Assembly: GCA_002782005.1 (NCBI GenBank)
Contig: PFGT01000101.1
Span: forward strand, 62,001-126,000
DNA length: 64,000 nucleotides
Source of the DNA: Hydrogenophilales bacterium CG12_big_fil_rev_8_21_14_0_65_61_21
GTDB lineage: Bacteria; Pseudomonadota; Gammaproteobacteria; Burkholderiales; Thiobacillaceae
Direction: 5' to 3'
Positions 1 through 64,000 of this stretch are shown one piece after another. Made by a program: the position numbers and the translations under genes. The notes below the pieces were generated by a model, which saw only the letters and a list, made by a program, of their open reading frames with translations, searched no databases and was not told where the DNA came from. Position 1 is the stretch's first letter. Each line of letters opens with the position of its first letter.

Positions 1-1048
1 GTTCGTGGTCTTGCTGGAAAACTTGAGCGATAAACTGGAGACGGCGGCTGCTCAGACCAGGATGGTCGCCGACAAGATATTAACGACGCTGAATCGGAAC
101 TATCAGCTTGAAAACTGCCGGTACTACAGCAGTAGCAGCATCGGCGCCGCGATGTTCTCAGGCAATGACATTGCCCTGGAGGAATTGCTGAAGCAGGCCG
201 ATCTGGCCATGTATCAAGCCAAGGCGGCGGGTCGCAATGTGATGCGTTTCTTCGACTCGGCCATGCAGACCGCAGTCAATACCCGCGCCGCCCTGGAGGC
301 GGACCTGCGTCAGGGCCTGCAACGCAATGAGTTCTGCCTTTACTACCAGCCGCAGGTCGATTGCACCGGCCATTTGACCGGCGTCGAGGCACTGGTGCGC
401 TGGCGCCATCCCGAGCGCGGCCTGGTATTGCCTGACACCTTCATTCCGCTGGCCGAGGACACCAGACTCATCCTGCCTTTGGGCCATTGGGTGCTGGAAA
501 CGGCCTGCGCCCAACTGGCGGTCTGGGCGACCCGACCGGAGTCGGCGCGGCTCACCATGGCGGTCAACGTCAGCGCCCGTCAATTCCGTCACCCCGATTT
601 CGTCGAGCAGGTACAGGCCATCGTCGAGCGGACGGCGATCGATCCGAGCCGGCTCAAGCTGGAAATCACCGAGAGCCTGTTGCTGGATGATATCGAGGAC
701 GTCATCGCCAAGATGGCTGCCCTGAAGGATAGTGGCATCGGTTTTTCGCTGGACGATTTCGGCACCGGTTACTCGTCGCTCGCCTACCTCAAGCGCCTGC
801 CGCTGGATCAGTTGAAGATCGACCGCTCTTTCGTGCGCGATGTGCTCACCGACCCGAACGACGCCGCCATTGCTCGCGCCATCATGACCCTGGCCCGGAG
901 TTTGGACCTATCGGTCATCGCCGAGGGCGTGGAAACCGAGGCGCAGCGGGATTTGCTGTATGAAAGCGGTTGCGCCACCTATCAGGGTTATCTGTTCGGC
1001 AAGCCGGCGCCCATCGAGGCGATCGAGCCATTCCTGGTCTACGGCTGA
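1..1048 (+). CDS. GGDEF-EAL domain protein (c-di-GMP turnover), 5' truncated by the window edge
   Basis: Frame is open from base 2 (F-V-V-L-L-E, the tail of a GGDEF motif); GGDEF C-terminal part (ADLAMYQAKAAGRN) then an intact EAL domain (GVEALVRWRHPERG, DDFGTGYSSLAYLKRLPLDQLKID, AEGVET). Confidence 0.93.
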   Translation, partial: FVVLLENLSDKLETAAAQTRMVADKILTTLNRNYQLENCRYYSSSSIGAAMFSGNDIALEELLKQADLAMYQAKAAGRNVMRFFDSAMQTAVNTRAALEADLRQGLQRNEFCLYYQPQVDCTGHLTGVEALVRWRHPERGLVLPDTFIPLAEDTRLILPLGHWVLETACAQLAVWATRPESARLTMAVNVSARQFRHPDFVEQVQAIVERTAIDPSRLKLEITESLLLDDIEDVIAKMAALKDSGIGFSLDDFGTGYSSLAYLKRLPLDQLKIDRSFVRDVLTDPNDAAIARAIMTLARSLDLSVIAEGVETEAQRDLLYESGCATYQGYLFGKPAPIEAIEPFLVYG

Positions 1049-1058
1049 TACTGTTGGC

Positions 1059-2546
1059 TTACTTCTTCTTGGTACGGCGCCAGAACGGCCGCGCTGCGAG
1101 TGCCGCCGACGTCAGTTTGGCCAAGCGCCGGGCCTGGCCAATTGTTACGCCGATCATGAAGCCCTCGGCCAGGCTGGCGGCCTGGGCCAGTGTCTTGTCC
1201 TGGGCTGTGAGTTCGACCAGCAGGCCCTGAGCCACGGCCGCGTCATTGGCGGCGCCCAGGCTATCCTGAAGCCTCGCCATGCGCGCCAAGTAGTCGTTTG
1301 CCTGGTCGCCATAGCGCGGCGCGTAGGCCTCGCCGGCATAGCGCAGGCGTTTGGTGGCGATGCGCAGGCGGTGCCGTCCGGCGGCATTCAAGCGGTCATA
1401 TTGTCGGGCCAGTTTGCGGAATTGGCGCAGCCGGCGGTCGAGCGACTCACCTGCCCAGTTGGCCAGCTTCACGCCCCCGGATCGTTCCGGCATCAGGTCT
1501 TTGGTCATGGTCAACAGCAGGCGGGTCGTGCGCGGCTCGGTCGCCGCCGCCCGGGCACGCTCACGGGCCGCCGTTCGGCGCGCATCGGCGACGGCGATCA
1601 GTGCGTCCAGCCGGTTGCCATCGGGCAGCGCCGCGCGGCAGTCGGCCAGCGTCTCGGTGACCATGACGTCCCAGTCGCGGGCCGGCGCCAGTTCGGCCAT
1701 AAGCCAGCGCAGCTCGCTCAGCCAGTCAGGCCGTGCCAGGCCGATGCGCCGCCCCAGTCGCAACACGGTCTCTATACGCTGGACCGCGATCCGCATCTGG
1801 TGGCCATATTCGGGCTCATGTCCGGATAATAAGCCAGGCAGATTGCGGCTCAACTGGGTCAGACCGGCGAGCAACAAACGGCGCCAGGCCTCGGCGGCCG
1901 ACGGCTGGTCGGCCATGGTCACCGGACCGGTTTTGGCGGGCATCTGCTGCCAGACCCCGGCCAGTTCATAACCGCGCAGCGCCTTGCTGCGATATTCGGG
2001 CAACATGGGCGCAGCGGTCAAAAGTTCCAGGGCGATGTCGATCAAGAGGCCGCTGTCGCCGGATTTGATCTCCAGCTCCAACTCGGATATCGGCAGTTCG
2101 GCCTCTCCGACGCGAATCCAACCAGCATCCAGGGCGATCTCTACCACGCCTTCCGGTCGTTCCAGCAGCCAGACGGTGCGCCGAATATCGGTTATAAAGA
2201 TCGGTCGCAGGCGAGTCGCCAGGTCGGGCGGGAGCTGTTGCCGCGCCGCCTTGGGCAAAATATCCAGATCGGGCTGGTTGCCGGTCGTTCGCGCCTCCCA
2301 TTCTGGGCGGCTGGACAGGGCGGCCGAGTCGCCGCCATCCAGTTTCAGGGTTTGTACCCAGTGATAGCCTTCACGCCGTAGCCTGATGGCGCTGCGCTGG
2401 CGATACAGATCGAACTGCGGGGTATCGAAATAGATGCCGTAGAGTTTGTGGCGCAGCGGCTTTAACGCCCTGAGCAATGGGTGGCGGCGCAGGCGGGTGG
2501 CATCGTCGGGGGCGATGGCGAGTTTCAACTCCACTTCCAGTGCCAT
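1059..2546 (-). CDS. CYTH and CHAD domain-containing protein
   Basis: N-terminal CYTH/ThTPase-like signature (EVELKLAI, YFDTPQFDLYRQRSAIRLRREG) and C-terminal His-rich helical CHAD (HRLRIATKRLRYAGEAY). Confidence 0.93.
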   Translation of the reverse strand: MALEVELKLAIAPDDATRLRRHPLLRALKPLRHKLYGIYFDTPQFDLYRQRSAIRLRREGYHWVQTLKLDGGDSAALSSRPEWEARTTGNQPDLDILPKAARQQLPPDLATRLRPIFITDIRRTVWLLERPEGVVEIALDAGWIRVGEAELPISELELEIKSGDSGLLIDIALELLTAAPMLPEYRSKALRGYELAGVWQQMPAKTGPVTMADQPSAAEAWRRLLLAGLTQLSRNLPGLLSGHEPEYGHQMRIAVQRIETVLRLGRRIGLARPDWLSELRWLMAELAPARDWDVMVTETLADCRAALPDGNRLDALIAVADARRTAARERARAAATEPRTTRLLLTMTKDLMPERSGGVKLANWAGESLDRRLRQFRKLARQYDRLNAAGRHRLRIATKRLRYAGEAYAPRYGDQANDYLARMARLQDSLGAANDAAVAQGLLVELTAQDKTLAQAASLAEGFMIGVTIGQARRLAKLTSAALAARPFWRRTKKK

Positions 2547-2741
2547 GATTGTGCAGATAGTAAGATGAATGGCTCTCAGGTTAGCACCGGTAACGCAATC
2601 ACGAGCGGTTTACCAACTTGATCGAACAACCGGCGGCGAGCAGACTATCATCTCAAGGGTAGGGTGGCACATGGTTGCTTTTCGCCCCCGATGCGGCCCG
2701 CTCTGTAATGGTTTGTTTTACATTAAGAAAGGGGAATAACG

Positions 2742-3224
2742 ATGGCTATTTTATGGGACCCTAAACTCAATACCGGCATCGAGGTCATCGACCATCAGCA
2801 CCAGCGTATTGTGGCCTACATTAATCAACTGGAGGTTGCCAAACAGAATGCCGACAAGGCGATGATCGGCGAGGTGATCGAGCAGTTGGTTGATTACACG
2901 CAGTCACATTTCGGCTTTGAAGAGGCGATGATGGAGCAGGCCGGCTACCCGTTTCTAAAACCCCACCAGAAGGTGCATGAACTGTTTATCCGGCGGGTCA
3001 CTGATTTCACGATGCGTGCGGCCAAAGGCGAAGATGTCGTCGACGAGCTGCACCTGATGCTCGCAAAATGGCTCATCAACCATATCGCCAACGAGGATCG
3101 CGACTACGCGAAGATCGTGCTGCGCATGTTGACCAAAGATCAACCCGCGCCGTCTGCACCGGTCAGTGAGGAAAAGGCACATAGCGGTTTTCTGGGTGGG
3201 TTATTGCGCAAGTTCTTTCACTAA
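2742..3224 (+). CDS. Bacteriohemerythrin
   Basis: Hemerythrin iron ligand pattern: DHQHQRIV...HFGFEEAMMEQAGYP...HQKVHELF...HIANEDRDY. Confidence 0.93.
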   Translation: MAILWDPKLNTGIEVIDHQHQRIVAYINQLEVAKQNADKAMIGEVIEQLVDYTQSHFGFEEAMMEQAGYPFLKPHQKVHELFIRRVTDFTMRAAKGEDVVDELHLMLAKWLINHIANEDRDYAKIVLRMLTKDQPAPSAPVSEEKAHSGFLGGLLRKFFH

Positions 3225-3243
3225 TTGGTATTGAAATCGAGAT

Positions 3244-5310
3244 ATGAATCAAACGCTTGCCAGCGAACTCATCATCAACCGTGAGCTCGGTATCCTGGAA
3301 TTCAATCGTCGCGTCCTGGCCCAAGCGGAAGACCCGAACACCCCCCTACTGGAACGCCTGCGTTTTCTGAGCATCTTTGCCAGCAACATGGACGAGTTTT
3401 TCGAGATTCGCGCGGCCGGCATCAAGGAACAGATTCGGCTCAATCCGCTGCATCAGGGGCCGGATGGCCTGACCGCCCGTCAGGTGTACAAAGAGATGGC
3501 GCGGGTTGCGCACGAGATGGTGGCGCGCCAATACGAACTGCTGAACGATCGTGTACTGCCGGACCTGGCGGCCGAAGGCATCCGTTTCCACAAACGTAGC
3601 GAGTGGACCCCGGAGCAGGAGCAATGGATACGGGACTACTTCTTCAACGAGCTGATGCCGGTGCTGACGCCCATCGGCTTGGACCCGACGCACCCATTCC
3701 CCAATGTATTGAACAAGAGCCTCAACTTCGCTGTCGAGTTGTCTGGCAAGGATGCCTTCGGTCGCAACTCGGGCCGCGCCGTGGTCCAGGCGCCCCGTTC
3801 CCTGCCGCGGGTGATCCCGTTCCCCAAGGCGGTCGCCAGTTGCGAATATAGCTTCGTTTTTCTGTCCTCCATTCTGCACGCCCATGTTGGCGCGCTGTTT
3901 TCGGGCATGGAGGTGCTGGGCTGCTACCAGTTCCGGGCCACCCGCAACTCTGACCTGTTCGTCGACGAGGAAGAAAATAAGAGCCTGCGCGAGCAGCTCC
4001 AGGGCGAGTTGCCGCACCGCAACTTCGGCAACGCGGTGCGGATCGAGGTCGCCGACAACTGCTCGGAAGAGATGAAGGTGTTTTTGCTTGAGCAATTCAA
4101 CCTGGGCTGGGACGATCTCTATCAGGTGCGCGGCCCGGTTAATCTGGTGCGACTAATGAACGTGCCGGACAAGGTGGATCGCCCGGACCTTAAATTCAAG
4201 CCGTTCACGCCCGGGCTGCCGGCCAATCTGAGCGACGGCGACAATATCTTCCAGGTCGTCAGCCGGGGCGACATCCTGCTCCATCACCCCTTCCAGTCGT
4301 TCCAGCCGGTGATCGACTTTATCGACCAGGCCGCCAGCGATCCGGACGTGCTGGCCATCAAGCAGACGGTCTATCGCACTGGGACCGACTCCGAACTGAT
4401 GCGGCGTTTAATCAAGGCTGCCCAACGGGGTAAGGAGGTCACCGCCGTGGTCGAGCTGATGGCCCGCTTCGACGAGGCGGCCAACATCAACTGGGCCGAA
4501 CAACTGGAGGCCGCCGGCGCCCATGTCGTGTACGGCGTGGTGGGCCACAAGACCCACGCCAAAATGGCCATGGTGGTCCGTCGCGAGGCCGGCAAGCTGA
4601 AGCGCTATGCCCACCTGGGCACCGGCAATTATCACGCCCGCACCGCCAAGCTCTATACCGACTTCGGCCTGCTGACCTGTCACCCGGGCATCTGCCAGGA
4701 CGTGAATGACGTCTTCATGCAGATCACCGGCCTGGGCGATGCCGGCGAGCATGGCTATCTCTGGCAGGCGCCGTTTTCGCTGCACCCCAACATCATGCGG
4801 GCCATCGAGAACGAAACGGCGCGCGCCCGCAAGGGCGAACCCGCCCGCATCGCCGCCAAGATGAATGCCTTACTGGAACCCAAGGTGATCGCCGCGCTTT
4901 ACGAGGCATCCCAGGCCGGGGTCGAGATCGACCTGATCGTGCGCGCCGTGTGCGCCCTGCGGCCCGGCATCCCGGGGGTATCGGAAAATATTCGGGTGCG
5001 CTCGGTGATTGGCCGCTTCCTGGAACATCACCGGGTGTTCTACTTCTGGAACGGCGGCGAGGAGAACGTCTACCTGGCCAGCGCCGACTGGATGGACCGC
5101 AATTTCTTCCGCCGTATCGAGACCTGCTTCCCGTTACTCGACGCAAAATTGAAGAAACGCGTCGTCAACGAGGGCATCAAGCCCTATCTGAAGGACAACA
5201 TGCTGTCGTGGGAAATGCAGCCGGGCGGCAGCTACAAAAAACGGGTCAAACGCGGCCGCGGCTTCTCGGCGCAGGACTACCTGCTTGATCTGCTGGCCGC
5301 CAAGGGCTAA
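3244..5310 (+). CDS. ppk1: Polyphosphate kinase 1
   Basis: 688 aa; RELGILEFNRRVLAQAED, FASNMDEFFEIR, HHPFQSF, RFDEAANINWAEQLEAAGAHVVYGVVGHKTHAKM, HLGTGNYH. Confidence 0.97.
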   Translation: MNQTLASELIINRELGILEFNRRVLAQAEDPNTPLLERLRFLSIFASNMDEFFEIRAAGIKEQIRLNPLHQGPDGLTARQVYKEMARVAHEMVARQYELLNDRVLPDLAAEGIRFHKRSEWTPEQEQWIRDYFFNELMPVLTPIGLDPTHPFPNVLNKSLNFAVELSGKDAFGRNSGRAVVQAPRSLPRVIPFPKAVASCEYSFVFLSSILHAHVGALFSGMEVLGCYQFRATRNSDLFVDEEENKSLREQLQGELPHRNFGNAVRIEVADNCSEEMKVFLLEQFNLGWDDLYQVRGPVNLVRLMNVPDKVDRPDLKFKPFTPGLPANLSDGDNIFQVVSRGDILLHHPFQSFQPVIDFIDQAASDPDVLAIKQTVYRTGTDSELMRRLIKAAQRGKEVTAVVELMARFDEAANINWAEQLEAAGAHVVYGVVGHKTHAKMAMVVRREAGKLKRYAHLGTGNYHARTAKLYTDFGLLTCHPGICQDVNDVFMQITGLGDAGEHGYLWQAPFSLHPNIMRAIENETARARKGEPARIAAKMNALLEPKVIAALYEASQAGVEIDLIVRAVCALRPGIPGVSENIRVRSVIGRFLEHHRVFYFWNGGEENVYLASADWMDRNFFRRIETCFPLLDAKLKKRVVNEGIKPYLKDNMLSWEMQPGGSYKKRVKRGRGFSAQDYLLDLLAAKG

Positions 5311-5346
5311 AGGGGCGATCGGCCTGTGCAGCCGGCCCGGGTGGGT

Positions 5347-5769
5347 TTATTTCGCTGTCCTCAGCCGCATCAGTTTGCCGTGTTCCACCTGTACCCGGTC
5401 ACCCGACATGAAGTCCGGCTCACGCGGATAGGTGAAGCTGCGGGTCTCGCCGTAGTCCATGCTGACCCGGACCTTCCAGACCGTGTGGCGCTTGGAGTTC
5501 TTCTCGATCTCGTTGCCGGCGTATGCGCCACCGGCCGCTCCGGCTACGGTGGCGACGGTGCGGCCGCTACCGTGGCCGATCTGATTACCGAGCAGACCGC
5601 CGACCAGACCGCCGACCACCATGCCGCCGCCGGATGTATTGCCCTTGACCTGGACAGCCTTGACTGAGCGCACCACGCCGCAGTTGCGGCACTCCTCCGC
5701 CAGCGCTGAGGCCGAGGACAAAGCCAGCGCGACGAACACGATAGGCGATATTTTATTGAACAGGCTCAT
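5347..5769 (-). CDS. Glycine-zipper 2TM (SlyB/Rickettsia 17 kDa-like) domain protein, secreted
   Basis: Signal peptide followed by GGGMVVGGLVGGLLGNQIGHGSGRTVATVAGAAGGAYAGNEIE. Confidence 0.85.
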   Translation of the reverse strand: MSLFNKISPIVFVALALSSASALAEECRNCGVVRSVKAVQVKGNTSGGGMVVGGLVGGLLGNQIGHGSGRTVATVAGAAGGAYAGNEIEKNSKRHTVWKVRVSMDYGETRSFTYPREPDFMSGDRVQVEHGKLMRLRTAK

Positions 5770-5824
5770 GACCTTCCCCCGTATTGAATTAGCGCTTTTA
5801 TGCTAGCACTATTAACTGCGGGAT

Positions 5825-6382
5825 TCACCGGGCCGGCGCGAGCGGCGCAAAGCGGGCGGCGTAGCGCTCGGGGGTAAACGACCAACTGGTGTATTCGCCA
5901 TGGAATTTGCCCCTGACGTCGGTCTCCACCGCCAGCTTGCCGTCGGCCAGCTTGCGCACCCGGTGGCGGTAGCGGCTGTAGCGATAGACCGAACCGACCT
6001 TGTCCATCTTTTGGCGCTCGATGGTTAGAACATCGTCCAGACAATAGCTGAAATCCCTTTTGCCGGCTATCGAGATGTGATCCAACAGTATGCCGTATGG
6101 GGTGCGCAACTCCAGCCGGTAACCGCCGTCTTCCAGGAGCAGGCGGTAGTGGCTGATGCGTTCGTCGTAGGCGGTCTGGACCTCGGGGTAGAGGATCATG
6201 GCGATGTTGGCGGCCAGGCCCGCGGGCAGGCGTTGGCTGTCCGGCTGCAGTTCGCCGATGAACTCATACATGCCCTCCAGATTCCGGCATTGTTCGTCCG
6301 TGTCGGCAGCCGTGGCCAGGGCCGTCGGCCCGGACAGGAGTAGATAAGCGGCAACGGCCGCGCAAGACAATTCACGGTGCAT
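5825..6382 (-). CDS. Hypothetical secreted protein
   Basis: 185 aa with N-terminal signal peptide-like segment (LSCAAVAAYLLLSGPTALATAADT); begins just after the AAA+ gene ends, same strand. Confidence 0.7.
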   Translation of the reverse strand: MHRELSCAAVAAYLLLSGPTALATAADTDEQCRNLEGMYEFIGELQPDSQRLPAGLAANIAMILYPEVQTAYDERISHYRLLLEDGGYRLELRTPYGILLDHISIAGKRDFSYCLDDVLTIERQKMDKVGSVYRYSRYRHRVRKLADGKLAVETDVRGKFHGEYTSWSFTPERYAARFAPLAPAR

Positions 6383-6383
6383 A

Positions 6384-7871
6384 TCAAACCTCCGCCTTTT
6401 TCGATGCCGGTGTGGCCCGGTTCACTGACCACAGCCGCAATTGCTTGATTTGTTCCTCCATGGTGCGCGATAGCGGCACCATACGCGCGGTATTCCAGAC
6501 CACGTCCTGATCGCCGAATTCGCGGCCTTCCTGGAAGGCCCGGATGCGCGCCGCCTTGACCACCTGCTCGATCTCGGCGCCGCTCCAATTCTTGGTTACG
6601 GCGGCCAGCAGGTTGAGGTTGAATCGCTCCGGGTCGGCGCCGAATGCCTGGATGTGGATGCGCAGGATGGCCTTGCGCTCATCCTCGGTCGGCAGGTCGA
6701 GAAAGAAAAGCTGGTCGAAGCGGCCCTTGCGGATCACCTCGGCGGGCAGTCTTTCGATCCGGTTGGCGGTAGCCACCACGAATACGGTGGGCGGTTTTTC
6801 CTGCATCCAGGTCAAAAAGCCGGCGAAGATGTTGTTGTTGCCGCCGCCGCCATGCAGGTCGTAGCCAAAGCTGTTTTCCATCTCGTCGATCCAGAGCACC
6901 AGCGGGGAGATCGCCTCGGCCACCTTTAGGGCATGGTCGAAGGCATATTCCGGGGAACCGTAGGCGCCGGACAGGACCAGGTTCATGTCCAGGCGCACCA
7001 GCGGCAGATTCCAGGCCCCCGCGACTACCTTGGCCGCCATGCTCTTGCCGCAGCCGGACACACCCATGAACAGGATGCCAGACGGCAGCGGCACGCCCGA
7101 CTCGAATGCCTGGCGGGTGAACAGCGGCTTGCGCGCCTGGACCCACTCCTTGAGGTTTTCCAGACCGCCAACCTGATCGAGCTTGACCGTTTTGCCGACG
7201 AATTGCAGACAGCCTTCCTTGAGCAGCGCGTAGGACTTTTCCTCGATGATCTCCGGGATGGCCGTGGCCAGGTCGAGTTTGTCTTCCCGGATCAGGCGCA
7301 GCATCAGATGGCCGATCTCGTCGAGCGACATGCCACGCATCCCGGCGGCGCACTGGTAGCGCCATTCCTGGTCAAGCCGCGCGGCAACGCCGTTGGCCTC
7401 GGCGATAACGCCGATGTGACGCAATATTTCCGGCTCCGACGGGATGCTCAATGGCACCATGAAGACCTGCTTCTTCAACTCGTCGGGCAGGATGAAATCG
7501 GGATAGGAAAGGAAAAGAAAGGTATCGTGTCCAGCCAATTCCCGGTATAGGTCGCGCAGGGCGCGGGTCAGACTGGGGCTATCACGCAATAACGCGGGCA
7601 GGTCCTGCATCAGGTAAAAGGCCTTGCGCCCCGAATCGACGATGTAACGCAGGGCGGCGACTGGGTCGGTGATGGCCTCAAGCGCACCGGCTTCGGTATA
7701 AAACCCCCGAACCACGCTCCATAGAACCAGCGACTGGTCGTTGCCATAGTGTTCCTGTGCCAGGTCGGCCAGCAGGTCGGCCATCCTACCCTCCTCTTCA
7801 CCCCGCAGGTAGAAGATCGGGTAGCCCGACAACAAGCCTTTTCGAATCCGCGCCAGGGCGTCGTCTTTCAT
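6384..7871 (-). CDS. AAA+ ATPase, Ycf46-like
   Basis: Walker A GVSGCGKSMAAK, Walker B LVLWIDEMENSF, sensor VVATANRIERLPAEVIRKGRFDQLFFLDLP. Start placed at internal ATG 7871 (MKDDALARIRKG), overlapping ppx by 4 bp, not at ORF start 8078. Confidence 0.88.
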   Translation of the reverse strand: MKDDALARIRKGLLSGYPIFYLRGEEEGRMADLLADLAQEHYGNDQSLVLWSVVRGFYTEAGALEAITDPVAALRYIVDSGRKAFYLMQDLPALLRDSPSLTRALRDLYRELAGHDTFLFLSYPDFILPDELKKQVFMVPLSIPSEPEILRHIGVIAEANGVAARLDQEWRYQCAAGMRGMSLDEIGHLMLRLIREDKLDLATAIPEIIEEKSYALLKEGCLQFVGKTVKLDQVGGLENLKEWVQARKPLFTRQAFESGVPLPSGILFMGVSGCGKSMAAKVVAGAWNLPLVRLDMNLVLSGAYGSPEYAFDHALKVAEAISPLVLWIDEMENSFGYDLHGGGGNNNIFAGFLTWMQEKPPTVFVVATANRIERLPAEVIRKGRFDQLFFLDLPTEDERKAILRIHIQAFGADPERFNLNLLAAVTKNWSGAEIEQVVKAARIRAFQEGREFGDQDVVWNTARMVPLSRTMEEQIKQLRLWSVNRATPASKKAEV

Positions 7872-9352
7872 GTGCGTATTCCGGATAGTCTGAAGTTGGG
7901 TAGCGTGGCCTGCCAGACCTTCATCTCCAGGTCCAGCGCCGCCTGGGTCAGCGGGTTGGCGGCCAGCCAGGTGCGCGGCAAGGTCAGCATGCAGTCGCCG
8001 CCGGTAGTCTTCAAGGTCATCTCCGGCAGCGCCATGGCCGACCGGCTGATATTGAACAACAGCGCCAGGCGCAGGCACAGTATCGACGGCCAGAGATCGT
8101 TGTCGGCAGCATAGCCGAGCTTATCCAGGCCACCTCGGCTGGCCCGCACCAGCTTGGCCAACTGGCTCTGGTCGCGCCGGGCGAAGCCGGGCATGTCGGC
8201 GTTTTCCAGAATGTAGGCGCCGTGTTTGTGGAATCCGGAATGGGCGATGTTGATGCCGATCTCGTGCAGGCGCGCCGCCCAGGTCAGCCAGAGTTCATGC
8301 TCGTCGCCGGCGTCAGCGACCTGCTTGAAGAGCTGCAAGGCGAGTTGTTCCACGCGCCCGGCCTGGACGGTATCGATATGGTAGCGGCGCATGAACTGGG
8401 TAATGGTCAGGTCGCGGATGTCGTGATCGTGGACCCGGCCCAAGAGGTCCCACAGTATGCCCTCGCGCATGGCCCCCGGAGCCACGGTCATCTGCTCGAT
8501 GTCCAGCTCCTGGAACAGGCCGGACATGATGGCTGCTCCGCCGGCCAGGACTGGCCGGCGGTCGGGCTTCAGGCCCGGCAGGTCGAGCTTGTTCAGATTA
8601 CCGGCCTTGACCAGCCGTTCGCGCAGCCACTTGAGACCGTCGGCGGTGATCTGACCATCGCTCTGGCTGTTCTGGAACAGGATTTCACTCAGTGCGCGGG
8701 CCGAGCCGGACGAGCCCACCGCCTGTTGCCATAGGCCGCGCCGAAACTCATGGGCGACCGGCTGGGCCTCGACCCGGGCGGCGGTCACGGCGGCCTTAAG
8801 GTTGGCCTTGTCAATCTGGCCGTCGGTGAAGAAACGCCTGGAAAACACCACGCAGCCCATGCGCAGGCTTTCCCGGTCGTGGGACTCATAGCCGGTGCCG
8901 ATGATGCATTCGGTCGAACCGCCGCCGATGTCGATCACCAGGCGTGGCTCGGCGGTCAGCGGCAGGCTGTGCGAGACGCCCAGATAGATCAACCGCGCCT
9001 CTTCCCGGCCAGCCACGATGTCGATGTCGAACCCTAGCGCGGCCTTGGCCCGCTCCAGAAAGGCCGGGGCGTTCCTGGCCACCCTGAGGGCCGAGGTGCC
9101 CACGGCGCGCACCGCGCCGGGTGGCATACCCTGGAGCCGCTCGCCGAACCGCGCCAGGCAGGCCAGGGCGCGGTTCTGGGCGGCGCCGTCCAGTTTACCG
9201 GCAGCAGTCAGGCCGCCGGCCAGACGGACCGATTCCTTATGGGCGTCGAGGTAATAAAGCTGTTCGCCATCGACCCGACCGACCTGTAGGTGGAACGAGT
9301 TTGAACCGAGATCGATGGCGGCGAGGGTGGCGTATTGCTGGATTTTGGGCAT
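7868..9352 (-). CDS. ppx: Exopolyphosphatase (Ppx/GppA family)
   Basis: AAIDLGSNSFHLQVGRV, VIDIGGGSTECIIG, C-terminal HD-like region (WLTWAARLHEIGINIAHSGFHKHGAYILENADMPGF). Confidence 0.95.
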   Translation of the reverse strand: MPKIQQYATLAAIDLGSNSFHLQVGRVDGEQLYYLDAHKESVRLAGGLTAAGKLDGAAQNRALACLARFGERLQGMPPGAVRAVGTSALRVARNAPAFLERAKAALGFDIDIVAGREEARLIYLGVSHSLPLTAEPRLVIDIGGGSTECIIGTGYESHDRESLRMGCVVFSRRFFTDGQIDKANLKAAVTAARVEAQPVAHEFRRGLWQQAVGSSGSARALSEILFQNSQSDGQITADGLKWLRERLVKAGNLNKLDLPGLKPDRRPVLAGGAAIMSGLFQELDIEQMTVAPGAMREGILWDLLGRVHDHDIRDLTITQFMRRYHIDTVQAGRVEQLALQLFKQVADAGDEHELWLTWAARLHEIGINIAHSGFHKHGAYILENADMPGFARRDQSQLAKLVRASRGGLDKLGYAADNDLWPSILCLRLALLFNISRSAMALPEMTLKTTGGDCMLTLPRTWLAANPLTQAALDLEMKVWQATLPNFRLSGIRT

Positions 9353-9434
9353 TGGTCTCTTATTTCTCTATGGGCGGGATCCGGCAAAGATGCCGATCAT
9401 CTTACCGTATTCACTATGAACGAACCCTTATGCC

Positions 9435-10670
9435 TTAAACGCTATAGCCAAAGAACAGGTAGACCGCGAACACCGCCGCGCTAAAGCCGGCCAGGTCGGC
9501 GATCAGGCCGCCGGCTACGGCATAGCGGACCCGTTTGACGCCGATGGCGCCGAAGTAAACGGCCAGGACGTAAAAGGTGGTCTCGGTGCTGCCCTGGACG
9601 ATGCTGGCCAGGCGCCCGGCGAACGAGTCGGCGCCGTGGACCTGCATGGTCTCGATCATCATGGCCCGGGCGCCGCTGCCCGACAGCGGCTTCATCAGCA
9701 TGGTCGGTAGGGCATCGACCCAGCGGGCGTCGAAACCGAGCGTTACCACCAGGCCGTGGGCGCCGGCCATGGCCAGGTCGAGCGCGCCGCTGGCGCGCAT
9801 GAGACCGATGGCTACTAGCATGGCGACGAGATAAGGGATGATGGTCACGGCGGTCTGGAAGCCTTCCTTGGCGCCGTCGATGAAGGCCTCGTAGGCGTTC
9901 ACCTTGTTCACCAGCGCGCCGATCAGAAAGCTGGCGATCAGTCCGAGCAGGATGAAGTTGCTGACCAGCGACGAGCGGGGCGCCATCTCGGCCGCCGGCA
10001 GGCTGGCGAAGTACAACGCCAGGCCGCCCACCACGGCGGTGATGCCGGTCAGCCAGGACAGGATGACCCGGTCCAGGCGGATGCGCTGCATGGCGGCGAC
10101 GAAGGCGAAACCGGCCAGGGTCGAGCAATAAGTCGCCATCAGGATAGGGATGAAGACATCAGTTGGATCATGCGCGCCCAGTTGCGCCCGATAGGTGAAG
10201 ATAGTCACCGGCAGCAGGGTGATCGATGAGGCGTTGAGGACCAGGAACAGTATTTGCGCGTCGCTGGCGGTGTCATGGTCCGGGTTCAGCGTTTGCAGCT
10301 CCTGCATGGCCTTGATGCCCATGGGGGTGGCGGCGTTGTCGAGACCGAGCAGGTTGGCGGCCATGTTCATGGTGATCGAACCCAGCGCCGGGTGGCCGCG
10401 CGGCACCTCGGGAAACAGCCGGGCGAACAGCGGCGACAGCAGCCGGCCGAGGGCGTCGAGAAAGCCGGCCCGCTCGCCGATCTTCAATATCCCCAGCCAC
10501 AGGCTCATGACGCCGGTCAGGCCGATGGCGATCTCGAAGGCCGTCTTGGCGTTGTCGAAGCCGGCCTTCATCAGCAGGCCGAAGATGTCCTGTTGGCCGT
10601 TGACCAGAAACTGAAACAGGGCGGCCGCGAAGGCGACTAGGAAAAAACCGATCCAGATGGCGTTGAGCAT
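9435..10670 (-). CDS. Fused SpmA/SpmB-like nucleoside-recognition (Gate) domain membrane protein
   Basis: MLNAIWIGFFLVAFAAALFQ, LLGLDNAATPMGIKAMQELQTLN (SpmA-like) plus GAKEGFQTAVTIIPYLVAMLVAIGLMRASG and VQGSTETTFYVLAVYFGAIGVKR (SpmB-like). Confidence 0.88.
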   Translation of the reverse strand: MLNAIWIGFFLVAFAAALFQFLVNGQQDIFGLLMKAGFDNAKTAFEIAIGLTGVMSLWLGILKIGERAGFLDALGRLLSPLFARLFPEVPRGHPALGSITMNMAANLLGLDNAATPMGIKAMQELQTLNPDHDTASDAQILFLVLNASSITLLPVTIFTYRAQLGAHDPTDVFIPILMATYCSTLAGFAFVAAMQRIRLDRVILSWLTGITAVVGGLALYFASLPAAEMAPRSSLVSNFILLGLIASFLIGALVNKVNAYEAFIDGAKEGFQTAVTIIPYLVAMLVAIGLMRASGALDLAMAGAHGLVVTLGFDARWVDALPTMLMKPLSGSGARAMMIETMQVHGADSFAGRLASIVQGSTETTFYVLAVYFGAIGVKRVRYAVAGGLIADLAGFSAAVFAVYLFFGYSV

Positions 10671-10683
10671 GGATGCCCGGTCG

Positions 10684-11541
10684 CTACCGCAACAGGCTGC
10701 TGGAGGCGGCCAACCAGAGCAGGCAGAGCAACGCCAGCCAGACCAGGACCGCGCGTTTCAACAGGGCGACCGCGCCGCTCACATAATCCGGGTCGGGCGC
10801 GGCGTCGCCCAGGCCAAGGGCGCCGAAGCCGGCCGCAAGCAAACCCTCCGCGTCGCTCGATACTCCATCGGTATCCTTGCCGCGCCAGGCCAGCATGGCC
10901 TCCTCGAAGTTCCCGACGATAGCGAAACTGAAGATGGCTAGCCGGCTGGGCAGCCAATCCAGCCAGCGCATGATCTGGCCGATAGTGGCCCGGAAATCGC
11001 TCTCGCCGCGCCAGCGTTCGGCCAGCGCCACGGTCAGTGCATACATGAGCGCGCCGAACGGGCCGAGCGGAACAAACCAGAACACGACGCCAAAGACCCG
11101 GCTAAGGCCCAGCCGTAGTATCTGGCTGACCGCGCTGCTGGCCAATTCAGTGTCCGGCAGCGTCTCGACATCGGTCAGCCCCATCTCGGCCAAATAGGAT
11201 AGTGCGCGTTGCCGGTCGCCGGCCGACAAGGCCTCGTTTAGCGCGTCGGCCAGGTGGCTGAATTGCCTGAAGCCCAGACATTGGTATAGCACTGCGGCAT
11301 TCCAGGCCAGGCTGAGCAAATAACCGATGCCGCCCAACAGACTGCCCGCCAGAGCGATCAGCGCGGCCGGGAGCAGCGCCGCCGCCGCCCAGGCGAGTAG
11401 GCCATGAGCCTGGCTGCCGGCGTTGAAACGGGCCAATACCCAGTCGCCGTAGCGGCCGAATAACCGGTCGAATTGCGATGGCCGGTGCAATGGACTCAAC
11501 TGGTCCCACAACAAGGCCAGCAGTGTGCCCCAGAAGGTCAT
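10684..11541 (-). CDS. CobD/CbiB/AmpE-family membrane protein
   Basis: Multi-TM protein; LGFRQFSHLADALNEALSAGDRQRALSYLAEM and RWLDWLPSRLAIFSFAIVGNFEEA resemble the CobD/AmpE family. Confidence 0.75.
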   Translation of the reverse strand: MTFWGTLLALLWDQLSPLHRPSQFDRLFGRYGDWVLARFNAGSQAHGLLAWAAAALLPAALIALAGSLLGGIGYLLSLAWNAAVLYQCLGFRQFSHLADALNEALSAGDRQRALSYLAEMGLTDVETLPDTELASSAVSQILRLGLSRVFGVVFWFVPLGPFGALMYALTVALAERWRGESDFRATIGQIMRWLDWLPSRLAIFSFAIVGNFEEAMLAWRGKDTDGVSSDAEGLLAAGFGALGLGDAAPDPDYVSGAVALLKRAVLVWLALLCLLWLAASSSLLR

Positions 11542-11730
11542 CGGGTCACCCAGTCAGGCGTCGCGGTCAATAAGGTTAGCCAGGTTTTCAATCGCACTAC
11601 CATCTCCGGGGCCCATACAGACCAAATATTACCTCAAACCATACCTGCACTGAGCCATTGGCCGTTTTCGATTTGGCGACATGACCGCCCTTGGCATACC
11701 ATTCAAAACCCACTCACCCGGTCCGTTGTC

Positions 11731-12207
11731 ATGACTAGCGTCGTTTCTCGCCTGCCGCTTCCGGCGATGTGGTTGTTGATCGCCGCCATTGCCGTCTCGC
11801 TGGCCTATTGGACCTGGCGGTTGGCGCCGTTGCCGGCCGGCGATGGGGCGGCACGCTCCGTTCCGGCGTCGATGTCGGGCGTCGAGGCGTTGCCGGCCCA
11901 GAACTGGTTTGCCATAGCCGGCAGCGGCAAGGCTGCATCGAGCGGCCGCTACAGCTTGCGCTGGCTGTATCCGGGGCGGCCCGGCGTCTGTATCCTGGCC
12001 ATGCCAGGCTTGCAGGACAAGACCTTTAGAATCGGCGATGAGGTCGAACCGGGCGTGAAACTAAAAGAGGTAGGCAAGGACTATGTGTTGCTCGAAGGTC
12101 GCGCCGGCGCCGGGCGTATCGATCTGCCCGTCAGGCAGGAACCGACTCGGCCCGCCGCCATTGTGCCCCAGATTCCGACGGTCGATCCGACGGTCGGGAA
12201 CCGTTAA
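11731..12207 (+). CDS. gspC: Type II secretion system protein C-like (short)
   Basis: Single TM then HR-like domain (ALPAQNWFAIAGSG...RYSLRWLYPGRPGVCILAMPGLQDKTFRIGDEVEPGVKLKEVGKDYVLLE), immediately upstream of gspD; 158 aa from ATG 11731, no PDZ. Confidence 0.8.
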   Translation: MTSVVSRLPLPAMWLLIAAIAVSLAYWTWRLAPLPAGDGAARSVPASMSGVEALPAQNWFAIAGSGKAASSGRYSLRWLYPGRPGVCILAMPGLQDKTFRIGDEVEPGVKLKEVGKDYVLLEGRAGAGRIDLPVRQEPTRPAAIVPQIPTVDPTVGNR

Positions 12208-12228
12208 AAATTTAGCCAAGAAAAGACC

Positions 12229-14265
12229 ATGCCAGATAACTGCCGTACCGCCCTGATAGCGCGTCGCCCTATGGCCTGGTTGCTGGCCTGCTGCCTGTTT
12301 TCCGTGGCTATGGCCAGGGCCGACGACAAGGTCTCGCTGGATTTCGTCAGCACCGACATCGCCGCCGTGGCCAAGGCGGTGGGTTACATCACCGAGCGTA
12401 ATTTCATCCTTGACCCGCGGGTCAAGGGCACAATCAATATCGTGTCCAGCAAGCCGGTGGCCAAGGCCCAGGTTTACGATGTCTTTCTATCCGCCTTGCG
12501 TACCCAGGGCTACACCGTGGTGGCCGGCCGCGGCGCATACAAGATCGTGCCGGAAACGGACGCCAAGCAGAATTACACCGTGACTGCCGGCAAGCGCCTT
12601 AAGACTGGCGGCGAGGCATTGGTTACCCAGGTCTATCCGCTCCAGTTTGCCGATGCGGCGCAGATGTTGCCGGTCCTGCGGCCGCTGATTTCGCCTATCA
12701 ACGTGGTATCGGCCATGACCGTCGGCAACCTGTTGGTGCTTACCGATTATGCCGACAATCTCAAGCGCATCGACCGCCTGATCGAGGCCATGGATCAGCC
12801 GGCTGGTCGCGATTCCGAGGCGATTCGGCTGAAGTACGCGGTCGCTGGCGATGTTGCCGCGCTGCTGCAAAAGCTGTTGGGCGAGGCCAAGGACGAACCG
12901 GCCAGCCAGAAGGTCTATATCGCCGCTGATAGCCGCAGCAACACTGTCCTGGTGCGTAGCGACAATCCGTCCAGGATGCAACGAATCCGGCAGATGGTTG
13001 CCGAGCTGGATAGTCCGGACAGCCAGACTGCCGCCCCGCGTGTGATCTTCCTGCGCAACGCCAATGCCGCCCGCTTGGTTCAGACCCTGCGCGGCGCGGC
13101 GTCGACGGACTCGACCGCCGGCGGCGCAAGCGCGGCCAATAGCGCGCCGGCCGCCGGCAGCGCGAGCGCCTCGACCACGACCGCTCAAACCGCCGCCGCC
13201 TCGGCGGCCAGTGGCCAGATACAGATACTGGCCGATACCTCGACCAACGCTGTCATCCTGGTTGGACCGGCAGTGCTCCAGGCCCAATATGCCCAGGCGA
13301 TCGAAAAGCTCGACAGCCGCCCGGCCGAGGTCTTCATCGAGGCGCTGATTGTCGAGATGTCGGCCGACAAGGCCCAGGAGTTGGGCATCCAGTGGCAGTT
13401 TCTGAGCGGTCTGGGCAAGAACTCCAGTAGCGTGGTCGGCGGCACCAACTATGGTACGACCGGCAATATACTGTCGGCCAGCAAGGACCTCACCGCCATC
13501 GGCAATGGCCTCAATCTCGGCGTCATGGATGGTACCGTCAGCGTGCCGATCAATGGCGTCAACGTGCCGATACTCAACCTCGGTGTGTTGGCCCACGCAC
13601 TGGAGTCGCAGACCGGCACCAACATCCTGTCGGCGCCCAACCTGCTGACCCTGGACAACGAGGAGGCCCAGATCGTGGTCGGCCAGAACGTGCCCTTCGT
13701 CACCGGCCAATATACCGTCAGCAGCACCAGCAGCAGCACCTCACCGTTTCAGACCATCGAGCGCCAGGACGTCGGCCTGAAGCTGAAGGTGAAACCACAG
13801 ATATCGGAAGATGGCAGTATCCGGCTCAAGCTCTACCAGGAGGTGTCCAGCGTGCAATCGACCACCAATGCCAACGGGCCGATCACCAACAAACGCTCGA
13901 TTGACACCAGCGTCATGGTCGACGACAAACACATCGTGGTGCTGGGCGGGCTGATGCAGGACAGCTTTGAGAACGGCGTCAACAAGGTGCCGTTGCTGGG
14001 CGACATCCCGATCCTGGGCCAACTGTTCAAGTCCAAGACCCGTAGCCAGGTCAAGACCAACCTGTTCGTATTCATTCGCCCGGTGGTGGTGCGCGACAAA
14101 CAGGGTCTGGATGCGCTATCCGAGCCGCGTTACCAATATGCCCGCGGCCATCTGGGCAGCGACGTCGAGCGAGCCGGCATGGCGCTGGAGTCACCGCCCG
14201 CCGCGCAGCTCTGGCCGGCCGCGCAGCCAGAGCAAGCGCCGGCGCCGGCTCAGACGGCAAAATGA
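12229..14265 (+). CDS. gspD: Type II secretion system secretin GspD
   Basis: Signal peptide; N0 and repeated N domains (NFILDPRVKGTINIVSSKP); secretin domain (VGQNVPFVTGQ, VVLGGLMQDSFENGVNKVPLLGDIPILGQLFKSK). Confidence 0.97.
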   Translation: MPDNCRTALIARRPMAWLLACCLFSVAMARADDKVSLDFVSTDIAAVAKAVGYITERNFILDPRVKGTINIVSSKPVAKAQVYDVFLSALRTQGYTVVAGRGAYKIVPETDAKQNYTVTAGKRLKTGGEALVTQVYPLQFADAAQMLPVLRPLISPINVVSAMTVGNLLVLTDYADNLKRIDRLIEAMDQPAGRDSEAIRLKYAVAGDVAALLQKLLGEAKDEPASQKVYIAADSRSNTVLVRSDNPSRMQRIRQMVAELDSPDSQTAAPRVIFLRNANAARLVQTLRGAASTDSTAGGASAANSAPAAGSASASTTTAQTAAASAASGQIQILADTSTNAVILVGPAVLQAQYAQAIEKLDSRPAEVFIEALIVEMSADKAQELGIQWQFLSGLGKNSSSVVGGTNYGTTGNILSASKDLTAIGNGLNLGVMDGTVSVPINGVNVPILNLGVLAHALESQTGTNILSAPNLLTLDNEEAQIVVGQNVPFVTGQYTVSSTSSSTSPFQTIERQDVGLKLKVKPQISEDGSIRLKLYQEVSSVQSTTNANGPITNKRSIDTSVMVDDKHIVVLGGLMQDSFENGVNKVPLLGDIPILGQLFKSKTRSQVKTNLFVFIRPVVVRDKQGLDALSEPRYQYARGHLGSDVERAGMALESPPAAQLWPAAQPEQAPAPAQTAK

Positions 14266-15749
14266 GCGCAATCCCGCCGCCCCCCGGTCGCCTGCCGTAT
14301 GCCTTCGCCCGTCAGTATGGCGTGATCCAGGCCGGCGTCGATCCAGACGGCCGGGTCGATCTGCTGATCCGCCCTGGCCTGGATATGGCCGCGCTGGCCG
14401 AGGTGCGCCGGGTGCTCGGTCGCGATGTCCGGCTCACCATGCTGGACGAGGAACACTTCGCCCAGGGCCTGTCGCGCACCTATTCCCGCGATGACGCAGC
14501 GGCGGCACAACTGGCCGACGACCTGACCCAGGACGAGGACCTGGCGGCGCTGGCCCAGGACCTGCCCAAGATCGAGGACCTACTGGAGAGCGAGGACGAC
14601 GCCCCGGTCATCCGCCTGATTAACGCGGTGCTGACCCAGGCGGTGCGCGAAGGCGCCTCGGACATCCATCTGGAACCGTTCGAATCGCGCGCCGTGACCC
14701 GCTTTCGGGTTGATGGCCAGTTGAAGGATGTGCTGACCCTGAATCGCGGCCTGCACCCGGCGGTAGTGTCGCGGATCAAGATCATGGCCGCGCTCGACAT
14801 TGCCGAGAAACGCCTGCCGCAGGATGGCCGGATCATGCTGCGCATCGCCGGCCGGCCGATGGACGTGCGGGTATCGACCTTGCCGGTTGGGCATGGTGAG
14901 CGGGTGGTGTTGCGGCTGCTCGACAAGCAGGCCGGCCGCCTCGATCTGAGCACCCTGGGCATGGCTGACGCCACCCTGAAACAGGTCGACGAGCTGGCTC
15001 ACCGGCCGCATGGCATCGTCCTGATTACCGGCCCGACCGGCAGCGGCAAGACCACCAGCCTGTACGCCATACTGGCTCGCCTGGATGCGGCCAGCCGCAA
15101 CATCATGACGGTTGAGGACCCGATCGAATACGACCTGGAAGGCGTCGCTCAGACCCAGGTTAACGCCAAGATAGACATGGACTTCGCCCGTGCCTTGCGC
15201 GCCATCCTGCGCCAGGACCCGGACGTGGTCATGATCGGCGAGATCCGCGATCTGGAGACCGCGCGGATCGCCGTGCAGGCTTCGCTAACCGGCCACCTGG
15301 TCCTGGCTACGTTGCACACCAACGACGCCGCCAGCGCCGTGACCCGGCTGGTGGACATGGGCGTCGAACCTTATCTGCTGGCCTCGGCCCTGGTTGGCGT
15401 AATGGCCCAGCGCCTGGTGCGCAAGCTTTGTCCCAAGTGCAAAACCGAGCGGCCGTTGCCGGACGCGGAACGGTTAGCCCTGGGCCTGGCGGCTTCGGTC
15501 ACTACGTCCTGGCACGCCGAGGGTTGTCCGGAATGCGGCATGAGCGGCTATCGCGGCCGCGGCGGCATCTATGAACTGATGACCGTCGACGAGGCGCTTC
15601 AGACCATGATCCACGACCAGGCCTCGGATCAGGCGATCCGCGACTACGCCCGTGGCCGGGGCATGCTCTCGTTGCGCCAGGATGGCGGCCGCTGGGTCGC
15701 GGCCGGCATGACCAGCGTGGCAGAAGTGTTGACTGCGACGCATACCTGA
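14262..15749 (+). CDS. gspE: Type II secretion system ATPase GspE
   Basis: GPTGSGKTTSLYA, EDPIEYDLEGVAQTQVN, RDLETARIAVQASLTGHLVLATLHTNDA, CPKC...CPECG zinc motif. Confidence 0.97.
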   Translation: MSAIPPPPGRLPYAFARQYGVIQAGVDPDGRVDLLIRPGLDMAALAEVRRVLGRDVRLTMLDEEHFAQGLSRTYSRDDAAAAQLADDLTQDEDLAALAQDLPKIEDLLESEDDAPVIRLINAVLTQAVREGASDIHLEPFESRAVTRFRVDGQLKDVLTLNRGLHPAVVSRIKIMAALDIAEKRLPQDGRIMLRIAGRPMDVRVSTLPVGHGERVVLRLLDKQAGRLDLSTLGMADATLKQVDELAHRPHGIVLITGPTGSGKTTSLYAILARLDAASRNIMTVEDPIEYDLEGVAQTQVNAKIDMDFARALRAILRQDPDVVMIGEIRDLETARIAVQASLTGHLVLATLHTNDAASAVTRLVDMGVEPYLLASALVGVMAQRLVRKLCPKCKTERPLPDAERLALGLAASVTTSWHAEGCPECGMSGYRGRGGIYELMTVDEALQTMIHDQASDQAIRDYARGRGMLSLRQDGGRWVAAGMTSVAEVLTATHT

Positions 15750-15750
15750 C

Positions 15751-16950
15751 ATGGCTGTTTTTCGTTATCAGGCCCTGGACGCTCAGGGCCGCCGCGGCAA
15801 GGGCACGCTGGAATCCGATGGCGCGCGTCAGGCCCGCGCCCAACTGCGCGCCAGGGGTCTGACGCCGGAGCGCCTGGAGGAAATCCGGGAGACCGAAAAG
15901 ACCGGTCGCCGGGGCCGCGCAATCACGCCCTCGGCGCTGGCGTTGACCACTCGCCAGTTAGCCGTACTGCTGGAAGCGGGCCTGACCCTGGAAGAGGCCT
16001 TGAACCTGCTCATCGAGCAGGCCGAGGATCAGCGCCTGTCGGCGGTGCTGACGGCGGTGCGGGCCGAGGTGCGGGGCGGTCAGAGCCTGGGCCGGGCGAT
16101 GGCCGGCCAGCCCCATGCCTTCGACCCCTTGTACCGGGCCATCGTCGAGGCCGGCGAACATGCCGGCGCCTTGGCGCAGGTGATGGACCGACTGGCCGGC
16201 TGGCTGGAAGGACGCGAGGCGTTGCGCCAGAAATGGTTGGCGGCCATGGCCTATCCGGTCATCGTCAGCGTGGTGGCGCTGCTCATGCTGATCGGCCTGC
16301 TCACCTACGTTACGCCCCAGGTACTCCAGGTATTCGCCCATAGTAAAGCGGTGTTGCCCTTGCCGACCCGTATCCTGCTTGGCGCCAGCAACTTCCTGAA
16401 ACTAGCTTGGCCGTTTCTGCTGGCTGCCAGCGCGGCGCTGATCTGGGTTATGCGCCGGTTGTTGCGCCAGCCGGTTTCGCGGTTACGGATTCATGCTGCC
16501 TGGCTGCGCCTGCCGGTGGTCGGGCGGCTGTTGCGGACCACTGATACCGCTCGTTTCGCCGATACCCTGGCGATCCTGGCCGGCGCCGGTGTGCCGCTGC
16601 TCACCGCGCTGTCGGCGGCGGCCGGGGTGCTGGCCAACGATGCCCTGAAACGGCAGGCGACCGAGGCGGCGGCGCGGGTCCGCGAGGGCATGAACCTGTC
16701 GCGCTCATTGGCGCAAGGCGGGTTCTCGCCGGTGCTGACCCGCTTGATCGCTAGCGGCGAGGCCAGCGGCCGGCTGCCGGAGATGCTGGAAAAGGCCGCC
16801 AGACAACAGAGCCAGGAGCTGGACCGCCGCCTGACCCGGCTCACCAGCCTGCTGGAACCGGCCTTGATCCTGGCCATGGGGGCCATGGTGCTGGCCATCG
16901 TCCTGGCTATCCTGTTGCCGATTTTCGAGATGAACCAGATCATTCACTGA
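15751..16950 (+). CDS. gspF: Type II secretion system inner membrane protein GspF
   Basis: MAVFRYQALDAQGRRGKGTLESD; two T2SSF repeats; GEASGRLPEMLEKAARQQ. Confidence 0.96.
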   Translation: MAVFRYQALDAQGRRGKGTLESDGARQARAQLRARGLTPERLEEIRETEKTGRRGRAITPSALALTTRQLAVLLEAGLTLEEALNLLIEQAEDQRLSAVLTAVRAEVRGGQSLGRAMAGQPHAFDPLYRAIVEAGEHAGALAQVMDRLAGWLEGREALRQKWLAAMAYPVIVSVVALLMLIGLLTYVTPQVLQVFAHSKAVLPLPTRILLGASNFLKLAWPFLLAASAALIWVMRRLLRQPVSRLRIHAAWLRLPVVGRLLRTTDTARFADTLAILAGAGVPLLTALSAAAGVLANDALKRQATEAAARVREGMNLSRSLAQGGFSPVLTRLIASGEASGRLPEMLEKAARQQSQELDRRLTRLTSLLEPALILAMGAMVLAIVLAILLPIFEMNQIIH

Positions 16951-16953
16951 GGT

Positions 16954-17385
16954 ATGAATATGAACAAGGCTGAGCGTGGTTTCACCCTGATCGAGATCAT
17001 GGTGGTGGTCATCATCCTGGGCGTGCTGGCCGCGCTCATTGTCCCCAAGGTCATGGGCCGGCCGGATGAGGCGCGGGTTACGGCGGCGCGTCAAGACATC
17101 TCCACCCTGATGCAGGCGCTCAAGATTTACCGTCTGGACAACCAGCGCTACCCCAGCACCGAGCAGGGCCTGGCGGCATTGGTGCAAAAGCCGACTGGCG
17201 AACCGGCGGCGCGTAACTGGAAACCGGGCGGCTATCTGGAGCGGCTGCCGAACGATCCATGGGACAACCCTTATCAATATCTGAATCCTGGCGTGCATGG
17301 CGAGATCGATGTCCTCAGCCTGGGCGCCGACGGTCAGCCGGGCGGCGAGGGCATGGACGCCGACATCGGTTCCTGGAGTCTGTGA
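16954..17385 (+). CDS. gspG: Type II secretion major pseudopilin GspG
   Basis: GFTLIEIMVVVIILGVLAALIVPKVMGRPDEA; GspG C-terminal region DPWDNPYQYLNPGVHGEIDVLSLGADGQPGGEGMDADIGSW. Confidence 0.97.
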   Translation: MNMNKAERGFTLIEIMVVVIILGVLAALIVPKVMGRPDEARVTAARQDISTLMQALKIYRLDNQRYPSTEQGLAALVQKPTGEPAARNWKPGGYLERLPNDPWDNPYQYLNPGVHGEIDVLSLGADGQPGGEGMDADIGSWSL

Positions 17386-17837
17386 CGCAAGTCCGCGGCT
17401 TCACCCTCATCGAGGTCATGGTGGTGCTGGTCATCGTCGCCATCATGGCCGGGCTGGTCGCCGGCAACCTGCGCCCGGACCCCGGCCGGGCGGTGGCGGC
17501 CGAGGCCTGGCGGCTGGCGCGGCTAGCGGAACGGCTCGACCGCGAGGCCAATCTGTCCGGCCAGGTATTGGCGCTGCGCTGGCAGCCGGACGGCTATCGC
17601 TTTCTCAAGCGGGGCGACGACGGCGTCTGGTCCGACCTGGCTAGCGATAGCGTATACAGCCCGCGCCGGTTCGATCCGCCTATGCATCTGACCGACAGCG
17701 GCGAGGCAGTGTTCGTCCCGGACGAGGAGGTCGCGCCGCAGCACTGGCGGCTGATCGGTGATGGTGCCGAGGTCGCGGTGCAACTGTCCGCGCTGGGCGA
17801 TGCCGAGGTCAGCCTGGTGGGGCAGGGCGCCTTGTGA
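17382..17837 (+). CDS. gspH: Type II secretion minor pseudopilin GspH
   Basis: GFTLIEVMVVLVIVAIMAGLVAGN; likely GTG start at 17382, overlapping the gspG stop. Confidence 0.9.
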   Translation: MTQVRGFTLIEVMVVLVIVAIMAGLVAGNLRPDPGRAVAAEAWRLARLAERLDREANLSGQVLALRWQPDGYRFLKRGDDGVWSDLASDSVYSPRRFDPPMHLTDSGEAVFVPDEEVAPQHWRLIGDGAEVAVQLSALGDAEVSLVGQGAL

Positions 17838-18196
17838 CCGGGCGCGGCTTCACCCTGCTGGAGGTGCTGGTCGCCCTGTTCGTGGCGGCCGTGACTCTGA
17901 CCGCCGCCGGCAAGGCGGTGAGCATGGCGCTGGACGGCGAAACGGCCAGCCGGCAACGTACCCTGGCGCTGTGGCTGGCCGAGAACCGCTTGGCGGAACT
18001 GCAAAGTACGCCAAATATGCCAGTTGCCGGCACGCACGAAGGCCTGGCTAGCCAGGCCGGGCTGGCTCTGCGCTGGCGCGAGGAGGTGAGCGCCACGCCG
18101 AATCGCCGTTTCCGCCTGGTGCGTATATCGGTTGCCCGGCCGGAACAGCCGGATTACCAACTGGCGCATCTGTCCGGTTACGTGGTCGGCAAATGA
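17834..18196 (+). CDS. gspI: Type II secretion minor pseudopilin GspI
   Basis: GFTLLEVLVALFVAAVTLTAAGKA; WLAENRLAELQ. Confidence 0.93.
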   Translation: MTGRGFTLLEVLVALFVAAVTLTAAGKAVSMALDGETASRQRTLALWLAENRLAELQSTPNMPVAGTHEGLASQAGLALRWREEVSATPNRRFRLVRISVARPEQPDYQLAHLSGYVVGK

Positions 18197-18759
18197 GGGC
18201 GCGCGGCCTGACCCTGGTAGAGATGCTGGTGGCCTTGTTCATCATGGCGGTGCTGGCGGTGCTGTCTTACCGCACCGTGGCGGCCATGGTCGATGCCAGC
18301 CAGCACGTCGACGAGACCGGCCGTCGCTTTGAACGGCTGGCCGATACGGTGGACCTGATGGCGCGGGATTTTAGCTTCGTCGTTGATCGCAGCGGCGATC
18401 TGGCCTTGCGCGGCGATGGTGGCGCGGATGATCGGCCGGGCGAGATTCGCTTCCCGCGTTCAGGCTCGGCCTATCGAACCGGGGCCGACAGTGGACCGCT
18501 GACGGTCGGCTACCGTTTGCACGATGGCAGGCTGGAAAAACTGGTTTATCCGCCGCCCTGGATGCTCAATGGCCAAGCTCAGGCGCGGACCTTGCTGGCG
18601 GACCAGGTCGCGGGCCTGCGTTTCCGCTTCCGGGATCGCAGCGGCGCCTGGCATGAGCAGTGGCCGGCGGCTGGGGTAACGGGGTTGCCCGCCGCCGTCG
18701 AGCTGCGTTTGCGGCTGACGGCCGGCGGCGAGGTGAGCCGCATGGTGGCGATACCATGA
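18193..18759 (+). CDS. gspJ: Type II secretion minor pseudopilin GspJ
   Basis: GLTLVEMLVALFIMAVLAVLSYRTVAAMVDA; RLADTVDLMARDFSFVVDR. Confidence 0.93.
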   Translation: MRARGLTLVEMLVALFIMAVLAVLSYRTVAAMVDASQHVDETGRRFERLADTVDLMARDFSFVVDRSGDLALRGDGGADDRPGEIRFPRSGSAYRTGADSGPLTVGYRLHDGRLEKLVYPPPWMLNGQAQARTLLADQVAGLRFRFRDRSGAWHEQWPAAGVTGLPAAVELRLRLTAGGEVSRMVAIP

Positions 18760-19718
18760 AACAGCGCGGCGTCGCCCTCTTGGCCATCCTGCTGGTGGTC
18801 GCCATTGTCACTGTGCTGGCGGTCGGCATCGCCCATTCCAACATGGTCCGTCTGGGCCTGACCGAACGGCGCCAGGAATCGGCCCAGGCCTGGCATATCT
18901 GGCAGGCCGGCGTGGAATGGTCGCGGGATATTTTGCGTCAGGATGCCAGGCGAAACAGCTACGATTACCCCGGTGAATTCTGGGCTCGGGGCATTCGGGA
19001 TTATCCGGCCGAGGACGGCAAGCTGAGCGGCATCATGATCGAGCAGCAGGGTCTGTTCAATCTCAATAACCTGGCCCCGCACGGCCAGACATCGGAACCG
19101 GACGTGGCCGTTTTTCGCCGCTTGCTGACCCGGCTGGGGCTGGACCCTGCCCTGGCCGATACCTTGACCGACTGGCTGGACAGCGACCATGTGGCGCGGC
19201 CCGGCGGCTCGGAAGACGCGACCTACATCGCCATACAGCCGCCATATCGGGCGGCGAACCGGGCCATGAACCACCTGACCGAGTTGTACTGGGTCAAGGG
19301 CTACGATGCCGCGATCGTCGACCGGCTGCGGCCTTATGTGACGGTGCTGCCAGCGCCGACACCAATCAACGTCAACAGCGCCTCGAAGGTGTTGCTGGAA
19401 GCCTTGCTGCCGGACCTCGATGGCAGTCAAACCGATAGGCTATGGAATACACTGCAAACCGAGCCCTGTGCCGACATGATCTGCGTGCAACGTTTGTTAC
19501 CGTCGGGGGTATCCAGTAACGGTGTGGCCATGGCGGTGGCCGGCCAGTATTTTCTACTCCGGTTGAGCGTGACCTATGGCGCTACGCGGGCCGACGGCGA
19601 GGCCCTGCTGGCGCGTGTGGGCGGTATGCCGAGCGTGGTCTGGCGGGCACGTGGCCTGAGCCAGCGGCTGGATATAAAGAACCCTCTCGGCCAGGCCGAA
19701 TTAACAGGAGGCGTATGA
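18756..19718 (+). CDS. gspK: Type II secretion minor pseudopilin GspK
   Basis: MKQRGVALLAILLVVAIVTVLAVGIAHS; WARGIRDYPAEDGKLSGIMIEQQGLFNLNNL; INVNSASKVLLEALLP. Start set to ATG 18756. Confidence 0.94.
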   Translation: MKQRGVALLAILLVVAIVTVLAVGIAHSNMVRLGLTERRQESAQAWHIWQAGVEWSRDILRQDARRNSYDYPGEFWARGIRDYPAEDGKLSGIMIEQQGLFNLNNLAPHGQTSEPDVAVFRRLLTRLGLDPALADTLTDWLDSDHVARPGGSEDATYIAIQPPYRAANRAMNHLTELYWVKGYDAAIVDRLRPYVTVLPAPTPINVNSASKVLLEALLPDLDGSQTDRLWNTLQTEPCADMICVQRLLPSGVSSNGVAMAVAGQYFLLRLSVTYGATRADGEALLARVGGMPSVVWRARGLSQRLDIKNPLGQAELTGGV

Positions 19719-20908
19719 GCGAAACGCTATGGATCAAATTGAGTGCTGGCGCGGCGGCGGGTGAGCCGCTGTCCTGGGCGCGTCTGGATGGCGCCGGCCA
19801 GGTGATGGCGCGTGGTCGGGATGCGCCCGCCACGCTACCCAAGGGGTTGAACTGCAAGGCGCTGGTGGCCGCCGACAAGGTGTTGTGGACCCGCCTCGCG
19901 CCGCCCGGCCGGCGCCGGCTGGACGGCCTGGTCCTGACCTATGCCCTGGAAGACCGGCTGGCCGACGCCCCTGAGACGGTACATGCGGTCATGGGCGCGC
20001 TGGCCAAGGACGGCACAGCGGCGGTTGCGGCGGTCGATCAGGCCTGGTTCGCCGAGGCCCTGGCGGCGCTGGACAAGGCCGGCTTGCGACCGCACAGCGT
20101 CATTGCCGAGCCGGCCGTGTTGCCCGGTTCGGCGACCGAATGGCACCTGGTCTGGGGCGAGGAAGCCCTGTTGCGGCTGGCCGATGGCCTTTGTCTGCAC
20201 CTGAGTCCGGAGCCGGCGGCGGCGCGGCAACTGCTGCAACTGGCGCTGGCACGCAGCGAGGGCGCGCCGGAGCGATTGGTGTTGCATGGCGTGCCCGGAC
20301 AGCCATTGCCCGAGACTGCTGATCTTGCTCGGGGTCTGGGTGTGACCGTGGCCGCCGGCCCCGATTACGACTGGGCGGTGGCGGCGCAGGCGGCCGGGCG
20401 ACCCGATGTGGAGCTATTGCAAGGCCGCTTTGCCGGGCGCGGCCGAGGCGAGGTCGATTGGCGGCCCTGGCGGCCGGTGGCCTGGCTGGCGGCTATCCTG
20501 GTAGCGGTCAATCTGGCGGCTCTGACGCTCGATGCTGGCCTCAAGGCATGGCAGGTCCAGCGTATCGCTCAAGCCAATCGCGAGCGTTTTCAGCAGACCT
20601 TTCCTGAGACCAAGGTAGTGGTCGATCCGGTTATTCAAATGCGCCGCCAGGTGGCGGACCTTAGCCACAAAAGCGGGGTTGCGACCGCCAGCGACTTTCT
20701 ACCGATGCTGGCCGGCGCCGGCGCGTTATTGCCGGCCTCGGCCCGCGCCGGGGTACGCGAGCTGCGCTATCGGCCGGGTAGTCTGACCTTGCAGTTGCCG
20801 GCCGGGCAGGCCGTTTCGGTCGATGGCCAACGGTCCGGTATGCGCGTTTCCCGGCAGCCTTCTCAGGAAAAAAGATGGGATCAACTAACCCTGGAGGCGG
20901 GATCATGA
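19715..20908 (+). CDS. gspL: Type II secretion protein GspL
   Basis: GspL-type cytoplasmic actin-like domain, TM segment and C-terminal periplasmic ferredoxin-like domain; position in operon. Confidence 0.9.
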   Translation: MSETLWIKLSAGAAAGEPLSWARLDGAGQVMARGRDAPATLPKGLNCKALVAADKVLWTRLAPPGRRRLDGLVLTYALEDRLADAPETVHAVMGALAKDGTAAVAAVDQAWFAEALAALDKAGLRPHSVIAEPAVLPGSATEWHLVWGEEALLRLADGLCLHLSPEPAAARQLLQLALARSEGAPERLVLHGVPGQPLPETADLARGLGVTVAAGPDYDWAVAAQAAGRPDVELLQGRFAGRGRGEVDWRPWRPVAWLAAILVAVNLAALTLDAGLKAWQVQRIAQANRERFQQTFPETKVVVDPVIQMRRQVADLSHKSGVATASDFLPMLAGAGALLPASARAGVRELRYRPGSLTLQLPAGQAVSVDGQRSGMRVSRQPSQEKRWDQLTLEAGS

Positions 20909-21375
20909 TGGCCACACTGCGTACCGCCTGGCAGGGCAGAGAACCGCGCGAGCGGGTCTTTCTGGCGGTTGGCGCGCTGGTTGTTCTGGCCGCGCTGATC
21001 TATGCCCTGGCCATAGCCCCCTTGCTGGCCGCCGGGCGAAAGGCCGAACGCGTCTTGCCCCAGTTGCGCCATCAGGCGGCGGAAATGGCCAGCTTGGCCG
21101 CTACCGCCAGACAACTGAAGGCGCGGCCCGACCAGTTAGCCACGTCGCCAACCCCGTCGGTCTTGACTCAGGGCGCGGCCAGGTTCGGCCTGTCACCCCA
21201 GATCGTCGCCAGCGGCGATGGCGGCTTCGATATCCAGTTGAATCGCGCCGCCGTGGTCTCTCTGGCCGACTGGCTGGCGGCGGTGCAGGCCGAACAGCGT
21301 CTATTTGTGCGCGAGGCCCGGTTGACCGCCGTCGGCGAGGGTCTGGTCGCCGGCCAGTTGGCGCTGACGCCATGA
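20905..21375 (+). CDS. gspM: Type II secretion protein GspM
   Basis: Short N-terminal cytoplasmic segment, one TM helix (VFLAVGALVVLAALIYALAIAPLL), coiled-coil then C-terminal domain; ATGA overlap with gspL. Confidence 0.87.
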   Translation: MMATLRTAWQGREPRERVFLAVGALVVLAALIYALAIAPLLAAGRKAERVLPQLRHQAAEMASLAATARQLKARPDQLATSPTPSVLTQGAARFGLSPQIVASGDGGFDIQLNRAAVVSLADWLAAVQAEQRLFVREARLTAVGEGLVAGQLALTP

Positions 21376-22022
21376 CCTTGCGTCGCTGGCTGTTTGGTCT
21401 GGTCTTGTATTTGATCGCCCTGGCGGCGCTGGCCCCGGCGACCTTGCTGGCCTGGCTGGTTAATGAATCGAGCGCTGGCCGGCTGACCTTGCTGGCCGCG
21501 AGCGGCGGTTTCTGGTTGGGTCAGGCCGAAGGCCTGGAGTTGCGGCCGCTGGCTGGACCGGCGTTGATGATGAATCGGGTGCGCTGGCGCATCCAGCCCT
21601 ATCGGGCGCTGTGGGGCGCGGCGCCGGTGCAGATCGAAAACGCGGGCGGTGATCTCACCCTGGCTACCCAGCTTTGGCCGGTCTTGGGCGGCGCACGCCT
21701 GGCCCGCTTCCGGTTGCAAACTGGGCTTGCCACGCTGGCGCCTTACCTGGCCGCGCCGATGGCCAAGGGTCTGCGCGGCGAGCTGCGACTGGCCAGCCCG
21801 GACATCCGTCTGGCCAAGCCCTACCGGGGCCGCGCGAGTGGTGAGATTCAAATCGACGGCGGTCGTTTGCCCGTCGGTAGCTATAGTCTGGAACTCGCCG
21901 GCGCCGACCGGCGTTTGAATATCCGTTGGAGCGGTCCTCAAGGACCGCGCGCCATGAGCGGCGGCGGCTGGTGGGACGGTAAATTGCACATGGACGGCCT
22001 GCCGGGCGCAATTAGCCGCTAA
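21372..22022 (+). CDS. gspN: Type II secretion protein GspN
   Basis: One TM then AsmA-like beta-rich region; last gene of the overlapping gsp operon. Confidence 0.85.
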   Translation: MTLRRWLFGLVLYLIALAALAPATLLAWLVNESSAGRLTLLAASGGFWLGQAEGLELRPLAGPALMMNRVRWRIQPYRALWGAAPVQIENAGGDLTLATQLWPVLGGARLARFRLQTGLATLAPYLAAPMAKGLRGELRLASPDIRLAKPYRGRASGEIQIDGGRLPVGSYSLELAGADRRLNIRWSGPQGPRAMSGGGWWDGKLHMDGLPGAISR

Positions 22023-22926
22023 TCCCCGCCTTTGGACGGCGCCAGAATTGCCAGGCCAGCCATGGATCGAGGCGTAGCTGATAGCCATCGGGCCCGGCCA
22101 ATTCCAGAATCACTTCATCCATCTGCCGCCATTTCAGGCTGCGCAAGATCGGCTGGAACCAGTCGGCATCGAGTTTTTCAGGATTGGCGGAATCGTCGAA
22201 TACGACCAGCGTGTGGCCTTCGACCGTCAGGAAGTGGTCAGGCAAGGGGCGACAGGGAATAGCGGCAGCCCGCGCCAGTGCCGTGGCCGTGAAATCGTCG
22301 GTCAGCACTTGGTCGAACGCGCATCGGGGTTGCCGGTACGTACCCCCGCCCCAGAACCACACGCTGTTGATCGGCAACTCGCCGCGTTGCTCCCGAAGGT
22401 CGTTGACCGGCTGGTCGTGCAGTCGCATCTGGATTTCCATGGTCAGACCTTGCAGCCTGGTGGCATCGGGGCCGGTGATCTGCCGCAGGTCGAGCATCGT
22501 CCCGGCGACCTGGTCGAGTGGCGGAACAAATACCTGCATAGGCTGGTTGAAATGGGCATACCAGCGCGTCGGGCGTGGCGCGATGAATTCCAGCTCGCCG
22601 GCAAAATGGCTGTTCAAGGCGGCGATTAGGGCAAGCGACTCGGCCGCGTCGAGTTGGAATCGATGACTATCCAGCAGACTGAGCGAGTGCATCCCCGCCA
22701 GCAGATGCACCGGGTCGGCGCGGAACCAGCGGCTGTCGCCTGGCTCATAACCTTCTGCCGCCAGCAGGATGGGCGCGATAGCCGCTTGATCCAGGTCGAA
22801 CAGCTGGGCTATGGCCGCCGTAATGCCAGGGGCGGAGACGCTGCTCGGCCGACCTCGGGCAAGCAGTCCGGCCAAGCCGGGACCAGCGTCGGGCTGGCCG
22901 GGAAGTAGTATATGAAGCCGTTTCAT
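22012..22926 (-). CDS. RpfE-like / cofactor-independent phosphoglycerate mutase-like protein
   Basis: LLAAEGYEPGDSRWFRADPVHLLAGMHSLSLLD and NSVWFWGGGTYRQPRC are typical of this betaproteobacterial family. ORF extends to 22959; ATG 22926 preferred. Confidence 0.72.
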   Translation of the reverse strand: MKRLHILLPGQPDAGPGLAGLLARGRPSSVSAPGITAAIAQLFDLDQAAIAPILLAAEGYEPGDSRWFRADPVHLLAGMHSLSLLDSHRFQLDAAESLALIAALNSHFAGELEFIAPRPTRWYAHFNQPMQVFVPPLDQVAGTMLDLRQITGPDATRLQGLTMEIQMRLHDQPVNDLREQRGELPINSVWFWGGGTYRQPRCAFDQVLTDDFTATALARAAAIPCRPLPDHFLTVEGHTLVVFDDSANPEKLDADWFQPILRSLKWRQMDEVILELAGPDGYQLRLDPWLAWQFWRRPKAGISG

Positions 22927-22966
22927 GCCGGGCATTGTAAGTCCGGCCGCAAGGTACAATGAGCAA

Positions 22967-23386
22967 ATGCATCAGACCCATAACCAATTCGAAATCCACA
23001 GCCAGGGCAAGGGGCTTTATGACTTTACCCACGACGTTGCCCGCTGGTTGTCCGGTACCGGCATCCGCGCTGGTCTGCTGACCTTGTTTGTCCAACACAC
23101 CTCGGCCAGCCTGGTCATCCAGGAGAATGCTGACCCCGACGTGCGGCGCGATCTTGATGCCTTTCTGTCCCGGCTGGCGCCAGAACACGACTCACTCTAC
23201 CACCACGCCATGGAAGGCCCGGATGACATGCCGGCCCATATCCGGGCGGCATTGACCCAGACCCAGTTGTCCATCCCGGTGATCGGCGGCGCACTGGCGC
23301 TGGGCGCATGGCAGGGCATCTACCTGTTTGAACACCGCCGGTCCGGTCATATCCGGCGGGTGGTTGGCCATCTGATCGGTGAGTGA
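22967..23386 (+). CDS. YjbQ/UPF0047 family (secondary thiamine-phosphate synthase-like)
   Basis: LFVQHTSASLVIQENADPDVRRDLDAFLSRLAPE; SIPVIGGALALGAWQGIYLFEHR. Confidence 0.92.
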   Translation: MHQTHNQFEIHSQGKGLYDFTHDVARWLSGTGIRAGLLTLFVQHTSASLVIQENADPDVRRDLDAFLSRLAPEHDSLYHHAMEGPDDMPAHIRAALTQTQLSIPVIGGALALGAWQGIYLFEHRRSGHIRRVVGHLIGE

Positions 23387-24635
23387 CGCGATGCAGCCCT
23401 ACGAACTCTGGATCGGTCTGCGCTATACCCGGGCCAAGCGGCGCAATCATTTCATCTCGTTCATCTCCGGCGTGTCGATGGCCGGCATCGCCCTGGGGGT
23501 GATGGCGCTAATCGTGGTGCTGTCGGTGATGAACGGTTTTCAGGAGGAATTGCGCAATCGCATCCTCGGGGTGGCTGCACACATGGAGATCACTGGCCCC
23601 AACGAGCGCTTGACCGATTGGCCGGGTCTGGCCGCCCAGGCGGTGAAGCATCCGGAGGTGAAGGACTACGCACCTTACGTTTCCGGGCAGGGGTTGTTGT
23701 CGGCGAGTGAAAACACCAAGGGCGCGTTGATTCGCGGCATCCTGCCGGAGCGTGAAGCGCGAGTGACCGACCTAGCCATGCACATGAAGGCGGGCAGTCT
23801 AGATAACCTCAAGTCGGGCGAGTTTGGTCTGGTATTGGGCCAGGAACTGGCTCGCGCCCTGGCCGTTGGAGTGGGCGACAAGGTGACGGTGATCGTGCCC
23901 CAGGGCGTGGTCACGCCGGCCGGGATGTTGCCTCGGCTGAAACAGTTCACGGTAGTGGGCGTCTTCGCCGCCGGCATGTTCGAGTACGACTCGGGCCTGG
24001 CGCTGATGCACCTGGATGACGCCCGCAAGCTGTATCGCCTGGGCGATGCGGTGTCCGGCCTGCGCCTCAAGCTGGCAGACATGGAGCGGGCGCCCTGGGT
24101 GACCCGGGATATGGCGCGGACCATTCGGGGCGATTACTACGTCTCCGACTGGACCATGAGTCACGAAAACTTCTTCCGGGCGGTGCAGATCGAGAAACGG
24201 ATGATGTTCGTCATCCTGCTCCTGATCGTCGCCGTGGCCGCCTTCAACATCATCTCCACCCTGGTCATGGCGGTCACCGACAAGCAGCCGGATATCGCCA
24301 TCCTGCGCACACTGGGCGCCAGCCCGACCAGCATCATGAAGATATTCATGGTCCAGGGCAGCCTGATCGGCCTCATCGGCACGGCGCTCGGGGTCGCGAT
24401 CGGCGTGGTTCTGGCCCTGAACGTGGAGACGGTGGTGCCATTCATTGAGCGGCTGTTCCATGTTGATCTGTTCCCGGCCGACGTCTATTACATCTCTAAA
24501 CTGCCGTCCAAGCTGGTCTGGTCAGACGTGACGACCATCGCCGGCGTGGCCCTGGCGCTGGCCTTCCTGGCGACGCTGTACCCGAGCTGGCGCGCCTCCC
24601 GCGTACAACCGGCGGAGGCGCTGCGCTATGAGTGA
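23379..24635 (+). CDS. lolC: Lipoprotein-releasing ABC transporter permease LolC/E
   Basis: [52 protein letters not shown]; start may be ATG 23391. Confidence 0.95.
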
Positions 24636-25311
24636 TGCCGTGTTGAGGTGCGCTGGACTGAAAAAGAGTTACTGGCAGGGCAAGGTCGAGGTGCCGGTAT
24701 TGGCCGACATTGACTTTGCCATTGCCGCCGGCGAACGGGTGGCCGTGGTTGGGGCCTCTGGCTCCGGCAAGAGCACCTTGCTGCATGTGCTGGGTGGCCT
24801 GGACCGGCCCGATGCTGGCCAGGTCTGGGTGGCCGGTCGGGACCTCTGGCGGATGGGTGAGACCGAACGCGGCGAAGCGCGCAATCGCTCGCTGGGCTTC
24901 GTATATCAGTTTCATCATCTGCTGCCGGAATTCACCGCCCTGGAGAACGTCGCCATGCCGCTGTTGATCCGGCGTATGAACAAGGCGGAGGCGCTGGCGA
25001 TGGCCCAGCCCTGGCTGGAGGAGGTCGGTCTCGGTCACCGTCTGGAACATCGGCCAGGCCAGTTGTCCGGCGGCGAACGTCAGCGCGCGGCGATTGCCCG
25101 CGCCCTGGTGACCCAACCGGCCTGCATTCTGATGGACGAGCCGACCGGCAACCTGGACCGCCAGACCGCCGAGCGCATCCAGGACCTGATGACCCAGCTC
25201 AACGAAAAACATGGCATTAGTTTCCTGGTGGTCAGCCACGACCCCAATCTGGCGGCCCGGATGCAGCAGGTGCTGGAGTTGCGCGACGGCAAGCTGGTTG
25301 AGGTGCGTTGA
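24628..25311 (+). CDS. lolD: Lipoprotein-releasing ABC transporter ATP-binding protein LolD
   Basis: [44 protein letters not shown]; overlaps lolC. Confidence 0.96.
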
Positions 25312-25414
25312 GTATCGCGATTGCAGGAGAATGATCGTCTCCTGATTTCAGTATAAACTGAGATCATGATTCGACTTGCCATATTGCCAACTTAACGCCC
25401 CATAGGAGACACAC

Positions 25415-25705
25415 ATGACCACACGCAATGAATATATTGAGCAGCTAAAAAGCCATCTGGATCAGTGGAACACCGATCTCGCCAAGTGGGAAGAAAAGGT
25501 CAGACTGGTGCAGACCGATATGCGTATTGATTACGAAATGCAACTGGAAGTCCTGCGTAAGCAACGCGAGAAAGGCACGGCGAAGCTCAAGGAACTAGAG
25601 GCCAGCGGCGGAGACGCCTGGAAGGAACTGACGGCAGGAACCGATGCCGCATGGGCCGCTATGCGCGAGGCCTTCGACAGAGCCGCCTCGCACTTTCAGA
25701 AGTAA
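25415..25705 (+). CDS. Small coiled-coil protein (sll1863-like stress protein family)
   Basis: 96 aa, helical: LKSHLDQWNTDLAKWEEKV...YEMQLEVLRKQREKGTAKLKELEASGGDAWKELTAGTDAAWAAMREAFDRAASHF; good RBS (AGGAGA). Confidence 0.75.
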   Translation: MTTRNEYIEQLKSHLDQWNTDLAKWEEKVRLVQTDMRIDYEMQLEVLRKQREKGTAKLKELEASGGDAWKELTAGTDAAWAAMREAFDRAASHFQK

Positions 25706-25781
25706 ACACCATAATGACTTGCTGTCGGAATGGACTGCGTTGCAAAACGTTAATGAATATTGAGCCGCATTTCCATTCAGT

Positions 25782-26795
25782 ATGCAAGACCACATCATCA
25801 TCTGGCTTTCGCTGCTTGCTTGCCTCACTGTAATTGGAGTCGAGGGCGTCAAGCTTTCGCGCTATGGCGACATCATCGCCGAGAAAAGCGGGATGAGCCG
25901 CAGCTGGGTGGGACTGATCCTGCTGGCCACGGTCACATCCCTGCCGGAACTGGTCACCGGGCTGTCCGCCGTGACGGTTGCCCGGGTACCAGATATTGCC
26001 GTGGGCGACATCATGGGCAGTTGCGTGTTCAACCTGCTCATCATCGTGCTGCTGGATTTTCTCTATCGCAAGGAATCCGTCTACACGCGCGCGCGGCAGG
26101 GCAACGTGCTGGCTGCCGGTTACGGCATCGCCCTGATCGGTTTCGCCGGCTTCAACCTGCTGCTGTACCGCGCAGGCGCCATCCCTTCCATCGGCCATGT
26201 CGGCCTCTATACGCCCGTCATTCTGCTGCTGTATCTGCTGGCCATGCGCTCGCTCTACCGTTACGAGAAGGCGCAAGTTAGCGAGTATGTGGAAGACCGC
26301 GTCGAGATTCATCCCGATGTGAGCCTGAAACAGGCGGTGCAAGGCTACGCCCTGGCCTCGGTTGCGGTGATGGCGGCTGGAATCTGGCTGCCGTTTATCG
26401 CCAGGGATATGGCTGCGGTGATGGCATGGCAGCAAAGCTTCGTGGGGACCTTGTTTGTCGCAGCGGTTACCTCGGCTCCTGAAGTCGTGGTCACGGTGGC
26501 GGCCCTGCGCATGGGCGTGGCTGACCTAGCCATCGGCAACCTGTTCGGCAGCAACCTGTTCAATATCGCCATCCTGGCAATCGACGATCTGGCCTATCTG
26601 CCTGGCCCCCTGTTGGCCGATGTCTCCCTCACCCACGCTACCTCCGCCTTCTCCGCCATGATGATGAGCGGATTGGCCGTGGTCGGTCTGGTGCTGCGGC
26701 CCGCATCGCGCGTGTTGCGCACGGTCAGCTGGATCAGCCTGCTGTTGCTGGTCATTTATTTGTTGAATACCTGGTTCTTCTATCTGTATGGCTGA
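25782..26795 (+). CDS. Sodium/calcium exchanger family antiporter
   Basis: Two alpha repeats: TSLPELVTGLSAVTVARVPDIAVGDIMGSCVFNLLII and TSAPEVVVTVAALRMGVADLAIGNLFGSNLFNIAIL. Confidence 0.93.
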   Translation: MQDHIIIWLSLLACLTVIGVEGVKLSRYGDIIAEKSGMSRSWVGLILLATVTSLPELVTGLSAVTVARVPDIAVGDIMGSCVFNLLIIVLLDFLYRKESVYTRARQGNVLAAGYGIALIGFAGFNLLLYRAGAIPSIGHVGLYTPVILLLYLLAMRSLYRYEKAQVSEYVEDRVEIHPDVSLKQAVQGYALASVAVMAAGIWLPFIARDMAAVMAWQQSFVGTLFVAAVTSAPEVVVTVAALRMGVADLAIGNLFGSNLFNIAILAIDDLAYLPGPLLADVSLTHATSAFSAMMMSGLAVVGLVLRPASRVLRTVSWISLLLLVIYLLNTWFFYLYG

Positions 26796-29445
26796 TCGCA
26801 CCACACCGACCCAGCCCTACTGGCATTGCCTGAGCGGCGAGGACGCCGTCGCCCGCCTGGACAGCGACGCGCGCCAAGGCTTGTCCTCCGAGGTGGCCGC
26901 CGCCGGCCTGGCTCAATTGGGTCCCAATACCCTGCGGGAAACCGGTCGGCGCCATCCGCTCGCCATGCTGGCTGCGCAGTTCATCGACTTCATGATCCTG
27001 GTGCTGATCGCTGCCGCGGTCATCGCCGGCGTGGTGGGCGAGCCGCAGGACAGCATCGCCATCGTGATCATCGTGTTGCTCAACGGCATCCTGGGCTTCG
27101 TTCAGGAATATCGCGCCGAGCGTGCCATGGCTGCCCTCAAGCAGATGGCGGCGCCGATGGCGAGCGTGATCCGTGATGGCAAGGTCCAGCGGATTCCCGC
27201 ACCCGAGCTGGTTCCTGGCGATATTGTCAAGCTGGAAGCCGGCAACATCGTTCCCGCCGACCTGCGCCTGCTGGAACTGGCTTCGCTCAAGGTGAACGAA
27301 TCCGCGCTCACCGGCGAATCACAGGCGGTCGAGAAACGGGAGGTGCAATTCGAAGCAGCCGATCTGCCGCTCGGCGACCGACTCAACCTGGCCTACAAGG
27401 GAACCATTGTGACTTATGGCCGCGCGCGTGGCCTGGTGGTGGCGACCGGCATGCAGACCGAGCTGGGGAAAATCGCCGCGTTGCTGTCAGGCGAGTCCGG
27501 CAAAACGCCGCTACAGAAGCGGCTGGCGCGTTTCGGCCAGCAACTGGCACTGGTGGTGCTGGCGATTTGCGCCATCATTTTCATTGCTGGCTGGCTGCGC
27601 GGTGAACCACCACTGGTGATGCTGCTCACCGCAATTAGCCTGGCCGTCGCCGCCATCCCCGAGGCGCTGCCGGCGGTGGTCACCATTTCGCTGGCGTTGG
27701 GGGCGGCGCGCCTGGCCAAACAGAACGTGCTGATCCGCCGCCTGCCTGCGGTGGAAACGCTCGGCTCGGTCACCTTTATCTGCTCCGACAAGACCGGCAC
27801 ACTGACGTTGAACCAGATGCAGGTCGACTGCGTGCTGGCCGAGGGCGAAACGCGGTCCGGCTTGCGGAATTCGGACGGCTCGCCCTGGCGCGAACTGGGC
27901 CTCGTTATGGCGCTGTGCAACGATGCCGTGGCCGATGCTGACGGCAAGCTGGCCGGCGATCCCACCGAGACCGCGCTGCTCGAAGCCGCGCAGGCGGCCG
28001 GATTCAGCAAGTCAGCATTGCATGAAACCTTGCCACGCCTGGCGGAGCTTCCTTTTGATTCCGAACGTGCGCGCATGAGCACGCTGCACCGCGACGGCGA
28101 GGCGGTGCTGATGCTGGTGAAAGGCGCGCCTGAGGGCGTGCTGTCGTTGTGTGAAGACCAACTGTCCGCCAGTGGTACTGTGGCGATCGATCAAACGGGG
28201 TTGCAGTACGAAGCCGAACGGCTGGCAGAACAGGGCTTGCGCGTGTTGGCCTTTGCGCTGAAGCGGCTGCCGGGCATTCCGGAGTCACTCAATGCCGACA
28301 CGCTGGAAGCCGGGCTGACCTTAATCGGGCTGGCCGGCCTGATCGACCCGCCGCGCCCTGAAGCGGCCCAATCGGTTGCCGCCTGCAAGGCCGCGGGCAT
28401 CATCCCGGTGATGATCACCGGCGACCATCCCGCCACCGCGCGGGCTGTCGCCAGTCGGCTGGGCATCGTTGAAGACGGCGGCCGCGTGCTCACCGGCAGC
28501 GAGATGGCACGGCTGTCGCTGGGGGAATTCGAGATCGAGGTGGAATCGGTGCGGGTGTACGCGCGCATCAACCCGGAACAGAAGATCAAGATTGTGCAGG
28601 CGCTGCAGGATAAAGGCGAATTCGTTGCCATGACCGGCGACGGCGTGAACGACGCGCCGGCGCTGAAAATGGCAGACATCGGCGTGGCGATGGGGAGGGG
28701 CGGCACCGACGTGGCACGCGAGGCGGCGCACATGACGCTTTTGGACGACAACTTTGCCACCATCGTCCACGCGGTGCGCGAAGGGCGTCGCATCTTCGAC
28801 AACATCCGCAAGTTCGTCAAATACACCATGACCAGCAACTCCGGCGAGATCTGGACCATCTTCCTCGCGCCCTTTCTCGGTTTACCGATCCCGTTGCTGC
28901 CAATTCACATCCTGTGGATCAATCTGGTCACCGACGGCCTGCCGGGGCTGGCGCTGGCAGGCGAGCGCGCGGAGCGCAACGTCATGCAGCGGCCGCCGCG
29001 TTCGCCGAAAGAAAGCATCTTCGCCCACGGCATGTGGCAGCACATCCTGTGGGTGGGCTTGTTGATGGGCGGGGTGACGCTGCTGGTGCAGGCCTGGGCG
29101 ATCCATAGCGGCTCGGCGCATTGGCAGAGCATGGTGTTCACCGTTCTAACGCTGTCGCAACTGGGCCACGTGCTGGCGATCCGCTCCGAGCGTGAATCCC
29201 TGTTCGCCGTTGGAGTTTTAAATAACCTGCCCATGCTGGGTGCGGTACTGCTGATCCTCGTTCTTCAACTGGCCGTGTTGTATGTGCCATTCCTTAATCC
29301 CATCTTCAAGACCGCTCCCCTAAGTCTGGGCGAACTGATCTTTTGTCTGGCGTTGTCGGTTGTGGTACTTATTGCGGTGGAGATTGAAAAAGCGCTGGTC
29401 AGGCGGGGCTGGTTATATCAGGTGAACGCTGGGTCAACAGCCTAA
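26788..29445 (+). CDS. Cation-translocating P-type ATPase (P2/PacL-SERCA-like)
   Basis: ICSDKTGTLTLNQM, VNESALTGES, PEALPAVVTISLALG, MTGDGVNDAPALKMADIGVAMG; overlaps the antiporter stop by 8 bp. Confidence 0.95.
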   Translation: MADRTTPTQPYWHCLSGEDAVARLDSDARQGLSSEVAAAGLAQLGPNTLRETGRRHPLAMLAAQFIDFMILVLIAAAVIAGVVGEPQDSIAIVIIVLLNGILGFVQEYRAERAMAALKQMAAPMASVIRDGKVQRIPAPELVPGDIVKLEAGNIVPADLRLLELASLKVNESALTGESQAVEKREVQFEAADLPLGDRLNLAYKGTIVTYGRARGLVVATGMQTELGKIAALLSGESGKTPLQKRLARFGQQLALVVLAICAIIFIAGWLRGEPPLVMLLTAISLAVAAIPEALPAVVTISLALGAARLAKQNVLIRRLPAVETLGSVTFICSDKTGTLTLNQMQVDCVLAEGETRSGLRNSDGSPWRELGLVMALCNDAVADADGKLAGDPTETALLEAAQAAGFSKSALHETLPRLAELPFDSERARMSTLHRDGEAVLMLVKGAPEGVLSLCEDQLSASGTVAIDQTGLQYEAERLAEQGLRVLAFALKRLPGIPESLNADTLEAGLTLIGLAGLIDPPRPEAAQSVAACKAAGIIPVMITGDHPATARAVASRLGIVEDGGRVLTGSEMARLSLGEFEIEVESVRVYARINPEQKIKIVQALQDKGEFVAMTGDGVNDAPALKMADIGVAMGRGGTDVAREAAHMTLLDDNFATIVHAVREGRRIFDNIRKFVKYTMTSNSGEIWTIFLAPFLGLPIPLLPIHILWINLVTDGLPGLALAGERAERNVMQRPPRSPKESIFAHGMWQHILWVGLLMGGVTLLVQAWAIHSGSAHWQSMVFTVLTLSQLGHVLAIRSERESLFAVGVLNNLPMLGAVLLILVLQLAVLYVPFLNPIFKTAPLSLGELIFCLALSVVVLIAVEIEKALVRRGWLYQVNAGSTA

Positions 29446-29506
29446 GACAGCCAATACGTTCGACAGGGAACATATTCATGCGGGTCATATTCGCCGGGAT
29501 CGGGTC

Positions 29507-31810
29507 ATGCCATTGCGCTTGCTGATCCTGGCGTTTGCGCTGGGCGCTGCTGTTTTGCAGACCCGGCCCGAGCTGCCGGATTTGCGCTGGCTATGGCTGC
29601 TGCCGCCGGTCCTGCTGTCCTTGGGCCTATTACCCAATAGTCGTTGGCTTAGACCGGCTTTGACGCTGGTGCTGGCCCTGTCCGCCGGTTTTTTTTACGC
29701 TGCTTGGCGGGCCGAGCTGCGTTTGGCGGATGAATTGCCGATGGCCTGGGAAGGGCGCGATATGCGGCTCATCGGCCGGGTCGATGGCCTGCCGGAAAAG
29801 ACCCCGAGAGGCTGGCGCTTCGTGCTGAGGGTGGCGAGCGTCGCCACGCCGGGCGCGCACGCGCCAAAGAAGGTCCAGATCACGGTGTCCAGCTTTACCG
29901 ATACGGCCATTGCCGCGCCAAGAGGCGGCCAGTGCCTGAGCGTCACGGCGCGTCTGGGTCGGCCACACGCGAGTGTCAATTTCGGTGGTTTCGATTACGA
30001 GGGTTGGTTGCTGGAGCGGGCTATCCGCGCCCAGGGTTATGCGGTCGATGGATTCAGCCCGGCTTATGCCTGTCGTTACAACCCCCTGGCGCTGCTGGAC
30101 GGTTGGCGCGAGGCCGTGCGCGAGCGACTGAACGGCGCCTTGGTCGGGCAGCCCTATGCCGGCGTGATCGTCGGCCTGGCGGTGGGTGATCAGAACGCCA
30201 TTAGCGAGACCCAGTGGACGTTGTTCCGCGCGACTGGCGTGACCCATCTGATGAGTATCTCCGGTCTGCATGTGACCTTGTTAGCCAGCCTGGTGTTCGC
30301 GCTGGTCAATTGGGGTTGGCGGCGTATTCCGTTGCTGGCAATTCGCTTGCCGGCACGCCAGGCCGCCAGTTTGGTCGGGTTCGCCACCGCGCTATGGTAT
30401 GTGGCCATGACCGGCTTTGGCCTGCCGGCGCAGCGTACGCTCTATATGGTCGGCATGGCCGCGGCGGCGTTGTGGCTGGGCCGGATCGATTCGCCGACGC
30501 GGGTGCTGGCAGCGGCGCTGGCCCTGGTCGTGCTGATAGACCCATGGGCCGCGTTGGCGCCGGGTTTCTGGTTATCGTTCGGTGCTGTGGCGGTGCTGTT
30601 TTATGTTGGATCGGGTCGTTTGGCCAGACCGGCCGTCTGGCGCCAGTGGCTGATGGCCCAATGGGCCGTCACGTTGGCCCTGACGCCTGCTTTATTGTTG
30701 ATGTTTCAAGGCGTCTCGCTGGTCTCGCCGCTGGCCAATGCCTTTGCTATTCCGTTAATCAGCCTGGTGGCAGTGCCGCTGGTCCTGGCAGCGGCACTGC
30801 TGCCTATCCCCTGGCTTGCGCATCTCGCCCATGGGGTGATTGCCTTGACCATGACCGGCCTGACCTGGCTGGCTGCCCTGCCGCAGCCGGTCTGGCATGT
30901 CGCCAGCCCGGATTGGCGGGTATTGCTACTGGCCTTGCTGGGTACGCTGATTTTGCTCTTGCCGCGTGGCATTCATGGCCGCTGGCTGGGTGCGGTATTG
31001 TTCCTGCCCTTACTGTTCCCGATTCGGGAACGCCTGTCGCCGGGCGAGTTCCGACTGGACATGCTGGATGTCGGCCAGGGACTGGCGCTGGTGGTGCGCA
31101 CCGGCGGCCATGCGCTGGCCTATGACACGGGTCCGCGTTACGCCTCGGGTGAAGATGCCGGCGCTCGGGTCGCGGCGCCGTTCTTGTTCGCCAATGGGGT
31201 CAAGCGGCTGGACGGCCTGGTGGTCTCCCACGAAGATAGCGACCACAGCGGTGGGGCGGCCTCGCTGCTGGTCAGCCATGACCCGGTTTGGCGCCTGGCG
31301 TCCTATCCGCTGGCTGGCGCGAGTAAATGCACGGCTGGTCAGACATGGCGCTGGGATGGGGTGGATTTCGCCGTCCTGCACCCGGTTGCGCGTTTTTACG
31401 ACGAACCGGGGTTTTCCGGCAACGATATGAGTTGCGTGTTGAGGGTGTCCAGCCCTTACGGCTCGGCGCTGCTGACTGGCGACATTGCCCGGCTGGGCGA
31501 GTTGAGCCTGGCGTTATTGCCGGCCAAGGTATTGCAATCGGACGTCCTGGTCGCGCCCCATCACGGCAGCGGCGGCTCCTCCATGGCGGAGTTCATTCAA
31601 GCCGTTCACCCGGACACGGCGTTGATCTCGGTCGGCTATCGCAACCGCTTCGGTCATCCCACGCCGGTAACGCTAGGCCGTTACCGCGCTGCCAGGGTGA
31701 GGGTAGTACGCACCGATAAGGAAGGCGCCCTACGGATCGATTTCAAGGTTGCCGGCCGGGTTGAACTACATGCCGATGCGACGGAGCAACGCTATTGGCG
31801 GCATCGCTGA
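29507..31810 (+). CDS. comEC: DNA internalization competence protein ComEC/Rec2
   Basis: DUF4131-like N-terminus, Competence TM domain (FRATGVTHLMSISGLHVTLLA), metallo-beta-lactamase domain (MLDVGQGLALVV, SHEDSDHSGG, LVAPHHGS). Confidence 0.95.
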   Translation: MPLRLLILAFALGAAVLQTRPELPDLRWLWLLPPVLLSLGLLPNSRWLRPALTLVLALSAGFFYAAWRAELRLADELPMAWEGRDMRLIGRVDGLPEKTPRGWRFVLRVASVATPGAHAPKKVQITVSSFTDTAIAAPRGGQCLSVTARLGRPHASVNFGGFDYEGWLLERAIRAQGYAVDGFSPAYACRYNPLALLDGWREAVRERLNGALVGQPYAGVIVGLAVGDQNAISETQWTLFRATGVTHLMSISGLHVTLLASLVFALVNWGWRRIPLLAIRLPARQAASLVGFATALWYVAMTGFGLPAQRTLYMVGMAAAALWLGRIDSPTRVLAAALALVVLIDPWAALAPGFWLSFGAVAVLFYVGSGRLARPAVWRQWLMAQWAVTLALTPALLLMFQGVSLVSPLANAFAIPLISLVAVPLVLAAALLPIPWLAHLAHGVIALTMTGLTWLAALPQPVWHVASPDWRVLLLALLGTLILLLPRGIHGRWLGAVLFLPLLFPIRERLSPGEFRLDMLDVGQGLALVVRTGGHALAYDTGPRYASGEDAGARVAAPFLFANGVKRLDGLVVSHEDSDHSGGAASLLVSHDPVWRLASYPLAGASKCTAGQTWRWDGVDFAVLHPVARFYDEPGFSGNDMSCVLRVSSPYGSALLTGDIARLGELSLALLPAKVLQSDVLVAPHHGSGGSSMAEFIQAVHPDTALISVGYRNRFGHPTPVTLGRYRAARVRVVRTDKEGALRIDFKVAGRVELHADATEQRYWRHR

Positions 31811-31845
31811 TGATGGCTCGCTGCCTACCTTCACGCTAATCCATT

Positions 31846-31999
31846 GAAGAGATTGAATTATTTTGTAACTATTTGAAAAATAAAGATAAAAACAAATGGC
31901 CTAAAAAATGAACTTAACCATAAAACCCCAGCCGCCACAGTCGGTTAGCAAGGCTATGCAGCGTTTATGCACAGAGTTATCAACAAGTTTTGTGGATAA
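31846..31999. promoter_or_regulatory. AT-rich segment followed by DnaA-box-like cluster (oriC/DnaA-binding-like region)
   Basis: About 80 bp of strongly AT-rich DNA (31846-31925) then TTATGCACA (31965-31973), TTATCAACA (31977-31985) and TGTGGATAA (31991-31999, perfect reverse of TTATCCACA). Confidence 0.6.
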
Positions 32000-32134
32000 A
32001 ATTAGCGCATTTCCAAGCCATGGCGACCTGGCTTGGCCACGGCAAGCGGGGAGGTTTTTTCCAACCTCGAATCGGGGTATAGTTACCCGCTCCCGGCGGC
32101 TAGATGTCGCCGATTTTATTTAGCGGTGAACCTT

Positions 32135-33307
32135 ATGTCCGAACACCTGATGCAAACCTATGCGCGTCTTCCGGTGGCCTTTGCCCGAGGCAAAGGCGTC
32201 TGGCTATACGACGAAAATGGCGACCAGTACCTGGATGCACTGGCCGGCGTGGCCGTGAACGGTTTGGGTCATGCCCATCCGAAGCTGGTCAGAGCCTTGT
32301 GCGAACAGGCTGGCACGCTGATCCACACCTCGAACATCTACCGCATCACTGCCCAGGAACGATTGGCCGACAAGTTGTGCGCCTTGTCCGGCATGGATCG
32401 GGTGTTCTTTGGCAACTCCGGCGCCGAGGCCAATGAGGCGGCGATCAAGCTGGCGCGTCTGCACGGCCACAATCGGGGCATCGACAATCCGGCCATCGTG
32501 GTCATGGAAAAAAGCTTCCACGGCCGCACCTTGGCGACACTCTCGGCCACGGGTAGCCGCAAGGTCCAGGCTGGCTTTGAACCGTTGGTTGGCGGTTTCG
32601 TCCGGGTGCCGTTCGGCGATGCCGAGGCCGTGGCTAAACTGGCCGCGCACCACAATAACATCGTCGCCGTCCTGGTCGAACCGTATCAGGGCGAGGGCGG
32701 CGTACAGATTCCGGAAGTCGATTATCTCGACAAGCTGCGCGCCATCTGCGACCAGAACGCCTGGCTGTTGATGCTCGACGAGGTGCAGACCGGCATCGGC
32801 CGTAGCGGCAAGTGGTTCGCCTTTCAGCACAGCAAGATCATGCCGGATGTGATGACCCTGGCCAAAGGGCTGGGTTCCGGCGTGCCGATCGGCGCCTGCC
32901 TGGCACGTGGCGCCGCCGCCGAGGTGTTCACGCCCGGCAAGCACGGCTCCACCTTCGGCGGCAACCCGCTGGCCTGCACCGCAGCTTTGACGACGCTCGA
33001 TGTCATGGCCGAGGAAGGCTTGCTGGAAAATGCCCTGAAGATCGGCGCCTTCATCCGCGAGACATTGAGCCGCGAACTGGGCCAGGTGCCAGGCGTCAAG
33101 GAGATTCGCGGCCAGGGCTTGATGATCGGCATCGAGCTGGATCGGCCTTGCGCTGAGCTGGTGAAACTGGCCCTGAGCGAAAAGCTGCTCATCAACGTGA
33201 CGGCGGACAATGTGGTCCGTTTGTTGCCGCCGCTGGTCATGAGCCAGGACGAAGCCGGTTTGCTTACCGATAAGCTGGCCGCGCTGATCTGGGCCTGGCT
33301 GAACTGA
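32135..33307 (+). CDS. argD: Acetylornithine aminotransferase
   Basis: FGNSGAEANEAAIKLAR, MLDEVQTGIGRSGKWFAFQH, MTLAKGLGSGVPIGACL; start placed at ATG 32135 (MSEHLMQTYARLPVAF). Confidence 0.95.
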   Translation: MSEHLMQTYARLPVAFARGKGVWLYDENGDQYLDALAGVAVNGLGHAHPKLVRALCEQAGTLIHTSNIYRITAQERLADKLCALSGMDRVFFGNSGAEANEAAIKLARLHGHNRGIDNPAIVVMEKSFHGRTLATLSATGSRKVQAGFEPLVGGFVRVPFGDAEAVAKLAAHHNNIVAVLVEPYQGEGGVQIPEVDYLDKLRAICDQNAWLLMLDEVQTGIGRSGKWFAFQHSKIMPDVMTLAKGLGSGVPIGACLARGAAAEVFTPGKHGSTFGGNPLACTAALTTLDVMAEEGLLENALKIGAFIRETLSRELGQVPGVKEIRGQGLMIGIELDRPCAELVKLALSEKLLINVTADNVVRLLPPLVMSQDEAGLLTDKLAALIWAWLN

Positions 33308-33314
33308 GGTTGCG

Positions 33315-34235
33315 ATGGCAGTAAAGCACTTTTTGCAGTTCCGCGATCTGACGCGGGATGAGCTTGGTTATGTGTTTCAGCGGACCCGTATCATCAAGGA
33401 GCGGTTCAAACACTACCAACCCTACCATCCGCTGGCCGACCGTACCCTGGCGATGATCTTCGAGAAGAGCTCGACCCGCACCCGCTTGAGCTTCGAGGCC
33501 GGGATGCATCAATTGGGCGGCGCGGCCATCTATCTCAATACCCGCGACACCCAGTTGGGGCGCGGTGAGCCGGTTGAGGATGCGGCCGAGGTGATCTCGC
33601 GCATGGTCGACATCGTGATGATTCGCACCTTCGAGCAGGACATCATCGAGCGCTTCGCCGCCCATTCCAGGGTGCCGGTCATCAACGGGCTGACCAACGA
33701 ATACCACCCCTGTCAGATACTGGCCGACATCTGCACCTACATCGAGACGCGTGGCCCCATCCAAGGCAAGACCGTGGCCTGGATCGGTGACTCCAACAAT
33801 ATGTGCAACACCTGGTTGCAGGCGGCCGAGATACTCGACTTCAACGTCCATGTCTCCACGCCGCCCGGCTATGAGGTCGAGCCGGAACGCGCCAATCTGT
33901 TCGGCACCGATCATTACCAATCCTTTGCCGACCCCATCGACGCCTGCCGCGCTGCCGACCTGGTGACCACCGACGTTTGGACCAGCATGGGTTTTGAGGC
34001 CGAGAACGCGGCGCGACAGAAGGCCTTCGCCGACTGGCAGGTCGATGCCGATATGATGCGGGTGGCGCGCTCGGATGCACTTTTTATGCACTGCTTGCCG
34101 GCGCACCGTGGCGAAGAGGTCGCCGCGGAGGTCATCGACGGACCGCAATCGGTGGTCTGGGAAGAGGCCGCCAATCGGCTGCATGCACAGAAGGCCCTGA
34201 TGGAATACCTGTTGTTGGGAAGAATCGAAAAATGA
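33315..34235 (+). CDS. argF: Ornithine carbamoyltransferase
   Basis: [50 protein letters not shown]. Confidence 0.97.
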
Positions 34236-35461
34236 GCGACATCAAAAAAGTAGTGCTCGCCTATTCCGGCGGGCTGGACACCTCGGTCATCCTGAAATGG
34301 TTGCAGGACACCTACCGCTGCGAGGTGGTGACCTTCACCGCCGACCTGGGTCAGGGCGAGGAACTGGAACCGGCGCGCGCCAAGGCGCTGAAGTTCGGCA
34401 TCAAGCCGGAACAAATATACATCGACGACCTGCGCGAGGAATTCGTGCGCGACTTCGTCTTCCCGATGTTCCGTGCCAATACCGTCTATGAAGGCGAATA
34501 CCTGCTTGGCACCTCCATCGCCCGGCCCTTGATCGCCAAGCGCCTGATCGAGATCGTCAAGGCCACCGGCGCCGACGCCATCTGCCACGGCGCCACCGGC
34601 AAGGGTAACGATCAGGTCCGCTTTGAGCTGGGCGCCTATGCCCTCAAGCCGGACATCAAGGTCATCGCCCCCTGGCGCGAATGGGATCTGCTGTCGCGTG
34701 AAAAGTTGCTGGCTTACGCCGAGGCCAACGGCATTCCGGTCGAGATGAAACACAAACAGGGCGGCTCGCCCTATTCGATGGACGCCAACCTGCTGCACAT
34801 TTCCTACGAGGGTCGCCACCTGGAAGACCCGAATGCCGAACCGGAGGAAGACATGTGGCGCTGGACGGTAGCGCCGGAAAAGGCGCCGGATCAGGCCGAA
34901 TACCTCATGCTCGACTACCGGCAGGGCGACGTGGTGGCCATCGACGGCCAGACCATGAAGGCGCACGAAGTCTTGGCCTGGCTGAACCAACTGGGCGGCA
35001 AGCACGGCATCGGCCGGCTCGATCTGGTCGAGAACCGCTATGTCGGCATGAAGTCGCGCGGCTGTTACGAGACCCCCGGCGGCACCATCCTGTTGAAGGC
35101 GCACCGCGCCATTGAGTCGATAACCCTCGACCGCGAAGTGGCGCACCTCAAGGACGACCTGATGCCGCGCTATGCGTCACTGATCTACAACGGCTACTGG
35201 TGGGCGCCGGAGCGCCGCGCCCTGCAAGCGCTGATCGACCACACCCAGGCCAACGTCAACGGCACGGTGCGGTTGAAGCTGTATAAGGGCAACGTCATCG
35301 TGGTCGGTCGCGACTCCAAGTCCGATTCGCTGTTCGACTCCACCATCGCCACCTTCGAGGACGACGCCGGCGCCTACGACCAGAAGGACGCGGGCGGCTT
35401 CATCAAGCTCAACGCGCTGCGGCTGCGGATTGCCGCCAAACTCGCTGCAAGGAGACGATAA
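34232..35461 (+). CDS. argG: Argininosuccinate synthase
   Basis: [47 protein letters not shown]. Confidence 0.98.
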
Positions 35462-35463
35462 CC

Positions 35464-35781
35464 ATGTCCCAATTCGACAACGTCAGCGTCGTCAAGCAGG
35501 CCAACGTCTACTTCGACGGCAAGTGCGTATCCCACACCGTGCAGTTCACCGATGGCACCAAGAAGTCGGTCGGTGTAATCCTGCCCGCCACCTTGACCTT
35601 CAACACCGGCGTGCCCGAGACCATGGAAGGCGTGGCCGGCGCCTGCCGCGTCCGCCTCAAGGGCGAGACGGGGTGGAATACCTACGGCGCGGGCCAGTCC
35701 TTCAAGGTGCCAGGCAATTCCAGCTTCGACATCGAAGTCGCGCCGGGCGAGGCCTATCACTACGTCTGTCATTTTGGGTAA
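35464..35781 (+). CDS. ppnP: Pyrimidine/purine nucleoside phosphorylase (DUF1255)
   Basis: [42 protein letters not shown]...YHYVCHFG. Confidence 0.93.
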
Positions 35782-35786
35782 CGATC

Positions 35787-36281
35787 ATGCCATCCTTCGA
35801 CATCGTTTCTGAATCCGACATGGTGGCGCTGAAAAACGCCATCGAAGTGGCGTCGCGTCAGGTCGCCAACCGTTATGACTTCAAGGGTACCAGCGCGGCG
35901 GTTGAACTGGATGAAAAGGCCAAGACCATCACCCTGTTCGGCGATTCCGATTTCCAACTTGAGCAGGTGATCGCCATCCTGTTTCCCGAGCTGGAAAAAA
36001 AGGAACACGACAGCACCAAGCGCCTGGAACACGGCACTGTGCAGAAAATTTCTGGCAACAAGGTCAAACAAGTCCTGCAAATAAAACTGGGTATCGAGCA
36101 GGAACTGTCCAAAAAGATCATCAAGCTAATCAAGGACAGCAAGCTCAAGGTCCAGGCCACCATCCAGGGCGACACCGTGCGGGTCACCGGCGCCAAGCGC
36201 GACCTGCTCCAGGACACCATCGCCCTGGTGCGTAAGTCAATTACCGACTTTCCATTGCAGTACCAGAACTTCCGGGATTGA
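35787..36281 (+). CDS. yajQ: YajQ family nucleotide-binding protein
   Basis: MPSFDIVSESDMVALKNAIEVASRQVANRYDFKGTSA...LPLQYQNFRD-like C-terminus; start at ATG 35787 rather than ORF start 35430. Confidence 0.95.
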   Translation: MPSFDIVSESDMVALKNAIEVASRQVANRYDFKGTSAAVELDEKAKTITLFGDSDFQLEQVIAILFPELEKKEHDSTKRLEHGTVQKISGNKVKQVLQIKLGIEQELSKKIIKLIKDSKLKVQATIQGDTVRVTGAKRDLLQDTIALVRKSITDFPLQYQNFRD

Positions 36282-36374
36282 CCGAGCGGGAGTGGCGAGT
36301 CTCGCTCCAGCCAATTATCATGCCGGCCGAAGGGGCCGATCAGGCCCAATCCGTGCATAAACACAGGAGGTGAC

Positions 36375-37424
36375 ATGCAACGTACTATTCAGGGCCTGGC
36401 CCGCAAACTCTCCATTCCCCTGATCGCACTGAGTCTGGTCGCAGCGGCCCCCGCCAGCGCCGGTTTTCTCGGCCTTGAATTAGGCAGCGACAGCAAGGAC
36501 AACAATGGCAATGCCGTGTCTGGCGGCGCCGGGCCCAGCGGCAGCGAGGGTGAATCGGCCAAATTGGAAAAATGCGACCGACCCTATGGCACCCTGGCCG
36601 TTTCCGAACCGCAGGACTACGTTGGCCATGCCCTCATGCGCATCGGCCTGACCTCGCCGACCCCGATGATCCGGATGATAGTTCAGCAATCCAACTGCTT
36701 CATGGTGGTTGAGCGCGGCCGGGCCATGCGCAATCTGATGCAGGAGCGTGACCTAGCCCAGAGCGGCGAGTTGCGCAGCAATGCCAATATGGGCAAGGGC
36801 CAGATGATGACCGCCGATTTTGTCCTGACGCCCGATGTGGCGATCTCCAACAAGGATGCCGGTGGCGTCGGCGCTGCCTTGGGTGGGCTGTTGGGCCGGG
36901 GTGGCGCGCTGTTGGCGGTCGGCCTCAAGTTCAAGGAGGCGCAGACCAGCATGACCCTGGCCGATACCCGTTCCAGCCTGCAAGTGGCCTCGGCCCAGGG
37001 TTCCGCCAGTAAAACCGATCTCGGTATTGGCGCCCTGGGTGGAGCGGGCCACGGCTTTGGCGCCCTGGGCGCCTATGAGAACACCGCCGAGGGTAAGGTG
37101 ATCGCCGCCAGTTTTCTGGACAACTGGAACAACATCGTCCGTTCCATCCGCAACAATCCGCAGTTGGCGCGCACCGAGGGTGATCTCAGACATGAGTCCG
37201 GCAAGGTAGTCACGGCCAATGGCTGGACCGACGGCGACGTGCTGGCGACCAAGATCGACAACGTCAAGCTCTACGAGCGGCCTGGCAACAAGGGTCGCGT
37301 CCTAGCCACCCTCGGGCGTGGCGAGGAAGTGGTGTTCATGGGCAAGGAAGATGGTGGGTCGGTGTTCGTCCAGGGCAGTTCTGGCGAAGGCTGGGTCAGC
37401 AAGAACCTGCTCAAGCGCCACTGA
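36375..37424 (+). CDS. CsgG-like secreted protein with C-terminal SH3 domain
   Basis: Signal peptide (IALSLVAAAPASA), CsgG/HfaB-like core (QQSNCFMVVERGRAMRNLMQERDL...LTPDV), C-terminal SH3 (DGDVLATKIDNVKLYERPGNKGRVLATLGRGEEVVFMG...GEGWVSKNLL). Confidence 0.78.
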   Translation: MQRTIQGLARKLSIPLIALSLVAAAPASAGFLGLELGSDSKDNNGNAVSGGAGPSGSEGESAKLEKCDRPYGTLAVSEPQDYVGHALMRIGLTSPTPMIRMIVQQSNCFMVVERGRAMRNLMQERDLAQSGELRSNANMGKGQMMTADFVLTPDVAISNKDAGGVGAALGGLLGRGGALLAVGLKFKEAQTSMTLADTRSSLQVASAQGSASKTDLGIGALGGAGHGFGALGAYENTAEGKVIAASFLDNWNNIVRSIRNNPQLARTEGDLRHESGKVVTANGWTDGDVLATKIDNVKLYERPGNKGRVLATLGRGEEVVFMGKEDGGSVFVQGSSGEGWVSKNLLKRH

Positions 37425-37433
37425 GGTTAGATA

Positions 37434-37471
37434 GGGTGGCCCATGGCCGCCGTGTCGGGCATGGCCCGACC
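37434..37471. repeat. Short palindromic intergenic repeat, copy A
   Basis: TAGGGTGGCCCATGGCCGCC then GTCGGGC-ATG-GCCCGAC: two consecutive hairpins with CAT/ATG loops; similar architecture at 62343-62397. Confidence 0.45.
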
Positions 37472-37487
37472 ATTCGTATACCCAAGG

Positions 37488-38228
37488 CTATTTCTGGCTG
37501 CAATCGGTAACGAGCAATCGCTGTATGACCGCCCCCGCCAGCATCAGGCCGAACAGTGGCGGCAGGTAGGAGATGGTGCCATTGACCGCCCGCGCCCGGC
37601 CGTGGCTGGTCGCCTCGGGCGGCCGGGGCGGCCGCCCGGATTCATCCGAATAGACGGTCAGAATCCCGGTTTCGATCCCCTGACGTTTCAGCCGATGGCG
37701 TACTTCCCGCGCCAGGGGGCAGACCTGGGTCTTTGAGATGTCGGCCAGCTTAATGCGCGATGGGTCGAGTTTGTTGCCGGCGCCCATGCTTGCCGCCACC
37801 GGGATAGCGCGCCGGTAGGCGGTGGCGATCAGGGCCACCTTGCAATTGAGCGAGTCGATGCAATCGACCACGAAGTCGGTGTCGGCGGCCAACAGGCCGT
37901 CCACGTTATCCGGGTCGATGAAGGTGTCCAGGATGGTCAGGCCGCAATTTGGATTGATGTCGAGGACACGCTCAGCCATCACCTCGGTCTTCTTGCGGCC
38001 GACCGTCGAAAACAGCGCCGGCATTTGCCGGTTGATGTTGGATACCGCCACCGTGTCCATGTCCACTAAGGTCAGACGGCCGACGCCGGCGCGCGCCAGC
38101 GCCTCGGCGCACCAGGAGCCGACGCCGCCCAGCCCGGCCAGAAAGACGTGCCTGGCGGCCAGTCGGGCCACGCCTTCCTCACCAATCAGGATTGCGGCAC
38201 GTTCGAATTGGTCTGGGACCGCCGTCAT
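37488..38228 (-). CDS. tcdA: tRNA threonylcarbamoyladenosine dehydratase (ThiF/E1-like)
   Basis: VFLAGLGGVGSWCAEALARAGVGRLTLVDMDTVAVSNINRQ; DFVVDCIDSLNCKVALI; start at ATG 38228. Confidence 0.94.
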   Translation of the reverse strand: MTAVPDQFERAAILIGEEGVARLAARHVFLAGLGGVGSWCAEALARAGVGRLTLVDMDTVAVSNINRQMPALFSTVGRKKTEVMAERVLDINPNCGLTILDTFIDPDNVDGLLAADTDFVVDCIDSLNCKVALIATAYRRAIPVAASMGAGNKLDPSRIKLADISKTQVCPLAREVRHRLKRQGIETGILTVYSDESGRPPRPPEATSHGRARAVNGTISYLPPLFGLMLAGAVIQRLLVTDCSQK

Positions 38229-38389
38229 TTCACGCTGTAGCCGCGTTCTTCCAGGCAGGCGCTGATGGCACGCAGCCGGGCTTGCCGTGGATGGCAAGCC
38301 GAACATCGCGAGCAGTGCGCAGCCGAACGGGAAGCAAACGGCCTTGTTGCATGACGGCCTCCTGGGTCGGGTTGCTGGATAGACTTCAT
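38225..38389 (-). CDS. Possible small Cys-containing protein upstream of tcdA
   Basis: 54 aa from ATG 38389 (MKSIQQPD...HCSRCSACHPRQARLRAISACLEERGYSVK), 4-bp ATGA overlap with tcdA; coding status uncertain. Confidence 0.35.
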   Translation of the reverse strand: MKSIQQPDPGGRHATRPFASRSAAHCSRCSACHPRQARLRAISACLEERGYSVK

Positions 38390-38429
38390 GGTAGACCTTG
38401 ACGCTTCAGCAGACACAATGCGTCAAGGT

Positions 38430-39296
38430 TTAGTGGACCCAGCCGCTTAACACGATGCCGGCGAATACCGCTGCGCCAAACCAGTTGTTGTGTAGAAATG
38501 CCTTGAAGCAGCGGGCGGGTTCACGCTCGCGGATCAGGGTCCAGTGATAACCAGCGATGCCGGCGGCGGTCAGCAGGCCGACATAAAACGGCCAGTGCAG
38601 GCGCATCTGCCAGCCGCTCCAGGCCAGCAGTGCCAAGGCGCAGGCATAGGCGATCATCACGCCAGCCACATCGTATTTTCCGAAGGTGATGGCCGAGGTC
38701 TTGATGCCGATCTTGAGATCGTCGGCGCGGTCCACCATGGCATATTCGGTGTCATAGGCGATGGCCCAGAAGATGTTGGCGGCCAGCAGCCACCAGGCGA
38801 TAGCCGGTACGGCCCCCAAGTGCGCGGCGTAAGCCATCGGGATGCCGAAGCCGAAGGCGACGCCGAGATACGCCTGGGGGATAGCCAGGAAGCGTTTGGT
38901 GAATGGGTAGCTGGCGGCCAGGAAGGCAGCGACCACGGCCAGCTCGATCAACAGCCGATTGCGTAGCGGCAGGATCAACAACAGCGCCAGCAGCGTCAAG
39001 CCAGCGGCCAGCAACAGCGCCTCCCCGGTGCTGACCTTGCCAGCGGCCAGCGGTCGGTCGCGGGTTCGCGCCACATGGGGATCGAAATTCCGGTCGGCAT
39101 AATCGTTGACGACACAGCCAGCCGAGCGCATCAGCACCAGGCCGAGCGCGAAGACCCAAAGAATGATCGGGTCGGGGCGTCCCATGCCCGATAACCACAA
39201 GGCCCAGAACGTCGGCCAGGCCAACAGCAGGATGCCGATGGGCTTGTCCAGCCGCATCAGCCTTTCGTAAAGGTCGAGACGTTCTTTCCAGTTCAT
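38430..39296 (-). CDS. ubiA: 4-hydroxybenzoate octaprenyltransferase
   Basis: [73 protein letters not shown]. Confidence 0.97.
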
Positions 39297-39832
39297 GACA
39301 ATTCGGTCAGATTGAACACCGACGGCAGAAAGACCTCGGTGACCTGGATAGGCTTATGTTCGAGCGCAAACAGCGAGCGGCGCGCCCAAAGCATTGCTAC
39401 TGGCGAATACAGATGTCGGCTGGCGGCCAGGAACAAGGGATGATGTTGGTCCAGACGGCGATATTCCAGCGGGAAACGTTCGATTCGCGGATCGGCGAAC
39501 AGGGTTGCGCCCAAGGAACGATTGCCCAGTCCGGCCAGCGCTTGCCAAGGACCGCGCTGGCCATTGAGCGGGATGACCGTATGGGCGAAGATCAAGGGCG
39601 TGTCGCCGCACAGCAGCAGCACTTCGCGAATCATGGCGCATTGATGACGGCGCAGTTTCAACGGTGGAGCCTCGTCCGGGAAGGGCTGACCGACCGCTTG
39701 GTTCAGGCGCAGCACCCGAAAGGCATCGCAGCGCGCTTGCAGGCGCAGGGTCAGCGAGCCGTGGTCGGTGAGCCAGGGGCGCCAAGCGGCCATGCCCATG
39801 GTTGCCGGTTGCCATTGGTGGACGTTTATCAT
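39293..39832 (-). CDS. ubiC: Chorismate lyase
   Basis: Chorismate lyase family ([48 protein letters not shown]-like C-terminus); overlaps ubiA. Confidence 0.92.
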
Positions 39833-39859
39833 GACTTTAATTATGACAGGGGAGGGCGC

Positions 39860-41932
39860 TCAGGCGTGCAGGTAATCACCGCCGCGCGGCAACCAACGCT
39901 GCAAGTGGCGACGGACCGCCTCCGGGTCCTGTTCGAGCAGCCGTGCGGCGACATCGCGGGCCTGCTCCAGCAGGTCCTGGTCCGCCTCCAGGTCGGCGAA
40001 GCGCAGCATCGGCAGGCCGGACTGCCGGGCGCCCATGAATTCGCCAGGGCCGCGCAGGCGCAGGTCTTCGCGGGCGATCACGAAACCGTCGGCGTTATCC
40101 CGGATGATGCGCAGACGCTGCCGCGCGGTCTCCGAGAGCGGCTCGTAATAGAGCAGCAGACAGGTCGATTGCCGGGCGCCACGCCCGACCCGGCCGCGTA
40201 ACTGGTGCAGTTGGGCCAGACCCATGCGCTCGGCGTGCTCGATCACCATCAGGCTGGCGTTGGCGACATCGACGCCGACCTCGATGACCGTGGTGGCGAC
40301 CAGTATGTCCAGCTCGCCGGCCTTGAATGCGCTCATGACCGCGCTCTTTTCGTTCGATTTCATACGCCCGTGGGCAAGTCCGATGCGCAGATCGGGCAAC
40401 TCGGCGACCAGTTCGGCATGGGCATCGATGGCGGCCTTCAAGTCGATCTTCTCGGACTCCTCAATCAGCGGGCAGACCCAGTAGGCCTGGGCGCCGCTCT
40501 TGCAGTAGTCCCTAAGCCGGGCGATTACCTCATCACGCCGTGCGCTGCCTAGTACCCTGGTCGCGACCGGTTTGCGGCCTGGCGGCAGCTCATCGATCAC
40601 TGAGACATCCAGGTCAGCGTAGTAGCTCATGGCCAGACTGCGCGGGATGGGTGTGGCGGACATCATGAGCAGGTGAGGGGTGAGGTTTGAAGATTGAGGG
40701 CTGTCGTACCCTATCGCTAACTCGTCACACGTCGCGCCTTTGGCCCTCAGCGCCAGGCGTTGTTCGACCCCGAAGCGATGCTGTTCGTCGACGATGGCCA
40801 GGGCCAGTGACTTGAAACTCACCTCATCCTGAAACAAGGCGTGGGTGCCGACCGCCACGGCGGCCGAGCCGTCGGCGATGGCCGCCATGGCCTGAAGTCG
40901 GGCCTTGCCCTTCATGGCCGCTGCCAGCCGGACCACCAGTATGCCGAGCGGCTCCAGCCATTCCCTGAATTTCAGGTATGACTGCTCGGCCAGTATCTCG
41001 GTTGGGGCCATGACCGCAGCTTGATAACCGTTACCGACGGCGCTCAACGCGGCCAGCGCGGCGACACAGGTCTTGCCGCTGCCAACGTCGCCCTGCAACA
41101 GACGGTGCATAGGATGGGGTCTACTGAGGTCGGCCTGGATTTCCAGAAGCACGCGCTTCTGGGCGGTGGTCAACGGGAAGGGCAGATTGGCGATGAAGCG
41201 GGTCGTCAGTCCGCGCATATTCGCCAGGATCGGCGCGGACTGACGCTCTCGTTCGCGGCAATGGAGTCGTAACGACAACTGCTGGGTCAGCAGTTCGTCG
41301 AATTTTATTCGCCGCCAGGCCGGGTGCTCGCGCGTCTCCAGTGCCACCTGGCTGTCTTCGGGCGTTGGTGCATGGAGCCGTTTGACCGCCTCGTCGAAGG
41401 CGGGCAGCGCCAGGCCGGCGCGTATGGCGTCGGGCAGCGTATCGGCCAGATCGGCGCTCAGTAAAACGGCCGCGACGGCGTTCTGGATGCGCAACTGGGA
41501 CAGGCCGGCAACGGTCGGATACACCGGGGTTAGGCGGTCGGGCAATGGCGTATTCGCGGCCACTACCCGCCAACGCGGATGGACCATTTCGGCGCCGAAA
41601 AAGCCGGGTTTGATCTCGCCATACAAGCGCAGCCGGACGCCGGGTTTCAGGTGGGCCTGCTGACTCGGGTAGAAATTCAGCATACGCAGATAAAACGGCA
41701 CGTTTGAACCGGTTTCGTTCAGGGTCGCCAGTAGCTGGCGGCGTGGCCGGGTCAGAATTTCCAGATGGCTCACGATGCCCTCGACCAGCACGGCCTGACC
41801 GGGCTGTGCGTCACGCAGGCGGGTCAGACGGGTTTCGTCCTCATAGCGCAGGGGCAGATGGAGGATCAGCGCCTCGGCCGAGGCCAGGCCGAGTCTTTCA
41901 TGGACCGGCGATTCCTTGGCGAGTTTGGCCAT
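39860..41932 (-). CDS. recG: ATP-dependent DNA helicase RecG
   Basis: LLQGDVGSGKTCVAALAAL, VDEQHRFGVEQRLALR, LLMMSATPIPRSLAM, LHQLRGRVGRG. Confidence 0.97.
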   Translation of the reverse strand: MAKLAKESPVHERLGLASAEALILHLPLRYEDETRLTRLRDAQPGQAVLVEGIVSHLEILTRPRRQLLATLNETGSNVPFYLRMLNFYPSQQAHLKPGVRLRLYGEIKPGFFGAEMVHPRWRVVAANTPLPDRLTPVYPTVAGLSQLRIQNAVAAVLLSADLADTLPDAIRAGLALPAFDEAVKRLHAPTPEDSQVALETREHPAWRRIKFDELLTQQLSLRLHCRERERQSAPILANMRGLTTRFIANLPFPLTTAQKRVLLEIQADLSRPHPMHRLLQGDVGSGKTCVAALAALSAVGNGYQAAVMAPTEILAEQSYLKFREWLEPLGILVVRLAAAMKGKARLQAMAAIADGSAAVAVGTHALFQDEVSFKSLALAIVDEQHRFGVEQRLALRAKGATCDELAIGYDSPQSSNLTPHLLMMSATPIPRSLAMSYYADLDVSVIDELPPGRKPVATRVLGSARRDEVIARLRDYCKSGAQAYWVCPLIEESEKIDLKAAIDAHAELVAELPDLRIGLAHGRMKSNEKSAVMSAFKAGELDILVATTVIEVGVDVANASLMVIEHAERMGLAQLHQLRGRVGRGARQSTCLLLYYEPLSETARQRLRIIRDNADGFVIAREDLRLRGPGEFMGARQSGLPMLRFADLEADQDLLEQARDVAARLLEQDPEAVRRHLQRWLPRGGDYLHA

Positions 41933-41947
41933 GACCCAGCCGATGGC

Positions 41948-44095
41948 TCAGTGTTTCTTTATGACGGCGGTCTGCAACCGGCCCAGCTTGTTCAGTATCC
42001 GGTCTTTCATGGCCAGCAGATCGTGCATCAGCCGGTGCGCCTCTGCCATTTGATTCGTCTGGTGCAGCCGGACGATCTCTGGCCCCAGACGGTGGACTGC
42101 CTGGTGGATCGTTTCAAGCGCCTGGAATTCTTGCATGTGGCCATAACGGACCATACCCTGGCCGTAATACCAGTTGCCGAAACGGCATTGATGGTCGTCG
42201 GTCAGCTCAGCCTCGGTGAGTTGCAGACTGGCGCCCTCCAGGCTCATGGCGATCCGGTGCACCCATTTCAGGTGATCGTACTGGGCGACCAATAGTGGAA
42301 AATCGGCCATTTCCCAGCGGCAGTCGGCCCATAGCGCCCATTGTGGATCGGGCCGGAAGGCGGCGACCCAGGCCGGAATCAGCTCTGCGGCCATGGGCCG
42401 GGCAATGCCATAACCCTGGGCCAGGTCGCAACCCAGACGCATCAGCAGTACGCCCTGTTCCGCCGTTTCCACGCCCTCGGCCACGACTACCCGACGGAAG
42501 GCGGAGGCCAGGCCGATAATGCCTTCGACCAGGGCCAGATCGTCGCTGTTGTCGAGTATGTCGCGAATGAAGGATTGATCGATCTTGAGTATCTCCGCCG
42601 GGATTTCCTTGAGGTAGGTGAGCGAGGCATAGCCGGTGCCGAAGTCGTCCAGGCTGAACCGGATGCCCAGCGCCTCGCAGCGCTTGATTACGTCATGAAC
42701 ATGAGCGGTATTGATAATCGCCGAGGACTCCAGGATTTCAAATTCCAGTGCGCCGGTCGGCAAGTCGGGGTAATCGGCCAACGCCCGGCTGGCGCAATCG
42801 ACGAAGTCGTCGCGCAGCAATTGGCGGGCCGCGATATTGACGCTGACGCCCAGTTCGAGCCCTTCTGCCTGCCAGTGCATGATCTGGTCCAGCGCCCGGC
42901 GGGTCGCCCACTTGCCGATCTCGACGATCAGTTCGTCGTCTTCGATATGGGGCAGGAACTCGCCCGGCATGACCAGCCCGCGTTCCGGGTGATTCCAGCG
43001 CAGCAAGGCCTCCACACCGATGATCCGGCCGTTGCGTAGATTGACCTTGGGTTGGTAATGGAGCGTCAGTTGGTCATGGGCCAGCGCCAGCCTGAGCTGT
43101 TCAAGCAGTTGCCGCCGGGTGTGCGCCCGTTGGTCGTGTTCGGCATCGAACAAGTGATAGCGATTGCGGCCCAGTTCCTTGGCCTGGTACATGGCTTGGT
43201 CGGCGTGGCGTAGCAGGGTCGCCGAATTGACCGCATCGAATGGATAGACGGTGACGCCAAGGCTGGCGGTGATCGAGATTTGCTGACCGTCGATCTCGCA
43301 GGGCAGGGCGGCGAGATTGAGTATCCGGTTGGTGACGTTTTCCAGGGTGTCCATGTTGGGCAACTCGGTCATTAGGACGACGAATTCGTCGCCGCCGACC
43401 CGGGCCACGGTATCCCACGAGCGTTCGTAGGCGATGGTCGCTGGCCGCGCCACGGTATCGTCGGCCCGCGAGGATAGGCTCAGTCGTTGGGCAATTTTGT
43501 GCAGTAGCCGATCGCCGAAGGGGTAGCCATGATAGTTGTTGATCGCCTTGAAATTGTCCAGATCGATAAGAATGACGCCGACCAGCAAGCCGCTACGCTT
43601 GGCCTGGGCAATGGCCTGCTGCAAACGATCCAGGAGCAGGATGCGGTTGGGCAAATCGGTCAGCGGGTCGATGTGGGCCAGCCAATAAGGTTCGACTACG
43701 CTCGGCGCCGGCGGCCTGGAAAACGCAAATATAAAGCGGCAACTATCGTCAGGCACGGCAACCGCGTTCAGCGCCAGCAATTGTCGGTCGCCCTTTTTGT
43801 TGGCGATCTGGACCTGGCCGCTCCACTGGCCCAGGCTATGGATGATTTGCCGGACCTCGGTCAACGAGACCTCGTCGTCCTGGAACATCGGCCTTATCAG
43901 GTCGATATCGTGACCGGTCGTTTCGTCCGACGAGTAGCCGGTCAGTTCGGTAAACGGGCGGTTGACCTGGCAGATGCGGAAATCCGCGTCGGCGATGGCT
44001 ACGGCGTCGTGGCTGCAACTCAGCAGGCCGGTCAGCAACGGTGGCAATCGATGGGACTGCGCCAGATCAAGCGTATCGGTCGGCAATTTTTCCAT
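41948..44095 (-). CDS. PAS-GGDEF-EAL protein with C-terminal CZB (chemoreceptor zinc-binding) domain
   Basis: PAS (VAIADADFRICQVNRPFTELTGYSSDE), RVGGDEFVVLM, GVEALLRWNHPERG, and C-terminal CRFGNWYYGQGM...HQAVHRLGPEI...AHRLMHDLLAMKDRI. Confidence 0.92.
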   Translation of the reverse strand: MEKLPTDTLDLAQSHRLPPLLTGLLSCSHDAVAIADADFRICQVNRPFTELTGYSSDETTGHDIDLIRPMFQDDEVSLTEVRQIIHSLGQWSGQVQIANKKGDRQLLALNAVAVPDDSCRFIFAFSRPPAPSVVEPYWLAHIDPLTDLPNRILLLDRLQQAIAQAKRSGLLVGVILIDLDNFKAINNYHGYPFGDRLLHKIAQRLSLSSRADDTVARPATIAYERSWDTVARVGGDEFVVLMTELPNMDTLENVTNRILNLAALPCEIDGQQISITASLGVTVYPFDAVNSATLLRHADQAMYQAKELGRNRYHLFDAEHDQRAHTRRQLLEQLRLALAHDQLTLHYQPKVNLRNGRIIGVEALLRWNHPERGLVMPGEFLPHIEDDELIVEIGKWATRRALDQIMHWQAEGLELGVSVNIAARQLLRDDFVDCASRALADYPDLPTGALEFEILESSAIINTAHVHDVIKRCEALGIRFSLDDFGTGYASLTYLKEIPAEILKIDQSFIRDILDNSDDLALVEGIIGLASAFRRVVVAEGVETAEQGVLLMRLGCDLAQGYGIARPMAAELIPAWVAAFRPDPQWALWADCRWEMADFPLLVAQYDHLKWVHRIAMSLEGASLQLTEAELTDDHQCRFGNWYYGQGMVRYGHMQEFQALETIHQAVHRLGPEIVRLHQTNQMAEAHRLMHDLLAMKDRILNKLGRLQTAVIKKH

Positions 44096-44101
44096 GGTCT
44101 C

Positions 44102-44482
44102 TCAATCGATAACCAGGACGCCATCGGCCTCGACCAGCGCGTTGCGCGGCAGGCTGGCGACGCCGACGGCCGCGCGGGCCGGATAGGGCTGGCTGAAGTA
44201 CTGGGCCATGATCTCGTTGAGCTTGGCGAAGTGACCGAGATCGGTAAGGTAGACATTCAGCTTGACCATGTCGGCCAGGCTGCCGCCGGCGGCCTCGGCG
44301 ACCGCCTTGAGGTTCTGGAATACGCGGTGAATCTGGGCCTCGATGCCCTCGACCATCTGCATGGTGGCCGGGTCCAGGCCGATCTGCCCGGATAGGTAGA
44401 CGGTATTGCCGACCCTGACGGCCTGGGAATAGGCGCCGATAGCTTGCGGCGCCTCGGCGCTGGCGACGATTTGTCTGGTCAT
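44102..44482 (-). CDS. ridA: RidA family reactive intermediate deaminase
   Basis: [30 protein letters not shown]...[41 protein letters not shown]. Confidence 0.95.
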
Positions 44483-44500
44483 GTGATCCTCTCCTTGGAT

Positions 44501-46705
44501 TTAGATGATGTTGGCGCCACGGCCCGTCTGGCCGCCTTTGAGCCGGGTGATGCGGGTGACTTCCTGGAGCGCGCGCAGGGCGCGTATCAGGCGGGATAGG
44601 TGGACCCGGTTCTGAACCTGGACCGTGAAGTAAAGGTGGGTGTAGTCGCCGCTCTCTTCTTCCATGTGCACATCGTCGATGTTGGAGCCCTCGGCGGCGA
44701 TGGCGGCGGCCACCTTGGCCAGTACGCCGCGATTGTTGGCGACGGTAATGCGGATGCTGACATCGAAGGTCTTGTCCAGGTCCTGGTCCCACTCGACGTC
44801 GATCCACTTATCCGGGTCCTCGCGGAAGTGTTTTACCTGCGGGCAGTCGTGGGTGTGGATGATCAGCCCCTGTTCCTTCTTGATCTGGCCGATGATGGGG
44901 TCGCCGGGGATCGGCCGGCAGCACTTAGCCAGGCGCACCGCGACCCCTTCCGAGCCACGAATGAGCAGGGGACCGGTCGTGCGCGCGAGGTCTTCGCCTT
45001 CACGGGCGAGCAGTTGGCGGGCCACCATCATGCCCAGCTTTTTGCCCAGCCCGATCTCGACCAGGATGTCGGCGCGGCTGCGGTTGTTGAGCTTGGTCAG
45101 GTGTTCCCAGTGGCTGTCCGTGACGTTTGCCGGGTCCATGCCCAGACCGCGCAGGGCCTGGTTGAGCAGTTGCAGGCCGAGCATCTCGGATTCATGCTGG
45201 TGCACGTGTTTGAGTGCGCTGCGGATGTGGGCGCGGGCCTTGCCGGTCACCGCGAAGTGGATCCAGGCCGGGTTGGGCTGGGCCGAATCGGCGGTCACGA
45301 TCTCCACCCGGTCGCCATTTTTCAGCGGCGTGGATAAGGGCATGTAATCGCCGTTGATGCGCGCCGCGACGCAGTGATTGCCGATGTCGGTGTGGACGTT
45401 GTAGGCAAAGTCGACGGCCGTGGCCTCGCGCGGCAAGGCCATGATCTTGCCCTTGGGCGTGAAAACATAGACCTCGTCCGGGAACAAGTCGACCTTGATG
45501 TGTTCCAGAAATTCCACCGAGTCGCGGCTGTCGGCCTGGATGTCGAGCAGGCTTTGCAGCCATTGATGGGCCATGCGCTGGGCCTCGGTCAGCTCGGCGC
45601 CGCCGGCCTTGTACAGCCAGTGCGAGGCGACGCCTTCTTCGGCCAGGCGGTTCATCTCCTTGGTGCGAATCTGAATCTCGACCGGCGTGCCGAACGGTCC
45701 GAATAGCGTGGAATGCAGCGACTGGTAGCCGTTCGCCTTGGGGATGGCGATGTAATCCTTGATCTTGCCGGGGATCGGTTTGTACAGGCTATGTAGGGCG
45801 CCCAGCGCCAGGTAGCAGGTTGGTACGTCGTCGACCACGACCCGAAAGCCGTAGATATCGAACACCTCGGTGAAGGCCAGGTGCTTTTCCTGCATCTTGC
45901 GGTAGATGCTGTATAGGTGTTTTTCCCGGCCATAGACCTCGGCCCGGATGTTGCTGCTTGCCAGCTTGGCGCGAATGGCTTGGTTGATCTTCTCAACTAA
46001 CTCACGGCGCTCCGTGCGCGAGGCGGAGATGGCTTTTTCAAGTACCCGGTAGCGGGTCGGATACATGTTCTGAAAGGCCAGTTCCTGGAGCTCGTGGAAC
46101 ACCACGTTGAGCCCCAGCCGGTTGGCGATCGGGGCATAGATGTCGAGCGTCTCTTGGGCGATGCGCTGGCGTTGCTCCAGGCTCATGTGCTCCAGGGTCT
46201 GCATGTTGTGCCAGCGGTCAGCCAGCTTGATTAGGATGACCCGCACGTCGCGCGCCATAGCCAGCAGCATCTTGCGGAAGTTCTCGGCCTGGGCGTGTTT
46301 GCGGCTCTCAAACTGGATCAGATCGAGCTTGGTGACGCCATCGACCAGGTTGGCGATGGCCTCGCCGAAATTTGTCCGGATGTCTTCGCGGCTGACCCCG
46401 GTATCCTCGACCACGTCGTGCAGCAAGGCCGCAGCCAGGGTCTGCACGTCCATGTGCCAGCCGGCCAGGGTCTGAGCTACGGCCAGCGGATGGCTGATAT
46501 AGGGTTCGCCGCCCTTGCGCAATTGGCCCTGGTGAGCGTGGGCGCTGAAGGCCAGCGCCTTGGCCAGTATCTCGGCCTCGTCCTGCTTCAGGTAAGGGGC
46601 GATGATGGCGGCATCGTCCGGGGTCGGCTCATAGGCTGATGCTGGGGCCGATATTTCGGCTGGTAAGGGTTGAGTGAGTGGGGGGGGCTGGGCCTGCGCG
46701 GTCAT
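44501..46705 (-). CDS. spoT: Bifunctional (p)ppGpp synthetase/hydrolase
   Basis: HD domain (HQGQLRKGGEPYISHPLAVAQTLA, LLHDVVEDT), synthetase, TGS (TPKGKIMALPREATAVDFAYNVHTDIG), ACT. Confidence 0.96.
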   Translation of the reverse strand: MTAQAQPPPLTQPLPAEISAPASAYEPTPDDAAIIAPYLKQDEAEILAKALAFSAHAHQGQLRKGGEPYISHPLAVAQTLAGWHMDVQTLAAALLHDVVEDTGVSREDIRTNFGEAIANLVDGVTKLDLIQFESRKHAQAENFRKMLLAMARDVRVILIKLADRWHNMQTLEHMSLEQRQRIAQETLDIYAPIANRLGLNVVFHELQELAFQNMYPTRYRVLEKAISASRTERRELVEKINQAIRAKLASSNIRAEVYGREKHLYSIYRKMQEKHLAFTEVFDIYGFRVVVDDVPTCYLALGALHSLYKPIPGKIKDYIAIPKANGYQSLHSTLFGPFGTPVEIQIRTKEMNRLAEEGVASHWLYKAGGAELTEAQRMAHQWLQSLLDIQADSRDSVEFLEHIKVDLFPDEVYVFTPKGKIMALPREATAVDFAYNVHTDIGNHCVAARINGDYMPLSTPLKNGDRVEIVTADSAQPNPAWIHFAVTGKARAHIRSALKHVHQHESEMLGLQLLNQALRGLGMDPANVTDSHWEHLTKLNNRSRADILVEIGLGKKLGMMVARQLLAREGEDLARTTGPLLIRGSEGVAVRLAKCCRPIPGDPIIGQIKKEQGLIIHTHDCPQVKHFREDPDKWIDVEWDQDLDKTFDVSIRITVANNRGVLAKVAAAIAAEGSNIDDVHMEEESGDYTHLYFTVQVQNRVHLSRLIRALRALQEVTRITRLKGGQTGRGANII

Positions 46706-46726
46706 GGCACGGTCCAGTCTGGGTGA

Positions 46727-46933
46727 TCAGGAGTGGAACTTAACCAGAACCTCCGCGCCGACCAGACCTTCGGCAATTTCGCGTAGGGCGAGAACGGCTG
46801 GCTTGTCCCGACCTGCCTCGACCTTGGGTGTTGCGCCGACCGAAATCTGCCGGGCGCGGGTGGCGGCGGCCAGGGTCATATCGAAGCGGTTAGGAATGTG
46901 GGCGATACAGTCGTCAACGGTGACGCGAGCCAT
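46727..46933 (-). CDS. rpoZ: DNA-directed RNA polymerase subunit omega
   Basis: [56 protein letters not shown]. Confidence 0.97.
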
Positions 46934-47096
46934 AGTGAATTCTCCGGAAGGGCGTTACATAATAATGGCTATTCTAGCCTGATATAGCGTGGATTGGCAG
47001 GCTAATGACAATTGCTGGATGAGGGTTCAGTCCTCGGGACTGGCGCAAGGAACAGCCGGCTGGCCAGGTCAAGCCGATTCGGGTAGGGTTTGGACC

Positions 47097-47945
47097 ATGA
47101 TTTCAGCAAAAAGCATACTCGTCACCGGCTGCTCGACCGGCATCGGTTACGCAGTGGCCCACGGACTCAAGGCGCGTGGCTGGCGGGTGTTCGCCACGGC
47201 CCGCAAGCCGGCCGATGTCGAACGCTTGATCGGCGAAGGTCTGGAAAGCCTGGCGCTGGACCTGAACGATTCTGGTTCTATCCGTGCGGCCTTTACCGAG
47301 GTCATGATTCGCACTGGCGGCCGGCTCGATGCCTTGTTCAACAACGGCGGCTACGGTCAGGTGGGGGCGGTGGAAGACCTGCCGCGCGCCGCCTTGCGCG
47401 AGCAGTTCGAGACCAATCTGTTTGGCTGGATCGAATTGACCAATCTGGTTGTTCCAGTCATGCGTCGTCAGGGCCATGGCCGCATCGTTATGAACAGCTC
47501 GGTGCTGGGCTATGCCGCATTTCCTTACCGGGGCGCCTACAACGCGGTCAAGTTCGCACTTGAGGGCATTGCCGACACCCTGCGCATGGAACTGGCCGGT
47601 ACGGGCATCGAGGTCTGCCTGGTGGAGCCGGGGCCGATCATTTCCCGCTTCCGGGAAAACTGCCGGGCGCCGTTCGAGCGCCACATCGACTGGCGTAACA
47701 GCGTGCATCGCGGTCAGTATAAAGACCAGTTGGCCCGACTCGCCAAGCCCGGTCCGGCCGCACCGTTCACCTTGCCGCCCGAGGCGGTGCTGGCGAAAGC
47801 AATCCACGCACTGGAAAGCCGCCGGCCCCGGCCGCGCTATCAGGTGACCGTGCCGGCCGTGCTGTTCTGGCGACTGAAACGGTTTTTGTCGACACGGGCC
47901 ATGGACTGGCTGTCGATACGCGCCTCGGGCGGCGGCAAACGGTAG
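47097..47945 (+). CDS. SDR family oxidoreductase
   Basis: [46 protein letters not shown]; start at ATG 47097. Confidence 0.9.
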
Positions 47946-47989
47946 TAGAATTCGACCCGCCCACCCACTCGGCCTCTCTTTCGCCCTCA

Positions 47990-48736
47990 ATGCGTATCCT
48001 GCTCAGCAACGATGACGGTTATTTCGCCCCCGGCCTCGCCGCGCTGGCCGCGGCCTTGACCGATGCGGGCCACAAAATCACCGTGGTGGCGCCGGAGCGC
48101 GACCGCAGCGGGGCCAGCAATTCGCTCACCCTGGACCGGCCGCTGGTGGTCCGTCAGGCGCCATCCGGCTTCCACTATGTCAACGGCACACCGACCGATT
48201 GCGTCCACCTGGCGGTGACTGGCCTGTTGCCGGAACTGCCGGACATGGTGATCTCTGGCATCAACCACGGCGCCAACATGGGCGATGACACGGTCTATTC
48301 CGGCACTGTGGCGGCAGCGACCGAAGGCTTCATGCTCGGCATCCCGGCTATCGCCATCTCGCTGGTCGGCAGCGGCCAGGACCATTTCGATACCGCCGCC
48401 GGCGTGGCGATCGATCTGGTCGAGCGCTTCGCGGCGCGGCCTTTCCCGCAAGCGGTGCTGCTCAATGTCAATGTCCCGGATGTGCCGCGCGAGGTCATCG
48501 CCGGCGTCGAGGTCACTCGCCTGGGCCGGCGCCACAAGGCCCAGGACACGGTCAAGACCGTCAATCCGCGCAACCAGACCATGTACTGGGTCGGCGCCGC
48601 CGGGGGCGCCCAGGATTCGGGGTCGGGCACCGATTTCCATGCCGTGGCCCGCAACCTGGTCTCGGTTACGCCGCTGCAACTTGACCTGACCCACTATCCC
48701 CAGATGGCGGCGGTAGGCGATTGGCTGGGCAAATGA
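47990..48736 (+). CDS. surE: 5'/3'-nucleotidase SurE
   Basis: [63 protein letters not shown]. Confidence 0.98.
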
Positions 48737-49389
48737 ATCTGCACGGCGGCATCGGCATGACCTCGCAACGCACCCGCGCGCGGATGATCGACCGTCTGCT
48801 CGAACAAGGTATCAAAAGCCCGTTGGTACTCGATGCCATGGCCGCAGTGCCGCGCCACATTTTTTTGGAAGAGGGTCTGCAACACCGGGCCTATGAAGAC
48901 ACGCCGCTGCCCATCGGCGAAGGCCAGACCATCTCCAGTCCCTATATCGTTGCCCTGACCTGCGAGTTGGCTAGCCGGGGTAATCCTATGGATATCGTCC
49001 TGGAGATCGGCGGCGGCGGCGGTTATCAGGCCGCCGTGCTGGCCCGGCTGGCCAAGAAGGTGGTGAGCCTGGAGCGCATCGCCAAGCTGGTGGGCAAGGC
49101 ACGCCGTACCCTGCGCGAGTTGCGCATCAATAATGTGCTCATCAAGAACGTCGACGGCACCTACGGTTATCCGGCTGGCGCGCCCTATGACGCCATCGTG
49201 GTGGCGGCGGCCATGCCCTTCATCCCGGATGAGCTGAAGGCCCAGTTGAAGCCCGGCGGCCGGCTGGTGGCGCCGGTGGGGCGAGGCGAGGTGCAGCACC
49301 TGATGGTGGTCGAGGCCAGGGAAAACGGCTACTCCGAACGCGATATGGAGGCGGTGAAGTTCGTGCCGCTGTTGCCGGGTGTGGCTTGA
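48721..49389 (+). CDS. pcm: Protein-L-isoaspartate O-methyltransferase
   Basis: [59 protein letters not shown]. Confidence 0.97.
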
Positions 49390-50147
49390 TGCGTGGTGTC
49401 GGCTGGCTGTTGCCGTGGGTGCTTGGTTTGTCGGCTTGTTCCTTCAGCCAGCCGGCTGCGCCGATCCGCGATGCGGCCCACCACGGCGGCCATACGGTTC
49501 ACCATCCGGTGCGGCCGGCGATCGATCGGGTCACGGTCCGAGAGGGCGATAACCTGTTCCGGATCGCCTTCGATCATGGCTTGGATTACCGTCAACTGGC
49601 GCAGTGGAACGGGCTGGCCGATCCAGATAAGATTCGCGTCGGCGATAGCCTGCGCCTGACGCCGCCGCCCGAACGGGCGCCGGACGACACGCCGCTTGTC
49701 GTAAATCCGGCACCACCGACGGTCAAATCCGCGCCGCCGACCAATGCAGTCGAGGACATGACCGACGCGGCCCCCTCCGGCTGGGTCTGGCCGGCCAAAG
49801 GCCGGGTAGTCACCGCGTTTGGCGGCCGCGCCGGAGCGAAAGGCATCGACATCGCTGGTAAACCGAACAGCCCGGTGCTGGCCGCCGCGCCGGGTCGGGT
49901 GATCTATGTCGGCGCTGGTTTACGCGGTTACGGTAAGTTGGTCATCGTTAAACATAGTAATATTCTACTGTCCGCATACGGCCACAATGACCGTGTGTTG
50001 GTCGCCGAAGGCCAGACCGTGAGGCTGGGACAGCCCATTGCGGCGATGGGTAATACCGATGCCGAGCGAGTAAAGCTGCATTTCGAGATACGGGAATATG
50101 GCAAGCCCGTGGACCCTATGACGTATTTGTCCGGTACGCCGGATTGA
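49386..50147 (+). CDS. nlpD: NlpD-like LysM/M23 peptidoglycan hydrolase activator lipoprotein
   Basis: Lipobox-like LSACSFSQ, LysM (VTVREGDNLFRIAFDHGLDYRQLAQWNGLADPDKIRVGDSL), degenerate M23 domain; upstream of rpoS. Confidence 0.93.
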   Translation: MMRGVGWLLPWVLGLSACSFSQPAAPIRDAAHHGGHTVHHPVRPAIDRVTVREGDNLFRIAFDHGLDYRQLAQWNGLADPDKIRVGDSLRLTPPPERAPDDTPLVVNPAPPTVKSAPPTNAVEDMTDAAPSGWVWPAKGRVVTAFGGRAGAKGIDIAGKPNSPVLAAAPGRVIYVGAGLRGYGKLVIVKHSNILLSAYGHNDRVLVAEGQTVRLGQPIAAMGNTDAERVKLHFEIREYGKPVDPMTYLSGTPD

Positions 50148-51100
50148 GCCTTAAGGATACGACGATGCAGGAAGACGAATTCGTGGAACCCGACGAACTG
50201 GCGCCGCCGTCCGGAAGTGACTCGTCCGAAGCGGTTGGGCCGGCTGGCGAGTCGGATCGCGCACTTGACGAGACGCATGATGTCACCCAGCTTTATCTCA
50301 ACGAGATAGGCCGCGAGTCGCTACTGACCCCGGCCGAAGAACGAAAACTGACGCAGCGCGTGCGCCAGGGTGATTTTGCCGCCCGGCAGCAGATGATCGA
50401 ACACAACCTGCGGCTGGTGGTGAATATCGCCAAGCACTATGCCAACCGCGGCCTTACCCTGCTCGATCTGATCGAGGAGGGTAACCTCGGTTTGATGCGC
50501 GCGCTGGACAAGTTCGAGCCGGAGCGGGGCTTCCGCTTCTCGACCTATGCCACCTGGTGGATACGGCAGAATGTCGAGCGGGCGATCATGAATCAGTCGC
50601 GCACCATCCGCCTGCCGGTGCATATCATCAAGGAGATGAATATCTACCTGCGCGCTCAGCGTCATCTGGAGTCTCACGGTGTGCCCGACGCCGGTCCCGA
50701 GGAGATCGCAGCCTTGACCGACAAGCCGGTGGCGGATGTCCGCCGACTCATGCGCCTTAACGAGCACATGGCCTCGCTCGATGCGCCGCTGGACATCGAC
50801 CCCAGCCTATCGATCGGCGAGGCCATCGCCGACGAGAATTCGGAGATGCCGGAGGACATGCTGCAAGCCTTCGAGGTCGAGCAGTACATCCACGAATGGC
50901 TGAGCGAGTTACCCGACAAGCACCGCTGGGTGATCGAACGGCGCTTCGGTCTCAATGAGCAAGGCATCGCTACCCTGGAGGTGCTGGCCGAGCAACTGGG
51001 CGTCACCCGCGAGCGGGTCCGGCAGGTGCAGTTGGAGGGTTTGCAGACCCTGCGCCGTATCCTGCGCCGTAAAGGCGTCGATAAGGAAGGCCTGTTTTGA
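50144..51100 (+). CDS. rpoS: RNA polymerase sigma factor RpoS
   Basis: DVTQLYLNEIGRESLLTPAEE, NLGLMRALDKFEPERGFRFSTYATWWIRQNVERAIMNQSRTIRLPVHIIKEMN; start may be ATG 50165. Confidence 0.96.
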   Translation: MSLKDTTMQEDEFVEPDELAPPSGSDSSEAVGPAGESDRALDETHDVTQLYLNEIGRESLLTPAEERKLTQRVRQGDFAARQQMIEHNLRLVVNIAKHYANRGLTLLDLIEEGNLGLMRALDKFEPERGFRFSTYATWWIRQNVERAIMNQSRTIRLPVHIIKEMNIYLRAQRHLESHGVPDAGPEEIAALTDKPVADVRRLMRLNEHMASLDAPLDIDPSLSIGEAIADENSEMPEDMLQAFEVEQYIHEWLSELPDKHRWVIERRFGLNEQGIATLEVLAEQLGVTRERVRQVQLEGLQTLRRILRRKGVDKEGLF

Positions 51101-51765
51101 AATTGGCGTCAATATTGCCTTGGCGCGAGATCGACAGCATTCTGCTGGACCTGGACGGCACCCTGCTGGACCTCTATTTCGACAACCATTTCTGGCAGGT
51201 TCATGTACCGGCAAAATATGCCGAACGCCATGGTTTGACCGCGACCGAGGCTCATGCCGAGTGCTTCCGCCGTTATGACGCCAAGGCCGGGACGCTGGAT
51301 TGGTACTGCGTCGACTACTGGACCGCGGCGCTGGACCTGGATATTGCCCAACTCAAGGAACAACTGAGTCACCTGATCCAGGTCCATCCGGATGTGCGGG
51401 AATTCCTGGCGGCGGCCCATCTGGCCGGCAAGCGCGTGGCGCTGGTGACCAACGCCCATCGCACCAGCCTTGCCATGAAGATGCGGCAAACTGGTCTGGA
51501 GGCGTATTTCGACGCCATCCATTCTTCGCACAGTTTCGGTATCGCCAAGGAAGACCCGGCGTTCTGGACGGCGCTGAGTCAGGTGGAGCCTTTTGACCCC
51601 GCCCGCGCCCTGCTGGTCGACGACAGCCTGCCGGTGCTACGCTCGGCGGCGGTCTTTGGTATCCGCCATTTGCTGGCCATCCGCCAGCCTGATAGCCGAT
51701 TACCCGCCAAGGACACCGCCGAGTTTTTGGCTATTCACCGATTTTCCGAGGTTATGCCGCTATGA
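51097..51765 (+). CDS. HAD-family hydrolase (GMP/IMP nucleotidase YrfG-like)
   Basis: ILLDLDGTLLDLYFDNHFW; VALVTNAHRTSLAMKM; GIAKEDPAFW; LLVDDSLPVLRSAAVFGI. Confidence 0.92.
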   Translation: MKLASILPWREIDSILLDLDGTLLDLYFDNHFWQVHVPAKYAERHGLTATEAHAECFRRYDAKAGTLDWYCVDYWTAALDLDIAQLKEQLSHLIQVHPDVREFLAAAHLAGKRVALVTNAHRTSLAMKMRQTGLEAYFDAIHSSHSFGIAKEDPAFWTALSQVEPFDPARALLVDDSLPVLRSAAVFGIRHLLAIRQPDSRLPAKDTAEFLAIHRFSEVMPL

Positions 51766-52457
51766 ATAAGAACATCCTGCCCCAGGATTTGCAGTCGCTA
51801 CGTCGCAACTATCTTTTCTCTGGGCTAGACGGCGACCAGTTCCTGGAAGCGATGTCGCATGCCGCGTCGCTGGAGGTGCAGGCCGGCCAGTTGCTGTTTG
51901 CCCGGGGCGATGCGGTAGAGGCCTTCTACTGGGTCGCCGAGGGTCTGGTACGGCTGTTTCGTAGTTCTCCCCAGGGCGATGAGAAGGTCATCGAGCTGGT
52001 CGGCCCCGGACGTTTCTTCGCTGAAGCCGCCTTGTTCATGGGCGGGCACTTTCCGGTCAATGCCGCAGCGCAAGTCGACTCGCGCCTGATTGCCGTCGAC
52101 GGCACCAGTTTCCGGACCTGGCTGGCCCAGGATGCCAGCCGTTGCTTCAAGCTGCTGGCCGGCATGAGCGCAAAGCTGCATAAACTGGTCGATGAGATCG
52201 ACGGCCTGACCCTGATGAAGGGCGCTGACCGGCTGCTGCAATACTTGCTCGACCATTCCGAGCCGGACGCCGCCGGCCAGACAGTGGTCGATCTGGAGGC
52301 ACCCAAACAGATCATCGCTTCACGCATCGGGGTCAAGCCGGAGACCCTGTCGCGGCTGCTGCACAAGCTTTCCGGCCTCGGCTACATCGAGGTGAAGGAA
52401 AACCACATCTTAATCAAGGACGAAGATAGCCTGCGCACGGCAGGCGGGCTGGATTAG
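51762..52457 (+). CDS. Crp/Fnr family transcriptional regulator
   Basis: cNMP-binding fold (LLFARGDAVEAFYWVAEGLVRLFR) and HTH (QIIASRIGVKPETLSRLLHKLSGLGYIEV). Confidence 0.93.
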   Translation: MNKNILPQDLQSLRRNYLFSGLDGDQFLEAMSHAASLEVQAGQLLFARGDAVEAFYWVAEGLVRLFRSSPQGDEKVIELVGPGRFFAEAALFMGGHFPVNAAAQVDSRLIAVDGTSFRTWLAQDASRCFKLLAGMSAKLHKLVDEIDGLTLMKGADRLLQYLLDHSEPDAAGQTVVDLEAPKQIIASRIGVKPETLSRLLHKLSGLGYIEVKENHILIKDEDSLRTAGGLD

Positions 52458-52825
52458 CCGACAATCAGCGCCGCCGCGACCTTGCGGCCCTCGGCGGCAA
52501 GGATGTTGTAGGTCCGGCAGGCGGCGCCGGTATCCATGTGTTCCAGGCCGATCCCGGCCGCGATCAGGGTCTGGTATAGCGAGGGATGAGGGAACCGGTG
52601 CCGGACGCCGACGCCGAGCAGCACCAGCTCCGGGCGCAGCTCGGCCAGTTGACTGAAATGCGCCGGCGTCAGTTGTTCGAAGTCAGCCACCGACCAATCC
52701 GGCAAAATCGTTTCTGGCAGCACGATCAGGCTGCTGCGATGGCGCTGTCCATTGATCTGGATATAACCATCCCCGTAAGCGGAGATCAGATTCAGCCCAG
52801 GGGCGGAGGAAAGATGCAGTTTCAT
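52454..52825 (-). CDS. Mth938-like/DUF498 domain protein
   Basis: LISAYGDGYIQINGQRHRSSLIVLPE...PELVLLGVGVRHRFPHPSLYQTLIAAGIGLEHMDTGAACRTYNILAAEGRKVAAALI; start at 52825. Confidence 0.88.
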   Translation of the reverse strand: MKLHLSSAPGLNLISAYGDGYIQINGQRHRSSLIVLPETILPDWSVADFEQLTPAHFSQLAELRPELVLLGVGVRHRFPHPSLYQTLIAAGIGLEHMDTGAACRTYNILAAEGRKVAAALIVG

Positions 52826-52967
52826 GGGGTGTCGGGTAAAATTGGACGCTCTCGCAAGCATAGCGCACGACCATGCTGGAATTACCGATGAATCGCCCGA
52901 TTTTTGGCCTACCAGACACTCTGGAAGACATGACGTGAGCCCCACCAAACGAGTCAAAAAGCTCCAC

Positions 52968-54194
52968 ATGCGCCCACTAAAGAAGTCCGCCAAGCTCGCC
53001 AACGTCTGCTATGACATACGCGGACCGGTCATGGCCCGCGCCAAGCAGTTGGAGGAGGAGGGCCACCGCATCCTCAAGCTCAATATTGGCAATCTGGCGC
53101 CGTTCGGCTTCGATGCCCCGGAGGAGATCGTTCAGGACGTTATCCGCAACCTGCCCGACGCGGCCGGTTATTGCGACTCCAAGGGCCTGTTTGCAGCGCG
53201 CAAGGCGATCATGCACGAGACCCAGCGGATCGGCATCAAGGGCGTGCAAATCGAGGACATCTACATCGGCAACGGTGTTTCCGAATTGATCGTGATGACC
53301 ATGCAGGCCCTGCTCGATGCTGGCGACGAGGTACTGCTACCCGCGCCGGATTACCCACTGTGGACCGCCGGCGTTACCCTGGCCGGCGGCACGCCGCGCC
53401 ATTACCTGTGCGACGAGGGCGCCGGCTGGCTGCCTGATCTGGACGACATCCGGGCCAAGGTCACAGCCAAGACCAAGGCCATCGTCATCATCAATCCGAA
53501 CAACCCGACCGGTGCGCTGTATCCGGACGACTTACTCAAGGAGTTGATCGAGATCGCCCGCGAACATCAACTGGTGATCTGCGCCGATGAGATCTACGAC
53601 AAGATGCTCTACGACGGCGCCAAGCATACGGCCATGGCCTCGTTGGCCGATGACCTGTTGATATTGACCTACAACGGGCTATCCAAGAACTACCGCTCCT
53701 GCGGTTACCGTACCGGCTGGGTGGCGCTGTGCGGTGAGAAGCGTCACGCCCAGGACTTCATCGAAGGCCTGACCATGCTGGCCTCGATGCGTTTATGCGC
53801 CAATGTGCCAGCCCAATTTGCGATCCAGACCGCCCTGGGCGGCTATCAAAGCATTAACGAACTGGTGGCGCCGGACGGCCGTCTGACCCGCCAACGCGAC
53901 CTAGCCTGGGAGATGCTCAACGCCATCCCCGGCGTAACCTGCGTCAAACCCAAGGCGGCCCTGTACCTATTCCCCCGGCTAGACCGCAAGGTCTACCCGA
54001 TCCAGGATGACCAGCAGTTCATCCTGGAGATGCTGGAAGAGGAAAAGGTGCTGGTGGTTCAGGGTAGCGGCTTCAACTGGCCCCATCCGGACCATTTCCG
54101 GGCGGTCTTCCTGCCCCATGAAGAGGTGCTGCGCGAGGCCTTCCAGCATATGGAACGGTTCCTGGCCAACTACCGCAAACGCCACTCAACCTGA
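52968..54194 (+). CDS. alaC: Pyridoxal phosphate-dependent aminotransferase (AlaA/AlaC-like)
   Basis: KLANVCYDIRGPVMARAKQLEEEGHRILKLNIGN, INPNNPTGALYP, YNGLSKNYRSCGYRTGW; alternative GTG start at 52935. Confidence 0.88.
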   Translation: MRPLKKSAKLANVCYDIRGPVMARAKQLEEEGHRILKLNIGNLAPFGFDAPEEIVQDVIRNLPDAAGYCDSKGLFAARKAIMHETQRIGIKGVQIEDIYIGNGVSELIVMTMQALLDAGDEVLLPAPDYPLWTAGVTLAGGTPRHYLCDEGAGWLPDLDDIRAKVTAKTKAIVIINPNNPTGALYPDDLLKELIEIAREHQLVICADEIYDKMLYDGAKHTAMASLADDLLILTYNGLSKNYRSCGYRTGWVALCGEKRHAQDFIEGLTMLASMRLCANVPAQFAIQTALGGYQSINELVAPDGRLTRQRDLAWEMLNAIPGVTCVKPKAALYLFPRLDRKVYPIQDDQQFILEMLEEEKVLVVQGSGFNWPHPDHFRAVFLPHEEVLREAFQHMERFLANYRKRHST

Positions 54195-54226
54195 TTTCAC
54201 TATTTACTAAAAGCTTATTAACGACG

Positions 54227-55540
54227 ATGAAACCCATTAACGTAGGTCTGCTAGGCATAGGCACCGTCGGCGGCGGCGTCTGGACGGTACTGAAGCGCAA
54301 CGAAGAAGAAATCAGCCGCCGCGCCGGCCGGTCCATCCGTATTAGCCATGTCGCCGACCGCAACCTGGACCATGCCCGCAACGTGACCGGCGGCGGCGCC
54401 AGGATTACCGACGATGCTTACGCCGTGGTTGCCGACCCCGACATCGACATCGTGGTCGAGTTGATCGGCGGCTACACCGTGGCCCGCGACCTGGTGCTCA
54501 AAGCGATCGAAAACGGTAAGCACGTGGTTACTGCCAACAAGGCGCTGCTCGCCGTGCATGGCAACGAAATCTTCGCTGCCGCCCAGAAAAAAGGCGTCAT
54601 GGTGGCCTTCGAGGCCGCCGTGGCCGGTGGCATCCCGATCATCAAGGCCCTGCGCGAGGGACTCTCGGCCAACCGCATCCAGTGGCTGGCCGGCATCATC
54701 AACGGCACCACCAACTTCATCCTGTCCGAGATGCGCGACAAGGGTCTGGCCTTCGCCGACGTGTTGAAGGAGGCCCAGCGCCTGGGTTATGCCGAGGCCG
54801 ATCCGACCTTCGACATCGAGGGCGTCGACGCTGCCCACAAGGCCACCATCATGTCGGCCATCGCCTTCGGTATCCCGATGCAGTTCGACAAGGCCTATAT
54901 CGAGGGCATCTCGAAACTGGATGCGACCGACATTAAATATGCCGAGCAATTGGGCTACCGGATCAAGCTGCTGGGCATCGCCAAGCACAAAAAAAACGGT
55001 ATCGAACTGCGCGTCCATCCGACCCTGATCCCGACCAAGCGCCTGATCGCCAATGTCGAGGGCGCCATGAATGCGGTGCTGGTCTGGGGTGACGCGGTCG
55101 GCGCCACGCTGTATTACGGCAAGGGCGCCGGCGCCGAGCCGACCGCCTCGGCGGTGATCGCCGATCTGGTCGATGTAACCCGCCTGCATACCGCCGACCC
55201 GAAAAACCGGGTGCCGCACCTGGCCTTCCAGCCCGATCGCCTGTCCGATCTACCTATACTGCCCATGGCGGAGGTCGAGACCGCCTACTACCTGCGCCTC
55301 ACCGCCGCCGATAAGCCTGGGGTCCTGGCCGACATCACCCGGATACTGGCCGACCTGTCGATCTCCATTGATGCCATGCTGCAGAAAGAGCCGGCCGAAG
55401 GGGAGTCGCAAACCGACGTGGTGATACTGACCCATGTGGCGTTGGAGAAGGACGTCGATGCCGCCATCGTGCGCATCGAGGCACTGGCCAGCATCACCGG
55501 CAAGGTGACGCGCATCCGGATGGAAGAACTGAACGGCTAA
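54227..55540 (+). CDS. hom: Homoserine dehydrogenase
   Basis: PINVGLLGIGTVGGGVW, VVTANKALLA, GIINGTTNFILSEM, C-terminal ACT domain. Confidence 0.97.
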   Translation: MKPINVGLLGIGTVGGGVWTVLKRNEEEISRRAGRSIRISHVADRNLDHARNVTGGGARITDDAYAVVADPDIDIVVELIGGYTVARDLVLKAIENGKHVVTANKALLAVHGNEIFAAAQKKGVMVAFEAAVAGGIPIIKALREGLSANRIQWLAGIINGTTNFILSEMRDKGLAFADVLKEAQRLGYAEADPTFDIEGVDAAHKATIMSAIAFGIPMQFDKAYIEGISKLDATDIKYAEQLGYRIKLLGIAKHKKNGIELRVHPTLIPTKRLIANVEGAMNAVLVWGDAVGATLYYGKGAGAEPTASAVIADLVDVTRLHTADPKNRVPHLAFQPDRLSDLPILPMAEVETAYYLRLTAADKPGVLADITRILADLSISIDAMLQKEPAEGESQTDVVILTHVALEKDVDAAIVRIEALASITGKVTRIRMEELNG

Positions 55541-55560
55541 ACGAAATCGAAGGCGGTTTC

Positions 55561-56994
55561 ATGAACTACATCAGCACACGGGGTAACGCCCCCGCGCAAA
55601 CCTTCTCGCAAATTCTGCTCGGCGGCCTGGCCCCCGACGGCGGCCTGTACCTGCCCGAGACTTATCCCCGGTTCAGCGCCGACGACCTGGCGGTGATGCG
55701 TGGCATGGATTACCGTGAGTTGGCCTTGACCGTGCTGGCCCGACTGGCCGACGACATCCCGGTTGCCGATCTCAAGGCGCTGATTGATCGGACCTACACT
55801 GCCGCGACTTATTGCCACGGCCGGCCTGACTCTGATTTCGACCAGATCGCGCCGGTGCGCAGGCTGGAAGATGGCCTATACCTGCTGGAACTATCCAACG
55901 GCCCGACCCTGGCCTTCAAGGACATGGCCATGCAGTTGCTCGGCAACCTGTTCGAGTACGCGCTGGAAAAGGCTGGCCAGGACATCAACATCCTTGGCGC
56001 GACCTCGGGCGACACCGGCTCGGCGGCCGAGTACGCCATGCGCGGCAAGAAGAACGTGCGGGTATTCATGCTCTCGCCGTTGGAGGGCATGACCCGCTTC
56101 CAGCAGGCCCAGATGTACAGCCTGCAAGATGCCAACATCCACAACCTGGTGCTGCGCGGTGTGTTCGACGACTGCCAGGACATCGTCAAGGCGGTCTCCA
56201 ACGACCTCGAATTCAAGGGTCGCTACCGTATCGGCGCGGTCAACTCGATCAACTGGGCACGGGTCGCCGCCCAGACCATCTACTACTTCAATGCCTATTT
56301 CGCGGTCACTACCGCGAACGATCAGACCGTCGCCTTTTCGGTGCCCTCGGGCAACTTCGGCAATATCTGCGCCGGTCACATTGCCCGCCAGATGGGGCTG
56401 CCTGTACACAAGCTGATCGTCGCCAGCAACGAGAACGACGTGCTCGACGAGTTCTTTCAGACCGGCGTCTACCGGCCGCGCAGCGCCGCCGAGACCACAC
56501 ATACCTCCAGCCCGTCGATGGACATTTCCAAGGCCTCCAACTTCGAGCGCTTCATGTTCGACCTGACCGGTCGTGACGCCGCCAAGGTGCGCGAGCTATG
56601 GGGTGCGGTCGACCAGGGCGGCGCCTTCGACCTCAAGCGGCATGGTCTGTTCGAGCGGGTCACCGAATACGCCATGGCGTCCGGCAAGAGCCGCCATGCC
56701 GACCGCATGGCCACTATCCGGATGGCCTGGCAACGATTTGGCGTCATGATCGATCCCCACACAGCCGATGGTCTGAAGGTCGGTCTGGAACACCGCGAGG
56801 CCGGTATCCCGCTGGTCTGTCTGGAAACGGCGCTACCGGCCAAGTTCGAGGATGCCATCGTCGAGGCCCTGGGCCGTAAGCCGGAACGCCCGGCCGGCCT
56901 GGCGGACCTGGAAAGCCTGGCGCAACGCTATGAGGTGCTGAACGTCGATGCCGAGGCCGTCAAGGCGGTCATCGCCGCCCATGCCAACGACTGA
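55561..56994 (+). CDS. thrC: Threonine synthase
   Basis: MNYISTRGNAPAQTFSQILLGGLAPDGGLYLPE; NGPTLAFKDMAMQLLGNLFEYAL; GATSGDTGSAAEYAM. Confidence 0.97.
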   Translation: MNYISTRGNAPAQTFSQILLGGLAPDGGLYLPETYPRFSADDLAVMRGMDYRELALTVLARLADDIPVADLKALIDRTYTAATYCHGRPDSDFDQIAPVRRLEDGLYLLELSNGPTLAFKDMAMQLLGNLFEYALEKAGQDINILGATSGDTGSAAEYAMRGKKNVRVFMLSPLEGMTRFQQAQMYSLQDANIHNLVLRGVFDDCQDIVKAVSNDLEFKGRYRIGAVNSINWARVAAQTIYYFNAYFAVTTANDQTVAFSVPSGNFGNICAGHIARQMGLPVHKLIVASNENDVLDEFFQTGVYRPRSAAETTHTSSPSMDISKASNFERFMFDLTGRDAAKVRELWGAVDQGGAFDLKRHGLFERVTEYAMASGKSRHADRMATIRMAWQRFGVMIDPHTADGLKVGLEHREAGIPLVCLETALPAKFEDAIVEALGRKPERPAGLADLESLAQRYEVLNVDAEAVKAVIAAHAND

Positions 56995-57371
56995 TGACCC
57001 ATAACCTGCTGATCCGCCTGATCCTGGTCGCCTTTTTGGGGCTGCTGGCTTGGGGTGGGGCGCAGGGCTTCTGGAATGGCGCCGCCAATAAAGCGCCGAC
57101 GACCACCCATATCACCGGCCTGCCGCCCGAGGCGCGACAAACCCTGGACCGGATCAAGCGCGGCGGGCCGTTCCCCTATGGCCGCGACGGCATCGTCTTT
57201 CAGAACCGGGAGAACCGGCTGCCGCCGAAACCGCGCGGCTACTACCACGAATACACCGTGCCGACGCCTGGCGCCCGCGATCGAGGGGCGCGGCGGATCA
57301 TTGTCGGCCCGCCGGGCGAGTATTACTACACCCAGGATCATTACCGGAGCTTCTGGAGGATTCAGGAATGA
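56994..57371 (+). CDS. Secreted guanyl-specific ribonuclease (barnase/RNase N1 family)
   Basis: N-terminal TM/signal (LIRLILVAFLGLLAWGGAQGF) then TLDRIKRGGPFPYGRDGIVFQNRENRLPPKPRGYYHEYTVPTPGARDRGARRIIVG...YYTQDHYRSFWRI, the microbial RNase core; overlaps thrC stop by 1 bp. Confidence 0.9.
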   Translation: MTHNLLIRLILVAFLGLLAWGGAQGFWNGAANKAPTTTHITGLPPEARQTLDRIKRGGPFPYGRDGIVFQNRENRLPPKPRGYYHEYTVPTPGARDRGARRIIVGPPGEYYYTQDHYRSFWRIQE

Positions 57372-57775
57372 GCCAACCTATTCCCTTGGCCAAGATACTC
57401 GGCCACCCCGAAGCGAACGGTCTGTACCGTTTTCCCATTGGTGCTGTCTTGCCCGGCGCGATCCGCCTGGCCGGGCAGGACTTGGCCGGCAAATCGGCGC
57501 TGCTCAAGACACTGGCCAAGGCGCTCGCTTTCCCCGACTGGTTTGGCCGCAATTGGGACGCGCTGGCAGACTGCCTGACCGACCTGTCCTGGCATGAAGG
57601 CGCCGTTGCGCTGCTGATCGACGACGCGGCCGTACCGGAGACCGAGGCCCCCGACGACTGGGGCGCGCTGCTCGCCATCCTGGCTGACGCTGCGCATTAC
57701 TGGCGGTCCGAAGGCCGGCCCTTTGCGGTCTTCCTGCAAGGCGGTCATGCCGCTTATCCAAGGGTTGCCGCTTGA
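57368..57775 (+). CDS. Barstar family RNase inhibitor
   Basis: LDLAGKSALLKTLAKALAFPDWFGRNWDALADCLTDLSWHEGAVALLIDDA; 4-bp overlap with RNase. Confidence 0.93.
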   Translation: MSQPIPLAKILGHPEANGLYRFPIGAVLPGAIRLAGQDLAGKSALLKTLAKALAFPDWFGRNWDALADCLTDLSWHEGAVALLIDDAAVPETEAPDDWGALLAILADAAHYWRSEGRPFAVFLQGGHAAYPRVAA

Positions 57776-58194
57776 TCCGTCTGCTGGCCTATCTATGGGC
57801 CTCGCCTAATAGCCTGATCGGGCTGCTGCTCGCTGTGGCTGGCAGTCGCAGGCAGTGGCGGCGCGGCGTGCTGGAGAGCACCGGAGGCTGGTTGCCCCGA
57901 CTCCTGGGGCACAAGATCGAGGCCATCACCCTGGGTCACGTCATCCTGGCCTGCCATGCCGATGCGCTCGATCACTGGCGCGACCATGAACGCCGGCACG
58001 TCCGCCAATACGAACGGCTCGGGCCGCTATTCCTGCCGGCCTATTTTGGCCTGGCGCTGTACGTCGCATTGCGTGGCCGTCACCCCTACCGCGATCATCC
58101 GCTGGAGCGTCAGGCAGGGCTTTTCATGCCGAACCAGGCGACAAAAGAAAATTCTCGGGAATCTTTGTCAGGAATCGGCGATCACAGCGACTAA
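57772..58194 (+). CDS. Conserved hypothetical, membrane-associated, HExxH-like motif
   Basis: TM-like N- and C-terminal parts flanking DHERRHVRQYERLGPLFLPAYF; 4-bp overlap with barstar gene. Confidence 0.75.
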   Translation: MIRLLAYLWASPNSLIGLLLAVAGSRRQWRRGVLESTGGWLPRLLGHKIEAITLGHVILACHADALDHWRDHERRHVRQYERLGPLFLPAYFGLALYVALRGRHPYRDHPLERQAGLFMPNQATKENSRESLSGIGDHSD

Positions 58195-58259
58195 CCAGCA
58201 GACGATCGAGACCATCGTCACGAGCCGCCCATCGGGCATTTAAACCTTAGGAGATCGAC

Positions 58260-58709
58260 ATGAACGCCAACAAAACCATCCTGACCCTCGCCCTGACCGC
58301 TGCGCTCGGCATAGCCGGCATCGCCCAAGCGGCGGGCAATCCCTTCGCCATGGACAATCTGAACAGCGGTTATTTGGTCGCTGCCGCCGATAGCAAGACG
58401 ATGGAAGGCAAGTGCGGCGCCGCCATGGCCGCTGGCGACAACAAGGCTGCTGGCGACGATGCCGCGGCGGGCAAGGTCAAAAACGGCAAATGCGGCGCCG
58501 GAAAATGCGGCGCCAACATGGGCATCAACAAGGCCAAGGTTAAGGCCATGGATGGCAAGTGCGGCGCCGCCAAGGGCGTGAAGGCCAAATCTAAAACTAC
58601 GGTCAAGGCCAAGGCGATGGAAGGCAAGTGCGGTGCTGCCAAGGCAGTCGACACTAAGGCCATGGACCCCAAGACCATGGAAGGCAAGTGTGGTGCCAGC
58701 ATGAAGTAA
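58260..58709 (+). CDS. HvfA-like low-complexity secreted peptide with repeated (E/D/N)GKCG motifs (probable MNIO-type RiPP precursor)
   Basis: Sec signal peptide, then NPFAMDNLNSGYLVAAADSK and six KCG motifs (MEGKCGAA, NGKCGAGKCGA, MDGKCGAA, MEGKCGAA, MEGKCGAS); RBS GGAG upstream. Confidence 0.85.
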   Translation: MNANKTILTLALTAALGIAGIAQAAGNPFAMDNLNSGYLVAAADSKTMEGKCGAAMAAGDNKAAGDDAAAGKVKNGKCGAGKCGANMGINKAKVKAMDGKCGAAKGVKAKSKTTVKAKAMEGKCGAAKAVDTKAMDPKTMEGKCGASMK

Positions 58710-58744
58710 CCGACTGGCACGCCGATCCTGTTGGGTTTTCAGGT

Positions 58745-59620
58745 TTATCCGACCGCATCTTGAGCCACGAAGCGCATCGATAGGTCGACTGCCTGAACGT
58801 TTTTGGTCAGGCTACCGATAGAGATGCGGTCGACGCCGGTTTCGGCGACCGCGCGGATATTTTCCAGGGTGATGCCGCCCGAGGCCTCCAGTTCGGCGCG
58901 GCCGGCGGTGAATAGCACCGCTTCGCGCAACGCATCCAGGGCAAAATTGTCGAGCAAGATCAGTTTGGCGCCGGCGTCCAGCGCCATGGCCAATTGAGCC
59001 CTGCTTTCCACCTCGATTTGCACGCCGATACCGGCCGGCGCGATCTTGCCCGCCTGTTCCAGCGCGGGGCCGATGCCGCCGGCGGCGGCGATGTGGTTTT
59101 CCTTGATGAGTATGGCGTCGTACAAGCCCATGCGCTGGTTCTCGCCGCCACCGCAACGCACAGCGTATTTTTGCGCCTGTCTGAGTCCGGGTAGGGTCTT
59201 GCGGGTGTCATAAATGCGGGCACGGGTGCCGCTAATCGCTGCGACGTATTGGCGCGTGACCGTCGCCACGCCGGACAGGGTTTGCAGAAAGTTGAGCGCC
59301 GAGCGTTCGGCGCTGAGTAGGGCGCTGGCCTGGCCCTCGATAACGCATAGCGTCTGGCCGGCGGCGATGGCCTCGCCATCGGCGGCCAGCCAGCGCGGTT
59401 CAATATTCGGATCGAGCCGCTTGAATACCGCGTCGAACCAAGGCTGACCGGCCAGTACGGCATCTTCGCGGGTAATGACCTGGGCGCGCGCCATGGCGGT
59501 TACCGGGATCAGCCGGGCGGTCAGGTCGGCATTCAAACCGGCTGCCCAGCAAACGCCCAGGTCTTCGGCGAGGGCAGCGTCTATATTGGTGTTGATGATG
59601 GTTTCCGGTGGTTGCATCAA
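58745..59620 (-). CDS. nadC: Nicotinate-nucleotide pyrophosphorylase (carboxylating)
   Basis: AERSALNFLQTLSGVATVTRQYV, YDTRKTLPGLRQAQKYAVRCGGGENQRMGLYDAILIKENHI, EASGGITLENIRAVAETGVDRISIG. Confidence 0.97.
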   Translation of the reverse strand: MMQPPETIINTNIDAALAEDLGVCWAAGLNADLTARLIPVTAMARAQVITREDAVLAGQPWFDAVFKRLDPNIEPRWLAADGEAIAAGQTLCVIEGQASALLSAERSALNFLQTLSGVATVTRQYVAAISGTRARIYDTRKTLPGLRQAQKYAVRCGGGENQRMGLYDAILIKENHIAAAGGIGPALEQAGKIAPAGIGVQIEVESRAQLAMALDAGAKLILLDNFALDALREAVLFTAGRAELEASGGITLENIRAVAETGVDRISIGSLTKNVQAVDLSMRFVAQDAVG

Positions 59621-59708
59621 TGTCTCCTCGATCCCATCTGTATTTTACCGTGGTTGAAATTACCGGCCTTCCCCCCATCTCCGGGTCAAGTAACCTTTGG
59701 AGTTCGCT

Positions 59709-62300
<2,592 letters not shown>

Positions 62301-62342
62301 TTTCGCTTGCTACTGGGTTAACGCCAAACTCACGTAGCCCAT

Positions 62343-62397
62343 AGGGCGGGCCGTGCCCGCCGCAACGGCGGCGGGTGAACGGCGGCCATGGGCCGCC
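62343..62397. repeat. Short palindromic intergenic repeat, copy B (three tandem hairpins)
   Basis: GGCGGGC-CGT-GCCCGCC (62345-62361), CCCGCCGC-AACG-GCGGCGGG (62356-62375), GGCGGCC-ATG-GGCCGCC (62381-62397). Confidence 0.5.
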
Positions 62398-62546
62398 TTA
62401 TGGCTGTTTAGGCGGATTTGAATAGGTATAACGGAACGCCTCCATTGAGTTGCAACACCGCCGTGCGCCGTAAAAATCGCACACTCCACCCCCGTCCAAC
62501 CGTTGTTTCTAGGATAATTCGGCTTTAACCGTTATCGAAGCCGAAT

Positions 62547-63749
<1,203 letters not shown>

Positions 63750-63750
63750 T

Positions 63751-64000
63751 TTGCTAGCGGCCTCTCCGGATCGAACCGTGCCCAAGACGCGCCCATTCTT
63801 TCTCAACCTAATCCGTATCCGCCTGCCCGTGGGTGGTCTCGTTTCCATTCTGCATCGGTTGAGCGGGGCGCTATTGGCCCTGGCCGTGCCGGCGTTGCTC
63901 TATGGCTTTATGTTGAGCCTGCGCTCGCCGGCCGATTTCGAGCGGGTCCGTGGACTGGCCGGTGAGCTGACCGGCGCGCTGATTGCGCTGGGTTTGGTAT
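63751..64000 (+). CDS. sdhC: Succinate dehydrogenase cytochrome b556 subunit, 3' truncated by window
   Basis: Open frame missed by the ORF track: (TTG 63751 or GTG 63778) MPKTRPFFLNLIRIRLPVGGLVSILHRLSGALLALAVPALLYGFMLSL; the SILHRLSG motif is typical of SdhC. Confidence 0.85.
   Translation, partial: MLAASPDRTVPKTRPFFLNLIRIRLPVGGLVSILHRLSGALLALAVPALLYGFMLSLRSPADFERVRGLAGELTGALIALGLV

What the first reader, a model, noticed from the sequence alone, without database searches (positions are those of the whole stretch)
58260..58709. Orphan HvfA-like EGKCG-repeat peptide: candidate RiPP copper/metal-binding precursor without an adjacent maturation enzyme
Directly seen: a signal peptide, a leader-like NPFAMDNLNSGYLVA segment, then six GKCG motifs (58401-58418, ~58482-58512, ~58548-58568, ~58617-58637, ~58674-58697) in a Lys/Ala-rich low-complexity context. 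Established: HvfA/BufA-type precursors carry EGKCG repeats whose Cys are modified by MNIO (DUF692) enzymes with a DUF2063-type partner, giving thioamide/oxazolone-type modified metal-binding peptides. Unusual: the repeats are spaced 20-40 residues apart, and no DUF692 or DUF2063 gene lies within this window; the neighbours are an RNase/barstar operon and nadC. It may be served by an enzyme in trans, or be an unmodified Cys-rich metal buffer.
Basis: partly seen in the sequence, partly recalled or inferred. Interest (0 to 1): 0.72.

Follow-up and report, generated by a model that had tools for sequence, protein, structure and literature searches.

The report
Copper-peptide precursor that lost its enzymes
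This sulfur-oxidizer relative still carries an intact gene for a secreted, cysteine-rich copper-binding-type peptide (HvfA family), but its genome lost, by a visible deletion, the enzymes that normally modify those cysteines, so it is a natural test of whether the unmodified peptide is useful.

Summary
Window 58260-58709 (+) encodes a 149-aa peptide: Sec-type signal peptide, NPFAMDNLNSGYLVAA segment and exactly six GKCG motifs. NCBIfam's HvfA domain model matches above its cut-off (NF050137, 30.7 vs 19.5 bits). In most relatives carrying such genes, the gene sits directly before an MNIO (DUF692) and a DUF2063 gene. Here neither enzyme exists anywhere in the 99.5%-complete genome, so 'served in trans by an MNIO' is refuted.

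The reason is visible 18 kb downstream, outside the window. The ancestral operon (ECF sigma, zinc-finger anti-sigma, hvfA, hvfB, hvfC, DoxX) was cut in frame: the first ~15 codons of one hvfA copy are now fused to DoxX, and hvfB and hvfC are gone. A sister species, G006, has the same junction, but its DoxX is frameshifted and its orphan hvfA has ATG->ATA and only two Cys. In this genome both genes are intact and show purifying selection.

Best reading: a former RiPP precursor kept as an unmodified periplasmic thiol metal buffer. Main rival: a slowly decaying relic.

The parts
58260..58709 (+). orphan hvfA-like gene, 149 aa, six GKCG motifs
   Evidence: Translation; NF050137 30.7 bits vs cut-off 19.5, NF050188 35.2 bits vs cut-off 95; closest match by E-value among genomes with an MNIO is G008:C14, 70% identical, which is followed by MNIO and DUF2063 genes
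58260..58334 (+). Sec-type signal peptide, about 25 aa (MNANKTILTLALTAALGIAGIAQAA); cleavage site inferred by eye
   Evidence: Sequence; conserved start MNxxKTxLTLALTAA in relatives. In the literature the signal peptide of this class doubles as leader (PMC13419390)
58338..58388 (+). conserved segment NPFAMDNLNSGYLVAAA after the signal peptide
   Evidence: Conserved across the 17 aligned sequences as roughly NPFAxxxLxxGYxVA
58404..58694 (+). core with six xGKCG motifs (58404, 58482, 58497, 58551, 58620, 58680)
58207..58237 (+). 5' element CGAGACCATCGTCACGAGCCGCCCATCGGGC shared with the 5' regions of enzyme-linked hvfA genes and of the hvfA'-DoxX fusion in the same genome
   Evidence: function unknown, possibly promoter or 5' UTR
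58249..58253 (+). Shine-Dalgarno AGGAG
   Evidence: conserved in relatives
57772..58194 (+). unassigned ORF (orfX) upstream; neighbour, not shown to belong
   Evidence: syntenic in G006
58745..59620 (-). nadC, convergent neighbour; leaves only 35 bases after hvfA, so no room for hvfB/hvfC
   Evidence: hvfA lies beside nadC only in this genome and G006, not in the other relatives examined

Best explanation
The gene is a genuine HvfA-family precursor that outlived its maturation enzymes. In the common ancestor of this genome and its sister species G006, one in-frame deletion removed the body of the operon's own hvfA together with hvfB (MNIO) and hvfC (DUF2063 partner). It left sigma factor - anti-sigma factor - DoxX, with DoxX now starting from the hvfA start codon. 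A second hvfA copy, carrying its original 5' element, had been placed between orfX and nadC and was kept. The product is most likely exported by Sec and works in the periplasm as an unmodified, lysine-rich, six-cysteine thiol peptide that binds Cu(I) or another soft metal, possibly together with the retained DoxX. Shown by sequence: homology, absence of enzymes, deletion junction, intactness of hvfA and DoxX. Supported statistically: selection to keep hvfA. Inferred: export, metal binding, cooperation with DoxX, control by the retained sigma factor.
For: HvfA domain match. No PF05114 at E<=10 and no PF09836 in the genome. Operon scar: ECF sigma (PF04542/PF08281), zf-HC2 anti-sigma, then MNASKTTLSLAFTTT|FGLLNKVGEW... 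DoxX at C54:138782, 18,073 bases after hvfA; intact order ECF-antisigma-hvfA-hvfB-hvfC-DoxX in G008 and G073. Same junction, no gap, in G006. Purifying selection: own vs G006 hvfA dN/dS 0.26, 24 synonymous vs 25 non-synonymous, binomial p 2e-4 to 4e-3; own branch 6 vs 4, p 0.024. Neutral decay at 0.15-0.2 substitutions per site keeps start codon, open frame and six GKCG in 2e-4 to <5e-5 of simulations; neighbouring genes give dS 0.35-0.53 for the pair. DoxX fusion open, dN/dS 0.13 vs G073. EGKCG products with 5-thiooxazoles bind Cu (PMC13097082).
Against: In G006 the same orphan has lost its ATG and all but two Cys, and its DoxX is frameshifted, so the pair is dispensable there. Only three of six motifs keep Glu. 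No data on expression or metal binding. Copper binding in the literature is for modified peptides. The selection tests rest on few sites, and the branch test covers only codons 2-44 (signal and NPF segment), not the Cys core.
Confidence: 0.55

Rival explanations
1. Relic: hvfA and the hvfA'-DoxX fusion are leftovers of a lost copper-peptide operon, with no present function, caught before they decay as they already have in G006.
For: G006 shows decay of both genes. Related genomes show successive stages: G003 has a frameshifted, truncated hvfB, G074 has hvfA joined to the last 34 residues of hvfC and then DoxX, G004:C345 has only an hvfA stump.
Against: All six motifs, ATG, ribosome site and frame survive a branch of about 0.2 synonymous substitutions per site; neutral simulations almost never give that. 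dN/dS well below 1. No decayed motif remnants visible. DoxX also intact.
Confidence: 0.3
2. The peptide is still modified, by an enzyme not recognised here: an MNIO too divergent for PF05114, or another oxidative or heterocycle-forming enzyme acting in trans.
For: Cys context and signal/NPF segment, the parts that HvfBC-type enzymes use, are kept; FonBC tolerates most single Ala changes in the repeat (PMC13097082).
Against: No PF05114 even at E<=10, no DUF2063. hvfB and hvfC were physically deleted. 97 of 101 HvfA-positive genomes in the class sample have an MNIO, so replacement enzymes would be rare.
Confidence: 0.08
3. Assembly artefact: the enzymes exist but fall in gaps of a 126-contig assembly.
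For: Draft genome, 126 contigs.
Against: The ancestral operon is assembled internally with the deletion junction, and a separately assembled sister genome shows the same junction. Both enzyme families are missing from both genomes.
Confidence: 0.04
4. An ordinary Lys/Ala/Cys-rich secreted protein unrelated to HvfA.
For: Low-complexity composition.
Against: NF050137 above cut-off, shared signal/NPF segment and 5' element with enzyme-linked genes.
Confidence: 0.02

Closest known systems
HvfA / oxazolin precursor (NF050188, NF050137; Haemophilus hvf operon)
   Same: Sec signal peptide, repeated (E)GKCG, DoxX gene retained in the genome
   Different: No MNIO (HvfB), no DUF2063 partner (HvfC); mostly single rather than paired motifs; Glu lost in three of six; below the HvfA equivalog cut-off
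Captophorins such as fontiphorin (FonA) and gonophorin (PMC13097082)
   Same: Lys-Cys-Gly repeat core of the kind converted to Cu-binding 5-thiooxazoles
   Different: The enzyme pair needed to form 5-thiooxazoles is absent
Stand-alone bufferin/Buf_EGKCG precursor genes (PMC12452194)
   Same: Precursor gene not next to an MNIO gene; reported as sizeable proportions in the two bufferin subfamilies, with stand-alone types drawn for the precursor families
   Different: That survey speaks of genetic linkage; here the whole genome lacks the enzymes and the deletion that removed them is visible
hvf-type operon of Thiobacillaceae relatives G008 and G073 (ECF sigma, zf-HC2 anti-sigma, hvfA, hvfB, hvfC, DoxX)
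   Same: Ancestral arrangement: sigma factor, anti-sigma, DoxX and the hvfA start are still at that locus
   Different: hvfA body, hvfB and hvfC deleted; surviving hvfA copy lies elsewhere

Membership tests
HvfA-domain (EGKCG) precursors | Repeated [E]GKCG motifs matching NF050137 | tested here: met
   30.7 bits vs cut-off 19.5
HvfA-domain (EGKCG) precursors | N-terminal Sec signal peptide followed by the NPF..GY.VA segment | tested here: met
   Alignment with 16 relatives; no signal-peptide program was available
HvfA equivalog (oxazolin precursor) | Score above NF050188 cut-off (95 bits) | tested here: not met
   35.2 bits
Captophorin/oxazolin RiPP system | MNIO (PF05114) next to the precursor or in the genome | tested here: not met
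   No match at E<=10 in the genome
Captophorin/oxazolin RiPP system | DUF2063 partner (PF09836) | tested here: not met
   No match in the genome
Captophorin/oxazolin RiPP system | DoxX protein of the operon | tested here: met
   PF07681, 76 bits, fused to an hvfA start, C54:138782
Captophorin/oxazolin RiPP system | 5-thiooxazole on Cys | not testable with these tools
   Needs mass spectrometry; the known enzymes are absent
Captophorin/oxazolin RiPP system | Copper binding or copper protection | not testable with these tools
   Needs binding or growth assay

The most novel reading that the evidence does not exclude
A RiPP metallophore precursor has been turned back into a plain ribosomal metal-binding peptide: after deletion of the modifying enzymes, unmodified HvfA together with DoxX and the old sigma/anti-sigma pair forms a working, enzyme-free metal-stress system, and this reversion has happened repeatedly in one bacterial family.
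Probability: 0.3. Interest if true: 0.75.

Novelty: new variant of a known kind. Interest (0 to 1): 0.52.

Why it matters
The role of the precursor itself and of DoxX in these widespread copper-stress operons is open; the literature notes both as unresolved (PMC13097082; PMC13419390). This lineage is a natural experiment with precursor, DoxX and regulators but without the modifying enzymes, beside a sister species in which the leftovers are decaying and relatives in which the operon is complete. It makes the question 'does the unmodified Cys-rich precursor do anything?' directly testable. It also warns that an HvfA hit alone does not imply a modified product.

Tried and rejected
Pfam gave no family for hvfA or orfX. 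Enzyme in trans was tested with PF05114 and PF09836 in the whole genome, PF05114 also at E<=10, and rejected. Reading the shared 5' element as an ECF promoter was considered (CGTC resembles a -10 box), but the spacing to a credible -35 could not be fixed and the orphan keeps only 22 of 37 strongly conserved columns, so no promoter is claimed. A first dN/dS run with G006 in the wrong frame (end) was discarded and redone. Taking the nadC site as the ancestral operon site was rejected: nadC-clpB is conserved in the genus without hvfA. No structure prediction was run, since the core is low-complexity and likely disordered.

Full report
What is in the window. ORF 58260-58709 (+) encodes 149 aa with a Sec-type signal peptide, the segment NPFAMDNLNSGYLVAAA, and six Cys, each inside an xGKCG motif. 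Shuffling the mature part gives at most two GKCG in 20,000 trials. NCBIfam's HvfA domain model NF050137 matches above its cut-off (30.7 vs 19.5 bits); the full HvfA equivalog NF050188 matches but stays below its cut-off (35.2 vs 95). Neighbours are an RNase (PF00545), barstar, an unassigned ORF and, converging from the other side with only 35 bases between, nadC.

Where its relatives sit. Named records among the relatives include Thiobacillus denitrificans, so the family is Thiobacillaceae (inferred: the Thiobacillus denitrificans RG contig has 230,623 bases, the length of G087:C30). In the 61 nearest genomes, HvfA-like genes generally lie directly upstream of an MNIO gene, which in the loci examined is followed by DUF2063. 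Across the 118 family genomes, 82 have an HvfA-like gene and 82 an MNIO. Eight HvfA-positive genomes have no MNIO: this one, G001, G002 and G006 in the same genus, and G074, G076 (58% complete), G019 and G077 in genus g3. The excess in the window's genus is significant: 4 of 7 against 4 of 75, Fisher p 0.001. In a class-wide sample of 377 genomes at least 95% complete, 97 of 101 HvfA-positive genomes have an MNIO; the exceptions are this genome, G248, G359 and G464. A precursor with no MNIO in the whole genome is therefore unusual.

The enzymes are absent, and the reason is visible. The genome (2.27 Mb, 126 contigs, 99.5% complete) has no PF05114 match even at E<=10 and no PF09836. A DoxX gene lies on the same contig, 18 kb beyond hvfA. 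It is preceded by an ECF sigma factor and a zf-HC2 anti-sigma factor, the same order that precedes hvfA-hvfB-hvfC-DoxX in G008 and G073. Its N-terminus is the start of an hvfA: MNASKTTLSLAFTTT runs straight into the DoxX sequence FGLLNKVGEW. This is an in-frame deletion that removed the hvfA body, hvfB and hvfC and left DoxX under the hvfA 5' region and start codon. G006 has the identical junction without any gap, so one deletion in the common ancestor is the simplest reading. A short shared TCGGC at the two ends (seen by eye) could make the deletion recur, so two independent events are not excluded. Because the junction is assembled in two separate genomes, a gap in the assembly cannot explain the missing enzymes.

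The orphan is a second copy. Its 5' region carries the same element as enzyme-linked hvfA genes and as the fusion (CGAGACCATCGTCA..CGCCCA..GGGC). nadC-clpB is conserved in the genus, but hvfA lies beside nadC only in this genome and G006 among the genomes examined. The copy was thus most likely placed there in their common ancestor.

Is it kept by selection? In G006 the orphan has ATA in place of ATG, is cut to 84 codons and retains two Cys; its DoxX is frameshifted. In the window's genome both genes are open. Over 79 aligned codons own vs G006 show 24 synonymous and 25 non-synonymous differences, dN/dS 0.26, p between 2e-4 and 4e-3 against neutrality. Polarised with outgroups over codons 2-44, the own branch has 6 synonymous and 4 non-synonymous changes, p 0.024. 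Flanking genes give dS 0.35-0.53 for the pair, i.e. about 0.2 per branch; neutral simulation at 0.15-0.2 keeps start, frame and all six GKCG in 2e-4 to fewer than 5e-5 of runs. Caveats: few sites; the aligned part is mostly signal and NPF segment; the ancestral number of motifs is unknown, and the open frame alone survives in about 20% of runs at 0.2. DoxX shows dN/dS 0.13 against G073.

The same loss has happened elsewhere in the family. G074 has hvfA joined to the last 34 residues of hvfC and then DoxX. G003 has a frameshifted, truncated hvfB after its hvfA. G004:C345 has an hvfA stump with the same 5' element.

What it most likely does. Known EGKCG products carry 5-thiooxazoles made by the MNIO-DUF2063 pair and bind copper, and the pathways are often induced by copper, gold and oxidative stress (PMC13097082; PMC13419390). 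Without the pair, the product should be an exported, basic, six-thiol peptide (pI about 9.6). I favour an unmodified thiol buffer for Cu(I) or another soft metal in the periplasm, at 0.55. The relic model gets 0.3. What is shown: homology, absence of enzymes, deletion junction, intact genes. What is inferred: export, metal binding, link to DoxX, and control by the old sigma factor.

Relation to the literature. PMC12452194 reports that sizeable proportions of bufferin precursors are encoded away from MNIO genes, and mentions stand-alone precursor genes in a figure that also covers Buf_EGKCG. Physical orphans are therefore known. I found no report of a genome-wide absence explained by a visible operon deletion with the precursor retained, but the held library is incomplete. 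I class it as a new variant of a known kind.

Noticed in passing
G000:C54:137815-139243 (L130:11815-13243), about 18 kb beyond the orphan, outside the window: ECF sigma, zf-HC2 anti-sigma and an hvfA'-DoxX in-frame fusion: scar of the ancestral hvf operon.
   Followed up: yes
L085:3075-3890 (G074:C149): Independent scar: hvfA truncated and joined to the last 34 residues of hvfC, then intact DoxX; hvfB gone.
   Followed up: partly
L131:5914-6171 and L132:6052-6450 (G248): A 99%-complete genome in the same class, about 10 contigs, with two strong EGKCG precursors on different contigs and no PF05114 match.
   Followed up: partly
L084, L089, L090:6391-6780, L078:8102-8542: A second, stand-alone HvfA-like paralogue in genus g3 with KCGGMKGKEGSCGG-type repeats or KCGDMK motifs, away from MNIO genes.
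   Followed up: partly
L013, L019 (G011, G020): HvfA-like precursors with EF-hand-like segments (DADNDGNVSKDEF, DANKDGKVSKEEF) between GKCG motifs, next to MNIO genes.
   Followed up: no
L094:8000-8536 (G064): Second hvfA copy with two KCG motifs and a C-terminal repeat of the DQAGGFSFAELSKGVPVMM kind, 2 kb from the operon copy.
   Followed up: no
window 56994-57775: Barnase-type RNase (PF00545) overlapping a barstar gene, conserved in G006.
   Followed up: no
window 58207-58237: Conserved 5' element with a GCCC..GGGC inverted repeat shared by this hvfA subtype; role unknown.
   Followed up: partly
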